Origin: Schizochytrium sp. TIO01
Lineage: Eukaryota > Sar > Bigyra > Thraustochytrida > Thraustochytriidae
DNA length: 64,000 nt
Assembly (NCBI GenBank): GCA_004764695.1
Contig: SMSO01000032.1
Coordinates: 3,392,983-3,456,982, forward strand
Direction: 5' to 3'
A program made the translations under genes and the position numbers. Below, piece after piece: positions 1 to 64,000 of this stretch. The notes under the pieces were generated by a model that saw nothing but the letters and a program-made list of their open reading frames with translations, had not been told where the DNA came from and did not search any database. Each line of letters opens with the position of its first letter. Positions within the stretch are counted from its first letter, which is position 1.

Positions 1-42
1 ATGACTCGGAAAAAGAGATTGAGGCCAACCTATACTTTAAGG
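1..42 (+). CDS. Possible 3' end of an exon of a gene cut by the left edge
   Basis: The third forward frame is open from base 3 and reads DSEKEIEANLYFK before a good splice-donor match (G|GTGAGT, GT at 43-44). This could be the end of an exon whose gene starts left of the window. The frame is too short to recognise a family, and the other two frames also give short peptides. If it is an exon, the intron and any further exon must fit in the 500 bases before the phosphate transporter. Weak evidence. Confidence 0.15.
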
Positions 43-541
43 GTGAGTCGCGTGCTTGTAAGCGATCTCTCTGATTCTTACAGTCTATGAGTGGATCGCT
101 TATGCCGCTGCGAAGTTCCCAATGTTTATAGTTTCTTTCTTTTCGTGCTGTACAAAGTTCAAGTTAGGTTTTTCGACTTTTCATTATTTTCTAATTTTTT
201 TAATATAAATAATATAGTAATAATAAAAATTGGGGGGAAATGGCAAGAAGAAAAGAAAAACTTTATTTGAAAAAGAAACGCGGACTCTACATAACCATAA
301 TGAGGTACATCTGATAACAAGATAGCAAAAGACGCAGAGGCTCGTCGAAAGGCAAACCAGGATCAGCAAACCCAAAACTCGAACCTGGGGAAAGAAATAA
401 AAGTAGAAACCAAACAAAGACTTCTTCTATATATCTGGTCTGCATCGCGAACTGATTGCCGTGCAGCAGAACCGAAACAGGTACAGTGTTTGCCCAACAA
501 TAAGATAGAACAAGAAGCACACGCAAATCTATAGTTGCAAG
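43..541. other. AT-rich upstream region of the phosphate transporter
   Basis: This stretch includes a run of T/A-rich sequence with a TAATAATA-like tract near 210-230. No convincing coding frame is seen on either strand. It probably holds the 5' untranslated region and promoter of the following gene. The ATG at 542 is the first base of that gene. Confidence 0.5.
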
Positions 542-2251
542 ATGGCCACATTCACCCCCAAGGGCGTGGCAATTGGTTTTGGCCTCTTCGTCGGCATCCT
601 CTTCTTTCTTTACTGGTTCCTTGTAGGCCTCGACCTTTTGGGTAATGCCTTCAAGCTCCTCGCTGGTGACTCTGCCGGCTCCCTCTTCGGATCTGTTGAT
701 AACCCAGTTGCCGGTCTCATGGTCGGAATCCTTGCCACCGTTCTGGTTCAATCATCCTCGACCACCACCTCAATTATTGTTGCTGCTGCTGGTGCTGGCG
801 TTCTGCCCGTTTCTACTGGTATTCCCATGGTTTTCGGTGCTAACATTGGTACCTCTGTGACCAACACAATTGTCTCCCTTGGTTTCGTAGGCGATCGCGA
901 GCAGTACCGCCGTGGATTTGCCGGTGCCACTGTTCATGACATGTTTAACTACTTGAACGTGATCCTTTGGCTTCCTCTCGAGTGCATTACCTCAGCCATC
1001 AACCATGGTAACGGTGGTGTTCTCTACCTGCTCACTGCCGAAATTGCAAAGGGATTCTCTGCCTGCGAAGTTGACTGCGAAGACTGGGAAGGCCCTCTCA
1101 AGGTTATTACTGAGGCAATTGCAAAGAAGATTATCTCAGTCGATAAGGATGTAATCAAGGATTTCGCTTATGGTAAGCCTTCGATTGACCTTTGCACAGA
1201 GTTCCTCTGCACGATTCAATATGACTCCGAAGACAACCAGTGTGCTGATCACAAATTTAGCCAGAAGCGTTGTGCTGAGTCTGAGTACGCTGTCAAGGGC
1301 TGGTGTGGTGATGGTGAAAAGAAAGCCAAGGCTGCATTCAACTACTGCATTCGTGAATCCGCTGATGTACCGGTCTCACAAATTACTGTCAACCAATCTG
1401 CTTTGAATGGAGCTATTGAGCACTTTGAGTCTTACAAGCTTAACAAGGGTGGCTGTTTTTATGATGCTGGTCTTTCATCTACTGCAGCTGGCTGGGTTTC
1501 TCTCATCCTCTCCCTCACAATGCTTATTGTTTCCCTCCTCTGCATGGTTAAGCTTCTCGGTATTGCTATTCGCGGAACCGCCGAGGACGTCTTGAAAAAG
1601 GCGCTTAACATGAATGGATACCTCGCCATTGTTGTTGGCTGTGGTGTCACCATGTTTGTGCAGTCTTCTTCGATTACCACCTCTTCCCTTACCCCCCTCG
1701 TGGCCTTGGGCACTCTGTCCCTCGAGGGCATGCTTCCGCTTACGCTTGGTGCCAACATTGGTACCACGCTTACAGGTGTTCTTGCATCGCTTGTCGGATC
1801 GTCCGCTGATGGTTTTCAGCTTGCCATGTGCCACGTTTTCTTCAATGTCTTTGGAACCCTGCTCTTCTACCCGATTCCTCGCATTCGTGCACTCCCCTTG
1901 GGCGCTGCTCGTCGTCTTGGTGATTTGGCAGCCACCTTCAAGGCTTTCCCGATCTTCTACATCATTATGCTGTTTCTTTTCTACCCTGGATTCTTCCTCG
2001 GTATCAGTATTGGCTTCAACATTGGTGGCGGCAGTCTCGCCGGTTCCATTGTTGGACTCCTTGTCTTCGTCGCTATCCACATTGGCTTCTTCTTCTGGTA
2101 CTTCAAACGCGATGGCGAGGCGGTCCTGGTCCGTAGATTTGGGTTTGATGAGGACACCTTTAAGAAGCCTGAGGTTCAACCTTCTTCGGCTTCTAACATG
2201 GAAATCAACGAAGATGTCAAGGTGCAGCCCTCGAGCATCGTCATGGCCTAA
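542..2251 (+). CDS. Type II sodium/phosphate cotransporter (SLC34 family)
   Basis: Single-exon gene for a 569-residue membrane protein, predicted to carry inorganic phosphate into the cell with sodium. The family signature is two inverted-topology repeats, each with a QSSS motif. Here these are VQSSSTTTSI near residue 70, followed by FGANIGTSVTN, and VQSSSITTSS near residue 375, followed by LGANIGTTLTG. Many hydrophobic segments flank both repeats. A Cys-rich, hydrophilic loop at about residues 180-300 lies between the halves, as the large extracellular loop does in animal NaPi-II proteins. The C-terminal half contains a segment FYPIPRIRALPL that matches the family pattern after the second repeat. 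The ATG at 542 begins a frame with a hydrophobic first segment. The short tail contains a Val-Gln-Pro-Ser-Ser repeat. Length and motifs fit SLC34; substrate specificity is inferred from the family. Confidence 0.93.
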   Translation: MATFTPKGVAIGFGLFVGILFFLYWFLVGLDLLGNAFKLLAGDSAGSLFGSVDNPVAGLMVGILATVLVQSSSTTTSIIVAAAGAGVLPVSTGIPMVFGANIGTSVTNTIVSLGFVGDREQYRRGFAGATVHDMFNYLNVILWLPLECITSAINHGNGGVLYLLTAEIAKGFSACEVDCEDWEGPLKVITEAIAKKIISVDKDVIKDFAYGKPSIDLCTEFLCTIQYDSEDNQCADHKFSQKRCAESEYAVKGWCGDGEKKAKAAFNYCIRESADVPVSQITVNQSALNGAIEHFESYKLNKGGCFYDAGLSSTAAGWVSLILSLTMLIVSLLCMVKLLGIAIRGTAEDVLKKALNMNGYLAIVVGCGVTMFVQSSSITTSSLTPLVALGTLSLEGMLPLTLGANIGTTLTGVLASLVGSSADGFQLAMCHVFFNVFGTLLFYPIPRIRALPLGAARRLGDLAATFKAFPIFYIIMLFLFYPGFFLGISIGFNIGGGSLAGSIVGLLVFVAIHIGFFFWYFKRDGEAVLVRRFGFDEDTFKKPEVQPSSASNMEINEDVKVQPSSIVMA

Positions 2252-2821
2252 ACGAACCGTCTCTTATCTCGTTTAGACATAACCTTATTCTTGCAATTCG
2301 CACTGTGAATGCTTCAATCATCACAATTGACTCCATTCATCAACTTAGAAGTCCCTGATATGCCATAATAGCACCACCTAACCTGTAGAATTTTCTTATT
2401 TCGTTTTGATTGAGTTCAAATTTTGTGTATAAATAAATCCCTCAAGCACTCTTGAAAGCTAGAAGTACTCGTGTGTATGGCATGCTCACTACTTACAGAG
2501 ATACCTCAACTCAACTTTTGGAGGGGCTAAGAACTCAGATTAAAGCACATCGACATATATATTTTCAAGGCAGTGGATAACGAGTCGGCATTGCTTAGAG
2601 ATCATGAATTACCACCTAAAACTACAGACATAAATATCCTTGTCATGGTGCTATTAAAAATGAAAATAAAGAAGGATGAAGAATAGCAATACTATGATTT
2701 AAGCACAGAGAAATTTAAAAAAATTAAAAAATGTATTAGAGTTTAATTCTAAAGCTCTTATGATGTGCTCTTTGATGAAGAATATGTAGAAAACCAATGA
2801 GAGTAAAACCTTACATGCTCA
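2252..2821. other. Convergent 3' spacer between transporter and first BCS1-like gene
   Basis: AT-rich spacer between two gene 3' ends. An AATAAA hexamer at 2432-2437 is a plausible polyadenylation signal for the transporter. No coding signal is seen. Confidence 0.45.
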
Positions 2822-4825
2822 CTAACTTGATGAAGACGTGGCTAACACCTCAAGCTGCTCAATGAATTCCTCCAGAGTGTCAGCTCCCTTTGCAAGGGAT
2901 TGGATACTCGCCGGAGATATCTTCACACGATGGTCGGAGAAAGTGTTTTCGATTCGACTCCGATTCTCATCGGAAAGGACTCCAAACATATGTTCTGTCA
3001 TCTCGCAAGCTTGTTTTGCCTCAACATATGTGAAATGAAAGATTTTGTCAATGCGCCCCGGCCGAATTAAAGCGTTGTCCAAATGGCCAATATGATTCGT
3101 CGTCATAATTACCAAACGCCCCTCAGTACTGAAAATACCATCCAGTACTTCTAAGATTCCAGCAAGAGAAAGTTCATCATCTTGCGAAGGTTTCTTAGAG
3201 GCTCTACGAGAAAACCGCGAGACTTTCTTTGTGTCATCGACTTCTGACTTGTCTGTAATAGAACCATCATCTACGCCGCTTGCTTCTCCATCTGACTTCG
3301 ATGATTTGGTGTTCAAAGTTTTCTCGTCACTCTGCTTTGGCACCTTTTCGTAGTGTTCAGCATCTGAGCCAGACTCGCTTTCAGCGTCGCTTTGTTTTGG
3401 CACCTTTTCGTAGTGTTCAGCATCTGAGCCAGACTTGCTTTCATCAAGACTCTGCTCCGGCAACTTTTCGCAGTGTTCATTATTCAACTCAGCCGTGCTT
3501 TCATCACCATGAGCAGGCTCAATGGTTGCGGTACATGTATCCGCAGCAGAGTCGGTATTGGTTTGGGCCTGAGCATCACCTGATGGCTGGCTCGTGGAGG
3601 CCTTGGTAGCAGAAGGAACTGACTCAATGGTACCCTTTTTACTGCTTCTAGGTACCGTCTTGACACGGTCGTCATCAATTTTCTGGTTTCCAATCTCTCT
3701 ACTGCGAACGACTGGAGAGTCAGCGTCGATGTCTTCAAGCAAAAAGACAACATCCTTAAACTCGAGAACGTCTGGCATGTCTTCCCCTGGAATTTGGAAC
3801 TGTAGGTCCATCATCACAGCAAAGAGAGCTTCGTTGGTTTTAATTCCGTTCAGGTTGACGACCACGAGATGACGGTTCGTATATTGAGCCACTGCTCTGG
3901 CAACCGATGTTTTGCCTGTGCCCGGCTCGCCATACAAGAGAATTCCAAGTTTGTACGGGAAACCAGGTCTCGAGTACATTCCACTTTTCTGCTGGAAAGT
4001 ATCAAGTAGACTGATGAACGATTTCTTCATGGGGAAAAAGACATTACTGAACGAATCTCGCCTGTTCATAGGGCTTCTATGTGCAGTGACACGAGCAGAA
4101 GAGCGTTGACTATCTCGCCTATAGTGGTAATCACCACGATCCGATTTACCGATTTGAAGCCTGTTATATATGTACCTCGCAGACCCATCACCTCCCTTAC
4201 GGACAGTGTCAATGTACCAAGCATATGCATCTGCGAGAAATGCGTCAATCCTCTGGACACTACCGCTACCTGTAGCGCGAAATGTATAGGTGGTCACTTC
4301 TTTTTGCATAGTCCAACGGAACGACAAATTATGGTCGAGTTCGATCCAAGAATTTTCACTGGGCGTTTTCACGACCTTGTACCTACCCAGTTGCTTGGCT
4401 GACGTGCCAAAGTGATAGGAATAAGTATCGTAATCAAAGTCGCCTGCTTCTTTGATCGCAATAAGACTAATATCTGCATTTTTTTGTAAAGCAAAGTCAT
4501 ACTTTGCATCGAGGTACATTTTGATGCATTTTACGAAAACACTGTTGCGTTTGCCGACACTGAATTGATTATCTTCATCTTCTTCTTTTGCATTGTATTT
4601 GATCTCCCGAAAGCTAGTCTGAGGCAAAAAGAGCTTCTTATAACATAACTTGATACAAGGTATCAGCACTCGCCAAAGAAGTTCACGACTTATTATCAAG
4701 GAGAGGCTCAAGAACATGGGAAATTGCATGTCTAATTCGTGCTCGTTGATGCGAAAAAGTCTCATCAAGCTATAGATAGGCGCAGTGACAGCTCGAAAAA
4801 CGCGATTCGCAAACAGAGGTTTCAT
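2822..4825 (-). CDS. BCS1-like AAA ATPase with a repeat-bearing insertion
   Basis: Single-exon 667-residue protein. Residues about 1-75 are hydrophobic and basic and probably anchor it in a membrane. A BCS1-type N domain follows to about residue 230. The AAA module has Walker A GEPGTGKT near residue 300 and Walker [12 protein letters not shown] near residue 360. About 190 residues of acidic, Ser/Glu-rich insertion come next, then [13 protein letters not shown], sensor-1 MTTNH and the LIRPGRID arginine segment. True BCS1 translocates the Rieske protein across the inner mitochondrial membrane. The AAA core fits that family, but the insertion between Walker B and sensor 1 is unusual and no Rieske role can be claimed. 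Three tandem 20-residue repeats lie inside the insertion. It is paralogous to the genes at 6973 and 9376. The start is the ATG at 4825, and its segment [15 protein letters not shown] lines up with [15 protein letters not shown] of the third copy. Confidence 0.85.
3331..3510 (-). repeat. Three 60-bp in-frame tandem repeats in the BCS1-like gene
   Basis: A 60-base unit is repeated with exact 60-base spacing; the anchor TGGCACCTTTTCG begins at 3339 and 3399 and a diverged copy begins at 3459. The first two units are nearly identical and the third has drifted. Each codes for about 20 residues containing [12 protein letters not shown] or a variant. Length is a multiple of three, so copy number can change without breaking the frame. 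Confidence 0.9.
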
Positions 4826-5809
4826 TGTACCGAGAAGGAGCAGTAGCTATAGGTTGTGTCTATGGGAAAGATAGACCCTTACAACTGTTCACAAAGCTTC
4901 TTTCTGTCTATGTAAACTCTCTGTGCGACACAGCCTGGAGCAAGTTTCAGGTATGCTTCATCCAACTTTTGCGTTGGCTTCACTTGTTGTGGACCTTTTA
5001 CCAGGATTCACTTTAGTTAGTAGTTTAGCATTGAGAGTTTGTTGGTATTATGGTCATCCCACAGCAATGCAGTTTAATAATAATAATAAATATTGTCAAT
5101 AATAATAAATGTTTTCAGTTCCTTGTATTCTAGCCCAATGTGTATAAGAGTAGAGAGCATCCACGGAGGGCGACGACTGGTCCAAGTTATATTCCTACCT
5201 GCGATGTCTACACTTGACTCCATGTTCTCCCGCTGGAATGATAATGCCTCGTCATCAGCGTTTCCCTTCTACCAGACTCTCTTTCATTCAGCTTGAGCAG
5301 AACCCCCCGTCCAAAAAATAAACAAAAAAAACAGTTTCATTTCAAGAGCGGCGTATTAAACTGACTTGGAGCTTCATGACCAGTCACAGGCAGAGAACTT
5401 TACCTAAGTAGTGCAACTAGAAGCCAGTTCTTGTATTTAGACACACATTTCTCATCATCATTATTATTATTATTACTGTGAATACTACTTGTATTACAAG
5501 ATATTTTTTTCGCAATTATATATAATTAATTATAAATGAATAAATAAAATACTTCCATCGGAGAGCGGACTCTCGGAGCTCATAATGAGTCGCGGTTTCA
5601 GCTTCAGGTTTATCTAAAGGCTTGATAGGAGATGCTTTTAACTAGCGAGCTAGTTATCATAGAGCATAATGGTAAGTCAACATTTATCCAAACACTCCAT
5701 CCGACTCGGGTTTGGGCAGACACCATTCATGAAAGAGGACTGGGAGAACATCGTTTTTTATTATGATTACTCTACTTAACCTTGCTTTGGACAAGTGCCC
5801 CAGGCCTCA

Positions 5810-5888
5810 CCACATCCTAGCAGAGTGCAGAAAGGGAGTTCTTTTAATACCTAGCTTAGCTGCTTATTAGCTATGTAGCTACTTAGTG
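5810..5888 (+). repeat. Direct repeat, copy 1 (79 bp)
   Basis: The copy begins CCACATCCTAGCAG and ends TACTTAGTG. It matches copy 2 at 5919-5997 with five mismatches counted by eye; the period is 109 bases. It is noncoding and contains several TAGCT/AGCTA words. Confidence 0.9.
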
Positions 5889-5918
5889 CCCAAGGAACGG
5901 CACGTGCGGACCTCCCCA

Positions 5919-5997
5919 CCATATCCTAGCAGAGTGCAGAAAGGGAGTTCTTTTAATACCTAACTTAGCTGCTTATTTGCTATGTAGATACTTAGTA
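5919..5997 (+). repeat. Direct repeat, copy 2 (79 bp)
   Basis: Second copy of the 79-base repeat that starts at 5810. The 30 bases between the copies are not repeated. No target-site duplication or terminal inverted repeat was found, so a local tandem duplication is more likely than a mobile element. Confidence 0.9.
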
Positions 5998-6972
5998 CAT
6001 CATTCCGGTTTTATTCGAATAGATACCTGAAACTGGAAGAAGCTGGAGCTAGCAACATGGATTAGAGTTAATGACTGATTTGGCTTGAGTCTTTGCCCCA
6101 AGACAAAAGTGAACTTTACTTTTCTAAAAATAAAAAGGACCTGGAACATATTGAACTTTCAAATTCCTACATGTAGACCAGTATTTGGGTTAAATCCATA
6201 GAATATTTTGGCTTGAAATATTGGTCAAGCGTTTCTTAATAAAGTTGTAGGACGTTGCTCATGACCAATAACACCACCCTGGCTTTAAATGTGTATACTT
6301 GAAAGTAAGGCAACTTATAGCGTAATATCCAAGTTGGTGATGCAGTGCTCAAAGCCCGCATCGTTGGACCCTACCTCTACCTACCTAATAACTCTAGGTA
6401 CCTCATGAAGAGGGAGAGTGATGAATACTCTTTTTTAATATGGGAGTAGGCTTCCATATCAGCAACTGACTGCATTCGGAAGAGCGAAAGGAAGTGATCC
6501 CAGATGAAATCATACCGGCCATTAAGGATAACTTTTTCTGGTAATAGCCTAGAGATTGAAAAGTTAATTGCAATTCAACTGGTCGAGACGATAATAATTA
6601 TCTTGATAGTATGCTGCTACTTCTATTGCTAAAATTCTAAGATAAGACGCGAGGTGGGTAATGGTAGCAGCATGACTAGTTAGTTTCTCTCGAATTTTTG
6701 ATTATCTCCAGATTATTATTTTAAAAAAAAAAAATTACTTCTATGTATACGAGTAAAAAATAATTAGCAATTATAATTTTTATCAATATTATTATTATTA
6801 TTATGAAGTGGGGAGACTTCCAAACTCTAATAGAGTATGTATGCTTCCTTAATTTGCTTCCTTACTTGCTTGCTTTTTTCTTTAGAGGCATTTTGCAAAA
6901 TCAAAACCAAAACGCTGAAGGAAGAATAAACATTTCTTGCCGACAGTCAGGCTAATACTAGTAAACGAAGAG

Positions 6973-8625
6973 ATGATGGAGGAAATGTGGACGAACCCCA
7001 GTCTGCAAGGTATCTTGGTGAACCTGGCGCTTGACATAGTCCGCACAGGTAACCGGCAATTTGACTCTATGATTTCCATGGCACTATTCACCCTCTTCAG
7101 CGCCAGGTCGGAACCCTTTCAAACCTTGACGACCAATGTTTGCAAATATTTGGTCAAGCTGATTTGGTCTGATACTTCATTCACGCGCAACATCATCGCT
7201 ACTAATAACATCAAAAGAAGGTTTCTCTCCAGAGACCCCAATCCAACTGGTGAGCGAAATATACTTCTACAAAAAGCTCTGATATTGTATCTCCACGAGA
7301 AGTACTCAATTGCTTATAAAGATGCAGAGTCTAACCTTATTGCAGCAAAAGAGCTGCAAACGTATAGTCATTCATCACGTTTAACCTCCTACGGGAGCAC
7401 TGTTGAGCACCTAGCCCAGTACAACATGGTCAAAGAACCCTGTGAGGATGAGTGGGTAGAGATAGAAGATAATCTTATGATTTGTCGCCATGTTGTGGAA
7501 AGTAAAGAGGATCAACAAAAGAATTCCCCGGAATACAATATTGAAAAGATTGTATACAAGCTTTGCTCTACACGCAAGGACGGAGATGAACATATTGAAG
7601 CACTCGTCAAAAATGCATTCAGCTGGTACATTGATAAGGTACAGCAGGTGTCCAGTGGCACCAAGCGTTATACTTATGACTTGCTACTTAGCAAACATAA
7701 AAGCTCCAGCAGTCTCGAAGACGGCTTACCCACAAGAAGAAGAGAAATCGATTGCACCAAAACTCTTGAGAATATTTTCTTTCCTGAAAAGGATCAATTC
7801 GTGCGATTAATTGATACTTTTCTGAAGAAGGAGGGTAAATACTCTTCACCTGGTTTTCCCCACAAACTCGGTATTCTTCTTCATGGAGAACCTGGCACCG
7901 GCAAGACATCTATTGCAAAAGCACTTGCCGTGTACACAAACCGGCATCTTGTTCGTATTAGGCTGGGCTCTATTCGTACTAATACGCAGCTCTACCAGGC
8001 CATGATGGACTGTTCCTACAAAGTCCAAGGTGAGGACATGCCAGTCAAGCTTGAATTTAAAGACATTATCTTTTTACTCGAAGATATTGATGCAGATTCA
8101 AAGGTAGTACATCAAAGAGGTAACTATGATGATGAGGATGAAGATGAGAAGGCAAAAGAATTCAACGTGGAGGCCAGGAGCATGATTAACAGACTACTCA
8201 CAGAAGCCAATATAAATGGTGCTCAAGGTCTATTAGAGGATCCCGATTCTCACGAAAAACTCTCTCTTGCAGGCATTCTTGATGTTCTGGACGGCATTCT
8301 CGACACTGAAGGTCGTATCGTTATAATGACAACAAATCACCCTGGCCACTTGGACAATGCACTTATTCGACCTGGTCGTATTGATAAAAAGTACCACCTT
8401 ACATATGCAAGAGCGGAAGCTGTCTGCGCACTAACCCAGCAGTTCTTTGATGGAGTTACTGATGTCCACTTGAAACGAATTAACGAGGTTTTTGGTGATT
8501 CTCGAGTTAAAATTACACCTGCACATGTTGAGTCTCTTGCGAAAGGTGCAGAAAGCGAAGATGATTTCATAGAACAACTTGAGACTTTGGCGGCAAACTC
8601 ACTTCGACGTATAACGTCCATCTAG
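6973..8625 (+). CDS. BCS1-like AAA ATPase (second copy)
   Basis: Single-exon protein of 550 residues from the ATG at 6973; upstream in-frame codons include no ATG. The N terminus has the segment LDIVRTGNRQFDSM, shared with the third copy. A BCS1-type N domain runs to about residue 290. Walker A is GEPGTGKT at about 305-312 and Walker B is [11 protein letters not shown] near 370. The acidic insertion here is short (about 60 residues). LSLAGILDVLDGI, MTTNH and LIRPGRID follow. The insertion differs in length and sequence in all three copies while the ATPase core is conserved, so the core is under constraint. Family role: membrane-bound AAA chaperone or translocase, classically mitochondrial. 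Location and client here are unknown. Divergent from the first copy, convergent with the third. Confidence 0.87.
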   Translation: MMEEMWTNPSLQGILVNLALDIVRTGNRQFDSMISMALFTLFSARSEPFQTLTTNVCKYLVKLIWSDTSFTRNIIATNNIKRRFLSRDPNPTGERNILLQKALILYLHEKYSIAYKDAESNLIAAKELQTYSHSSRLTSYGSTVEHLAQYNMVKEPCEDEWVEIEDNLMICRHVVESKEDQQKNSPEYNIEKIVYKLCSTRKDGDEHIEALVKNAFSWYIDKVQQVSSGTKRYTYDLLLSKHKSSSSLEDGLPTRRREIDCTKTLENIFFPEKDQFVRLIDTFLKKEGKYSSPGFPHKLGILLHGEPGTGKTSIAKALAVYTNRHLVRIRLGSIRTNTQLYQAMMDCSYKVQGEDMPVKLEFKDIIFLLEDIDADSKVVHQRGNYDDEDEDEKAKEFNVEARSMINRLLTEANINGAQGLLEDPDSHEKLSLAGILDVLDGILDTEGRIVIMTTNHPGHLDNALIRPGRIDKKYHLTYARAEAVCALTQQFFDGVTDVHLKRINEVFGDSRVKITPAHVESLAKGAESEDDFIEQLETLAANSLRRITSI

Positions 8626-9375
8626 GTGGCTTTACATACTTCTATTCTAAATCCTCATTCGATATTCCGTTTATCGGTAAATCCATAGCTAGCAATTTTT
8701 TCTTGTTTTCAAACGAACATCAAAGCATATGATTCTACTCGAAAGAATACCAAACTTTTTTTATATAACTGGAATGAACTTAAATCATGATGCATTGCAA
8801 TCATATTTTAATCGCTCTCCCACGTAGTTAATCGCTTTAATTCTTTCCGATGCTTACAATGTATTCGCTTAATGTTGACAAGGTGAGAACTTTGTAGAGA
8901 TACATAATTAGCAATAGAACCTCGTTTTGAAGCATACACGTTATCATGATTAATAATCCAAAAATAGCAATTGTAGTCACAAGTAAAAGAATACAAAAGT
9001 TGCGAGCCTCCCGAAAATTGCATTCCCTAGAGTACTTCAACAATACCCCCTTACTCTTTCTCGTGAGACGTTTTGCTCTTTAGCTACCAATTCTGTTGTT
9101 AGAGATAACAAGAGTATTTGTTGATTGTGATAAGAGCTTTGAAGACCTTTTCATCAATTTTCGGATACATAGGCATTTTCGCATTATCCTTCGGCAGACG
9201 CATTTCTGAAGGTTTAGGGAAACCAGAAAGAAATCACAAGGAATAAAAACAAACACGCAAAATATGCAGTAGATGCTTATCTTTTAATATGCAGTCACTT
9301 GACTGTTGCAACCATGGACTTTATAGATAAAAGTTTCAAGATGTATAGACAAACGAATTGTTGTGATATAAAGGT
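8626..9375. other. Convergent spacer between BCS1-like genes 2 and 3
   Basis: AT-rich 3' flanks of two convergent genes. Short open frames on the minus strand (8808-9043) have biased hydrophobic composition and no recognisable motif. No RNA gene or repeat is seen. Confidence 0.45.
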
Positions 9376-11292
9376 TCAAGCATAAGCCTCTGCTAACATT
9401 TCGAGCCGAGCAATAAACTCCTCTTCTGTATCTGCCTCCGCAGCAACAGATTCAATCTTTGCTGGCGTGATTTGAACACAGGGGCTGGAAAAGGTCTTCT
9501 GAAGACGGATGCGATTGGCCCTAGTAAGGCTGCCAAAATATAATTTGGTCATGTCACACACAGCGTCAGCTTGCACGTAGGTAAGGTTGAAGATTTTGTC
9601 GATGCGGCCAGGGCGTACCAATGCTTCATCGAGGCGCTCACGATGGTTGGTCGTCATAATCACAATTCGCCCTTCAGTATCGAGAATCCCATCCATCACC
9701 TCTAGCAAGCCCGCAAGGGAGAGTTTGTCCGTCTGAGAAGCCCATGTAGAACGGGTCAACGAGGTCTGATCACCCTTTGATCCGCCAACCGGAGTTGCAA
9801 GGCTTGCGATGATGGCACCAAGCATCTCCGCAGAACCACCCTCAGGTCCACCCTCAGACCCAGTACCATCTAGTATTTCAAGGTCGTCATCATCAGATCC
9901 GTCATTATCCATGATGTGGGAACCAGAATCGTTGTCTTCTACCCCATCAAAGCTCGTGCTAATTGATACGGTCTTAGTGTTATTAAAATCAGATGAAATC
10001 TGGGTACACGATGACGTTTCTTCCTTACACTCTGTTACAGCCGCGCCAATGTTAGTTGTGCTGGCAGGCCTCTCGTTGGCTTCTCCGCTTGGACGACGGT
10101 TCCGGTTGACCTTGGCAGGCGCACGACGATGTACAATCTTTGTGGCCGCATCAACATCCTCAAGCAAGAAGATAACATTCTCATATTTGAGAGTCACAGG
10201 CATGTCTTCCCCTGAGACGCTATAGCGACAATCAATCATTGCACGCTGAAGTTCTTCGTTTGTACGGATGGCCCCCAAGTTGATGGAGATGATATGCCTT
10301 CCAGTGTACTGTGCGAGGGCCTTAGTCACCGATGTCTTGCCGGTTCCTGGAGGGCCATGCATTAAGATCCCGAGCTTGTGCGGGAAGCCCGGGATTTGAT
10401 ACTTGCCACGTTTGTGCATAAAGTTGTCAAGAACTCGCAAGAGATTGTCTTTCTCTGGGAAGAAAATAGAATCAAAAGTCTTACGCCCACTCAGCTCATA
10501 CCTGCGAGCAGGCAATGCATTCGGTGTCTCATCTTGGTTGTCGTCATCGTCGCCTCCCTTGGACTTGCGTTTATTGTTCAGAATATAAAGGTATTTGGTT
10601 TTGTCATCAGTGGTTTTGCGAATGGTTTCTTTATACCAGTCGAATGCACGCTGCAGAAATGATGTAATGTGTTTTGCCCCGTCTGTACGAGTGGAGCGGA
10701 AAGTAAAAATTGTCTTCTTCGTGCGATTTGAAGAGCTTCCACTGGATTCCTCATTGTCTACAACCACCACCTCCCGATAGAACATAAGGTCATCCTCAAT
10801 TTCAGCCCAGTTCTTCTGCATAGGCATATCGATAAGCGAGTAAGCCGAAAGTTGGTCAGCAGTTGTACCATACTGAACATCCCAGGTGTCCTTGTTCATC
10901 GTGTAAGCCTCTTTGGCTGCCATGAGACTGGTCTCGGCGCTCTCATAGTGAATTTTGTCGCGAAGTTCTCCAATATACAATGTGATTGCCTTCTGAAGAA
11001 TATTGTTGCGCCGATCGCCGTCACTAGAGGATCTGCGATAGCCGCCTGACTCCTCAAAGATAATTTCGCGCTCGTACGCGCTGCGACGGCGAGTCAGTTT
11101 GGCCCAGAGAGCAAGCACCCATCTACGCAAATACTGCCTGTAAAAGTTGATTTTAGCCTGCACAATTATGGGCAGCATCATTGCCGCGAACATATCAAGC
11201 ACTGGGTTTCCTGTGCGAAGGATGTTTAAAAGTCCTGACGCAAGACCGGGATTGGCCTGCAAAGCGTCCAGCGGAACTTGTTCATCCGACAT
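9376..11292 (-). CDS. BCS1-like AAA ATPase (third copy)
   Basis: Single-exon, 638-residue protein. The ATG at 11292 ([11 protein letters not shown]) is chosen because the open frame upstream contains no other ATG. The N-terminal segment [20 protein letters not shown] is a likely membrane anchor. The middle has the BCS1-type domain, then Walker A GPPGTGKT near residue 315 and Walker [12 protein letters not shown] near 375. An insertion of about 140 residues rich in Ser, Asp and Gly follows. [18 protein letters not shown] and LVRPGRID complete the ATPase. Compared with the other two copies it has the more usual GPPGTGKT Walker A (they have GEPGTGKT). Function as for the paralogues: probably a membrane AAA chaperone; client not known. 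Confidence 0.87.
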
Positions 11293-11887
11293 CTTCGGTT
11301 TACCTTTAATTGCTCTCAAACAGACTTATCTTTTCGGTCAGCTGGTAGCAGCTCCAAGAGCCCAAGCTGAGCAAGTCGCTTTCGCCAACTCAGTTCCTAC
11401 TTTTAAGTAAATCTGGAGAGTTCGGGTTTTGCTGCTGTCAAGGTCTAACTTGGCTTCGATTGCTTTTTCAGAACCCGCTCTCATCACCTCATCATCGGAA
11501 AGCTGTTCATCTCTCCGTCTTGTATCGTTCCTGTATTGTTCCTGTACTGTTCTGGTTCGGTTCTTCACATGGTCGTGAAACCTAAGCCTGAAAAACTCAG
11601 CTTACACTACGAACAAATTGTTGGCCACGTCTAAGCAACGCTCAGTAAGTTGGGCTTGAAACACGTGGCCATACCTCCAAGTTCATAAATAATGTTCTGG
11701 CTCAGAAGACTGGAGCTGTGGCATCTAACAGCAGCCGATCGTAGAACCATCGGCGATTCTATCTGCTGATACTTTTTTAATTTAAAAAATTAAAAGTTAA
11801 AGTTGCTTTTTAATAACAAATCTATACAAACGTTTTTTTGTTTTTGTTTTAATACAAATTAAGAGTTTTTTCAATAAATAGATAATA

Positions 11888-11917
11888 TAATAATAATAAT
11901 AATTATTATTATTATTA
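11888..11917. repeat. Perfect AAT/ATT palindrome
   Basis: A 15-base run of (TAA) repeats is followed directly by its exact reverse complement, giving a 30-base perfect palindrome able to form a cruciform or hairpin with no spacer. Confidence 0.9.
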
Positions 11918-12347
11918 CAGTAATAACTCGAACTTGCTAGCCTGAGTGAACTTGAATAAAGAATAAAATAAAAGAATGAGTCTGAGAGAGATGATCTCTT
12001 TCTGAATGAGTCCGGCGCTGGACTTCGCGATGATGCTCTCTGGTGTTTTCTAAACGCCTGCTTTGTTCTCCCAAACTTTTCCTTGGGGAGGTTCCTTGTC
12101 CATCATTGGCGCGCCGGACCGACCTTGAATTTCCTAACAGGCTCTTAGGAAATAGAGTGTGTGAACGTGCCGGTGAGCTACGATTTTCAACAATTTCCAG
12201 TTCACTCGGGTTCTGCAACTTTACAATCAACTCCAGCCTCAGCTGGCACACATTGGCTCTGAACTGAAGCCCCAGGTTGCGCAACCAGAAGCGACTTGGA
12301 TTAGGAAAGCACCACAGTGACAGTCATGATATGTATATTACTTCTTG

Positions 12348-12448
12348 AGATAGGTACAAACTCACATCAATTATTACATGAATGGCTTCTAGTTGTACTA
12401 CGTACTACAACATGCACGTGCTGATTTTAGTTTTTCAAGTTGCATGGA
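12348..12448 (+). repeat. Diverged direct repeat, copy 1
   Basis: Starts GAGATAGGTACAAACTCA and ends TTCAAGTTGCATGG. The order of blocks (AGATAGGTACAAACTCA, ATTACATG, TTGTACTAC, GGTTTTAGT or GATTTTAGT, GTTGCATGG) recurs in copy 2 with small insertions and deletions. Confidence 0.75.
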
Positions 12449-12470
12449 CCAAGGAGAGTTGTCTAGAGAT

Positions 12471-12591
12471 AGAGATAGGTACAAACTCAAGTTTAAGCAC
12501 ATCACTTATTACATGGGTATCCACTATGATGGCTGAAGGGCTTCAAGTTGTACTACTGACGCGCTGGTTTTAGTCATTCGAGTTGCATGGG
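12471..12591 (+). repeat. Diverged direct repeat, copy 2
   Basis: Carries the same ordered blocks as copy 1, with extra bases after the ACAAACTCA block. It is noncoding and was probably formed by local duplication. Confidence 0.75.
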
Positions 12592-13405
12592 CTAAGAATA
12601 TTGATGACCATTTCATGATACCCATAATTGTCACGGTGGTGATGAATATGACGGTTTTATCTGAAGGTGCAACTTGAAGAGATGGAAAACTCATCTCACA
12701 GCCCAACTTATTAAGTTCAAGTGGGTCCGCTAAAGGACGCGAAGATCAACATGCACAACTTGGGAGTGTAGCGCATTGAAGATGAGTTCACGTGTGGGAG
12801 AGAGCGATTACGAACTTTAAGAATGCCAGCATCAAACAGTAACTTGCACGCGACCGCATTGGATCGATCCGAGCCCGTTCCACCATCAATCTTGGGCTCA
12901 GACACGACAATTAATCACATTCAAGATGCTTCCAGCAAGACCTTGAGAGGAGCCTGACAGAAATCAACCTACGGTTGTAGGGACGCGAGATGTATTGCAT
13001 CAATCATTGATGCTCGCAAGCTTCACAAGCCGGTCTGTGCTGTGCTAACTGTTGCAGCTTTTCTCTGTACTGGGCTGGAGAGAGTGTGGAGCGCTGTTAA
13101 GTTTCTGCGATGGTGATGGTCTATATTGCTATTATTAATGGTTCGATTCTAGCACAACTTCAAATTGATCTCACGTTCCTGTATTCTTTATTTGTCATAC
13201 CTACACAATCTAGAACTTCACAAAGATCATATATGAATGCAACTGTATACCTACTTCTTGACAGGTGGTATTGCAGCGAAACTCCATCAAGTCCTACCTA
13301 GGTAGAGGTCTTTTGCAGGTTCCTGCTGTTCCCTTGGCAAGGATCACATGGTTCGTGTGCGGGGAATGAATTGTCTCGCTACCTCATCAAGAAAGTAATA
13401 ATAAT

Positions 13406-15931
13406 ATGAGTTTTAGGATATGCACTAGTACAAGGTTAAGCAGTAAATGCCTGAGGCAAAAGACCAACGCGAGCTCTTCGAAGATGGCACCCATCTACTT
13501 GGACTACAACGCAACAACACCTCTGGCACCGGAGGTGTGTGCGAGCCTGGGGTCTCTCCTCCAGGTTGAAGGCAACCCCGCGGCAGTACTCGCGCCGGAG
13601 CTTGCTTGGGGGTAGGTTCACTCACTTCATGAGGTCAAGAATCTCTTGATGATCACAAAAGCTATAACAACAACAACTATAACAATTCCGAAAACAGCAA
13701 TACTGGAATTTGCGATCTACATAGAACTCGATGCTAGTCTGTACAAAATAACCTGAAACAGCAAAATGACTGACGCAAAGCAAAGGTGGATTTCCTTTTC
13801 CCATATTTAACAGCAACCCTTCTTCAGGGCATGTCTATGGCACTTCAGCTAAGACCAAGCTTGAGACTGCTCGAGCTAAGGTTGCAGAAGCTATTGGTGC
13901 TGCAGAGCCACAAGAGATCCTCTTTTTAAGCGGAGGTACAGAATCCATCAACCATGCGATTCAAGGTGCGCTTTGGTGTTCTCGCTTTGAGTTTCAGGAT
14001 CGTAAGAAGCAAGGTGAGGCCAAGCCTGATCCTGGTCAAGAAGCAAATCACGTAGTCACTAGCGCGGTAGAACACGTTGCAGTAAGCGACACTATCAAGT
14101 ATCTTGTAGATCGACATGGATTTTCGTCAACCACAGTTCCGGTAGACGAAAAGTGCCGTGTATCCACTCAGGATGTAGTTCAAGCTGTCACCGAAAAGAC
14201 TGTTCTGGTGACGATTATGTTGGCCAATAATGAGGTTGGCTCTATACAGCCTATTAAGGAGATTGTCCAGGCAATTCGCCAAAGCCCTCACGGCCAGCGT
14301 GTGCTTATTCACACTGACGCGAGTCAGGCAATTGGAAAAATACCTGTCGACGTTCAAGACCTTGGAGTTGACATGATGGTAAGTATCAGACATAATCTTC
14401 GGTTTATCCACTTTGCTCAACTTTCATGCTATGAACAGTCTTTATTTGGGATATTTATGTCACGCATCGGAGGATCTAGACTAACATTGCTATAACGAAA
14501 CTCGCACAAAATCTGTTTTACTTTTGAGTGAAAAATCATAATGACGTGCATTTACAACAGACGTTGGCAGGGCATAAAATATACGGCCCAAAAGGCATTG
14601 GTGCTCTATACATTCGCAGAGGTGTGGAAACTCGACTTTGCAAGTTCATGCACGGCGCTGGCCATGAGCGCGGACTCCGAGCTGGTACTGAAAATGTTCT
14701 TCTTGCCACGGGACTAGGTCGGGCCTGCGAGCTCGTTCAGAACAACATTAGCGAAGAGGTCGAGTTTTATTCAAGTCTCCGTGACAGTTTGCAGCAAGCA
14801 ATTTTATCCAAGTGCCAAGATCTCGGGATAGAAACGTGTGTCAATGGGCACCCGCAAGAGCGCCTGCCGAATACGTTGTCCATATCGTTTCGTGGAATCC
14901 AATCTCCAGATATTCTCGCTCGCCTCGCAGGTCAGGTGTCCTGTAGTGCCGGCGCTGCTTGTCACACTGGCGGTGTGTCTACATCTCATGTTCTTCGAGC
15001 AATGAAGCTAGACGCTGAGTTTGCTGTCGGTACTCTACGCCTCTCGGTAGGTCGGTACACGAAGCCAGAGGACGTGGCGCAAGCTGCAGTTGCCATTACA
15101 GACGCCGTGCAAGCGCTTGCAAACGTTAAAGTAGATTCAGAGAGCCCTTCCACAGGCTGCATACCAACCAAGCTAAAGTATATGGAAGACACTCATTGCT
15201 TTGAAGCAGTCGCTCACGTGATTGATGTTGTTGAAAAGCTTCAGGACGCCAAGGACCCAGACACTGCTGTTATTGTACTTGATGAGACGATCTTTCACCC
15301 CCAAGGTGGTGGCCAGCCTGCGGATGTGGGTGAGATTATAGATGCAGCCACAGGTGCCCGCTTCATCGTTATGCATGTTGAGAAAGAAGCTGGTGTTGTC
15401 AAACACCTGGGCAAATTTGCGGACTCAACTCAAGTTATCCAGGCTGGTTGCAAAGTACACCTTCGCATAGATGAACAAAAGCGAAGGTTTCACGCTCGCA
15501 TCCACAGTGCTGGCCATCTGATTGACCAAGCCATGCGTCTTGCAGGTTGTTCATTACGTCCAACAAAGGGCTTTCACTTCCCATCTGGCCCTTCAGTCGA
15601 CTACGAGGGTGCTCTGTCAGCCGAAGAACGTGCTACATTGCAAAGCTCTCTTCAAGAGTACGTGAATGGCCTCGTGCAGCAGTCCATTCCTACCCGTGTT
15701 TTTGAAACAACTAACGCTGAAGCGGCTGCACATTGTCTTGAAGGACTCGCGCCTCCGGCTGATGAAAATCCTAACGCTGAAATTCGTATGGTCATTGTAG
15801 GCGGAGCTCTTGGATGCCCTTGTGGAGGTACACATGTGAAAAACTCGAGTGAAATCGGACCTATTCACATCCGCAAGCTGCAGAATAAAAAGGGCAACCT
15901 TCGTATTTCCTACGTTGTTGAGGAACAGTAG
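13406..15931 (+). CDS. Selenocysteine lyase/cysteine desulfurase fused to an AlaX-type tRNA-editing domain
   Basis: Three exons by eye: 13406-13611, 13814-14378, 14561-15931 (introns of 202 and 182 nt, GT-AG, frame kept), giving 713 residues. The first half is a PLP-dependent class V aminotransferase-fold enzyme most like selenocysteine lyase. It has YLDYNATTPL at the start, SGGTES, MLANNEVGSIQP, HTDASQ, the PLP lysine K263 in TLAGHKIYGPKG, and a catalytic Cys at residue 391 in GAACHTGG. The second half (about residues 475-713) is an AlaX/AlaRS editing domain. It has PQGGGQPADVG, the zinc motif HSAGH (H572, H576) and CGGTH (C678, H682). The former family removes sulfur or selenium from Cys or Sec; the latter deacylates mischarged Ala-tRNA. 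The ATG at 13406 adds 26 Arg/Ser/Thr-rich residues resembling a mitochondrial targeting peptide; the next ATG is at 13484. Exon 1 holds about 14 residues more than the family before GNPSS. Confidence 0.85.
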
Positions 15932-16659
15932 ATTGTTGCTAGTCCGTTGCGGCGACAGCAAGTAAAACAAGGAAAAAGTAAGCATTTATAAAAGAAGTAA
16001 ACATGATTACATTGTCACCAACCGCGACATCTACCATGCGAGTGTTATTAAGTTTACAATGAAAATAATACAGAGTACTCTTGTTTCGTTTTATGGACAA
16101 AAGCCATACAACTGTATTGGCAGCTTTCTATACATGCAAACACAAGACACATGTCGAGGATCGTGAAGAGATGCAGCCATCAAGTCATTAATATAGAAAA
16201 CCAAAACTTGAGAAGCTACATCAGATCAATCTCAAACGAATCATTTTCGATCAAGTTGATATTTAATGGTGGACCATGACTGGCAGAATCTAATCTGCGA
16301 AAGAAAAATTAATGAGTGCAAAAGAACGCCCTAAGAGTTAGTCAAAGATATGTTACGTCATAGAAACGAAGAAGTCGAAACGCGCAATCCATTGATTAAT
16401 TGAAGTAGAGATGACTCGCTACGGTTATTAGTCCGAAAGCATTGGCGGTTCAAGAAAATCTTCTTCAGATCCATTGAGCTAGTCTCGAAAAACAAAGCAA
16501 GCTCAATAAGAAGCTGAATAGAGATTAACATCAGCAAGTAGATCCTCATTTACCTGCCATCTCTATACAATTGTGTCCAGGATAAGAATGGTATCTCGAG
16601 GACCTTCAGAGACTTGCCCGGCAAGTTGGCTTGCTGAGTTTTCAGAACCCCTCCGTATA
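15932..16659. other. Spacer after the lyase-AlaX gene
   Basis: AT-rich 3' flank. A 63-codon minus-strand frame at 16358-16549 is hydrophobic and unrecognised. No RNA gene is seen. Confidence 0.4.
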
Positions 16660-16839
16660 TTAATCTCCAATGCGCGCCCACGGGAACACCTTATCATCGG
16701 CGTCGCGCAGCATGTTGCATAGTATCGTCATCGGGGTGCCATTATCCATCTCCATTGCTCGTTTCCTCGTCTTGGTCGCACTTACCTCGCCATTCATGGT
16801 CTGCTTGATATAGGCATGGGCCTGCTCATGCAAGGCCAT
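16660..16839 (-). CDS. Small open frame of 59 codons, hypothetical
   Basis: Uninterrupted ATG-to-TAA frame, more GC-rich than its surroundings, starting MALHEQAHAYIKQTMNGEV and ending FPWARIGD. Composition is balanced and protein-like (many charged residues, no low complexity). An internal GAG|GTAAGT word could instead be a splice donor, in which case the frame would be one exon of something larger. No family is recognised. It could be a chance frame. Confidence 0.25.
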   Translation of the reverse strand: MALHEQAHAYIKQTMNGEVSATKTRKRAMEMDNGTPMTILCNMLRDADDKVFPWARIGD

Positions 16840-17631
16840 TCATTTGCTGCCCTTTAGTTTCATGAAACAGAACAATGATGGAGAAATGAAGGTATGCCCA
16901 CCTAATAGGCTACTATACTAACCTAGGCTTGTAAAAGGTATATCGATCTAACCTTTCCATTTTTACTCAACGTTTCATCTATGTCACATGAATCACCACT
17001 ACTACGATCATTAATAATTCATCGATTTTTATTTTATTTTATTTTTAAACTCTGATTCCGCATTCCAGGACCACACGTTCTCATCCTCTCTGTAGTAATT
17101 GGATTCAGAGTTTGGCCTGGAAACCACTGCAACTAACTACCTTCCTGCCAACCAACTGCCAAACTTCAGGAGTTCTTCTATCGACCCTCATGGGTGACAT
17201 GTAGGGATTTCTCATTTCAAGATGTATGATTGATTTGATTCTATTTGATTTTTGATATTAATGGTTGATCGAACTACTTCGGGCTCTCGATTGTTCTCAA
17301 CGATACTCGACTTTAGATTCCTATAACTCACTTGCGAATTCTATACTCCTAATATAGCAAAGTATAATCTACTTGCATAAGTAGGTTATAGCGAGACCTG
17401 TCCACTGAGGTCTATAGCGACTCTATACGTAGGTAGCGACTGGTCGAGAGAAGGCTTGCAGAAGAACCATTTTCAAGAGTGGTGGAATTCGTCAAGTGAA
17501 TTTCGCTGCTAGACAGCGGTCGCTTTTGAGAAGATCAATAAACCGTGGCATTGCGTAGCGTGGCGTGATTGCTACGTCACGTTACACTCTCTCCAGCCTC
17601 CTTCCTTTGTTTCTCATCGCGTGCGGTCGCC
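16840..17631. other. Upstream region of KRI1
   Basis: AT-rich DNA with no coding signal, becoming more GC-rich near 17480-17631. It probably holds the KRI1 promoter and 5' leader. Confidence 0.45.
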
Positions 17632-19809
17632 ATGAGTGATTCTGAGGATGATGCTGTCCAGGACCGCCTCGTGGTGAACAAGGCTTTCGCTCGCAAGTTC
17701 AACGAGCAGAACCGCCAGGCTGAGCTGCGCCGTGCCGAGCAGACAGGACTTCTTCGCGGTGACGCAGACTCCGACTCCGATGACTCCGAAGACGAAGACG
17801 ACCACGGCGAAGCCCTGACTGCCAAGCTCGACTTCGACATTATGAAAACCATCTCAATGATTCACAACAAAGACAAGCGCATCTACGATGAGAACTTCAA
17901 GCCCTTTGACGGTGCCGATAAATCCGAGCAAAACGATAGCGATAGCAGCGACGAGGAAGACGGCGCAAGCAAGGCCAAGAAGAACAAACCAATGCGTTAC
18001 AAAGATCTCGTGCGAGCACAGGTCTTGAAGCAGGCCGAGGAAGGTGGAGATGCAGCACAAGTGTTTGAGGATTCTGACGACGAGGACGGTGGAAAGAATA
18101 GGAGAAAGGGAAAGTTTGCTGAGGAAAGCGGCGAAAGCGTGCCGGTTTACGATGAGCAGCAGAGACGTCTGAAGGAGGCTTTCAAGGCACAGGCGGACGA
18201 CGAAGATGAGAGCGAAGAAGAGGACGATGAAGACGATGAGGATAAAGATGTTCTTCGAAAAAAAGTGAAGTCCAAGGAGGAGCTAGAGGCTGAGGAGAAC
18301 AACTTCAACAAGTATATGTCCAGCTTGGCGAAGCAAGACCCTAGAATGCGCAAGGCGCGTAAGGAGGATGTGGAAATGTTGGAAACTTTCTTCAAGGAGC
18401 CTGCGAAAGATAAGGATGAGGCGTTCCTGCGAAAGTTCTTCTTGAACCAGGCATGGACGGACCAGGAGGGTCTCGAAGCGTCGCGACAGAATGCATTGGA
18501 TGACGAAGATGAAGACGAGGAGGCCCTTGACGAAGCGGACCGCTTTGAGGCCAAGTACAACTTTCGCCATGAAGAGCCTGGCGCAGGCGAATTGGGATCT
18601 ACACAGGTGGACCCGAACTCCACGATTCGACGCAAGGAAAGCTCTCGACGCCGTCAGCGAGAGGCAAAGCGTCAACGCAAACAAGAGGAGAAGGAGAAGC
18701 GCAAGGAAGAGCTGCGCAGACTGAAGAACCTTAAACGCAAGGAGCTCGAGAAGCGTCTTGAGAAGTCTATTCGTATGGCCGGTCTCAATGAGGATGCCGA
18801 AATTGGCCTCAAACCCGAGGATCTCGAAGGCGACTTTGACCCTGAAGAGTTCGACCGTCGTATGGCACAGATCTTCAACGACGACTATTACGATCAGGAC
18901 GACGATGGCTTCGAGGCTACTGGCGACGTCGCTGCCGAAGAAGAAATGTTTGGCAAGGGTGACGACGAGGAGGATGAAGACGAGGAGCAGAAGAAGGACA
19001 GCGATAGCGATAGTGACAGTGATAGCGACGATGAGGACGAAGGTGTGAAGATTGTTGACCGAGCTGAAGACGATCCCTCTACCCAAGCAGCCGCAGAAGA
19101 CGAGAAGCAGAAGAGAAGAAAGAAGAAGGGCAAGGAAGAAGAACTCAAGTCAATATCGGTGAAGGACTTGAAGGACAAGGTTATCAACGAACAGCTGTAC
19201 AAGATGGACTACGACGATGTCATTGGTGGAGACATCAAGACCCGCTTCAAGTACCGCAAGGTTACTCCGAACTCATATGGTCTGAGTACAGAGGAAATCC
19301 TCTTCGCCGACGAGGATTTGCTTAACAGCTTCGTCTCTATCAAGAAACTCGCTCCTTACGAGGAGAACGAGTGGCATGCATCTACAAAGCACCGTAAGCG
19401 CTTCCGTAAGGCACTTAAGGACCGTATTGAAGGTGTTACTGAGATGAAGGAGAAGAAGACCAAACGCGACCGCAAGCGGGCCAAGCTTGAGAAGCTCAAA
19501 GCTAAGCAGGAGGCCCTCGAAGAGTCCCAGGAAGAGGAGGATGACAACGAAGAGACTGAGTCCGCACAGAAGGGAGACAAGAAGAAGAAGGACAAAAAGG
19601 AAAAGAAGGAAGATAACGAAGACGGATCAAAGAAGAAACGCAAACGTAAGCGGAAGAACAAGAACGGAGACGCCGGCGAAGGCGAGAACGAAGAAGAAAA
19701 CAAGCAAATTGAGGAAAAGCCTGAGGACAATGCTGAAGGTGAGGATGGCCAAAAGAAAAAGCGGAAGCGGAAGCGGAAGAACAAGACTGCTGAGAATGAT
19801 GACGAATAA
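17632..19809 (+). CDS. KRI1: KRI1-like ribosome biogenesis protein
   Basis: Single-exon 725-residue, highly charged protein. In yeast, Kri1 is nucleolar and needed for 40S subunit assembly with the snoRNP protein Krr1; that role is inferred here from homology. Matching features in order: the start MSDSEDD; VNKAFARKFNEQNR near residue 20; several Asp/Glu/Ser stretches; a Kri1 core with RLKNLKRKELEKRL followed by LEGDFDPEEFDRRMAQIFND (about residues 365-420); and the C-terminal block FKYRKVTPNSYGLSTEEILF (about 535-560), then SIKKLAPYEENEWH. The tail is Lys/Arg-rich with two copies of KKKRKRKRKNK separated by an acidic linker, a likely nucleolar signal. The ATG at 17632 is the first in the frame. 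Convergent with the downstream PFK-2 gene. Confidence 0.93.
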   Translation: MSDSEDDAVQDRLVVNKAFARKFNEQNRQAELRRAEQTGLLRGDADSDSDDSEDEDDHGEALTAKLDFDIMKTISMIHNKDKRIYDENFKPFDGADKSEQNDSDSSDEEDGASKAKKNKPMRYKDLVRAQVLKQAEEGGDAAQVFEDSDDEDGGKNRRKGKFAEESGESVPVYDEQQRRLKEAFKAQADDEDESEEEDDEDDEDKDVLRKKVKSKEELEAEENNFNKYMSSLAKQDPRMRKARKEDVEMLETFFKEPAKDKDEAFLRKFFLNQAWTDQEGLEASRQNALDDEDEDEEALDEADRFEAKYNFRHEEPGAGELGSTQVDPNSTIRRKESSRRRQREAKRQRKQEEKEKRKEELRRLKNLKRKELEKRLEKSIRMAGLNEDAEIGLKPEDLEGDFDPEEFDRRMAQIFNDDYYDQDDDGFEATGDVAAEEEMFGKGDDEEDEDEEQKKDSDSDSDSDSDDEDEGVKIVDRAEDDPSTQAAAEDEKQKRRKKKGKEEELKSISVKDLKDKVINEQLYKMDYDDVIGGDIKTRFKYRKVTPNSYGLSTEEILFADEDLLNSFVSIKKLAPYEENEWHASTKHRKRFRKALKDRIEGVTEMKEKKTKRDRKRAKLEKLKAKQEALEESQEEEDDNEETESAQKGDKKKKDKKEKKEDNEDGSKKKRKRKRKNKNGDAGEGENEEENKQIEEKPEDNAEGEDGQKKKRKRKRKNKTAENDDE

Positions 19810-20573
19810 ACTTTCACACACAAGACTACTCCTCCCCAATTACACAAAACACATACCTTTGTCTCGGTCCTGGTTGCCTCGAGCAATTAGTGTCAAGGCG
19901 ATAAACCCTTCGCTAGCTATACCTACCAAGGCTTACATGGCCTTGTCCGTGATGGATTGATTGTAACCATGTTTATGCAATTTACTCGTTTCCTATACTT
20001 GTTGTCTCACTCTTGCTATGCTCCTTGCATTTGATGAAATTGGCACTCTGACATTCAGCGTCTCCTTTCATCTTGCATTTTAATCACGTTTGAGGCATTA
20101 GAAAGGTACTTCTGTTTACAAAATTTGACGGAATTAGTGGCTTTGCCTACCCCAGTATTGCAGCGTCTGGAATCAGTATAAATGATGTTTTACGATCGAC
20201 GCAATCTTTTACAGGTTGTATGATACACACGAGAAATAAATGTTTATTGTTTAGAGTTGCATAGTAAGACTATAAGTCACCAGAGGCGGGGTTTAGAAAG
20301 GTGAACGATGAATACAGGTGGGCGAGGAAAAGGATACTCATACGACGCGCCTGTACGAACTCAGTCAAGTTACGGGCAAACTAGCATAAGCTAAGGAGAG
20401 CATCTGCCGTTAGGACTAAAAAGAAAACTTGCAAAGGAAGAGGGGAAGAAGCAGAGTAGAGCTTGCAAAAATGAAACGTTTGCATAGGTTTCTTCAAACA
20501 AACAAGTACTCCACGACATGCTAGATTCCCATTCCTTGTATAGGGTCTATGTCGTTCGCTAGCTAAGAGATAG
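19810..20573. other. Convergent spacer between KRI1 and PFK-2/FBPase-2
   Basis: AT-rich 3' flanks of two genes. An AATAAA lies near 20235 and may serve one transcript. No coding or RNA signal is seen. Confidence 0.4.
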
Positions 20574-22031
20574 TCAATGCGAGGGCGGCTCGTGGTCCCC
20601 ATTGGCAAAGGATTTGTTCAGCGGAATGCGCTCAACATCGCAGTCATAGGTTTTCGGGTTGAGCTTGATAACAGTGTTGAGAGGGATCGACACAAAGGGT
20701 GCATCCTCGCGAGTACCGCCCACAAAGTAAGCATAGATTATCCGGAGAATTCCCTGGTGTCCAACAATGAGGACGGGGTCGCGCTGCTTCTCTACTTCAT
20801 GGATAATGGGATCAAGACGGGCAATAACATCAAGGTAGGACTCGCCACGAGGGTAGCGGTAGCCGAGCTTATCATCCGCACGGCGTTTGAACTCCTCAGG
20901 TGCCTTCTCTTCAATCTCTTTATAGGTGAAGCCGTCAAAAGCACCAGCATGAATCTCTGACAGGCTCGAGCAGATGCGCGGGCGCATGATAATCCAGCCA
21001 TCGTCGCATTTGTGGTGCACAATGTGACGAGCCGTGAGCTGCGTGCGCTGCAGTGAACTTGTGTAAAGGCGTGCGTGCGGAACAACACGGTTTTCCTCAT
21101 CTTTGAAGGTACCGTCCTCGTTGAGTCCAAGAATCTCAGTGTGCACGAACCTGGCTAACTCCTTTGCGTATTGTTCGCCGCTCTCGCTCAATTTTGAGTC
21201 ACCTCCAATTTTGTTAAGCACATTATACTGGGATTGGCCATGTCGAGATAGGAAGATCTGACGAGGTGTAGTGTGAAGATTCATGAGAAACTGGACCATT
21301 TTGCCGGGCAAGAAGCCAGAGATGTGGTTCATAGAAATATTACGGCCTCCATCGATGAGCTTAATCCAAGAGAGTTCGCGATCAACCTTGGACTGTTCGT
21401 CGAGGGGCTCATACACTGACCTGTAGTGCTCAATACGCTGCATAAAGTCTTCCACGGCGCTCTGCTCGTCCATGTCCTGGTAATCTGGCATGCTCAATTT
21501 GGTTTCGCGCACATTAGACTCAATCATCTCGCCGCTTCGCACAACACTCTCAACAAAGATAAGTTTGTTTGTAGTTTCCAGGTGAGGAAGGAGCTGTTCG
21601 CAGATCCATGTGCGGCGCTCACGGCTCGTGTTCGTGGCGTCGTAGATGGCAACTCGGGAGCGGTGGTCCGAGGTCTGAATCCACTGGATTAGGTCATCCA
21701 TGGCTTCCTGAGCGCATTGGTTGCGAAGCTTGCAGTTTTCCTCGTTGGACGGGTCGAAGAAGGTGTGAGGTGACTTGGCACCGACCAACTTGCGGCGGTA
21801 GTTACCCACGTTGAACACCTTGGTCTCGGCTCCATGAAAGAACTGCAAGTACTGGTTAAGCCTCCGAGCAATGTAGGTCTTGCCAGTGGCGGGAAGTCCA
21901 ACCAAGGCAATGACGTACTTGTCTCCATTGTTGTACACCGTGGGCATCTCTGCTTGAGGTTCAGGGTTATCAACATCAGCGAGGAGGTGGTCGTAGCCCA
22001 CCAGGCTCGTGCTGCTCGTGGATTCCTGCAT
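20574..22031 (-). CDS. 6-phosphofructo-2-kinase/fructose-2,6-bisphosphatase
   Basis: Single-exon bifunctional enzyme of 485 residues that makes and removes fructose 2,6-bisphosphate, the activator of glycolytic phosphofructokinase. The N-terminal kinase domain has Walker A GLPATGKT (residues 45-52), then FNVGNYRRKL, HTFFDPSNEE and YDATNTSRERR. The C-terminal histidine phosphatase domain has LSRHGQSQYN (His264, phosphoenzyme His), IGGDSKLSESG, SLSEIHAGAFDG (acid residue) and VGHQGILRI (second His, 425). Both active sites look intact, so both activities are predicted. There is a short 35-residue N-terminal extension and no long regulatory tail. The ATG at 22031 starts MQESTSSTS. The order of domains is the same as in animal and yeast bifunctional enzymes. 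Confidence 0.95.
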   Translation of the reverse strand: MQESTSSTSLVGYDHLLADVDNPEPQAEMPTVYNNGDKYVIALVGLPATGKTYIARRLNQYLQFFHGAETKVFNVGNYRRKLVGAKSPHTFFDPSNEENCKLRNQCAQEAMDDLIQWIQTSDHRSRVAIYDATNTSRERRTWICEQLLPHLETTNKLIFVESVVRSGEMIESNVRETKLSMPDYQDMDEQSAVEDFMQRIEHYRSVYEPLDEQSKVDRELSWIKLIDGGRNISMNHISGFLPGKMVQFLMNLHTTPRQIFLSRHGQSQYNVLNKIGGDSKLSESGEQYAKELARFVHTEILGLNEDGTFKDEENRVVPHARLYTSSLQRTQLTARHIVHHKCDDGWIIMRPRICSSLSEIHAGAFDGFTYKEIEEKAPEEFKRRADDKLGYRYPRGESYLDVIARLDPIIHEVEKQRDPVLIVGHQGILRIIYAYFVGGTREDAPFVSIPLNTVIKLNPKTYDCDVERIPLNKSFANGDHEPPSH

Positions 22032-24249
22032 CTTATATAGTGCGATTGCAAGTAAAATTAATACTGTTTGGCTGGCAAGAACGAAGCTGGGAAGAGATGG
22101 ACCTACTTCACTAGAGACAGAAAAGCTTGCCCCTAGAATGAATGCAAACGCTGGAATCTAACTCGGCGAATTCTGTCAACTTCACGCTCTCTATAGCGAA
22201 AAGATCCCGCCCGAATATTCTAAAGTCAAGCACTTTGGCAAACAAGCAATCAACAAAGCAAGTAGGCAACTAAGTTAGCACCTAGCTCTTCAGTACGCCG
22301 CCACAAGCCTTCGTCTTTCGAGTTCCCTCGCAAGTTTTGGACACGTGGTATTCGTGAACGAGACAGACTGCTGCTATTACCAAGACAGCACTGAGTGAAC
22401 AAGTCCCGTCAGCGTCGGCTCCAGCCTGAGTCTCAGTGCACGCGAAAACTGCTTCGGGTTGCGAATTCAATCGTGAAGCCTCGATGCACGCTTCCACAGC
22501 GCTCTCGCGATCGTCGGAGGTCTTCGCGGCAGGCGTCGCGGAGAGGATCTGGATGCTTTCCCGCGGCCGCAGTCAAAGTGAATCACACAAAAGATGACAA
22601 ATTTAGTAAAAGAAAGAATGTTCAATTTCATGTTTCAATTACCTACTACCTACTTGACCTATCCTATACACATACATACATACATACATACATACATACA
22701 TACATACATACATACATACATACATACATACTCACACATACATACTAATACATACTAATACATATATTATAGCCATTTCATTTCATATGTAAGCATTCAT
22801 GTTTTCTTTGTTGCAAAAGAAAAATAACAACTTCGAAAGAGAAAGAAAAAGCCCTCAAAAATCCCACTCGAGCTAGGACTGCTACCTTATCTGCTAAGCA
22901 CAGGCTAGAGGCAGAAAGGCTTTTTCGTGCCTCCGCAAAGCCACAATCATTGATACCACTTTCGGCTGAAAAGCACTCCATTGCACGTCTCGTTGTATCC
23001 ACCCTACAAATGCATGAAGGCGCGTTAGTAGTTGGCTAAAGATCACTAGTAGCGGCACTGTCGGTCTATGGCCTTGAAAAAGGGAGAATGCAATGCGATT
23101 TCAAAGGAATGGAACTCACGATTGGCTGAAGAAAAGGTGGACTTCAGGCTCGAGCACATCGCTGGGAATAGGAGCTGGGGTGATAAACAAGATCAGGAGG
23201 GGCTACGAGACTGCCCTGAGCAATGTGGAGGTGTTTCTCCAAGTTTGCCACAAACATCTTGAAGTAAAGTTGTGGAAAAGGAGAAGAAACAGCAGCAGAA
23301 GAAGAAAAGAAGAATAACTCACAAATCAACGAGCTGGCAGGGGACTAAGCCTAGCTATGCAACCACTAGCTATAGGCGAAATTGCGATGGATGATTTATT
23401 TGTTGTAAAAACTTTTCTTTCTTTCACTCTTTTACATGTAACATAAGATGGAAGAATAGTAAAAGTCTTCTTCTTTATGATAAAATTGAAAAGAGCGAGA
23501 TTGTTTCAGAGGAGCGATTATGTAGGTGGGGATACTTAAGTTCTCAGAGACTTACTTACTGACAGGTAGCGTTGGTCTTTGATCATTGATTGTGCTTAAT
23601 CTTTAAAGCCACTCCTCCTTGTCCACTCTTCGTAAGGATCCCATGGACGCTTCGCATTCGAGGTCTCTTGAACAACTTGAAGCAAAGTCTCGAACCTGTA
23701 TCTGTATGGAGTCAGCAGCCACGTATTACACTACGTTATGGGAAAATATGAGGATTCATTTGCACTATGATAACCTCAGTAAAAGCACAGCGCTTTCATG
23801 TTGGTTTTAGTAAAAAGAGTAACAGTCCCCACCAATAATATGGGTTCGTTAGTCCTGAGGAGGTTTGAAAGAGAGGGGGGATGAGCGAGAATCGATGGGT
23901 CAAAAACGAGAGACGAAATGAAAATGAAGAAGGGAGAAATCTGAGACCCTTCCAATTCCTTTTATTCTTTTGTTCTTGCGTCCCTAATTTTCGTTTCTTT
24001 TTTTCTGCTTATTTGACCCCATGTATTTAGGTTTCCAGGGACGAATTTTCTTCATATTTCTAAACTTTAAAATGTTTTAGAAAATAAATTAAAGAACACT
24101 GGGTTTTGTTTGTTACACGAAGAGCTAAAGGTCAAGGCAAAACAAAGTTTGAAGAACCATTATTCTATTTTCATTGTTCATGGAGCAAGTATTAGGTGTG
24201 TAGAACTCGAGCAAACAGCTCAAATGAGGGTAAGAAAAGTAAATTAAAG
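22032..24249. other. Gene-poor region upstream of PFK-2
   Basis: AT-rich DNA with a GC-richer block at 22280-22580 (likely the PFK-2 promoter side) and the CATA microsatellite. Short frames at 23068-23317 (plus) and 23619-23810 (plus) code for unremarkable peptides; no motif supports a gene. Confidence 0.45.
22671..22731 (+). repeat. (CATA)n microsatellite
   Basis: About 15 perfect tandem CATA units, followed to about 22766 by decayed units of the form CATACTAATA. A typical slippage-prone microsatellite in noncoding DNA. Confidence 0.97.
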
Positions 24250-26080
24250 CTTGAAAGAACAGGCAAATGCGCTGCGCGGGATTATTGAACATGACTTTTC
24301 TTATCCTTATACAGTTGATTTCTTGCCAGCATACGCCGCAATCTGCGAGTATGAGGATGAGCTGGGGAAGCCTAGCCTTACAACTCTGAAAGAAGTCAAT
24401 CAAAGTCTCAGCGTGCAAGAATGGAGAAACGTAGGTAAAAGAGGCCAGCAACAGCAAAACTCTATGCCTGTGCGTGCAAGGACGCAATTAAGTCGGAAGA
24501 TATACCACCTAAGATCTCAAGCTGAAATGACTTTCTAAAAGACGTGGCGACCAGCGTATATTGGTAGGATTGAAGCACTGCTCGATCTCACAACCCTGCC
24601 ATCATTTTTTGACTCATTTGCAGAAGAAGAATATCAGCAACGTGAGGTCTTTCCTGCAGAAGCAAGTTCATGCGAACTGATGATAGAATTTGTACAACAT
24701 GTGATGAACCACACTGCACAATTCGAAGAGTTCAGGGTGTCTTTCATCCAAGAAAACTCGCATCCAAGATTCAGGACCGACTAGACAACTGTGAGGTTTG
24801 TAAAAGCGGGAAAAGGTAATACTCTGCGCGAATAATGTGGGATCTCTGCATTTGAAGGTGTTTGGTGGACTGCACATGAGTATTACTCGCGAACATAAAG
24901 CTCCTATGTACTCCTTACCCCGTCCACCTGAAGATTGAAGCAAACGAATCATGCGAAGATAGTCCTCAGGGAACTCTGCGTGATAAACCCCTACTGCTCG
25001 TGTATGACAATTCTGAAGAACATTGGATCCATATTCAGGATCAAGAGAAGTATACGCTAAAGGACTTCGCTTCCCGACCATCCAGGTCTGTGCTATATGA
25101 TCCGTGTTCTTATCTGTTATAATGTTTTAAGCACAAGCGGCCGAACATGCTTTATGTAGTTGACCTCCACAAATTAACTGAAGATCTCGAAATGTTACTA
25201 CGGGATAGCAAAACGCTTGAAACCAGTGAAGTTGATTTGTGCAGCTTTCGTTGAAAAGAATACGGTTTCAATTCAAGATGCAAAGAAATTCCTATTACCA
25301 CTCCTGATGGTCCCACATCGATGCTCCGAGATATTGAAGAGTGAATGAAAGTCACTGTATGATCGTATTGTTCAGAATTAAAATCGTTGGAGGGTGATAT
25401 GACATCTTCTGTAACTTGCGGCTTGACGCACCACATTACTAAGATGGGAAAACAAGCTATGGTTGAGGCTAACAAAGGGTCAGGTGGTTCCGGCGGTACA
25501 ATTATTGACCAATGGTAAGCATTTAGAAACCCTTTGCTGTTAAAGCTGAACCGAATTCCAGATCACGGTGGCTTTTTAGACGTCGTGCAAAGCTACCATG
25601 CAGATCAAGACGCATTTGCACAGCGCACAAGACCCGTGGCGTTGATTACTTTGCAAAAATCATATTCCGAAGAGTAGTTCGCGAGAATCTTAGCGACGCA
25701 ACCGCGATCTTCAAGAACGAAATGAATGTATGCGAAGCACTTCGGCTAATTAGGAGAGTCCACGAGTCTTTCACCTGTATGGAGGCAATCATGACCTTGA
25801 TGACCTGATTGTAGTTGTGCCATACCATGGCGGGTGCCTGAGAACTATTTTCACCATCAATATCACCTCTTCTGTCAAAAAGGAGGCTCAAAATGCGTAC
25901 ATAACGTGAAGTTGCACACCATGACAATGCACTACACAATTTCCTAATTGACTCAGACAAGGCTGTCCGGGTGATGGTCTTTGATACGGCAAGGGTAAAT
26001 GAGTCTAGCAAGCAGATAGCCGCGGCCATCCACCATTCTAAAATAACTGTTCGTTTGTACAACATTAGAAACACTAATTT
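24250..26080 (+). pseudogene. Decayed coding relic, family not recognised
   Basis: Protein-like stretches occur on the plus strand with stops and frame changes between them. One runs from 24251 to 24538 (ends AEMTF then stop). A second at about 24541-24785 includes FDSFAEEEYQQREVFPAEAS. A third at about 25380-25680 reads GLTHHITKMGKQAMVEANKG and IIDQW, stop, then on in the same frame to DHGGFLDVVQSYHADQDAF and another stop. A fourth at about 25665-25810 includes VRENLSDATAIFKNEM. Composition is normal for protein, unlike the AT-rich flanks. This fits an old gene that has lost function. A gene with short introns is possible but splice sites are not convincing. No family was recognised. Confidence 0.4.
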
Positions 26081-27381
26081 GTAACTTCTTTATTATTTAT
26101 TGATTAAATTAATAGCCTTTTTATATAAGCTTTCAAAGTTGCAATAGTTCGATTTTTCTCTGCTAAAGTCTCAGCTCCTTCTAGACTCTCGTAACGGCGA
26201 GATCGTCAGATCATGGCCGCTTAAGCTGGGTTAACCCTTTCGTTGCTTCTCTTTTCTTGGTGAAACTTCATGTATTAAAAGGATGGCGTAAACAATTGTA
26301 ATTAAACATCATGCGGCAAGTCATGAACCTTTGCAAATTTGCTGCAGTCTTTGCGAACTCTAAACCGTATGACCTAGAAGTGCTCAACTTGCACCAGAAT
26401 TGGGCACACAAATTGAAAACTAGACAGGAGAAATTACTCACGCAACAATGCATGGTTAGAACTTTTTTATAATTGGTATATAATTAGATGTTGATCTAGA
26501 GACTGGAGACACAACTCAGAGAGAAATCCGTGCTCTTCGCGGATGGCGGATGTTAAATTCCCGAAATGACGCTCGGAAACTGGATCACCTCATGCTCACT
26601 CAATGATTTTTTAATAGTTTATACATAATCTAAACAAACACCCATTGAAGAAGAAATGCTAACGTCTAGAATAATATTAAACAATTCAGATCTACAGTAA
26701 ACCTACAGCGGCATCTCTCATGGGCAATGAGAAGATACTGCTGACTTTTCAGAACTGGAAACCCCATCTAATAAATATAAATCTCTGAAGGACACTTTGA
26801 CTCTGATGGCGCTGAAAATCGCTAATTGGATTTGAAAAGGAGAGGTCAATAAGAGATTTTTGTTTGTTTTGACAGGTTGAGGGAGGCGTTGATTACGACT
26901 AAGTAGGTAACCTACAAGTTCTGGCCCTGGAAGCCACGGCGGAACCAATTTGGAACCAAATCAGAACTTATGGTACTATAGTTTGGTACTAGAGGACCTA
27001 CGAGATTCCGTGTACGTGGTGTTCAACGGAGGACATCGCGAGCATGATACGTATCGCGCTTACCGAGGTTTTGCGAGGCCTTTGCGGTGACCCAGTTTGC
27101 AAAACCTCAGGGGAATCAAACGTTTTAGTTTGTCTGCGCATTTGTCAAAGTTTTCTAAAGACCTTTGCAACTGGAGAACGAAAAGAAAAGTGGTTGGTGA
27201 AAGCTTGAAAAGATCCTTTCCAGCAAGTTCAACAACGTGGCAAGCTATAACTTTACAACAACTTTAAAGAGCGCACTAAAAGCATCCCATTCGAATCGTT
27301 TTGCTCAGAACAATAGTGGTTGAGATTACCACCAGTAACAAGGAGTGTGAACCTCTATTCTGCCAAACCATTTTGGGCGAA
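26081..27381. other. Spacer before the DUF924-TilS gene
   Basis: AT-rich DNA without a supported gene. A short palindrome-like repeat of GGAACCAA/TTGGTAC words lies near 26940-26995. The promoter of the next gene should lie in the last few hundred bases. Confidence 0.4.
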
Positions 27382-29586
27382 ATGGACCACCGAGCTGCCG
27401 CTGAGCAGGTACTCTCGTTCTGGTTTGGCAATAGTACAGCTCGTGACCTTACACAACGACGAAGAGAATTATGGTTCGTGGCCGATGCGTCAAAACGAAA
27501 GCAGGTAGATGCTGATGTAGAGAAAGCACTTGGGCCTCTTCTGCAGCAGGCTCGGGAACCCTCAAGCGAACTCGTAAAGGCATGGAGTAGCTCTAACGCA
27601 TCAGCGCGTGAAATGCTATCTCTAGTCATCGTTCTTGACCAAGTCTCGCGCCATTTATACCGCGGACAAGATGACGAAATCAATGCATGCACAAGAGAAG
27701 CTGTTAAATACGTGCGTGTAGCTTTGGAAAGGAATCTTGACAAGCATTTGCGATCAGCAGAATTTTGTTTCTTGATTCTGCCTCTTCGTCATTTTCTGCA
27801 GAGATTACCAGAAGACCCTGCTTGCCCTGAACTTCGTAGCTTACTCAAGCTGTCTGGTGACGAGCGCCAGGATGACGAAGCTGCCCACTCGCGTGCTCTA
27901 GAAGCGTTTGATACAGCAACGGCTGCTTCTGATGTCCTAGGCACCTCGAGCAACCGCAACCACATCACCGTACCTACACACAGCGATGCAGATGTTTTGG
28001 AGGAGGAATGCATGGTGCCACAAGTTGAAGCCCCAATGTTGGAGGAGGAACTAGCCAACATTGCTAAGGACCGTGTTTTCTCTGTATTGTCCAACTACCT
28101 TGACGAGAGGGTGAGCAAGGGTGATGATCTTTTTGTTTCCCTCTCTGGAGGCGTTGATAGTATGGTCATCGCAAAATGTCTTGCTGCTTATGCTCGGCTT
28201 CCACGTGGATTTGCGCTTCAGGCCCGTAAAAAACGGCGCGTGGAGGATGGTAGCCCTGTGCTGGAGACACCGAGACATCGAGTTGTAGCTGTACACATTG
28301 ATTATGGCAACAGGCCCGAAAGTGGTCAAGAAGCAGATGTAGTGCGCCGTTGGTGCTTAGCCCACGGAATTCATCTCAACATTAAGACCATTACTGAGAT
28401 CAAACGTGGGGTGACGCCGCGTGATGAGTATGAGAAGCGTTCAAGAGCGCTTCGCTACGACGCTTACCGGGACGCTATGGGTACAAGCCCAAGTGGCATT
28501 ATGTTTGGACATCATCAGGGCGATGTTCAAGAAAATGTTGTTAGTAACACAATGAAGGGTGCAAATGTACTAGAGATTTCAGGAATGACTCCAGAAAGCA
28601 TAGTTGAAGGCGTGCGAGTATGGCGACCCCTCTTATCGCTTCACAAGGACAGCATTTATGCTTTTGCACGGAAACACCAGGTTCCCTGGTTTAAAGACAC
28701 GACTCCGCGCTGGTCTACACGCGGGAAACTGAGAAACCGTCTTTGGCCTGCTCTTGGGCTTGTATATGGCTCTGGTTTTGGCGCTTCTCTGAGCTCCCTT
28801 GCGCAACAATCTGATGAGTTGCATGATATGCTGCGCAACGAAATGTTTGATCCGTTCTGGAATGCAATTACCTTTGGCAAACTCGGAGCATGGATTCCTC
28901 TTACCACCCCAGGTCTTCTAGATCGTCCATTCTTCTTTTGGCGACACGCCATGCGCCACGTATGTCACCGGCTGCAAGCAGGGGCGATCCGGGAGCAACC
29001 CATCGCCCAGCTTGCCCAACTACTTCAGGAACGGCAGTTTACGGGTAAAAACTCTGACCATTGCCGTTGGATTGAGCTTCGGTTTCAAAATCCGAGTCTT
29101 CTATTTGACAATGGAAAAGCGCTTTGTATCTTCAAAGAGCTTCCTAACGCCCCCTCTCGTCGCGGTGCATCTCAACAGGAGGGCTTTTGGCAACTTCTTT
29201 CTTTGGACGAAAAGATTTGCTTTAAACCCGATGGACCTCCTCTTACATTTGGGCCTTACCGAATTTGTGTCGTAAGCAATTCTCAAGATGAGGCATATCC
29301 CACCCTAGACTTTGATTTGCAGCACTGGGTAGAACATGGCAAATTGGAGTATGCTTTGCCAAAGTCTGATACGTATGTGCCCTGTCCCCAATACGGGCGT
29401 AAGATTGACTTCTTTCGTGGCGCTGATCGTAAGCTCCGCTCTATGATCCCTGTGCTTATTAATGCAGACGCTCTTGTTGCTCAGCCTAGTGCAGTTGGTC
29501 AAGCCGTCAACGCCCCCTTGGCATCTGCATCGACAGCGGGCGAGACTGTTCGTGTATCTATCGAGCTAGCCAGTGAGGAATCATAA
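27382..29586 (+). CDS. DUF924 domain fused to a TilS-like PP-loop ATPase
   Basis: Single-exon 734-residue protein from the ATG at 27382 (the frame is open upstream but has no earlier ATG). Residues about 1-200 match DUF924: VLSFWFG, RRRELWF, and LVIVLDQVSRHLYRGQDD, which mirrors the LDQFPRN-type motif of that family. From about residue 230 there is an N-type ATP pyrophosphatase fold: SGGVDS (255-260), VHIDYGNRPESGQEADVV, GIMFGHHQGDVQENVV, and WRPLLSLHKDSIYAFARKH, then a PWFKDTTP...RNRLWP segment resembling the TilS DPSN...RN motif. TilS converts cytidine-34 of tRNA-Ile(CAU) to lysidine in bacteria and organelles. The last 260 residues could bind substrate but have no clear motif. No mitochondrial presequence is obvious. 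The function of the fusion is inferred; other PP-loop tRNA modifications are possible. Confidence 0.8.
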   Translation: MDHRAAAEQVLSFWFGNSTARDLTQRRRELWFVADASKRKQVDADVEKALGPLLQQAREPSSELVKAWSSSNASAREMLSLVIVLDQVSRHLYRGQDDEINACTREAVKYVRVALERNLDKHLRSAEFCFLILPLRHFLQRLPEDPACPELRSLLKLSGDERQDDEAAHSRALEAFDTATAASDVLGTSSNRNHITVPTHSDADVLEEECMVPQVEAPMLEEELANIAKDRVFSVLSNYLDERVSKGDDLFVSLSGGVDSMVIAKCLAAYARLPRGFALQARKKRRVEDGSPVLETPRHRVVAVHIDYGNRPESGQEADVVRRWCLAHGIHLNIKTITEIKRGVTPRDEYEKRSRALRYDAYRDAMGTSPSGIMFGHHQGDVQENVVSNTMKGANVLEISGMTPESIVEGVRVWRPLLSLHKDSIYAFARKHQVPWFKDTTPRWSTRGKLRNRLWPALGLVYGSGFGASLSSLAQQSDELHDMLRNEMFDPFWNAITFGKLGAWIPLTTPGLLDRPFFFWRHAMRHVCHRLQAGAIREQPIAQLAQLLQERQFTGKNSDHCRWIELRFQNPSLLFDNGKALCIFKELPNAPSRRGASQQEGFWQLLSLDEKICFKPDGPPLTFGPYRICVVSNSQDEAYPTLDFDLQHWVEHGKLEYALPKSDTYVPCPQYGRKIDFFRGADRKLRSMIPVLINADALVAQPSAVGQAVNAPLASASTAGETVRVSIELASEES

Positions 29587-30265
29587 ATCGAATCATGACT
29601 TTCAAAACTTCGATCTAATTACATAGCGTTTGCAGAGCATCTTGTCCAAAGAGGATTTGCATCTGCTGTAAGCTAGAGTCGAATGAAGAATGCAGAAGCA
29701 AAGTGCTGTGGATCAATCTGTTTTGGACAAAATACCCCGCTCGCATTCGCAGTCTATAAATAACAACACAAAATCACAATTATCTATACCTGGAAGAAAT
29801 GATGCTTGTTTTGTTCAAGGAAAATATATGAAATATCGAGTTATATCATTCGTAAATCTTTTTCTTCTGTTTTGTTTATTTGTTATTAAAGAAAAGGTTA
29901 TATCTGCAAAGTTTAGGAGCGTTGATCAACGTTTACATCATTGTTGCCGAAACTAGGTGTGTGCCTTAAGGCAGGGTTGGCTGTGCGGGTGGTCATGAAT
30001 GCTAGAAAGTATGCTTTTCCATCTCTATTTCTTTATCATTTTTCTCTTCAAAACAAGACCCTCAACAATCCTAATTTTGGTGGGAAAAGTGATATCTGCT
30101 GCATTTTTTTTCTCCATGTGAGAAATTCTCCTGAATGTTGACTGTCCTTTTCCATTCTAAGAGGTAGGCAAGAACATGAAGATAGAAAATAGAACAGCAT
30201 CCATGAAAGAATATATATGTGAGAAGAAAAGCAAATGATAATGCAACCAATGTTTAGCGATAAAA
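29587..30265. other. Convergent spacer between DUF924-TilS and LSm7
   Basis: AT-rich 3' flanks; small open frames without motifs. Nothing else is seen. Confidence 0.4.
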
Positions 30266-31051
30266 TCACTGAGCCTCCTGCTCCTGCTGCTGTTCGTAAG
30301 GTGAAGTGGTCTTTACGTAACCTTCAGCAGGGCAAACAAGCATAACAGAGGTGCCACGACAGACAACAAGGCCAAGGGCACGCATTTCGTTGGTTGTCAA
30401 GCTGGGGTCTTCAGGATCGCGCATAAACTCTACCGTATCTTCCAGCACAATGTTGACGAGCTGGTCATATCCCTTTAGTGTACCAACGACTGTAAATTCA
30501 GCCCATCACAGAGAAAACATGTTATTTAGTAAATGCAAGCAAAAACCAAATGTATCATGTTAGTCTTGACAATATCAACAAGGATGAGGATCCATTTGTT
30601 GGATCTTTCGGTGTCCAGGGTCGGGCTTGCGCAATTTTATAAGTCGGCTTGTTCTTTGGAACTTGGAAAAAACGACCCTGAAACGATTGTCAAAGCAAGT
30701 TAGCTTACCTTCACGTCCTCCCTGGAATCGCACATGAACCTTTTTGTTGACGTGATCTTTAAGATCCAAAATCGACTGATGTTTTTGCTATTTCTCACCC
30801 AACATCCACACAACACCAGCACGGTAATAATTCACACCAAAATCAAATTTAAAGCGTGCATTTCCACTTCTTCATTAGTTCTCAATCTTCTCCTTCGCTC
30901 TTCTGCCCAGCAACCAGAAACCGGCTGTGGTCGTTGTACTTGGTCAACGATGATTACAGACTTGGTATTTTTGGCGTTCCTCCACTTCAAGTACTGAAGA
31001 AAAAAAAAGTGGTACCGCGCCAGTTCATATAGGTCCAGTGAAACTTACCAT
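30266..31051 (-). CDS. LSM7: U6 snRNA-associated Sm-like protein LSm7
   Basis: Two exons are secure: 30709-30775 and 30266-30489, joined across a 219-nt GT-AG intron (30490-30708) in phase 1. The joined protein reads SILDLKDHVNKKVHVRFQ (Sm1), GGRE, VVGTLKGYDQLVNIVLED, then MRALGLVVCRGTSVMLVCP (Sm2) and a Gln/Glu tail. This matches LSm7, a ring subunit of the LSm2-8 complex (U6 snRNA, splicing) and the LSm1-7 complex (mRNA decay). The first exon is uncertain: frame-preserving splicing of an ATG at 31049-31051, directly followed by GTAAGT, to the acceptor before Ser at 30776-30777 would give a 97-residue protein. That acceptor has a poor pyrimidine tract, and a stronger acceptor lies at 30994-30995. 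Divergent from uL23. Confidence 0.88.
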
Positions 31052-31701
31052 CTTGACAATCCCTGAGATGTTCTCTTGTCGATCTCCACGTCACTCCAGG
31101 TCACAGCAATGGGCAAGCTCACTTGCCTTCTTCTACTTTATATCCCCAGCTTCTTCTTCGCTCTTCTTTCCCTCCTTAGTACTATCCCTTACCTCATTGC
31201 TACTAAAGTGCCCAAGTATTCTTCATTCTCACTTATGGCAACTGAAGAAAGGTAGCTATACAATAGCTTATAAAATTATACTATAGAACAAATAACTTTA
31301 CAATGTATACAATATTAAACTCTCTGTTGTAGACAAAGGTCAAGTCATCTGGGAACACCTGGAACTTCAGCCTATTTATTCAAGAGCTAGATAACACTAT
31401 GACATCGAAAAGTATAGTAAAACTCGTATGTATACTAGTGCAACAAAATACCCTATTAAGTGGTTCAAAATAAGCTCGGCCGTCTCGCTTCGTGGAGCAA
31501 AATTTCTCCGACGCTGCTGTGCGCCGTACTTTTATAACCCTAGCCATGAAAAGCAGGGCTTAGTATTTGTGGTAGAGGTCTATTAGGCCCAGACAGCCAC
31601 CGAAGCGCGCCTATGAAAAGCAGGGGCGCCCGAAGAGACCGAGAGGAGGCGCGGCAGAGCATAGACCCAGAGCGAGCAAGGTCATCTGCAAGCGAGGCAC
31701 G
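31052..31701. promoter_or_regulatory. Shared divergent promoter region of LSm7 and uL23
   Basis: 650 bases separate the LSm7 start (minus) from the uL23 start (plus), so both promoters lie here. The part next to uL23 (31480-31700) is GC-rich. No TATA box is obvious. Overlap with 5' leaders is likely. Confidence 0.45.
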
Positions 31702-32606
31702 ATGGCACGCGGTACGTGGAGAAGGTCTCGTCGGCTGCAAGCGCAGCAGCGGTGGATTCTGGCAGCATTGAACTGCTCACGGCTATTTCTCTGGCCGTCG
31801 GTGCTGGATGCAGGACGGCATGGCGGCCATGCATGGCCACCTTGCAAGAACCACTGGCTGGCCTGTTGAAGCACGACGAAAGCGCCTTGTGGCATGGATA
31901 AGCACAGATTGGTGATGGAATTGAAGGAATGGAATGACTGACGATCTTGCGTTTGACGATGATATGATGATTGCAATAAATGTTGCGACGATCTCTGTGG
32001 TGACTGGACACTTTTCCTTGGATGACTGGTTATGTTTCTCATGTGGGTGGACAATGATGATAACACATGCCTGACATGTTTTTTTCTGTTTGATTTGCAA
32101 TCAACAACACTGCTTTGATGTTGAATCGTATTTCGTGGGTAATCAACTGGTGGATTGCATTTATTTTGATATCTACAGACCAGAAGCAGAAGGCCCAAAA
32201 GGCCGCCAACGCTCAGCGTGGCTCCAACAGCTCCAAGAGCGTCAAGCTCCGGACTAAGGCCCACTTCTACCGCCCGTTCACCAAGCGTGACCACAAGGCC
32301 CCCACCTTCACTCGCAAGAGCAATGCCGGCAAGCAGATCTCGAAGATGGACAAGTACCGTGTTATTCGCTCCCCTCTGTCCACCGAGTCCGCCATGAAGA
32401 AGATTGAGGACCACAACACCCTCGTCTTCATCGTCGACGTCCTCGCCAACAAGCGTCAGATCAAGGCCGCCGTCAAGGAGCTCTACGAGATCCAGGCCGA
32501 GAAGGTCAACACCCTTGTTCGCCCTGATGGCAAGAAGAAGGCTTACGTCAAGCTTACCCAGGACCACGACGCCCTTGAGATTGCCAACCGCATTGGCATT
32601 ATCTAA
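31702..32606 (+). CDS. Cytosolic ribosomal protein uL23 (L23a)
   Basis: Two exons, 31702-31711 (ATG GCA CGC G) and 32179-32606, with a 467-nt GT-AG intron in phase 1; the joined 145-residue protein begins [18 protein letters not shown]. It contains the lysine-rich N-terminal extension of eukaryotic L23a, then [60 protein letters not shown] and [20 protein letters not shown]. It binds 25S/28S rRNA near the exit tunnel. The join is supported by frame and by the family's expected N terminus. The second exon is GC-rich with strongly biased codons, typical of highly expressed genes. Confidence 0.95.
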
Positions 32607-33530
32607 ACGAAACGGATCTTATTGTGACGCTTGGTTGGTCTACCATGTTTTACTTGGTTGAGCTCTCCAGAGTTTTCTTTGTCCTCCTTTAGGGAGCTCT
32701 TTGATGCTGGAGTGGGAAACACAATACACAACCTTGGACTATCCTTTCCAGGCTCTCACTATGACTTGGGTGCTTATTAGGTCCTCCCTTCCCCCCTCCA
32801 TACTTTTGCCTTTAAAACTACTATTAAAGTCAGACCTTGACCACGAATCGCCATCAACATTTGTTTTACTTCCCCGATGTATTCACTTCCCTTGTCATTA
32901 TTTCTCCGATGACTTCTTTCTATTGTCACCAGGAGGAAGTATGAGTAGCTTGCTGTTTGTGTTATCTCTGACTTGGGTGCACTTACCCTACGTTGTAACT
33001 TGTTGGAAATACATACGTATGTATTGTACATATCATATCTAAATATGAGAAGGAAGACTGTAGTTAGGTTGAAGGTTACCCTCCAGTTTTGACAAAGCAT
33101 ATAATTATAGTCTCTAGCTAAAAGGGGTTAATGGGTTAATGTTGAACACGTGATAATATAATCTCAAGGTGAACCTTCTAGCTATCCTGATGCAAAACAG
33201 AGGGAGTCAGCGATGAGAAAGGAGAGAGAGTTTTCACCTGTCTCTATTAGCCCATGTATTTAGATTCTGTTTTGACAAGGCAACGAATAAGCTAGGTTGA
33301 GATAGTGAAAAGAAGAAAGAAGCATTGCGATGGGCAAATAAATCGGAATAGACAAGAATACCTACACACCAATACAAAAAACAAAAAACAAAAACAAAGA
33401 ATTGTATGGGGTGTAGTCAAAAGAAAGTTGGGATGGAAAACAAGGCAAAGAAAGATACCGAGTGAGTAGATAAGAAAGTCAACGTATGTGTAGCAGAATT
33501 TAAAGAGTTACTTGACTGACATGTGCATAC
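32607..33530. other. Convergent spacer after uL23
   Basis: AT-rich 3' flanks of two convergent genes with no supported gene; open frames here are short and lack motifs. A/C-rich low complexity (CAAAAAACAAAAAAC) lies near 33375-33400. Confidence 0.4.
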
Positions 33531-34223
33531 TTATGCGGCAGGGTCGATACCGCGCTGGGCCCAGCGCTTGGCAGGCTTCACATCAGGGCTACGGTCGTAC
33601 TCAACCTGTTGTGTTTGTTAGGAGAATTATGATCGGTTTCGGCATCAGTAAATATTCATTCGAATAAAAACAAAGATCCGCACGGAATGAAGATCAAGAA
33701 GAAGAAAAGGAGATTGTTAGTTGATGTGCTAAATTTAAAGTGACAACCGAGTCTATGCAGATACTCCGAGGCAAAATTGGAAGATTTGCGTATGAAGCAC
33801 CTCAGGGAGGCCAGGCATTAATTCAAGAAAAGGTAAAACTTACAACGTGGTGGTCAGCCCAGACGGCGACAGTGACGCCAATGACGGCCATAGCACCAAC
33901 AGCGAACATGGTGTTACGACGCCAGTTGACGTTGTCTTGCCACCAGCTATCCAGGAGAATCCATGAAAATGTATGAACAGCAGTAATACCGCACCAAGGA
34001 ACCACATCAATATAAAACAAAGAACTGTCAGTCCTCTCTTGCTCTCTATCTATAGTTGAGGCCATATGCAAAAAAAAATAGAAAAAATAAAAAAAGCAGA
34101 ATGAGGAGCTAGCGCATTCACCTTCTGCACATGGGACCCAAAATCATCGTTGAAAAGATCGACTTACCCTCCAGAAGGACTCCAGACATATTTGGGGTAG
34201 TTGTACCTTGGACCGCCACCCAT
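33531..34223 (-). CDS. 77-residue single-pass membrane protein, possible small mitochondrial complex subunit
   Basis: Three exons by eye: 34168-34223, 33844-33946 and 33531-33605, with GT-AG introns of 221 and 238 nt, all frame-preserving. The protein starts MGGGPRYNYPKYVWSPSGGW, continues WQDNVNWRRNT, has one hydrophobic segment (MFAVGAMAVIGVTVAVW, about residues 33-49), and ends KPAKRWAQRGIDPAA. The layout (Gly-rich start, WSPSGGWW, WRRNT before a single membrane segment, short hydrophilic tail) resembles small accessory subunits of mitochondrial respiratory complex I, but I cannot name the subunit with certainty. The exon joins restore the continuous motif WSPSGGWW across the first intron, which supports the model. 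Convergent with uL23. Confidence 0.7.
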
Positions 34224-36597
34224 GGTTTCTAAAGTATCTACGAGGAAACTGTCCCCAGTAATCCACCACCGGCACACAAGCACAAGATGAAGAAGAAACC
34301 ACACGCCCAGAAATAATGGATCAGATACATGAGAATCAACAGCAGGCAGAAACAATGTCATAAGGTATAGAACAAGAGAGCACATGGTATCATCACAAGG
34401 CCAACCGTGCCGATTAAATCATCATAAGTCACAGAATTTCATTGTCAGTAAACCCTCCATACGACCGAATTGAACTCACTCCCTCCGCCCTCCTCTCTAA
34501 GCTCTCGTCGGCGTCCTTCGTGAAGCTAGCTATTCATTTACGTTTATACCATCATTTCAAAGGCTCACGAAGGTAAGCTCATCGACCGCAAGTCGCTGCC
34601 GCCGTCGCGACCGGCGTCACGCAGAGCAGCCAGTAAAAGAAGTCCAGGTGCACAGAGGCACCCACCAGGGGACGAAGGTCGGCGGCCAAGCCGCACAGCG
34701 CGCGTACCTGAAGCGAGCAACTCCAGCGAGCTCGATCAAAGTCTAGCCTCTCTTTCTCTCTCTTCTCTCTCTTTCTCTCCTATCTCCGGCCTGGCAGCAG
34801 CGCCTCCACCTTAATGCATCCACCTTAATCCACGCATAGTCATCTACCTATCACTTAAGCGAGGACAGAGAAGATAGAACAGTGGAACGCAGAGTGGAAC
34901 GGGTGCTTTGAAGAGGTAGCTAAGTGCTATTGTAGTATTGTAGGGGGAACGAAGAGAAATCGTCTCTAAGGCATCGAATTTGGTCAAAGTTGAGTTGAGT
35001 GGAGAGCAACTGGAGAGATTTGAGAAGGCAAGGAGTAGGAGAGGACCAGCTAGATCTAATTTACAAAATTGTGGAGGGCTGGTTTATGTTTTGTTGATGA
35101 GAAACGAATTGTGGAGTTTGATGAATTTGGTGCATGAAATATGCAAAGTTTAACCTTTTGTGTTACGATGCAAGTTCATTCCTGAGAACCCATATGAGCG
35201 TGTGTTCTCTGTGAACAAGATCATGATGGCCTTCAGGATGAATCCTGCTCATGGCAGTATTTCTACATCTTTCAATATTAGCTCACGCAGTATCCAAGAG
35301 AAATGGGTCATTTCCTGAGCATCAATTTGGTCCTATGGTACCAAACTTGGTCCTGTGAAAACCCCTAGTGGACCTTACCGAACTCCTAATGGTCACTACG
35401 CAAGTGCACTGCGCTATACCTCCTCACTTAGCTCTTACCATAGGACCTTTTTCTCCTCAGAGTGCCCTGCATTTGCAAAAGCGGAGTTAGACATTCAATC
35501 AGTACGTGTAAGTAAGTGCACATGCTTCCACGCTAACGTGCCGGTTATCAGCACGACCTCATTCAAGATTGTCTGGCTTGTCACGCCTGCCCAATACTCC
35601 AGACGCAGAGTCCTCCGAATGCACGAGCAGTATGGATGCAAGCATTTCTATATTTCTATAGAATTAGAAAGAAGGATAAACTCATATGAACACTACGGCT
35701 AAGCCCCCATTATACACTACCTTAAGAGTGTTGCTGCCAGCCCTTCAAAGCTTTGCTATGCCTTACACTGGCACACTCTCTCCTATACTTTAGGGTAGAT
35801 GACTGCTAGCCGTGGATGATAACCAGAGAACTCTGTTCTTCTTCTTATTTGAATGTTTTCTTCTTCTCATTGTAAATTAGTTAATTCTGCAGCGTAGCAA
35901 AACAATTGGCGTCGCAGAAGGGCTGTATAACTCACTTGCACTGCGATTTACACAGTGGGTTATGCTTTTGTACAATAGAACTTATGTCGTATAACTCACT
36001 TGTGGGGCGTATAACGTATTTGGCCTTGCTCTCCTCCAATGAGCGGTGGCAGCCAAGTAAATCATGGTACCTAGCTAGCTAATGTCGTCGAGTTTCCGAC
36101 TTTGATACCTGCGTCGGCTGCTGTAGCTGCTGATGGCTTGCGTCTTTGTTTGATTCTTTGTCTTTTTGTTTTCTTTGTTTCTTGGCCTGCTTGTATGTTG
36201 AGTAGAAGAGACAGAGTCGCCTTGCGTTGTGTGTTGCTCTCCTTGTATACTTTACCTTGTCCAAGTTGATTTTGGTCTCTCCATTGCCTCCTTTAACCCA
36301 TAGTGCCTCGTTTGCTCTACTGTATGCGCCCATTTGTTCTACTGTAGCCTGCCTATACTTGACTATATCTCGCTTTTTTGTTTCACTGTGCTTACCATCG
36401 ACAAATTAGCCAACGAGAAGGCCTTGCCATTCTGCTGTTTGTTTCCTGTCCATACTGAAGTAGCTTGCTCGCGAGCAGACCGTCGGCTAGGCAGCGACCG
36501 GAGCCCGAGGTAGCGAGGTATCGGCTTCTGCAAACCAGAGGCGAGCGGCGAGAGGTTGTGAGATCCTGGAGAGGCTCCAGGTTTCGTTTCAAGCACC
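34224..36597. other. 2.4-kb divergent spacer
   Basis: Between the small membrane protein gene (minus) and uL1m (plus). A GC-rich block at 34560-34740 could be an unrecognised 5' exon or promoter. A pyrimidine tract occupies 34747-34787. The rest is AT-rich. A frame at 35355-35702 (plus) lacks an ATG start and any motif. No gene is supported. Confidence 0.45.
34747..34787 (+). repeat. CT-rich low-complexity tract
   Basis: About 40 bases made almost wholly of C and T (CTCT/TTCT units). It could be a splice-acceptor tract, a promoter element or a simple repeat. Confidence 0.8.
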
Positions 36598-37701
36598 ATG
36601 CAGCAGTCGATTCGCCGGCTGGCCTCCTTGGCCGCAGCCAATGCTCTGAGCGGCCCGCGTTTTGTGCGCGGCGTGCCTAGCGCTAGGATAGCGCGTGGCC
36701 TTGCATCCTCTGCAGGAGAGAACCCTGCGGAGCCTCCTCTTCACCCTCTCGACGCTGCTGGCCACGCACCTGCAGACCCTGCCGCAGATGCGTCCCCGTC
36801 TTCGAGTGAGGCCGTCTTCGAGGCGCAGCAGATGGAGGCGGCTGTGGGACGTGCCGCAGCCAGCTCTAAAAACGATGGCCCTGGTGTGCCGTTTGGAGAT
36901 GACAAGCCAACCTTCGATGGCCCTACTCCCCGCAAGAGAGCCGTGCTTCCGCGTGAGCGCAAAATCAAGGAGGACCCTGAGTTTGCGCGTATTGGAAAGA
37001 ACGCGCACATGACACCGAAGCAGGCCCTGGACCTCGCGAGACACTTTATGCAGTACACCCCGAACCACCCTGCAATCACCGCCACTGTGCAACTGAACAT
37101 TGATGTGCGCAAGGCAGACCAGGCTCTGAGAACCTCATGCACTCTCCCATACGGAACGGGCGCCAAGAAGCGTGTGGCAGTTTTCGCGGGACCTGAGATG
37201 GCCGGCGAGGCGCTCGCGGCAGGTGCCGAGATGGCAGGATCAGAGGAGCTTCTCGACAAGATCAAGAACACCAACAAGATCAGCAAGATTATTGATATCG
37301 TGCTTGCCACTCCTGATCAGCTTCCTGTGGTACGCCAGGTCGCACGTGTGCTTGGACCTAAGGGACTTATGCCGAATGAAAAGGTGGGAACTGTCACGAC
37401 AGATCTTACCCATGATGTTCCTCTCTTCGCTTCCCGCACCCTCGAAATTCGCGCAGATAAGTTTGGTATCGTTCACGGACGCATTGCAAGCACCAAGATG
37501 GCAGATGAGGAGATCCTGGCGAACTTTCGTGCGCTCATGAAGAGCATCCAGGACAACAAACCCCCTGGCGCCAAGGGTAAGTACATCACCGCCATCTATA
37601 TTTCCACCGCGCAGGGACCTGGAATCGGAATCGACCTTGCCTACGGATCTCCGGTCAGCTCCCACTTTATGCGCAACGAACCTGTCCCCCAGAAAAGGTA
37701 A
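36598..37701 (+). CDS. Mitochondrial ribosomal protein uL1 (L1m)
   Basis: Single-exon 367-residue protein. The first 35-40 residues (MQQSIRRLASLAAANALSGP and on) are rich in Arg, Ala and Ser without acidic residues, a typical mitochondrial presequence. A Pro/Ala-rich linker follows to about residue 110. The L1 domain covers about residues 150-350: ATVQLNIDVRKADQALRTSC, LPYGTGAKKRVAVFAG, and VLGPKGLMPNEKVGTVTTD, the most conserved L1 signature. Predicted role: the L1 stalk of the mitochondrial large ribosomal subunit. The GC-rich coding sequence contrasts with its flanks. Distinct from cytosolic uL1 (L10a) because it is bacterial-like and has a presequence. Confidence 0.92.
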   Translation: MQQSIRRLASLAAANALSGPRFVRGVPSARIARGLASSAGENPAEPPLHPLDAAGHAPADPAADASPSSSEAVFEAQQMEAAVGRAAASSKNDGPGVPFGDDKPTFDGPTPRKRAVLPRERKIKEDPEFARIGKNAHMTPKQALDLARHFMQYTPNHPAITATVQLNIDVRKADQALRTSCTLPYGTGAKKRVAVFAGPEMAGEALAAGAEMAGSEELLDKIKNTNKISKIIDIVLATPDQLPVVRQVARVLGPKGLMPNEKVGTVTTDLTHDVPLFASRTLEIRADKFGIVHGRIASTKMADEEILANFRALMKSIQDNKPPGAKGKYITAIYISTAQGPGIGIDLAYGSPVSSHFMRNEPVPQKR

Positions 37702-38618
37702 AATTATTACTTCATTTGCCACATTTTGACGTTTGTTTGATGGTCGAAACCGCACACAGAAACTACCCAGCTTGTTTTTTTGATGTGATGCCTTAATTTT
37801 TGGCCTTGCCTTGTTTCCCCCCTGGCTTTCGCTCCTTATCTTGTTCTTGCGTTAAGCTGATGTTAAAATGAGATACCTTACTATTAACTCCATGTATGTC
37901 AACATCAGCATAACACTTTGAAAGTCACTGCGTGTTACAGTATGAATTATGGCTCCACCTAAAGGCAAACAAGCCAAATAGACATAGTGAGTGAGTAATC
38001 ATGAGAGACACTGATTCTGCAAGTGATTTGCTACCTTTAAATGTCCTCTGAGTAATCAAATTTAGGTTCCCCAATGAGAATGATGGGAGAGAGTCCACAA
38101 ACAAATTGGAGGCCGGATACTTTAAGAACGCTTCGTCTTACCTTTCTTTGTTTTAAAATATAATAATCGACGACGTCGTGAAACCAAGACTCAAATATTC
38201 TGTAATTAATATATTTCACTCTTCAATACTCTTGCTATTGTCACAAATATGCTCGCCGGAATCTACCCCAAAAATTCTCGTTGTCCTTCTTCTATTTTCA
38301 TAGCTTATTGCGTGAAATTAGCCTATCCCTTCTTTTTATTTCTGTGTGAAATTATTACTGAGCAACCCCAATTCATCCTCGGAGTTGATTGTCAACGGCT
38401 CTGTTCTTTATCTTAACACTAAGATGAGATGGTTGCGGCGAGATGGGATGGCGTCCAAGACAGTGAATTTGAGGGCTTTCTTCAACAAGGATCTCCCTTC
38501 CTCATCAAGACGAAGTCATTGTGCACAGTATAGTAGCGTATCAAACCGATTATTAGAATCTTATCGGTTTTAGCTGCCCTCACGATCGAAGAAGTGGATT
38601 GATCAACTCATCACTGCG
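37702..38618. other. Spacer between uL1m and the C2/coiled-coil gene
   Basis: AT-rich DNA, no supported gene; a frame at 38346-38573 has no motif. The promoter of the next gene is presumably near its end. Confidence 0.4.
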
Positions 38619-40541
38619 ATGCTGCGCACACCTAAAAGAGCTCCACTGCAACGTCAAAGACCCACAAGCGCTGCTACAACGTGGAGCTCTCCGAGGCCTC
38701 TCTCATCACAATCGAATCGCTCACATGACAATGGGGAATTCACAATTGACGAAACCCTACCAGCGACTCACCTGATCAGTTCTTCATCATCGATATCGTT
38801 ATCGCAGCCATCAAGTTCAACATCAAGCTCAGACCCATCAGTTTCATGGAGAATTGCAGATGGTGATGCGATTCTTTGTGGAAAAGTTGAATGCGCGCTT
38901 GGGCTTGCACGCCCCGCAAAAACGCTCGTGAAGGTTTCATATGTCGAACCAGGAGATCCTGGCACAAATGTCATGTTCCGTAGCAAACAGGTCATCTTTG
39001 AGACCCAACCTGTAGAAGATAACTCAAATGATCCAGAGTGGAATGCTCCTTTTGAGTATAATATTTATCGCCCTGCGTCTGGTGACTGGAGAGATCTTGA
39101 AGGCGACCTTCTCTTCACGATTTACGAAGATCAAGGCCAACGACGCATTTTTGTAGGTCAGGCTCTTGTACCCCTGCTGCATCTCCTTGACTACAATTCT
39201 ACAAGCTCCTCTCAAATCAAGGGGCGCCTTGCTAGGGTCCATGGTGGCACCCAGAGAGTCGGGACAGAGCTTTTCCCTCTATCAAATCGCGATGAAAGTC
39301 TCGCACGAGGCACACTTGCTTTAGAACTCAGGCTAGAGCTTCCACCTGACGAACCAGTTAATGTAATAGGAGACAGTTTATCATCTACAGGCACAGACAG
39401 CGAAAAACACACTATTGATCACCGTTCTCTCGCTGCATCCAGCACTCACAGCCGAAGAGTTGGCAAGAAAGTAAAATCCAAAACACCTGCCATCCACCCC
39501 GCGGAAGCTCGAGCAATGCACCTTCAACGTCAACGTCAGCGTCAGCAGCAAAAGCTCGATCAGGAAAATCGCAATATGCAAAAGCGCATTCGCAAAGCCA
39601 AAAGCTCAATGGCTCCCACTGCTCGCGAAATGAGCGAATCAAAAGCCACCGAGGCCTGGCGGAAGAAGAAAGCAAACTCTGCATTTTCTCAACAACATCA
39701 ACAGCAGCAACACCAGGGACCGAGTGAGATGGAATTGCGCTCCATGACACGTGAAGCCGGAGAATTACGACAGAGTATTGTTGCTCTAAAAGATGAAATC
39801 ACTCATATGCGAGCCGGAATCGCTCGCGATGAAACGATTCTTCGAAGGCAGCGCATTCTTGAAGAGCAAATGGACCGAGCGCACCAGGAAAGCAAGTCTC
39901 GTGGTGTTGTACGCAAGGCACGCGCGCATGGTCCTCGCCAAGCCGTCTCTCAACTTGACAATATGATAGGAACTGATCAGCCATCTGAAAAAGACCTTCG
40001 AGAGATTCATTTCCGTCTATTCCGTGCCCTTGATGCACATCGTGCACTCAATGAAGAAGCACAGACCCTGTTACAGCGTCGAACAAATGCACAAGAAAAA
40101 GCTGCTGAGTGCGTACTAGCCGTGGAAAAGGCCACGCAGAGCTTACAAAATATACGAAAGGAAGAAAAAACGAAGCTTCGACAGGTCAGAGATGGGGACA
40201 TCTTAGCCTCTTCAGACCTGCATGATCTTCGCATTGCATTTTCGGTCGCCAAAAATGATTTTGTACTTCAGCAGAGAGCTTACGAACATGACGAAAACTT
40301 GCTTGCTGATGATATTGAGCGCCTAAAGGGGAAAATTGAGCGCAAGATGACAAAAATAGAGCAAGCTCAGGTAGATTTAGAGCATCTTCACTCAGAAACA
40401 GCTGAAATTAAGTCGCGTCACCGTAAGAAAAGTGCAGGAGCGTCAGAAGAAATTACTCGTCTTCAGGCAGCTATTGCTCAGCTTCTTTATGCTAAAGAAA
40501 AGAAGGAACAAACAAAGAGCTCACGGTCTAGGCGTCGTTAG
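38619..40541 (+). CDS. C2-like domain plus coiled-coil protein, function unknown
   Basis: Single-exon 640-residue protein. Residues 1-80 are Ser/Thr/Arg-rich and disordered. About residues 85-245 look like a C2-type beta sandwich: KTLVKVSYVEPG, the segment NSNDPEWNAPFEYN (the DPEWN-like turn of C2 domains), DLLFTIYEDQGQRRIFVGQA and a closing LALELRLELP. From about residue 290 to the end the protein is charged and rich in Gln, Lys, Glu and Arg, with long heptad-like helices (for example RMRAGIARDETILRRQRILE-type stretches), predicted coiled coil. A basic Ser/Arg tail ends the protein. C2 plus coiled coil is common in centrosomal and ciliary transition-zone proteins, which would suit a flagellate, but no family was identified. 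Canonical Ca-binding aspartates are not evident. Confidence 0.75.
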   Translation: MLRTPKRAPLQRQRPTSAATTWSSPRPLSSQSNRSHDNGEFTIDETLPATHLISSSSSISLSQPSSSTSSSDPSVSWRIADGDAILCGKVECALGLARPAKTLVKVSYVEPGDPGTNVMFRSKQVIFETQPVEDNSNDPEWNAPFEYNIYRPASGDWRDLEGDLLFTIYEDQGQRRIFVGQALVPLLHLLDYNSTSSSQIKGRLARVHGGTQRVGTELFPLSNRDESLARGTLALELRLELPPDEPVNVIGDSLSSTGTDSEKHTIDHRSLAASSTHSRRVGKKVKSKTPAIHPAEARAMHLQRQRQRQQQKLDQENRNMQKRIRKAKSSMAPTAREMSESKATEAWRKKKANSAFSQQHQQQQHQGPSEMELRSMTREAGELRQSIVALKDEITHMRAGIARDETILRRQRILEEQMDRAHQESKSRGVVRKARAHGPRQAVSQLDNMIGTDQPSEKDLREIHFRLFRALDAHRALNEEAQTLLQRRTNAQEKAAECVLAVEKATQSLQNIRKEEKTKLRQVRDGDILASSDLHDLRIAFSVAKNDFVLQQRAYEHDENLLADDIERLKGKIERKMTKIEQAQVDLEHLHSETAEIKSRHRKKSAGASEEITRLQAAIAQLLYAKEKKEQTKSSRSRRR

Positions 40542-41043
40542 CCCCTTCACATCAAGCTGCGCATACACAGTCATACGATTATTGACAAACAATTTCGAAC
40601 TGATCATGATTCTATTAAGATTGCGTACATGGGTGCCTACAAACAACGAGTGTTAATTGTTCCTTCTATCGAGCCCCTTCCCGAGTCAACGTATCATTTC
40701 GAATTGCTGCTACCTAGCTAGAGTTTGTATTTTGTAAAGTAATTTCTTATTCGACTAGTTCTGCCTCAATAGATCAAATACAGTTTACTGTCATACATCT
40801 GAAAAATGAGAATTGACAAGTCATTAGCAAGCCGAATTAACAAACGTGGTCACCAAGGAAGTGAGATACAATGAAACTTGGCAAGGTATGTAAGATGGGA
40901 TGGGTGAGATTACAGAGAAAAGGCAGATAAGTAGTTATGTTGACTTTGGGATCTCAAAGAGCATTAAAGGGTGCAGTTGAAAAGGAACTTTGTGTGTGAA
41001 TGTATGTAGATTTGCAAGTATGTATGAAATACTGGACTCGAGC
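40542..41043. other. Convergent spacer before triosephosphate isomerase
   Basis: AT-rich 3' flanks; no gene or repeat seen. Confidence 0.4.
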
Positions 41044-41817
41044 TTACATCTTGGCCTTGACAGCACTGGAGGCAATAATGTCCTTGAACTCGGCCTTGAG
41101 GGAAGCACCACCGACAAGAAATCCGTCAATGTCGGCCTTCTTAATAAGCTCCTCGCAGTTGCCAGCCTTGACACTACCTCCGTAGATGATACGAACTCCA
41201 GCGGCAGCCTCCTCTCCGATCTTAGTCTTGAGGTACTCACGGATCTGCTCGTGAGTCTCCTGTGCCTGCTCCGGGGACGCGGTGACACCAGTGCCAATGG
41301 CCCAAACCGGCTCGTACGCCACCACCACGCGGTCAATGGCGCCCTCCGGCACAGCAGCAATGATCGGCTCAAGCTGCTCCTTGCACACCTCCATGGTGCG
41401 GCCAGCCTCGCGGTCCTCAAGCTGCTCACCGACGCACGCAATCACGCTCATGCCGCCTTCGAGCGCCACCTTCGTCTTGGTACCTACAATTTCAGCAGTC
41501 TCGCCACAATATGCCCTACGCTCGCTGTGGCCCAAAATGCACCAGTCAAGACCGAAATCCTTTACGATGTCTACAGTGAGCTCGCCAGTCCACGCGCCGG
41601 CGGCAGGCTCGCTCCAAATGTTTTGGACGGACACGGCCACGTCCTTGCGCAGGTTGGCCTGGACGGCGTGAATGTGGAGAGCGGTGGGAGCGACGACAAC
41701 TTCGGCGTTGGTGGGGAATTCACCAGCACCGTTAAGGAGGTCCACGAGCTCCGCCACGGACTGCTTGGTGCCGTTGCATTTCCAGTTGCCACCGATGAAG
41801 ACCTTCTTGCCGCTCAT
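41044..41817 (-). CDS. Triosephosphate isomerase
   Basis: Single-exon 257-residue enzyme that interconverts dihydroxyacetone phosphate and glyceraldehyde 3-phosphate. All catalytic landmarks are present: GGNWKCNG with Lys13, ILGHSERR with His97, VAYEPVWAIGTG with Glu169, and the phosphate-binding IIYGGSVKAGNC and GFLVGGASLK. There is no presequence, so it is probably cytosolic; it is not joined to glyceraldehyde-3-phosphate dehydrogenase, unlike the mitochondrial TPI-GAPDH fusion of many stramenopiles. Codon usage is strongly C/G-ending, as expected for an abundant protein. The ATG at 41817 starts MSGKKVFIGG. Confidence 0.97.
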   Translation of the reverse strand: MSGKKVFIGGNWKCNGTKQSVAELVDLLNGAGEFPTNAEVVVAPTALHIHAVQANLRKDVAVSVQNIWSEPAAGAWTGELTVDIVKDFGLDWCILGHSERRAYCGETAEIVGTKTKVALEGGMSVIACVGEQLEDREAGRTMEVCKEQLEPIIAAVPEGAIDRVVVAYEPVWAIGTGVTASPEQAQETHEQIREYLKTKIGEEAAAGVRIIYGGSVKAGNCEELIKKADIDGFLVGGASLKAEFKDIIASSAVKAKM

Positions 41818-42679
41818 CTTGAGAAATTGATTGGTTGCTTGTTGTTTTCACGAAGAAGCGAAGCAGCTGACTGTGCTCAAAGAGGCGTAAGGAGGAGTCT
41901 CAAGGAAAGAGTGGCGGACCGACAGTCGAAGAGTCAAAGGTTCACGTGGAGGAAACAGTTGAGGGTTTGCTAATCCAAGCAGATGAAAATCGTCACAAAA
42001 CAAAGCCTCTTGGATATTCTCGCCGATTCGTCGGCTTCACCTCCTAAGAGCAACTAGAGCAAGTAAACTCTTATGATATCCAAGTCTTATAACTGCACAC
42101 TCCCCGCCTTTTCGGCACCCACATAGCACTTAATTATCGTTGCTAAGGTGAGACAATACTACTAACTATTAACAGAATACGAAGTACAGGAATGAGAAAG
42201 TATTTTTTTTAATTTTAAAATGAAAAGAGGCCTATGTGTATTATTATGCTTTTTATAGACAGACCTTATCAAACTGGTAGGGCTGATAAAAACGTACCTG
42301 CCTAGTACCAGTGACGTAGGTGACTTAGGTAAGTACGTCCCAAGTTAGGTATGCGATCAGAGGCGAGAGAAACCTGAGGGTCAAGAATGAGCCTTGATGC
42401 TGCAGCTGAAGGTTATCACAGAACCGACCTCCAGGCACTTCCACGATTTCCAGCAACATCTCAGACTTAGAGAACTAAATAGCTATACCATATGACGTCA
42501 TCATAGATTTCGCTGTAATGACACATGTAGAATGAAAGCATCCGCTATTTCCGAGTCTGTATTGATCAAGACGATATTAAATCTGATTTGACATTACATT
42601 CGGCGCGAATGGAGCTTCTAGGAATCGAATATACTGTGGCTCTGGTGAAGTCTGAGAACTTCAATCATCTGCTTCATGG
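41818..42679. other. Spacer upstream of triosephosphate isomerase
   Basis: The first 150 bases are mixed in composition and likely hold the TPI leader and promoter; the rest is AT-rich. No gene is seen. Confidence 0.4.
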
Positions 42680-43034
42680 TTAGCGTGGAATCTGGCATGA
42701 CCTTTTCGTTAACAAATTCCGTTCCCAAGACTTTGTGAGGTTTAGGTTTTCCAATGGCACATCGTTAAATGTGTTCGCCAAACTCAAGTTCTTGATGAGC
42801 CCCTGATCATGTCTCTGCCGGTGATCCATCTGTTGCGTATTTTCAGTTGCTATATTACGGGTTGTTCTTGTGTTTCCCTGTGCAAAAGCAGAAGCTCTGG
42901 CTGGCCATGACGTAAATGCGTCTTTACCGATGAGAGCGCTTTTACGCCTTTGGGGATCAAAGCACAGTCTATGATTTCGAAGCGACAAATTGCCCACTCT
43001 TTGGGCGCGTGTTTTCGATCTTAAATATTCATAG
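42680..43034 (-). CDS. Last exon of an unrecognised gene
   Basis: Open frame on the minus strand from 43057 to the TAA at 42680-42682, with no ATG in its first 75 codons, so it must be joined to an upstream exon. A plausible acceptor (TTTCCATGCCAG) ends at 43035. The exon codes for a basic, polar peptide: YEYLRSKTRAQRVGNLSLRN near its start, then LCFDPQRRKSALIGKDAFTS, later QQMDHRQRHDQG, ending KRSCQIPR. Composition is protein-like. A candidate first exon is an ATG near 43102 (MTTNEG), but its intron would be only about 45 nt, which is short for this window. No family recognised. Confidence 0.4.
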
Positions 43035-43673
43035 CTGGCATGGAAATCGTGAATACGTCATTAGAAAATATAGCTAGCACCTACCCTCGTTCGTTGTCAT
43101 TAATTTACTCGAGAAGAAGAAACGATGATAAGATGTTGTAGAGGATTTGGCCTGGAGTTGTGAGGCCTTTGGCGGCTCGGGCGAGGAGGAAGAAAGAAGT
43201 CGCCGCCTGGTGTCCGATGAGACCGAGACTCGGGTAATTTGTGAGGTGTGTGCTCACTACAGTATCTTAGTCACTGATAGGACTACCTGGCATCGATACT
43301 AACAAATCTTGAAATCCATTCACGATAGAATTAATAGGTACTTTGGGCCTAAATACCCGTCTTAGGAGATTAGTATCCGAGTAATTTCGCACTTTATGGT
43401 CATGGATGGATCTTCATAACGAAGCGATGACTTTACAACGAAAAAAAGGAATTCAGGAGATTTTATGATCAATTTATGGTGAAGTTGTCATGGCCTTTCC
43501 TTTTATAGGAAAATAGCATGTTCTTGGCATGGCGGTAGAGGTAATTGTCGATATATTGTTTACAATAAAAAGATACTAATTTCTTACATGTTGATATAGT
43601 TAATGTTGATAATGTTGTCAATGTCGTAAATCTTGTAACGTTTGGCTATAGGATTTTCTAAACGCATTATAGC
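43035..43673. other. Spacer at the dynein 3' end
   Basis: The part near 43090-43250 is mixed in composition and may be the leader or promoter of the unrecognised gene; the part near 43400-43673 is AT-rich dynein 3' flank. No other feature seen. Confidence 0.4.
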
Positions 43674-46600
43674 TTAGTCATCGAGGGCGCAAAGCATTGC
43701 AACACCTCGCTTGATCCAGAAAGGAGCCGGCTGATCGCGAACAGGGAGGTTGAGGAACATTACGAAGTTACTTGAATGACCGGTAGTGGCAAGAACACCA
43801 CGACGAGCTGATGTCTTGTAAACAGGACACTCATAGGCATCGGTGGGCTTGATCTTTGTCACCTCTGTTGGCAGTAGCTTAATGCAAGGCATTGCAACGA
43901 AAAGTTCTTTGGGTCGAGAGTCCACCAAGACACACCCTTCATCCTCCCAACCTGCGCCTTGCAAATGCAAACCAGTGATATAATGACCATCGTCAAGACG
44001 CTTTGAGCAATCTAGGTCACGCGGGAGAATTTGATTGGTATACTTGATCAAATCAATAGCGATTTTGTGCTTACGAGCAAAGTTTTGGCGCACACCGGTT
44101 GTGAAACCAGGAATCCAAAACAGGTATGAAATGACTACAACAGGAGGAGTACCATCCGTCATCCACTTGTTGAAAAACTCAAGGCGATCCAACAAGTCAT
44201 TAACCCAAGATGATAAAGGCTTCAAACTCGGATAAGCTGCACGAGCCCACATCTCTGGTACAAGCATATTGGTCATAGAGTTACCCATAGCCTCCAACTC
44301 ACTACTCATGACCACGAGACCGCAAATAGCGAGCTGGACGTCCTTTAAGGAACGCTTCACAACTCCAAGGAGATTGTTGAAACGCTCAAGCTCCTGACGC
44401 AGGGTCGAGTTCATCGATTCTTCGTAAAGCACAGGGAAGCGCACTGCAGCAACCTCAAGGTCAAAGAGGTCGGGAATACGTTTCTCAATGTCACTGGCCA
44501 GCTCCATTAGCTGTTCGGCCCACGACATGCCCTCACCACCGCTAGTACGCGGCTGGAGCTCCAAAGCGGCTACCATGAGTGCGTTTGTGCTTGTGATAGC
44601 AGTGGTAATTTCAGCATTCTCATGCAAACCAAATACCTCGGGAAGCTCCGTAAATGGCAACTTATTGATGTATTCAATATAACTATCCATTCCACCTTCA
44701 GGAGGTGCAAAGTATATTCCAGATGGACTGAATCGATGTTTATCATCAAGAATTGGTGGGCGGTAGAAGTCGGCAACGATTGTATCTAAGCAGCGACGAT
44801 CTTTGTCATCTGTAACACGACCACCATAGTTACAACTCGAAGTAAGATAGTGCAACATTGCCCAAGGAATTTGCTCGTATTCATTCAAAAACAAGTGTAA
44901 CTGATCTAGAGAAATACGCTGATCACTAGCAGAGAACTCGTACGGAATATTCCATCCAAGCGGCCCAAACTTACAACGCTCACGGACTAGTGCATGCAAA
45001 AAGGCAATGCCAAAACAGATTTTATGAAAGGCTTCAGGCTTAAGACAGCTGTCAAACCAATCGCGATCTAAAGCAGCATATGAACCCTTCAAGTTTGCAC
45101 GAAGTCCCTTTGGAGGCTCCAAAGTCATTTTAATACCGTTCTGTAAAACTGATACTGGGAACTCCTTGCATGGAAGTGCCGTCAACCAAAGGCGAAAATC
45201 TTCATGAACAACGTCTGGGTGAAGATCTTCGACAATCTTTTCGAGCATTTCGAACCATGACGGCATCACATGCAAGTTCTCAAGAGCGACCCAGCCACCT
45301 TTGTCAATGGCTTCTGAAATAGTACGCTCCGCAATAGGACCTTGACCTTGACCCATAGATACAGAGGCTAATTTGTTATCCATACCTAGCTCCTCGGCAA
45401 CGCGAATAAGCTCTGTCATGGCATCAGCACCAGGTGTAAGCACAAATAGAAGCGGAGTGGTACAAGACGAATCACGATAACCTGCACCCAGATCGAACGG
45501 AGGCGGTTCAATGAACTTTTGTCCGATTTTAGCCATGATGAATTCCATAAGCGCTGGGATCACTTTATCCAAGCGGATGCAACGAAGCAGCAGGAGCTGT
45601 TGAAACGGTGAATAGCGTTCCTTATATTTTTCGCGAATTAGCTTCAGCGGATCTTGAGCATTGGAGACGTCCTCCCAGAAATTGAGCTCTTTTTCCACCT
45701 CCTCATGAAAGTGTGGGTAAACTCCACCGGGGATATCATGCAGCGCCAAGAGGTCCGCCCAGCACTTATCCGAGAGGAATCGACCTTCGGAGTCTGGATT
45801 TGGACGAGACAAATCGACAGCTGTAGAACCAGTGAGGAAGAACCGCAGTTCGCCCGGATCCATTTCGTCACGCAGTTGTAACATTTTGATACAAAGCAAG
45901 AAACTAAAGAGTAATTTGTCCTTCTCGAACAAACTACGACAGACATTGTCGTACAAAATTTCAGCAAATGTGTCTGTCAAAGCCTTGAGGCGGTCATTGA
46001 GATTACTTCCCTTTGCAGCACGGTCAATAGCAAGATTGTAAAGGTTGGCATACCAATCCAAACTGAACTGGTACATGGGGTCGACACCAGCGAGATCTGC
46101 TACACAGAAGAAGAGGTTAGACGAAACACGCGCAACAGGAACATATCCTGCACGGGTGTTATTAATCTTCACAGCAGTCTTCTCAGCAATGGCAACTTGC
46201 TTCATGATCTGGTCAGAGGTAGCCTTAGACTCGGATAATGTGTTGATAAGAACCTCATCATCAAGAATGTTGCCCTCAGCCTTTGCCAAAAGTTCAAGAA
46301 TCTTGTCTTCTAGCTCCTTTAGGATCTTCTTGTTTGCAGCATCTTCCACCACAAGCTGCTCGCGCTGTGCTTCGAGCTCTGGCGTCTCACGACGCACCGT
46401 GATACCAAGCATTTGATCCTTCAGACCCTCTTCGTTAGCAACAAAGTTAATTAAGGTGACTTTGACAACTGTTTCAGGTGAGTAATGCGGGTTACGCAAT
46501 TTTGTGGTCATATATAATCTGAAACGTTCATCATATTCAACGATGTTGTCACCTAGCTGCATGGTCTTAGCACCACCCTTGTTAATGATCTGTTTCGTGA

Positions 46601-49600
46601 GAATTGGTTCAAGGATAGGGTCAAGGCTTTCACCAACATTCTCTAGAAGAACTGGTAAACCAAAGGAAATTGCATTCTCCAAGTTGCGAACGAAATCAGA
46701 TTGTGTCTGCTTGACTACCTTGAGGCCTTCCTCAGCTTCCATGTTTCGTACCCATCGGTTGGCTTGGCCTTGTGGATCAATCATGAGTGGCCAACGATTG
46801 GATGCGTACAGCATGATCGCGTTATCAATAGAAAAACCATCATTGGGCAGCTTGGCAATGGTCCATGCACGAATCTTCACAGGCTCACCAAGAGTTTGGT
46901 TGAGAGAAAATGGAGTTGTGGACGGAATTGAGTTTTGTGCGAGCTGGCTACCCCACTCTTCTAAACAAGAGGAACGGTAAGATTGCGTGAAGACACCAAG
47001 GTATGCGATGACACCCGAAGATAGAAGGATATCACCAACTGCGTTCTCATACTGTACACCAAGATCAGCAACGAACTGCGTCCACCGAGTCTTTTCACCA
47101 CCGAGACCACCAATAAGACGAGACGCACGATCAAGTTTCGTAGCACAATCCTTTACCTGCTGCTCGAGGGCCTCCTTCTTGTCCATGGTATCTTGCAACT
47201 CAGCTTGTAGCTTCGCAAGGTTGTCAAGAACAGCTTGGAGCTCAGATTGCTTTTGGTGAAGCATTGTCATAGCTTCTGCTAGATCGGCATTTGCTTTAGC
47301 CAAAGCAGCACGCTTGGGAGCAACTACACGAGCGATACGTTCGTATACAACCATGGCGTGAACCCACTTACACAAACCAGCAGCTGCCACGGAGGACTTT
47401 TTGATCACATCGGGTTGGAAGTCGTCACGCTCGCAGAAAGGTTTGACTTTCTCAATGACCGCCTCCGAGATATTGTCCTTGTCATACTCGACAAGACGCT
47501 GCAAAAAGCGAGGATCATTGAGCAATTCTTTCTTTGCAGGCTCCCAGTAATCATCAACTTTACCTTTGCCACTTGGGTTCGGAATCTTTGCAGGTTTAAC
47601 ACCCATCATGATACAAACTGCTTCCATGGTAAGCTTGACACCTGCAGGCGGTGTTTTCAAAGACTTAACCTCTGTAATATCACCCTTACTGAGAGTTGAA
47701 AGAGCCTTCACGGCACCTTCCAAGGCAGGAATAGCTTCAGCTAGCATTTCCTCACATTCAGCTTTATCCTTTTCACAAGAAGCCGCCTGTTCCTTTGCCT
47801 GAGCCTCGTCTTTTTGCACAATCTTCTTCTGCTCGTCAGCTTCTTTCTGTTTTCCCTGCACCATCTGCAGCTTCGCGTTGGTCTCCTTTTGAGCAATCAC
47901 AAGCTTTGGTTGCAAAGCTTCAAGCTCTTGCCGCATCTCTGCGACCTGTTCCGCAGTTTCTTGCAGCTTTTGCAGACCATTAGCATAACGTGAGCGCTTT
48001 TCTGAGATTGCAGTACGTTGTCTCTCAATGAGTGTCTTGAATGTGTTGATAAGCTCAAGATATGATGTTGGGGTAACATAATAGTATCTACCCATCTCCT
48101 CCAGGAATCGCTCTGCCATTCGTGAAGTACGCTGCTGCATATCGACACAAACGTCAACAATACCCTTCTTCATTGCGTCACTGAGCGCGATACTACTTAA
48201 GAAGTGGTGCGCAACACTGACTAAGGCATCCTTTGGCCACTCTGTGAACCAATCAATGGCGCAGCAATTGACTAGAGATGGGAATCGACGGAGACGGTCA
48301 CGGAACGAGTCGCCAACGGGTGAAAATGCCAACACAACATGCAGATTTTGACGACAGCGCTTGACAAAGAACTGCATCACCTCAGCTTGAGTATTGAGTT
48401 CAAGACCCAACTTCTCTGAGATAGGTCGTACAGCTTCCACAATCTCAGTCTGGTCTTCCGTATTGAACAAGTTAGGCACTTCACCAGTGTTGAGAATATT
48501 ATTGATATCCTCAACAAAACCTTCGTTCACTACTTGTGTGTCAGCAAAGAGAAAGACAGTTGACTTTCCGCTCACACCAGCAAGTTTAAGCATTCGACGT
48601 AGATCGTCGTGCCATTCTGCCATACCATAAACCTTCGAGATTTCGATCTGGAAGAGAGTCTGCTCGTTTAATGAAACAGCTAAGGTGGTTAATGACTTAC
48701 GACCTGAACCACCCACACCTACCAAAAGAGCATTACCAAGAGGTTGACACAAAATACGGCTGATACGAGACACATGCTCGATAGCATTCATGAAAAGTAC
48801 AAGGTTCATTTTTTTGGAAGACATGTTGTTGTAATCAACAAGGTAACCTTCCATGACTTCCTTCAGCAAGGACATATCCTCAATCTCGTCGTACATACGA
48901 GATTCCACAAGTTGAGTGGGATCGATGAAATTGCCATAGATCAAAGGACGTCCTCGTGGGGCAATCTTCGTCCACTCGGCGTTGAAATTCTCCTGAACTT
49001 TTGTGTTCAATGCCTCGTCAAACCAGGTTCGGTCCTCTTCATTGATAAGTCGGTCCTTAAAGACACGCATACATTCATGGCCCCAAAGACGAATGAGCTG
49101 AGTAGACTCCTTGATCCTGTCCGGGGTTCCCATGCAAATTCCTTGAAAGACCTTACTTAAATCACGCAAGTTGAATGTGTAATGCGATTTTGCAGGGGTG
49201 GGCAACATGTCAACTTCGATCTGGTTGTAGAGGGAGATAGTAGCAGAGACAACATTTGTCACAATTGCCTTGATCTTTGGGCCAAAAGGCTTGGCAAACC
49301 ACTCCATAATCGATCCAAAAATTACAGAGAGTGAGTTCGCGTCAAAAGCAAGAAGGTTCAACATAGAATAGTGGCGTACGTAGCGTTGGGTGATCTGCGT
49401 ACGACCACCACCCGGAGGTCCCATAGCAGCGACAAACTGAATATCAATAAGCTTGCGAAAGGTAATCTCTTTTCGGTCAAACCAGCCTTGGTGGTCCATG
49501 TATTGACGTAAAATTTCAATAGGAGGCTGGGCACCGTAGACTTCCTTTGCTGGCATGTTAAGGTCATCCACCATAATAACCAAGCGTTGACCAATAGGAG

Positions 49601-52600
49601 GACCAAAAATACCCTTGCGACGCTTGTCGAGCTTGCCATCAATGATATCCTGCGTTTGATTAGCACTAGTTTGAGCACTAAAGTTGATAAACATGGGCTT
49701 GTAGACGGCTTGATTAACCTCCAGAAGCAAAACTTTCTTTAAACTCACAGTTTTTCCTGTACCTGTTGCACCAGTGACAAGCACAGACTGTCCATGCTCA
49801 ATAAGGCGTTGCATAATCCACTCGTTACGAGTAGTGTCTACTGTAGGAACCAGGATATCTTGATATTGTGTTTCCGAGCCCGGCATAAACCGTGGGGTAA
49901 TATCTTGCCATGGCGTCCAGTTACCCTTGTCGCAGAAGAAAACATAATCGAAAATACTACCCTGATCAAAGGGCATCGGGGTTCGTAACTCGCGAGGCTC
50001 GTCCATAGCATTTTTGTATGACGGGTTCTTAAGCACGAACTGGTCCCAAGCTGCCTGGCCCTCCATTGTGCCAGTAATGAGCCGCTTGAAGAAGTTGTCA
50101 AGGTTCTGATGACCACGCGCGTCAGTTACACCACCGACTGCCCAGATCAAAGCAAACAGGAAGGCACCTTCAACAACCCGTAGAGGGTCCTTTGGCGCTT
50201 CTTTATCCTTTGCTGTGAAAGGATCAAACAGTGTGCTGTACATAAGCCGAAGAACAGACGCACAAAGCTCGCTATCTGTTATTGGGGTTGGAATTGCGCA
50301 GGCATCACGGAGCTGAAATACTAATGGCTCAAAGTATGCATTGAATAGTGTCAAGATCTCTTCACCTGCTCCGCACTCTGACAAAAGCATGGGCAGTTTA
50401 TTGACCCAGGAGCGTACAAGAGGCCGCCATCCCAGACGTTTTTGCTCCAAGAAGACCATACCTACACGAGAAACTGTGGCTGGACTAGCCTCTTCAAGAT
50501 CTTCTGGCTCGAACATCATAGTCATTCGAGCCGACATTTTCACGATCTCACCACTTTGCAAACATAGCTTCTTGTTATCATCAAGGACAGTATTCATATC
50601 CTCAATCCATACGGCATCTACAGGGCCATCAAACATAATCCACTGGCGATCCTCACTTGTGTCTTTAGATGCATTTCTGTAGGTCACAGCAAGAATACCA
50701 TCAGTCCATTCGTGTGTGTTCTCGTCAAAGGAGCCGTACAGCTGTCCCTGGGTAATAGATTTGGGGTTCATTGTATAAATCTTTACAGCTCCCTCAAACT
50801 TCGGATCATCACGAATGCGAGTCATTGCTTTGGCCAAAGTATGGGTCACACGAGTTTTTCCTGAGAACGTTTCTCCGACAACCATGAGACCGTGACGGAC
50901 GCATACAGTCTCGTAGAGCTGAATAACTGCACGCAAGAATGGTTCGTCCAATTGAAGATTGTCTTCTTTGCAAACTTCTCCAATCGCTTGTAGTAGAGTA
51001 CGGTAGTCAGGAGTGGGGAGTTCAACACCTGGAAACAAATCGGAGGTAATACCCTTGAACAAAGGAATATCAGCCGTGTTGAACTTTGGCAAGTTAACAT
51101 CTGTGACAGCCGAAAGAACAATCATGGCTTCCGACCAGACATCACCGAGGTCTTGACGAAGCTTGCCGGCACGCACAAGAATCGAGAAGACAGCACGCAT
51201 ACCATAATCGTAGTGCTTTTGGGAACTCAACTGTTCTGAACACAGAATCAAGACTTGAGTAAGCTTCCGCGCCAAATTACGATTATCCTCAAAACCAAAT
51301 GAAAACAACTTAATCTCTGCAATCAGAGCATAATCTGGCACCATCATAGCACACGGACGAAAGAGAGCTTGCAAGTTATCAGGAAGCTCCTGACGACCAG
51401 CATAACCGGGGTTCATAGTAATGAAGGAGTTGGCATCAGGATTCAATGTTAGTGTGGAGCCTTCAAAGTCGAATCGCTTGGCTCGTGCACGTTTGGCCTT
51501 CACAATTGTAAGGATTTGCTGAGCAATCACAGACAACACCTCAAGTTCAATACGATTGAACTCATCAAAGCATGCCCAAGCACCAGCCTGGGCCAAACCC
51601 TTGAAAAATTTCGCCATAGCAAGGTAATCAAGACCATCAGAGCAGTTAAACACAACACACTGTTTAGCAATTGCCTTGGATAAATCCTTGGTTGTCTCTG
51701 TTTTTCCAGTACCAGCAGGACCTGCAGGTGCACCACCATAAAGGAGGGATACGGCGCCCATAAGTGTACGGTAGCAACGATCTGTAAGAGGGGTAATGAC
51801 AAGACGAGAGCTGTTACCAAGATACTCGTAGGCATAAAGTTGCGTCGCATTTAGAATGCGCACAACCATGTTGTTTGGATCCTTACCATAACGAGCAAAA
51901 TCATCATCGTACAGTTCCCAGTAGTAGCGAAGCTGAGACATCCATTCGAACTCATTTGGGTCGCTTACTTTCTTTTCCGCCATGTCCGCAACTACATCCC
52001 GCTGGTGGATATCAATAACAGACAATGCACCCAAAGTTGTTCGCTCCATCTTGCCAATATTACCACGCACCAAATGCACAATTTGCAAAAGCTGCTTATT
52101 GAGCTGCTCCGTGTACTGATCGAGCATTCCCTCCTTAATTGCTTCTGTAACCTCCTTGGTCCAGAAAAGCTGACTCGCATTCAGCACAACCTGTCCTGGC
52201 CATGAGATCACCCACTTTGCACGCTCCGGGTTTACCTCAAAATTTTCCATTTCAGGATAAACCTTTGCCGCAGCTTGAAGAATCTCCTTTACTGTGATAC
52301 GCATCGACATCTCAAAGTCACTGAGCCATAACTCTACATTACCCTTATTCGGGCCAGAGTTGGGGTCCACAACAATTGACAGATCTACAATTTCACCTTC
52401 GTTGGACTGAAGGCGAGGAATTCGCAAATCTTCATTACCACCGGCGATAAAAGGCTCACCACGGGGAGGGTTTTGCTGGTCTGGAGGTACCATATCCTTG
52501 CCAAAGACGACACATCCTACACCTTCAAAACATTTTTGCAAGAACGGCTGAACAGCTCTTGGATCTTTAGTCTGCGACACAATCTCCAAAAGTTCATCGT

Positions 52601-55600
52601 TACTGAGAAAGAAGAATCGAGCAAAAGCCATACGCTTCACCTCAAGGTAATCGTTAAGACCCTTCTGAATTTGGTCAAGCCTCTCATTAGCTTGCTTGAA
52701 ACGATCAACTAGAGTGTCATCACTCGTAGTATTAATTACACTAGGCGACTCGTAGATTTTGCCCAATACCTTTCGCCAAACGCCATCTACAGAGTTAAAT
52801 CGACGTCCTTCTGTGGGCATTTGTCGCATAATATCATCAGAACCGAAAATTGGTTCAAGGTACATCCATGCCCTCTGGCACTTTAGCATCTCGTCAATAA
52901 GAGTTTGAATATACATGAGACGCTTCTCCCAGGAGAGAGCTTTGTCTTTGATTGGTTTAATGTACGGACTTCCAACCATGGTTTGCACCTTCACAATATG
53001 ATCATCAAGAAGAGCAATCACATCATCAGTTCCTTTGATGACATAAGTTCCAGTATTCTTATATTCCATGGTCTGAAAGTCAATTCCATTCCACTCTGCA
53101 ATCATATTTTCGATATTCTTCTCCAGAGCAAACTCTTTTTCTGCTTTGACAGTGATTGTTTCGACCTCTTCCATGCGGTCCATAATGTTTAAGTCGATCA
53201 GTCTCTGCAGCGTGAGATCATTAGGGCTAATTTCCTCTTGGATAAGCTCACCAAGCGCCGTCCAGTGACGATCACGCAATGCAGGACTAGCGAGTGCTCG
53301 AATCAGTGGCATATAGCTCTTAAAGGCATCAGAATCCTGCCGTAAAATTTGAGCAATTGCTGCTGCACCTTCATTTTCAGATCCGAAAGACTTCATAAGT
53401 CTGTATGAAGTTGTCCACCATTCTAATACTTGCTTTTCAACTTCGTCACCGTTTACATCAGAAAATGGACCTGTCAGCCACTCTTTAGTTGAGGCAACAA
53501 AGTCTGCAGACATGGTCCATAGCTGGAAGAATGGCTCAAATTGCTTCTTACAAAGGTCTAGGGTGGGGTAATCGCCCGTGTCAAAACCAAATGCACGATC
53601 TCGCAGATTGAAGTTGGCAATTTGCTCCACAGCTTGATTGAGCTTTTCCTCAATTGCATAGGCCTCTGAAACAATGTCATTGAGTTTATTGTAATCGTCG
53701 TGCTTCTCGAAGGCCTCCACTTCAAGGGCATACTGATCAAGTGCATGATCAAACTCCTCCTTTTCACGTGCCAAAGCTTCAATCATGGCAACTTTGTCAA
53801 CCTCAAGGGCACGCATGGTGGCTGCTTGTGCCCCGAAGATACGGTTCGGCCAAAGTTTGAGACTCCATGCAAGCTGAAAATCCTCAGGTGGGATCTCACA
53901 GCCAAACTCCTCAAGCATATTATTCCAGCTGTGAATATCAGCCACTGCGTCCGCAAGACCTTCCATGCGAATCATAGCCTCTTCGATGAACTCCTCAAGA
54001 TCGACGAGTTCAATCTCATTCTTAGGCTTTGTTGCAATTCGCTGCAGAATTTTTTCATACTCTTCAGTCAAGTTCTCCGCTCGCTCACGTTGAATATCTA
54101 AGAGGTATTGTGCGAAAGCATCAATTTGCTCTTTAGCACGCTGTGCAAGGGTTTCCTTAACTGAAATACTATTAAGCAAGAAGCAGCCACACATCTCATC
54201 GTGAAAGGTTTCATTCATAACTGCATGCATAGCTGTATAGAACTTTGAAATTTCCTCCCGGAACTCATCACGTGTGATGGGTACCTCTACAAGTTCATCT
54301 TGCTCTTCTTCTTCCTCTTCCTCCTCTTCCTCCGCTTCCTCTTCTTCCGCACCTTCTGCATCTTCGCCATCTCCCTCGTCGCCATCAGCGTCATCATTAT
54401 CTTCCGCATTGCTACGGCTCTTGGCAGTAGCATTACCCTTGGAGTTCTCCGATACTTTGGCTTCACCACCGTCAGCAGCTTCCCCAGCTGCTTCCGCTGC
54501 AGCTGCAGCTTCTTCGGCTTCGGCGGCAAGTTTCTTTGCCTTCAACTCCTTTTTAGAGACTAGCTTAGGCTGGGCAAACGTATCTACATGAACAAAAGGC
54601 TCATCATGAAGAAGCTGCAGATAGTCATCATACAAACCAGCGATCTTCAAAGCAGCATCAAAGTCATGCTGCAAGAGGTCCTCAACACGCTTCCGTGAAG
54701 CTTTTAGCTGATGATTTACAGTTGCAACCATTGGATTGTCAGATTCATTGATGACAACTGGGTCATCGATGTAAAGAAGTGACTTTGGATCAAGCTCATG
54801 TAGCGAAAGAAGTTCGTGGTCCACGGTGTAAAGACCTCGGACAGCTTTCACAAATTCATCCATGACCTTCAAAGCACTATCTTGAATGTCATCTAACGAA
54901 GGAAAAACTACAACCTTGCCATTAGACTCTTGCAATTGGACTAAAAGGAATGACGCAGTATCCCGAAGTGCACTGCCCTTTGATTCAGTATCGAACATGC
55001 TGGACCATTCTGTCAAGGAACGGAGCGCAATATCTTGTAATTGGAAGGCCATCTGAATTTGAAATCGAAGGAGGACCTTGGCAGTATCAGAATTGCGAAT
55101 AACTTCCAAGTCGTTTTCGTAAAAGTTGTAGTCGCTAGCAAGATTATCGAGCATGCTATTTGCAACTCCCTGCCACCAAGAGCGCTGTAGCTTGGTAGCG
55201 ATCCAACTACAATGGTCAATCTGGCGTTCAATAAAATCACTCAGCTCAAACACTTCTTTGCAAGCAGGATCTGCGAGGGAAGGGTCAACCAAAAGTGCCT
55301 TGGCAAACTCATCTCGCCAGGTATCTTCAAGCCAAGAGACTGTTGAGGCCATTCCACTAGTACCCGACCAATGAGCCTTGCTGATGATCTTGTGCGACTC
55401 TTCATAAGACGTAGCACCGTTTGGAAGTTGTAGCTTGCCAAAACGCGGTGCCGCGGGTTTAGTTGGGAAGGGCGGCAATTTGAGCTCTTGCATACGCTGT
55501 TGCATACCTGAGTCAGATTTGCAGATTTCTCGTAGAATAATCTTTTGCATTGTGCTAACATACATGAGATCAACGTCCTCAATGAGTGATCGTGTAAGGT

Positions 55601-56519
55601 CAAGCTTGGTTTGTTCATAAGTGTAAGGAAGCTCGATTTCCTGTTGGCGCTGCTCAAGCCGTGCTGTTGCTAAATGATACATCTGCTCCCAGACTGGCTC
55701 AGATAAAGGAGCAATTTCCTCAGCGTTTTGTCGAGAAGCAAAATACTCAAGCCTTACCATGGCTTTAGCCATTTCCCGCATCTCGCTTGTTTGGCGCAGA
55801 CGCTCCATAAACATTGTCTCACTCTCAGTATCAAACATCAGATTAAGACGTTTGACCCACTTTGACTTGCCGTTGCAGCGAAAGACAATTTCATATTGCA
55901 TCTTCTTTGGCTCATAAGCGAGCACGTCACAAGCGGCCCATGTCCACTCACCATCCATATATAACCGAGACCGACCGGTTTTGCAATGCTCAAGCCATTC
56001 TTCTGGGCCGTACTTTTCAAAGTCACTATTATCAAAGAGCTCAAGAGGAACCTTACTTTGGTCAAGACGAAGAAAGTCCTCATCCTCAAGTCCACGCTTC
56101 TCAAGGTCCTCTTCGTAGCTTCGTTGCCTTTCTTTAGCCTGCCGCTCTTTTGTTTCGGCCGATGTGCGCTCGTCCTGAAGGTTCCGCTGAGTCCTCAATT
56201 CCGAAGGGAAAGGCTTCACATGCTCGCTACGTACGCGAGGTGCACGAGCTTCTTGGTTACTGTAGTGAGCTTTCCAGCGACGTGGGATATTGGTATGGTC
56301 GAGCATGGTATCTTCGCGAATACCTTCAAGTCCGGCTAAGGATGAGCTCCCATGAAGAGGCTTCTTCTTTCGCTTTTGGTACTGATCTTCGCCTCCAATT
56401 ACAGACAGTGATGCAAGAGACGTATTTCCCGAGAGCATCTCCTTCGTGCTTTGTAGCTCTGCATCTGACCGAGCACGACGAATTTTGTCATCGCGCTCTG
56501 CGCCACTACCGCGCAACAT
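43674..56519 (-). CDS. Axonemal dynein heavy chain, single-headed inner-arm type
   Basis: One uninterrupted frame of 4281 residues, the ATP-driven motor that bends cilia and flagella. The N-terminal tail (to about residue 1250) contains an acidic Glu/Asp run at about 700-745. A linker precedes AAA1, whose P-loop GPAGTGKT is near residue 1600 with FDEFNRIELEVLSVIAQQIL after it. P2 (GETFSGKT) is near 1880, P3 (GATGTGKT) near 2250 and P4 (GVGGSGRKS) near 2600. The coiled-coil stalk and microtubule-binding region lie at about 2840-3200. The C terminus, YKTSARRGVLATTGHSSNFV, and the ending GVAMLCALDD match the DNAH1/3/7/12 group of monomeric inner-arm dyneins rather than outer-arm or cytoplasmic chains; the exact subtype needs a tree. 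No intron or frameshift is seen over 12.8 kb. Confidence 0.96.
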   Translation of the reverse strand: MLRGSGAERDDKIRRARSDAELQSTKEMLSGNTSLASLSVIGGEDQYQKRKKKPLHGSSSLAGLEGIREDTMLDHTNIPRRWKAHYSNQEARAPRVRSEHVKPFPSELRTQRNLQDERTSAETKERQAKERQRSYEEDLEKRGLEDEDFLRLDQSKVPLELFDNSDFEKYGPEEWLEHCKTGRSRLYMDGEWTWAACDVLAYEPKKMQYEIVFRCNGKSKWVKRLNLMFDTESETMFMERLRQTSEMREMAKAMVRLEYFASRQNAEEIAPLSEPVWEQMYHLATARLEQRQQEIELPYTYEQTKLDLTRSLIEDVDLMYVSTMQKIILREICKSDSGMQQRMQELKLPPFPTKPAAPRFGKLQLPNGATSYEESHKIISKAHWSGTSGMASTVSWLEDTWRDEFAKALLVDPSLADPACKEVFELSDFIERQIDHCSWIATKLQRSWWQGVANSMLDNLASDYNFYENDLEVIRNSDTAKVLLRFQIQMAFQLQDIALRSLTEWSSMFDTESKGSALRDTASFLLVQLQESNGKVVVFPSLDDIQDSALKVMDEFVKAVRGLYTVDHELLSLHELDPKSLLYIDDPVVINESDNPMVATVNHQLKASRKRVEDLLQHDFDAALKIAGLYDDYLQLLHDEPFVHVDTFAQPKLVSKKELKAKKLAAEAEEAAAAAEAAGEAADGGEAKVSENSKGNATAKSRSNAEDNDDADGDEGDGEDAEGAEEEEAEEEEEEEEEEQDELVEVPITRDEFREEISKFYTAMHAVMNETFHDEMCGCFLLNSISVKETLAQRAKEQIDAFAQYLLDIQRERAENLTEEYEKILQRIATKPKNEIELVDLEEFIEEAMIRMEGLADAVADIHSWNNMLEEFGCEIPPEDFQLAWSLKLWPNRIFGAQAATMRALEVDKVAMIEALAREKEEFDHALDQYALEVEAFEKHDDYNKLNDIVSEAYAIEEKLNQAVEQIANFNLRDRAFGFDTGDYPTLDLCKKQFEPFFQLWTMSADFVASTKEWLTGPFSDVNGDEVEKQVLEWWTTSYRLMKSFGSENEGAAAIAQILRQDSDAFKSYMPLIRALASPALRDRHWTALGELIQEEISPNDLTLQRLIDLNIMDRMEEVETITVKAEKEFALEKNIENMIAEWNGIDFQTMEYKNTGTYVIKGTDDVIALLDDHIVKVQTMVGSPYIKPIKDKALSWEKRLMYIQTLIDEMLKCQRAWMYLEPIFGSDDIMRQMPTEGRRFNSVDGVWRKVLGKIYESPSVINTTSDDTLVDRFKQANERLDQIQKGLNDYLEVKRMAFARFFFLSNDELLEIVSQTKDPRAVQPFLQKCFEGVGCVVFGKDMVPPDQQNPPRGEPFIAGGNEDLRIPRLQSNEGEIVDLSIVVDPNSGPNKGNVELWLSDFEMSMRITVKEILQAAAKVYPEMENFEVNPERAKWVISWPGQVVLNASQLFWTKEVTEAIKEGMLDQYTEQLNKQLLQIVHLVRGNIGKMERTTLGALSVIDIHQRDVVADMAEKKVSDPNEFEWMSQLRYYWELYDDDFARYGKDPNNMVVRILNATQLYAYEYLGNSSRLVITPLTDRCYRTLMGAVSLLYGGAPAGPAGTGKTETTKDLSKAIAKQCVVFNCSDGLDYLAMAKFFKGLAQAGAWACFDEFNRIELEVLSVIAQQILTIVKAKRARAKRFDFEGSTLTLNPDANSFITMNPGYAGRQELPDNLQALFRPCAMMVPDYALIAEIKLFSFGFEDNRNLARKLTQVLILCSEQLSSQKHYDYGMRAVFSILVRAGKLRQDLGDVWSEAMIVLSAVTDVNLPKFNTADIPLFKGITSDLFPGVELPTPDYRTLLQAIGEVCKEDNLQLDEPFLRAVIQLYETVCVRHGLMVVGETFSGKTRVTHTLAKAMTRIRDDPKFEGAVKIYTMNPKSITQGQLYGSFDENTHEWTDGILAVTYRNASKDTSEDRQWIMFDGPVDAVWIEDMNTVLDDNKKLCLQSGEIVKMSARMTMMFEPEDLEEASPATVSRVGMVFLEQKRLGWRPLVRSWVNKLPMLLSECGAGEEILTLFNAYFEPLVFQLRDACAIPTPITDSELCASVLRLMYSTLFDPFTAKDKEAPKDPLRVVEGAFLFALIWAVGGVTDARGHQNLDNFFKRLITGTMEGQAAWDQFVLKNPSYKNAMDEPRELRTPMPFDQGSIFDYVFFCDKGNWTPWQDITPRFMPGSETQYQDILVPTVDTTRNEWIMQRLIEHGQSVLVTGATGTGKTVSLKKVLLLEVNQAVYKPMFINFSAQTSANQTQDIIDGKLDKRRKGIFGPPIGQRLVIMVDDLNMPAKEVYGAQPPIEILRQYMDHQGWFDRKEITFRKLIDIQFVAAMGPPGGGRTQITQRYVRHYSMLNLLAFDANSLSVIFGSIMEWFAKPFGPKIKAIVTNVVSATISLYNQIEVDMLPTPAKSHYTFNLRDLSKVFQGICMGTPDRIKESTQLIRLWGHECMRVFKDRLINEEDRTWFDEALNTKVQENFNAEWTKIAPRGRPLIYGNFIDPTQLVESRMYDEIEDMSLLKEVMEGYLVDYNNMSSKKMNLVLFMNAIEHVSRISRILCQPLGNALLVGVGGSGRKSLTTLAVSLNEQTLFQIEISKVYGMAEWHDDLRRMLKLAGVSGKSTVFLFADTQVVNEGFVEDINNILNTGEVPNLFNTEDQTEIVEAVRPISEKLGLELNTQAEVMQFFVKRCRQNLHVVLAFSPVGDSFRDRLRRFPSLVNCCAIDWFTEWPKDALVSVAHHFLSSIALSDAMKKGIVDVCVDMQQRTSRMAERFLEEMGRYYYVTPTSYLELINTFKTLIERQRTAISEKRSRYANGLQKLQETAEQVAEMRQELEALQPKLVIAQKETNAKLQMVQGKQKEADEQKKIVQKDEAQAKEQAASCEKDKAECEEMLAEAIPALEGAVKALSTLSKGDITEVKSLKTPPAGVKLTMEAVCIMMGVKPAKIPNPSGKGKVDDYWEPAKKELLNDPRFLQRLVEYDKDNISEAVIEKVKPFCERDDFQPDVIKKSSVAAAGLCKWVHAMVVYERIARVVAPKRAALAKANADLAEAMTMLHQKQSELQAVLDNLAKLQAELQDTMDKKEALEQQVKDCATKLDRASRLIGGLGGEKTRWTQFVADLGVQYENAVGDILLSSGVIAYLGVFTQSYRSSCLEEWGSQLAQNSIPSTTPFSLNQTLGEPVKIRAWTIAKLPNDGFSIDNAIMLYASNRWPLMIDPQGQANRWVRNMEAEEGLKVVKQTQSDFVRNLENAISFGLPVLLENVGESLDPILEPILTKQIINKGGAKTMQLGDNIVEYDERFRLYMTTKLRNPHYSPETVVKVTLINFVANEEGLKDQMLGITVRRETPELEAQREQLVVEDAANKKILKELEDKILELLAKAEGNILDDEVLINTLSESKATSDQIMKQVAIAEKTAVKINNTRAGYVPVARVSSNLFFCVADLAGVDPMYQFSLDWYANLYNLAIDRAAKGSNLNDRLKALTDTFAEILYDNVCRSLFEKDKLLFSFLLCIKMLQLRDEMDPGELRFFLTGSTAVDLSRPNPDSEGRFLSDKCWADLLALHDIPGGVYPHFHEEVEKELNFWEDVSNAQDPLKLIREKYKERYSPFQQLLLLRCIRLDKVIPALMEFIMAKIGQKFIEPPPFDLGAGYRDSSCTTPLLFVLTPGADAMTELIRVAEELGMDNKLASVSMGQGQGPIAERTISEAIDKGGWVALENLHVMPSWFEMLEKIVEDLHPDVVHEDFRLWLTALPCKEFPVSVLQNGIKMTLEPPKGLRANLKGSYAALDRDWFDSCLKPEAFHKICFGIAFLHALVRERCKFGPLGWNIPYEFSASDQRISLDQLHLFLNEYEQIPWAMLHYLTSSCNYGGRVTDDKDRRCLDTIVADFYRPPILDDKHRFSPSGIYFAPPEGGMDSYIEYINKLPFTELPEVFGLHENAEITTAITSTNALMVAALELQPRTSGGEGMSWAEQLMELASDIEKRIPDLFDLEVAAVRFPVLYEESMNSTLRQELERFNNLLGVVKRSLKDVQLAICGLVVMSSELEAMGNSMTNMLVPEMWARAAYPSLKPLSSWVNDLLDRLEFFNKWMTDGTPPVVVISYLFWIPGFTTGVRQNFARKHKIAIDLIKYTNQILPRDLDCSKRLDDGHYITGLHLQGAGWEDEGCVLVDSRPKELFVAMPCIKLLPTEVTKIKPTDAYECPVYKTSARRGVLATTGHSSNFVMFLNLPVRDQPAPFWIKRGVAMLCALDD

Positions 56520-57406
56520 TTTAGTGTTTCTCTATAGTTCTCTCCGGCAGGCCTACTCTTCTTTGGCCTTTGTGCACTTGCGAAGGCCTCGAACAATCAA
56601 GGCGTGGCCAGTGCTCTTGTTTAAACTTCGTTCACAGGCCCCGGCTCCACTCGCGGAGATTGTTGCCTTTCTTGCACAACGCAATGTGCTGACAAAAAAG
56701 CGAATCACAAAACAAAGAAAGTATTGAGGAGGTCTGAGCGGTGCCGTTTAGTGTCGAAGTGACCGCTTGCTTCTGCCTGTCACAGCCTTTGTTTGCGATT
56801 CGTGTGCAGCCACTTGCTGGTTCGTGACCGTTGATATGGTCTTTCGCAGACCTCGCTTGAGTGGGCGGTGCCAAGCGCTACACGCCAGGCCACTCGCAAG
56901 GCCTTGCGCCAGGCGTGTGAGATATGCCAGAATGAATGAATAGCGCCTTACTCACCCACTCTCCATTAAGCGCCTCTTTGTTTACTCGAATTCTTTCGTA
57001 TATTATAGCTGGTGAACTATCGTGTGTCAAAGGAAAAATGATGCGTTCTTTGGGTACTCTATGCGGTAATGTCTCTTTTGTTATTTGTTATGTGCGCTCA
57101 GAGCGCCCGGGTGTGTACCGCATGAAAATCTGCAAGTTAACCCAGCGGCCAAATTCGAGCTTTTCTTGCTTGCTCAGGTACAATACCAATGCCAAGGTCT
57201 TGAGTTTCATATCATCACAAGCAATCCTTGACGAACTTGCTAGTTGTCATGTTTAAATAATGGTAAATAATCGCAATTGATGCCACAAACTTCTTCTTGA
57301 CCGTCATTTCATGTCATCTTGCCACGATTCTCGATGGCAGTGCGCACGGAGGAGTCAACGGACTTCTCTCCCTTTACTTTGTGCCCCCTCCCTACCGCCC
57401 TTTGCA

Positions 57407-57414
57407 TATATAAA
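57407..57414 (+). promoter_or_regulatory. TATA-box-like element
   Basis: TATATAAA followed by GGGGGT, with GC-rich bases upstream, is a good TATA-box shape. About 50 bases downstream is an AAG|GTGAGC donor-like word at 57463, so a 5' untranslated exon spliced to the insertase gene is conceivable. No experiment is implied. Confidence 0.35.
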
Positions 57415-58039
57415 GGGGGTCATATGGGGAAACCATGTTAAGTAGACAAAGCTGCAAATTTAAGGTGAGCATGGAGGGCCCCAGATTGCCGTAGTTGAAG
57501 TTTTCGAGGAGAAATTAAAGCACCACATTCAAGATATCAAACGAAATCATAACCTATCGAGAATCCGAACGCGCATCCCGGTCTCAAACGCTCTACCACT
57601 GCCAAGGGCATCGGGTCGAACAAGCGAGCTGCTTTATCCGTGCCCCAGCCTCTTCAGAGACCAGCGCTACGGCCTCTATTCATTTCGGAATTGCTGTCTC
57701 GCCCAATTTGTCTCAACCTTTGCAATGAATGAATTCCCATTGATTTGGCGAATGTTACCTATAAATAATTCTGTTTGTAGTGAGACTTGAAGATTACAAA
57801 ACTGAGCCTTCAAGTTGGCTCTAGGTAAAGGCTTCCGCTCGTCCTATGAATGACCACACAAACGAAGGGGGAGCTGCCCCAAGTCAAACGAACGCGTGAG
57901 GCCTATCGAGCCTTCGTCCGATTTGTTTCTTTCGCTAAAAGTCACTTCTCCAACGGTGGTGATACGAGCCCACCTGCGCATTCATGGCATCGCTATAACC
58001 TACTTTCTCGCCCACCTTCCCATAGTACTTTGCTCTCCA

Positions 58040-58069
58040 CAAGTGAAACAAACGGATTTGTTTCACTTG
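58040..58069 (+). repeat. Perfect 13-bp inverted repeat with CGGA loop
   Basis: Arms CAAGTGAAACAAA (58040-58052) and TTTGTTTCACTTG (58057-58069) are exact reverse complements separated by CGGA. It lies about 310 bases upstream of the insertase ATG and could be a transcript hairpin or a protein-binding palindrome. Confidence 0.9.
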
Positions 58070-58244
58070 ATCCGGGTTTGCTCCACTTGTGCACCTGGGT
58101 CTCGGGACAAGCAGCGCTACAGTGGACAATGCGAGTGAATACCTACTTTCTAGAGTGGGCCTTATAAGTAGGCTATAGAGTATGAAAGTGAAGAAAACTT
58201 ATCACAAGTAGAGTATACTGTTTGCCGTGCTTTTGCAAAGCAAA

Positions 58245-58300
58245 CTGCGCAGCGCAGCGCAGCACAGGAGCAAAGCAACGCAAAGCAGCGCAGGCGAGGC
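58245..58300 (+). repeat. GCAGC-type low-complexity tract
   Basis: Short runs of GCGCAGC, GCAAAGCAAC and GCAGGCGAGGC-like words occur just upstream of the insertase start. It is repeat-like but imperfect. Confidence 0.6.
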
Positions 58301-58377
58301 GAGCAAAGTTGCCTTTCCCGAGCGCCGCAGCGAAGAGGTCGTGGCAGATACGGGTCTGCCAGATCTTCAGGCTCGCC

Positions 58378-59985
58378 ATGCTCACTCGCCAGCTCACCGC
58401 ACCGAGCTCAGCCCGCGCCGCGCCATGCCTGGCAAGTTGTGGCAGGCGCAGGGCTTTCTCAGCGCTTGGCATTTCTTCGAGGAATGCCGCGAATCAGATT
58501 GCTGATGATCGACATGCGGCACGGGCGAGCACACATGCCTCTGCACCTACGTCGCATTCGGGTCTTGGTCTGAGGGCTTCTGTGTCGTCAGCTGTGCTGC
58601 CTTCCGTGGGAGTGGCAGCTGAACGTGCTTCAGTGTCGTCTCTGGGCTTGCCAGGCGTTGGGAAGGCTTCAGACGCTCTCGCAATGAATTCTGCAATGTC
58701 AGGTGGAGACATCAAGAGCTTGGATTTGAGCTCTAGGTCGAGATTGGGATACAAATCCTTTGCTTCTGCGAGTAACACTTCCCATTGGGTAGCTCCTGCG
58801 AATATGACGCTTGCAAATGAGATCTTTGGGACGCTTGGAAGCAATGCGTCGGTCCAAGTACATGGATTGGGAATGTCAGGGATGACGACACCATCAACTT
58901 CAGTGACTGGTGCAGCAAGGAAGGATACTCTTGAGGGCTTTGTGGGAGATCTTGTGCTCGAAGGATCAAGCAGTGAAGGCCTGGGCGTGGGCGCACCTCT
59001 AATGGCAGCTGCGACTGAAGCAGCTGTGCCGACAGTTTCGGGCCCTCTCAGAGTAGTTCAAACGGGCCTCTTTGGATTGCACAGCCTGCTCGGCGGCCCG
59101 TGGTGGTTCACGATTGTCTCTGGAACCCTGCTGCTGCGATCGAGTCTTGTTCCCGTCTCAATCTGGCAGATGCGAACCACACGTCGGATGCTGGGAGGAG
59201 CGGTTGCAGGCCATATGCAGCACCTTGGAAAACTCTACACAAAGGAATTGCAGGATCCTACGGCAAATCGTGTCAAGCTCACGCAGCTCTACCTCAAGGG
59301 TGTGCGCTCAATTTTCCGCAAGTTCAAAGTCAATCCATTAGCAATTGTTGCTGTGCCAATTACTCAGCTGGCGGTTCTGCTTACTTTTGTGTGGGCAACA
59401 CGTAACCTGGTCATACATGGTGCGCTGGATCTTTCTGAGCAGGGTGCACTTTGGTTTATGGATCTTGGAGCCAAGGACACGACCATGATACTGCCTCTTG
59501 TGGCTGTGTCTCTGTCCTACTCGACCCTTGAACGATCTTTTGGTCGTACCGAACAGGTCCCAGGCCAGCCATTGTCAATCACAGCTGGTGACGTTGTCCG
59601 TGAGATTCTCCAGAGCATGCTTGTGTTTGGATTTCCCTTTATTGCTCAATTGCCGAGTGGAATTTTCATGTACTGGATCCCATCATCCTTGTTTGGCTAC
59701 GCACAGAGCTCGATTATGCGTCTGCCCTCTGTTCGCGCTGCTCTTGGCGTTGGCCCTGGGCCACAACTTAACGCTAGACCGATCGTGCAACGAATCCCTG
59801 AATCTCCTGTGCTCTTGAATCAGCGTCCTCCGCATTCTTCGAAGGCTGCCTCTGGTTCAAAATCTTCATCTGTAAACTCACCATCCTCGTCGCATGCATC
59901 GGCAACACCCTCTTCATCATCTTCACCATTATCACCACCAAACTCTTCATCTTCTTCAACATCATCCAAGCCGTCAACCAAATAA
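58378..59985 (+). CDS. Mitochondrial inner-membrane insertase, OXA1/COX18 type
   Basis: Single-exon 535-residue protein from the ATG at 58378, the only in-frame ATG near the start; it opens MLTRQLTAPSSARAAPCLAS, an Arg/Ser/Ala-rich mitochondrial presequence. A variable linker runs to about residue 225. The YidC/Oxa1/Alb3 domain covers about residues 230-450: LLGGPWWFTIVSGTLLLRS, SIWQMRTTRRM, NPLAIVAVPITQLAVLLTF, ALWFMDLGAKDTTMILPLVA and a final QLPSGIFMYWIPSSLFGYAQ. These are the expected hydrophobic helices and the P-S-G-I-xx-YW motif of the family. It inserts membrane proteins into the mitochondrial inner membrane. The C-terminal tail is Ser/Pro-rich rather than the basic ribosome-binding tail of OXA1, so COX18 is a possible assignment. 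It is not an Alb3 unless the cell has a plastid. Confidence 0.85.
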   Translation: MLTRQLTAPSSARAAPCLASCGRRRAFSALGISSRNAANQIADDRHAARASTHASAPTSHSGLGLRASVSSAVLPSVGVAAERASVSSLGLPGVGKASDALAMNSAMSGGDIKSLDLSSRSRLGYKSFASASNTSHWVAPANMTLANEIFGTLGSNASVQVHGLGMSGMTTPSTSVTGAARKDTLEGFVGDLVLEGSSSEGLGVGAPLMAAATEAAVPTVSGPLRVVQTGLFGLHSLLGGPWWFTIVSGTLLLRSSLVPVSIWQMRTTRRMLGGAVAGHMQHLGKLYTKELQDPTANRVKLTQLYLKGVRSIFRKFKVNPLAIVAVPITQLAVLLTFVWATRNLVIHGALDLSEQGALWFMDLGAKDTTMILPLVAVSLSYSTLERSFGRTEQVPGQPLSITAGDVVREILQSMLVFGFPFIAQLPSGIFMYWIPSSLFGYAQSSIMRLPSVRAALGVGPGPQLNARPIVQRIPESPVLLNQRPPHSSKAASGSKSSSVNSPSSSHASATPSSSSSPLSPPNSSSSSTSSKPSTK

Positions 59986-61481
59986 ACCAAGGTATTAAAA
60001 CATCGAAATAATAAACAACGCATTAATTTGTAGCTCTTCCGTGACAGTCAACGATGCTTGCTTAAGGCCTGAGAAGGCCCTTAATAGTGATGAGATAGAA
60101 AGCATACCTGGATCCCTAAAATGGGAAACAGACGGGCACTTCATGGAGAGCCTTTAAGAAAAGTAAAACCAAAAAGAAGAACCAATATCTTTTTAAAAGC
60201 TCCAAATTTGCAATTCCAAATATTCAGAGTCATCAAGGAATGGAGGTGAGAAACGAATCATGATGAAGCCAAGCTTCGTAGTTGAAGATTTATATCTTAA
60301 ATGGCATTGTTTTCGCACAACTAAGTTTTTTTACATTAGGAAACGATCAAGATCCGATCATGTTGAAATTGGAGCAGCGCTTATCAAAGATGAGAAAGGT
60401 GTTGCAAAGGCTTAATGAGACGACACTTGTGAGATGCTTGATGTGAACCTTAAGGATAGATCCCAATACACTTTTCAATCAAGAGTAACGTCATTGATGG
60501 GTAAGGGTCTAGAACTAGAGGATTAATGGTTCAAAATCGTGTTCTGGCAACTTCCCAGCGCAGTGAACAGCCACTCCGGAACAATAAAGTTTATTTTTTG
60601 CATTAATAGTTGACGAACATCTACCTGCCCAAAAATTGTCCTCAATCAAAAGATGAGTTCTGATAAAATTTTAAGCGTCTAGTGTGTCATATTCACTTTC
60701 ATTGAGTAAAGCTATATTCAATTTATTGCCAGTCACCTTGCCTGAAACTACAAAGTACTATATAAATATTCTTATCATATCATGGGGGTATTCCTTTTCA
60801 AATAAGAGGCCCGAATCACGGTGATAGTTACCCAATAAATAATGAAAAGGCCCTTTTAACCTCATGCTTTTGGTTCACTAAAGAAAGCGAGAAAATCACT
60901 AGTAAGTCTTAGGCATCAACGGATCATTTATGTGTTATACATACTGATCTAGTTAGGCTCGATTAAAAAAAATAAAAACATTCTGCTGGCGAGATTGGAA
61001 ACTTTGCAGCTAGGTCGGGTCAAGTTATCCACCCAAGCATTTTTCGTGATCCTACGAAACGAGTCCCGGTAGAAAAGCCTTGGCTACATGCCACCTACAT
61101 GGGTTAAGAAACCCAACCATTGTTCATGATAGGATTATTGTCGAATTACTCATAGTAGATGATAGATAGGTCTGGCCAAGGTAATTTTTGATCAGTAGCA
61201 CCGAGTAGCAGCTCCATAAGAAAACTAATTTTGACTCGTGTGAAGAGTGGGTGTGCTGGGAATGCGAACTTTGGGTGAGAACACTAGAGGGCTCTGGGTT
61301 CACATGACTGACTCATTTATGACATGGTGGTTGGCACGAAAAAACTTGCTCAAGCAGAGATTACTGCACGAGGAGGTCATGGTCGCATAGAAGGGTTCTG
61401 CTTGCATACGAGGTTACACATGGTATGCCGTGGTATTAGATTTGCGAGTAACATCAGCACTGCCAGGGTTTGGAAAGGAGC
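59986..61481. other. Spacer between insertase and IQ-motif gene
   Basis: AT-rich DNA. A polyadenylation-like AATAAA lies at 60010-60015, 25 bases after the insertase stop. Nothing else is supported until the next gene. Confidence 0.45.
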
Positions 61482-64000
61482 ATGTACAAACCCTTTACGA
61501 TTGATTTTGAAGATGTCGAGCCTGGCCAACGCACGCGGAAACAGCAACAAGAATATTTGATTTGCGGATGTTCGCGTGGGCGGGGCTGCCATTGTGATGC
61601 CAACCCAGAAAAGATTGAACATGCATTGGCATACTGTGGAAAATGTTCAAATTGTATTCGAAATCAGCAGAGTCTTCGTCGTACTGGTCGTATGGGGCGA
61701 CGCCGTTGTGAGAATCCCCCAATTGACGCTGACAAATGGATCAAAGTGAGAGTTGGGAGGTCAACTATAAAGATGAAACGTGATCAATTGGAGTTCTTCC
61801 GTCAACGATCACCTACAGTTGTTCAACAAATTATCCCAAAACCAGCGGCCTTTGAATCACATGAGGCGGATTTACTAAAAGAAGGTGCTACTGAACACCC
61901 CGAATTGAAAAACAAAATTGATTCTAAGGCCGAAGCGCCTATCGTTAAAACTGGACACGAATCTGATTCAGATTATGACTCAGATTACGACTCAGATGAA
62001 ATGCGCTTATCGCCGGAACAAATTGCCATGCAGGATCGAATGGATGAGATATCTCGGATTGCGGGAGAAAATGTCACTTTCGCAGCAGCGGCATGGGCTG
62101 AAGTTCGAATATTGCGTGCAGGCTATCACAAACGCACTAATGAGCTTGAGAGTTTAGTTGCGCGCACCAAGGAAGAGCTCGAGAAGCTTGAGAGCGAACT
62201 ATCATTATTACAGGAACAACAGGAAACAAGTCCTAAATCTGACTCGAAGGAAACTGATACTTTTGTCGACACTCTGATTACCCATGCAGTTTGGCAGCGA
62301 GTGCCAGTTCCGGTCGCAATTAAGGAGCATAAGAAGAGAATTGAATCGCTAAAGCCATCGCTTCGTTCTGCCACCGAGGAGCTTACTATACTAAAGCAAG
62401 CAGTGTATTATCATGCATCATTTGTAATCCAGCGGTGGTATCGTAGTCTTCTAAAGGAGAGCGAGCCGGAGAGGATAGAGCGAAAGAAAGAAGAGGTAAA
62501 AAATGATGGCTCCGCAGTAATCATTCAAAGAGTTTATCGAGGTCATCAAGGAAGAGCACGAGCCAAGTTGTTTCGGCATCGTCGACGTGATGGAGCAGCA
62601 CGAGTAGTACAGCGAATATGCCGTGGATACATGGGTCGTAAGCGAGCTCAGATGATAACAGTCATACGCGCGGAAGAAAAACGCGCTGAGGCTGCTATCA
62701 AGATACAACGTTTCGTCCGACATTCGCAGCACCTTGAAACTATCCGTCAGCAACTTGAAGCCCAACAGGCAGCAGAAGAGGCAGTATTAAGGGACGGACA
62801 AGCTATCATTATACAAAAGCTCGTACGAGGGCATCTCGCAAGGAAACAAAAGCGCCAGAGACGTATCGAGCTGAAACTTGGTCCTCGCGTACGTGAATTA
62901 GCAAATAAATATATCGCTAGAGGTGATCTTTTCGCGTTCTTGCAGGCCGTCAATCGAGACTATGAACTACATATGGCCCAGCAAGCTGAACTTAGACGCT
63001 TGGAACTTGAGAATGCATCAACATTTATTGAGGAAGTTTTGGCACATAGAGATGAAGCAGTGCAGAAGCGTTGGAGGGAATGGGAAGAACAAAAGCGAAA
63101 GTTACGCAGCACAGATAAAGCTATTCTCATGTATCATAACACTGCTAACAAACGCCAGGGTAATGCAGGCAGAAGAAATAATTCCAGTGAGAAACGTAAA
63201 GGTAATTATGGACATCAGGAGAAGCGAAAACCACAAATCTTGCGACAGATACATCGAAAAAAAGGAAAACCTCCTCTTCAATTAGCTAATATGAAGGTGG
63301 AGTCAAAAGTTATAATATCTCATGAATCTGGCGAAGCTCGTTTTAAGACACACCAAGCCTCATACATGCCTAACTCGCTCGAGGAGCGGCAAGACAAGAA
63401 ATATTCTGAAGCATTGCATAAGAAAAAGAAAATATGCAATCAAAAAGGCCGCGGCCGCTTTGAGCAAAAACTCATGGCATCTAAAACACGGTTAAACGTT
63501 CATAAAGAGCAACATGCTCGTCAAATGCTTAGGGAGGCAGAAGAAGCAGCAGGCGCGAGATCTCATATACCTCAAATGATTGCGCTGCCAGCCCGTAAAG
63601 CATTAATGAAGGACCCACTTTTGAAAACGGAAAGAGGGCCACACAGTGCCTTAGAGGTGTCCGTACTTTCTCACCATCGTCAGCGGGCTACACCAGATGA
63701 AATTGCTCGTGCACCATATGCAACACAACTACGCGCTACGGAGGTTCCTCGTATGAGTGCACCTTTCGACAACCTAATGTTCCAGGCTTGTTTAAGAGAG
63801 CATGTTGCTAATTTACGTTTTGGAGATCCCAAATCTTCTTTTGAGGCAAACCTCGAGCACTTTGTTTTGGCGGCTCCTGCTACACTCCGAATTGCAGCAG
63901 AAGAAGAGGCTCTGCAGACAGCTGCACCTCTTATATCAGCATTGAAATCCAGAGGTGTGCAGACATGTGGTCAATTACAGGACATTGCCGCGAGATTAGA
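61482..64000 (+). CDS. IQ-motif protein with Cys-rich N terminus, incomplete at right edge
   Basis: The frame is open from the ATG at 61482 (after an in-frame stop at 61449) to the window edge, at least 839 codons, so the C terminus is missing. The N terminus starts MYKPFTIDFEDVEPGQRTRK and has a cysteine cluster at residues 28, 30, 36, 38, 52, 55 and 58 (CGC, CHC and CGKCSNC). A DSDSDYDSDYDSDE acidic run follows near residue 165. Five IQ-like calmodulin-binding motifs follow: near residues 312 (SFVIQRWYRSLL), 345 (AVIIQRVYRGHQGRARAKL), 372 (ARVVQRICRGYMGRKRAQM), 404 (AAIKIQRFVRHS) and 441 (AIIIQKLVRGHLARKQK). Long charged helices come after. IQ-rich, coiled-coil proteins are common in flagella, but no named family is recognised. 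The Cys cluster may bind zinc. Confidence 0.85.
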   Translation, partial: MYKPFTIDFEDVEPGQRTRKQQQEYLICGCSRGRGCHCDANPEKIEHALAYCGKCSNCIRNQQSLRRTGRMGRRRCENPPIDADKWIKVRVGRSTIKMKRDQLEFFRQRSPTVVQQIIPKPAAFESHEADLLKEGATEHPELKNKIDSKAEAPIVKTGHESDSDYDSDYDSDEMRLSPEQIAMQDRMDEISRIAGENVTFAAAAWAEVRILRAGYHKRTNELESLVARTKEELEKLESELSLLQEQQETSPKSDSKETDTFVDTLITHAVWQRVPVPVAIKEHKKRIESLKPSLRSATEELTILKQAVYYHASFVIQRWYRSLLKESEPERIERKKEEVKNDGSAVIIQRVYRGHQGRARAKLFRHRRRDGAARVVQRICRGYMGRKRAQMITVIRAEEKRAEAAIKIQRFVRHSQHLETIRQQLEAQQAAEEAVLRDGQAIIIQKLVRGHLARKQKRQRRIELKLGPRVRELANKYIARGDLFAFLQAVNRDYELHMAQQAELRRLELENASTFIEEVLAHRDEAVQKRWREWEEQKRKLRSTDKAILMYHNTANKRQGNAGRRNNSSEKRKGNYGHQEKRKPQILRQIHRKKGKPPLQLANMKVESKVIISHESGEARFKTHQASYMPNSLEERQDKKYSEALHKKKKICNQKGRGRFEQKLMASKTRLNVHKEQHARQMLREAEEAAGARSHIPQMIALPARKALMKDPLLKTERGPHSALEVSVLSHHRQRATPDEIARAPYATQLRATEVPRMSAPFDNLMFQACLREHVANLRFGDPKSSFEANLEHFVLAAPATLRIAAEEEALQTAAPLISALKSRGVQTCGQLQDIAARL

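Follow-up and report, generated by a model that had tools for sequence, protein, structure and literature searches.

An intact gene fusion of a NifS-type cysteine desulfurase and an AlaX-M-like tRNA-editing domain in Schizochytrium sp. TIO01

A fusion of two enzymes into one gene is a natural clue that their processes are connected in the cell. We asked whether a PLP enzyme and an AlaX-type tRNA deacylase are truly joined in one protein of Schizochytrium sp. TIO01 and what such a protein may do. If the two halves are coupled, the gene would directly and physically tie the release of sulfur or selenium to quality control of translation, in an organism that probably uses selenocysteine; if they are uncoupled, it would be an attractive example of a eukaryote in which two prokaryote-like genes have become one. 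The gene lies in the window, a stretch of 64,000 nucleotides of contig SMSO01000032.1, and positions are given from its first letter. The spliced reading frame was intact (2142 nt encoding 713 aa) and comprised three exons on the plus strand:

13406..13611, plus strand: exon 1, residues 1-68 plus two bases of residue 69, with the presequence-like N-terminus and the start of the desulfurase (DYNATTP)
13612..13813, plus strand: intron 1, GT-AG, 202 nt, GTAGGT..TTTAACAG
13814..14378, plus strand: exon 2, rest of residue 69 to residue 257, desulfurase including the PLP-stacking His (VEHVAV) and HTDASQ
14379..14560, plus strand: intron 2, GT-AG, 182 nt, GTAAGT..TTACAACAG
14561..15931, plus strand: exon 3, residues 258-713 and stop, with the second half of the desulfurase, the linker and the whole AlaX domain

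The two halves meet inside a single uninterrupted 467-codon frame containing exon 3, and this exon is open from the PLP lysine to the end of the AlaX domain. The connection therefore does not depend on splice-site prediction, and because it falls within one exon, we rejected both an artefact of splicing and a pair of separate genes. The motif GNPSSGH was restored at the intron-1 junction, and the donor at 13611 showed the best consensus among the intron-1 sites in the required phase; alternative 5' splice sites either matched the consensus less well or disrupted the surroundings of GNPSS. An insertion of approximately 12 aa relative to homologues sits just before AWGNPSS (compare EAWGNPSS in rat SCLY); the gene model is therefore least secure where exon 1 ends. 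In the spliced product, DYNATTP, GNPSS, AGHKIYGPKG and SAGAACH start at residues 33, 69, 260 and 386, respectively, and GGGQPADVG, HSAGH and CGGTH of the AlaX half start at residues 506, 572 and 678, respectively. Pfam assigned Aminotran_5 to residues 30-430 (212.7 bits, cut-off 21.5), the editing part of tRNA-synt_2c to residues 451-563 (49.7 bits, cut-off 30.3) and tRNA_SAD to residues 665-706 (30.8 bits, cut-off 24), scores well beyond what chance would give. The sequence-only reading had placed a PLP enzyme and a complete AlaX domain in one polypeptide; the Pfam domains above cut-off in a single open frame confirmed that this fusion is real and intact. Bacterial contamination was considered unlikely because the gene carries two spliceosomal introns and its neighbours contain AAA and KRI1 domains.

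We assigned the N-terminal half to a desulfurase class using family models, an alignment and a tree. Its features are as follows:

13493..15079, plus strand: class-V aminotransferase (NifS-type cysteine desulfurase) domain, residues 30-430, across both introns
14576..14578, plus strand: Lys263, the PLP Schiff-base lysine, in the motif AGHKIYGPKG
14960..14962, plus strand: Cys391, the catalytic loop cysteine, in CSAGAACHTGG; His392, directly after it, is the equivalent of His389 of SCLY (numbering of PMC3266270)

Lys263 aligned with the PLP lysine of IscS and SCLY, and Cys391 in CSAGAACHTGGVSTSHVLRAM aligned without gaps to the loop of IscS and NFS1. Both residues occupy, on the spliced 713-aa product, the positions that had been claimed for them. 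The fusion protein scored 365.5 with the NifS equivalog TIGR03402, which is below the cut-off of 530.75 yet the best-scoring family. The NCBIfam IscS equivalog models gave 309-312 bits against cut-offs of 643 and 548, and a separate NFS1 gene of the host (C31:6458920) passed both models. In the tree, the fusion desulfurase fell outside the clade containing IscS and NFS1 (98/87). Therefore, we rejected the possibility of an NFS1 paralogue or orthologue, and the fusion represents an extra desulfurase beside the genome's own NFS1. Identity in one alignment was 48 and 45% to two alphaproteobacterial NifS-like proteins and 38% to the host NFS1. More broadly, NifS-type desulfurases of the alphaproteobacteria Microvirga sp. 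VF16 (plasmid), Rhizobium sullae and Methylocystis showed 41-48% identity, depending on the alignment. All three have the Lys, the loop Cys and the Ala before GHK found in the fusion, and two of the three have the His after the Cys; however, they are stand-alone proteins lacking AlaX and carry Pro where the fusion has Val. The best single match among solved structures was rat SCLY (3a9x, 246 bits), while IscS/NFS1 reached approximately 237-239 bits. These sequence affinities place the N-terminal half among the NifS-type group-I cysteine desulfurases and predict that activity for it. Elsewhere in the host genome, C36:3077769-3104888 holds a cluster of several class-V aminotransferase genes, in which one match crosses an in-frame TGA, perhaps an intron.

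The C-terminal half contains the following features:

15125..15163, plus strand: linker, approximately residues 446-458, with low model confidence to approximately residue 453
15164..15919, plus strand: AlaX-type editing domain, residues 459-710
15305..15316, plus strand: GGGQ (506-509), the glycine-rich motif of AlaX/AlaRS editing domains
15503..15517, plus strand: HSAGH (572-576), the first two zinc ligands, HxxxH
15821..15835, plus strand: CGGTH (678-682), the other two zinc ligands, CxxxH

Residues 459-710 retained GGGQ, HxxxH, CxxxH and other invariant positions in an alignment with 26 relatives. As the sequence-only reading had stated, the catalytic and zinc residues of both domains were intact: Lys263, Cys391, GGGQ and His572/His576/Cys678/His682 were all present. 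The structure model of the AlaX half, which is of high confidence (pLDDT 91.8, pTM 0.88), gave its best structural matches with the AlaRS editing domain (Z 25.9), and it matched the AlaX-M structures of Pyrococcus furiosus (9iuw; Z 24.0, 1.8 A over 208 residues) and Pyrococcus (2e1b; Z 22.6). The model thus indicates that the C-terminal half adopts the two-domain AlaX-M fold. The Pyrococcus proteins share this fold and the zinc motifs; however, they are stand-alone and approximately 30% identical to the fusion. With the NCBIfam AlaXM model, the fusion scored 106.9 against a cut-off of 300, and its stand-alone archaeal relatives (127-133) were also below it, suggesting that this model is narrower than the subfamily. 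Therefore, we refer to this half as AlaX-M-like and not as AlaXM. It does not belong to the AlaX-L/AARSD1 class, as the protein stops at residue 713 and lacks a C-terminal domain after the editing core.

AlaX relatives were sought in approximately 85,000 prokaryote genomes, and the best 80 matches were considered. The closest relatives among these were AlaX proteins of Patescibacteria, a Heimdallarchaeote, another archaeon and a few others, with approximately 33-42% identity. These stand-alone proteins have the 240-aa layout and the motifs in common with the fusion, and the tree placed the fused AlaX inside this Patescibacteria/archaea subfamily, away from the AARSD1-type AlaX of the host. The relatives that we read were single-domain proteins of approximately 240 aa, except for one from a Gracilibacteria MAG (L052, JAAUSE010000005.1). 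There, a 1004-aa open reading frame with an AlaX match at 4001-4663 encodes LysRS (OB-fold and class II core), DUF2000 and an AlaX of the same subfamily as that of the fusion. A scan of viruses returned a single AlaX relative, a lone gene at 61-624 of IMG/VR contig L210, which is filed as viral.

The pairing had been described as unfamiliar from animals, plants or yeast. We checked it against databases and literature and found it neither in the prokaryote genomes sampled nor in open-access papers. The fusion was absent from the best 80 AlaX loci, read together with as much as 4 kb of flanking sequence, and from 17 genomes behind these loci. It was also absent from 379 Patescibacteria (E <= 1e-30, among the matches listed) and from 385 Alphaproteobacteria (E <= 1e-70). 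These two scans covered the strongest matches, with at most two candidates scored per genome; therefore, they are samples and not proof of absence. On plasmids, no place covered 80% of the exon-3 query, and a genome-wide scan using exon 3 alone gave no match. Among these sets, no candidate for a fused prokaryotic ancestor was seen. In only two of the best 80 loci, both from Acinetobacter calcoaceticus, did a desulfurase gene lie near AlaX, each time on the other strand; apart from these, one desulfurase fragment was seen at a locus edge. These loci thus show no operon link between the two genes. The open-access literature contained no description that we could find of AlaX joined to selenocysteine lyase, cysteine desulfurase or Aminotran_5. 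So far as we found in these genomes and papers, the gene is a new combination of known parts.

Related designs have been described for each half. A desulfurase or NifS-like protein is joined to another enzyme in desulfurase-rhodanese, which shows that a bifunctional fusion of a desulfurase can work (PMC8931425), and in NifS-SelD, of which fusions also occur in protists (PMC4561486). The partner in both is a sulfur or selenium acceptor, whereas here it is a tRNA deacylase. Conversely, an AlaX-type domain is attached to another enzyme in the TrpRS of apicomplexans and Ectocarpus, that is, in protists including a stramenopile (PMC3680381). In that case, the partner is a synthetase, and the Plasmodium copy has lost the zinc residues that the present fusion has kept; it is catalytically dead and serves tRNA binding only (PMC3680381).

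The start of the protein may bear on its location in the cell:

13406..13483, plus strand: N-terminal extension of 26 residues, a possible mitochondrial presequence

Of these 26 residues, 10 are Ser or Thr, 6 are basic and none is acidic; the hydrophobic moment is 0.41. A second ATG at 13484 (Met27) has a strong context (AAGATGG) and coincides with the start of the bacterial homologues. The basic, acid-free extension together with the second ATG suggests dual targeting of the fusion protein, which we infer from composition and start context.

The host genome (64 Mb) contains a tRNA-Sec gene (70.4 bits, anticodon TCA) at C36:4224424-4224509 (L014). A SelD gene fused to an NADH-dehydrogenase-like domain lies 31 kb away at C36:4255747-4256697 (L120); this SelD fusion is known in bacteria and protists (PMC4561486). 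As both tRNA-Sec and SelD are present, the host probably uses selenocysteine. The genome also contains two AlaRS genes, both with editing motifs and one with a presequence-like start, and an AARSD1-type AlaX as a separate gene, indicating that the fused AlaX arm is an addition to existing editing.

We postulate, as a reading with an even chance of being correct, that this nuclear gene encodes a tethered bifunctional enzyme composed of a NifS-type desulfurase and an AlaX-M-like deacylase. PLP on Lys263 would activate cysteine and possibly also selenocysteine, and Cys391 would accept the sulfur or selenium as a persulfide or selenosulfide while alanine leaves. The zinc deacylase would clear tRNA(Ala) of misattached Ser and probably also of Gly; AlaX is known to hydrolyse Ser- and Gly-tRNA(Ala), and AlaX-M recognises G3:U70 (PMC11295145). 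Desulfurases are dimers (PMC8931425); therefore, the assembled enzyme is expected to have two AlaX arms, one per subunit, each on a short linker. The benefit of the fusion would most likely be co-expression and co-localisation rather than alanine channelling, and the protein may be both mitochondrial and cytosolic through its two start codons. The following points count against this reading: editing is already covered several times in the host genome, the desulfurase and AlaX genes are unlinked in the best 80 AlaX loci, and the AlaX domain of Plasmodium TrpRS acts without catalysis, although the zinc residues are lost there. That the protein is an undescribed protist enzyme coupling sulfur or selenium mobilisation to aminoacyl-tRNA proofreading, for example through delivery of persulfide to tRNA or editing tied to Cys/Sec turnover, seems unlikely.

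The sequence-only reading had used the name selenocysteine lyase beside cysteine desulfurase. A rival reading is a selenium-specific system, a selenocysteine lyase whose AlaX arm would guard against mischarging with Sec, Cys or Ser in a host that uses selenocysteine. Asp146 confers selenium specificity on human SCLY, and Val256 and His389 also differ from the unspecific enzymes, such that the three positions are Asp/Val/His in Sec-specific SCLY and Lys/Ser/Thr in IscS-type enzymes (PMC3266270). In our alignment, rat SCLY showed Asp/Val/His, and IscS, human NFS1 and the host NFS1 showed Lys/Ser/Thr. The fusion showed Val/Ala/His, nearest to the Pro/Ala/His of the alphaproteobacterial NifS-like group (Microvirga, R. 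sullae and two further loci). Thus, the fusion shares with SCLY the His that follows the catalytic Cys, but Asp146 and Val256 are replaced by Val and Ala, and SCLY has no AlaX domain. The tree placed the fusion weakly beside rat SCLY (93/48) and the Pro/Ala/His group (93/29); its branches were long, and SCLY was represented by one sequence. Given the specificity residues and this tree position, the enzyme may prefer either substrate, and the name selenocysteine lyase is unsupported and should be avoided. The tRNA-Sec and SelD of the host fit a selenium-specific system; however, pair 3 of its tRNA-Sec is G-C and not the G3:U70 recognised by AlaX-M, which also disfavours Ser-tRNA(Sec) as an AlaX substrate. 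Overall, we regard this system as improbable.

A neutral gene fusion, in which two acquired genes were joined without benefit and each half does its ordinary job, is a lesser but appreciable possibility. The halves resemble different prokaryotic groups, their genes are not linked in the best 80 AlaX loci, and thraustochytrids hold another horizontally acquired and then fused gene, crtIBY (PMC10016063). However, every catalytic residue of both halves is retained, which suggests selection on both, and no copy of either subtype other than the fused one turned up in the host genome; both observations are also compatible with neutrality. The AlaX half may instead serve mainly for tRNA binding, so that the attached desulfurase can deliver sulfur or selenium to tRNA for thiolation or a related modification. 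The sulfur used in tRNA thiolation comes from desulfurases (relay in PMC8931425), and an AlaX-like domain serves as a tRNA-binding appendage in TrpRS (PMC3680381). We consider this role rather doubtful, as the zinc residues lost in the Plasmodium precedent are intact here and Pfam detected no thiolase or rhodanese domain in the fusion protein. The sequence-only reading had also proposed a coupling in which the alanyl-tRNA editing centre, or its close surroundings, would make use of alanine from the desulfurase. Desulfurases do release alanine, but alanine is plentiful in cells. In addition, AlaX hydrolyses its substrates without consuming alanine (PMC11295145), and the two genes are not neighbours in the best 80 loci, with the few exceptions given above. 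The coupling idea is therefore weak, and we judge it highly improbable.

Several further observations were made during the scans. The alphaproteobacterial Pro/Ala NifS-like desulfurase genes at L182 and L030 adjoin an MFS transporter gene. L182 has a nearby small protein resembling low-molecular-weight phosphatase/arsenate reductase (neighbours named by eye), and ArsR-family and DsrE genes are close by at L030; these neighbourhoods possibly represent an arsenic or sulfur-stress operon. Thraustochytrids carry a PfaA-type PUFA synthase, and the host genome contained one at C4:608161-617209. In addition, a 5651-codon open frame at C3:857186-871321 showed repeated matches to parts of the PfaA-type PUFA synthase model.
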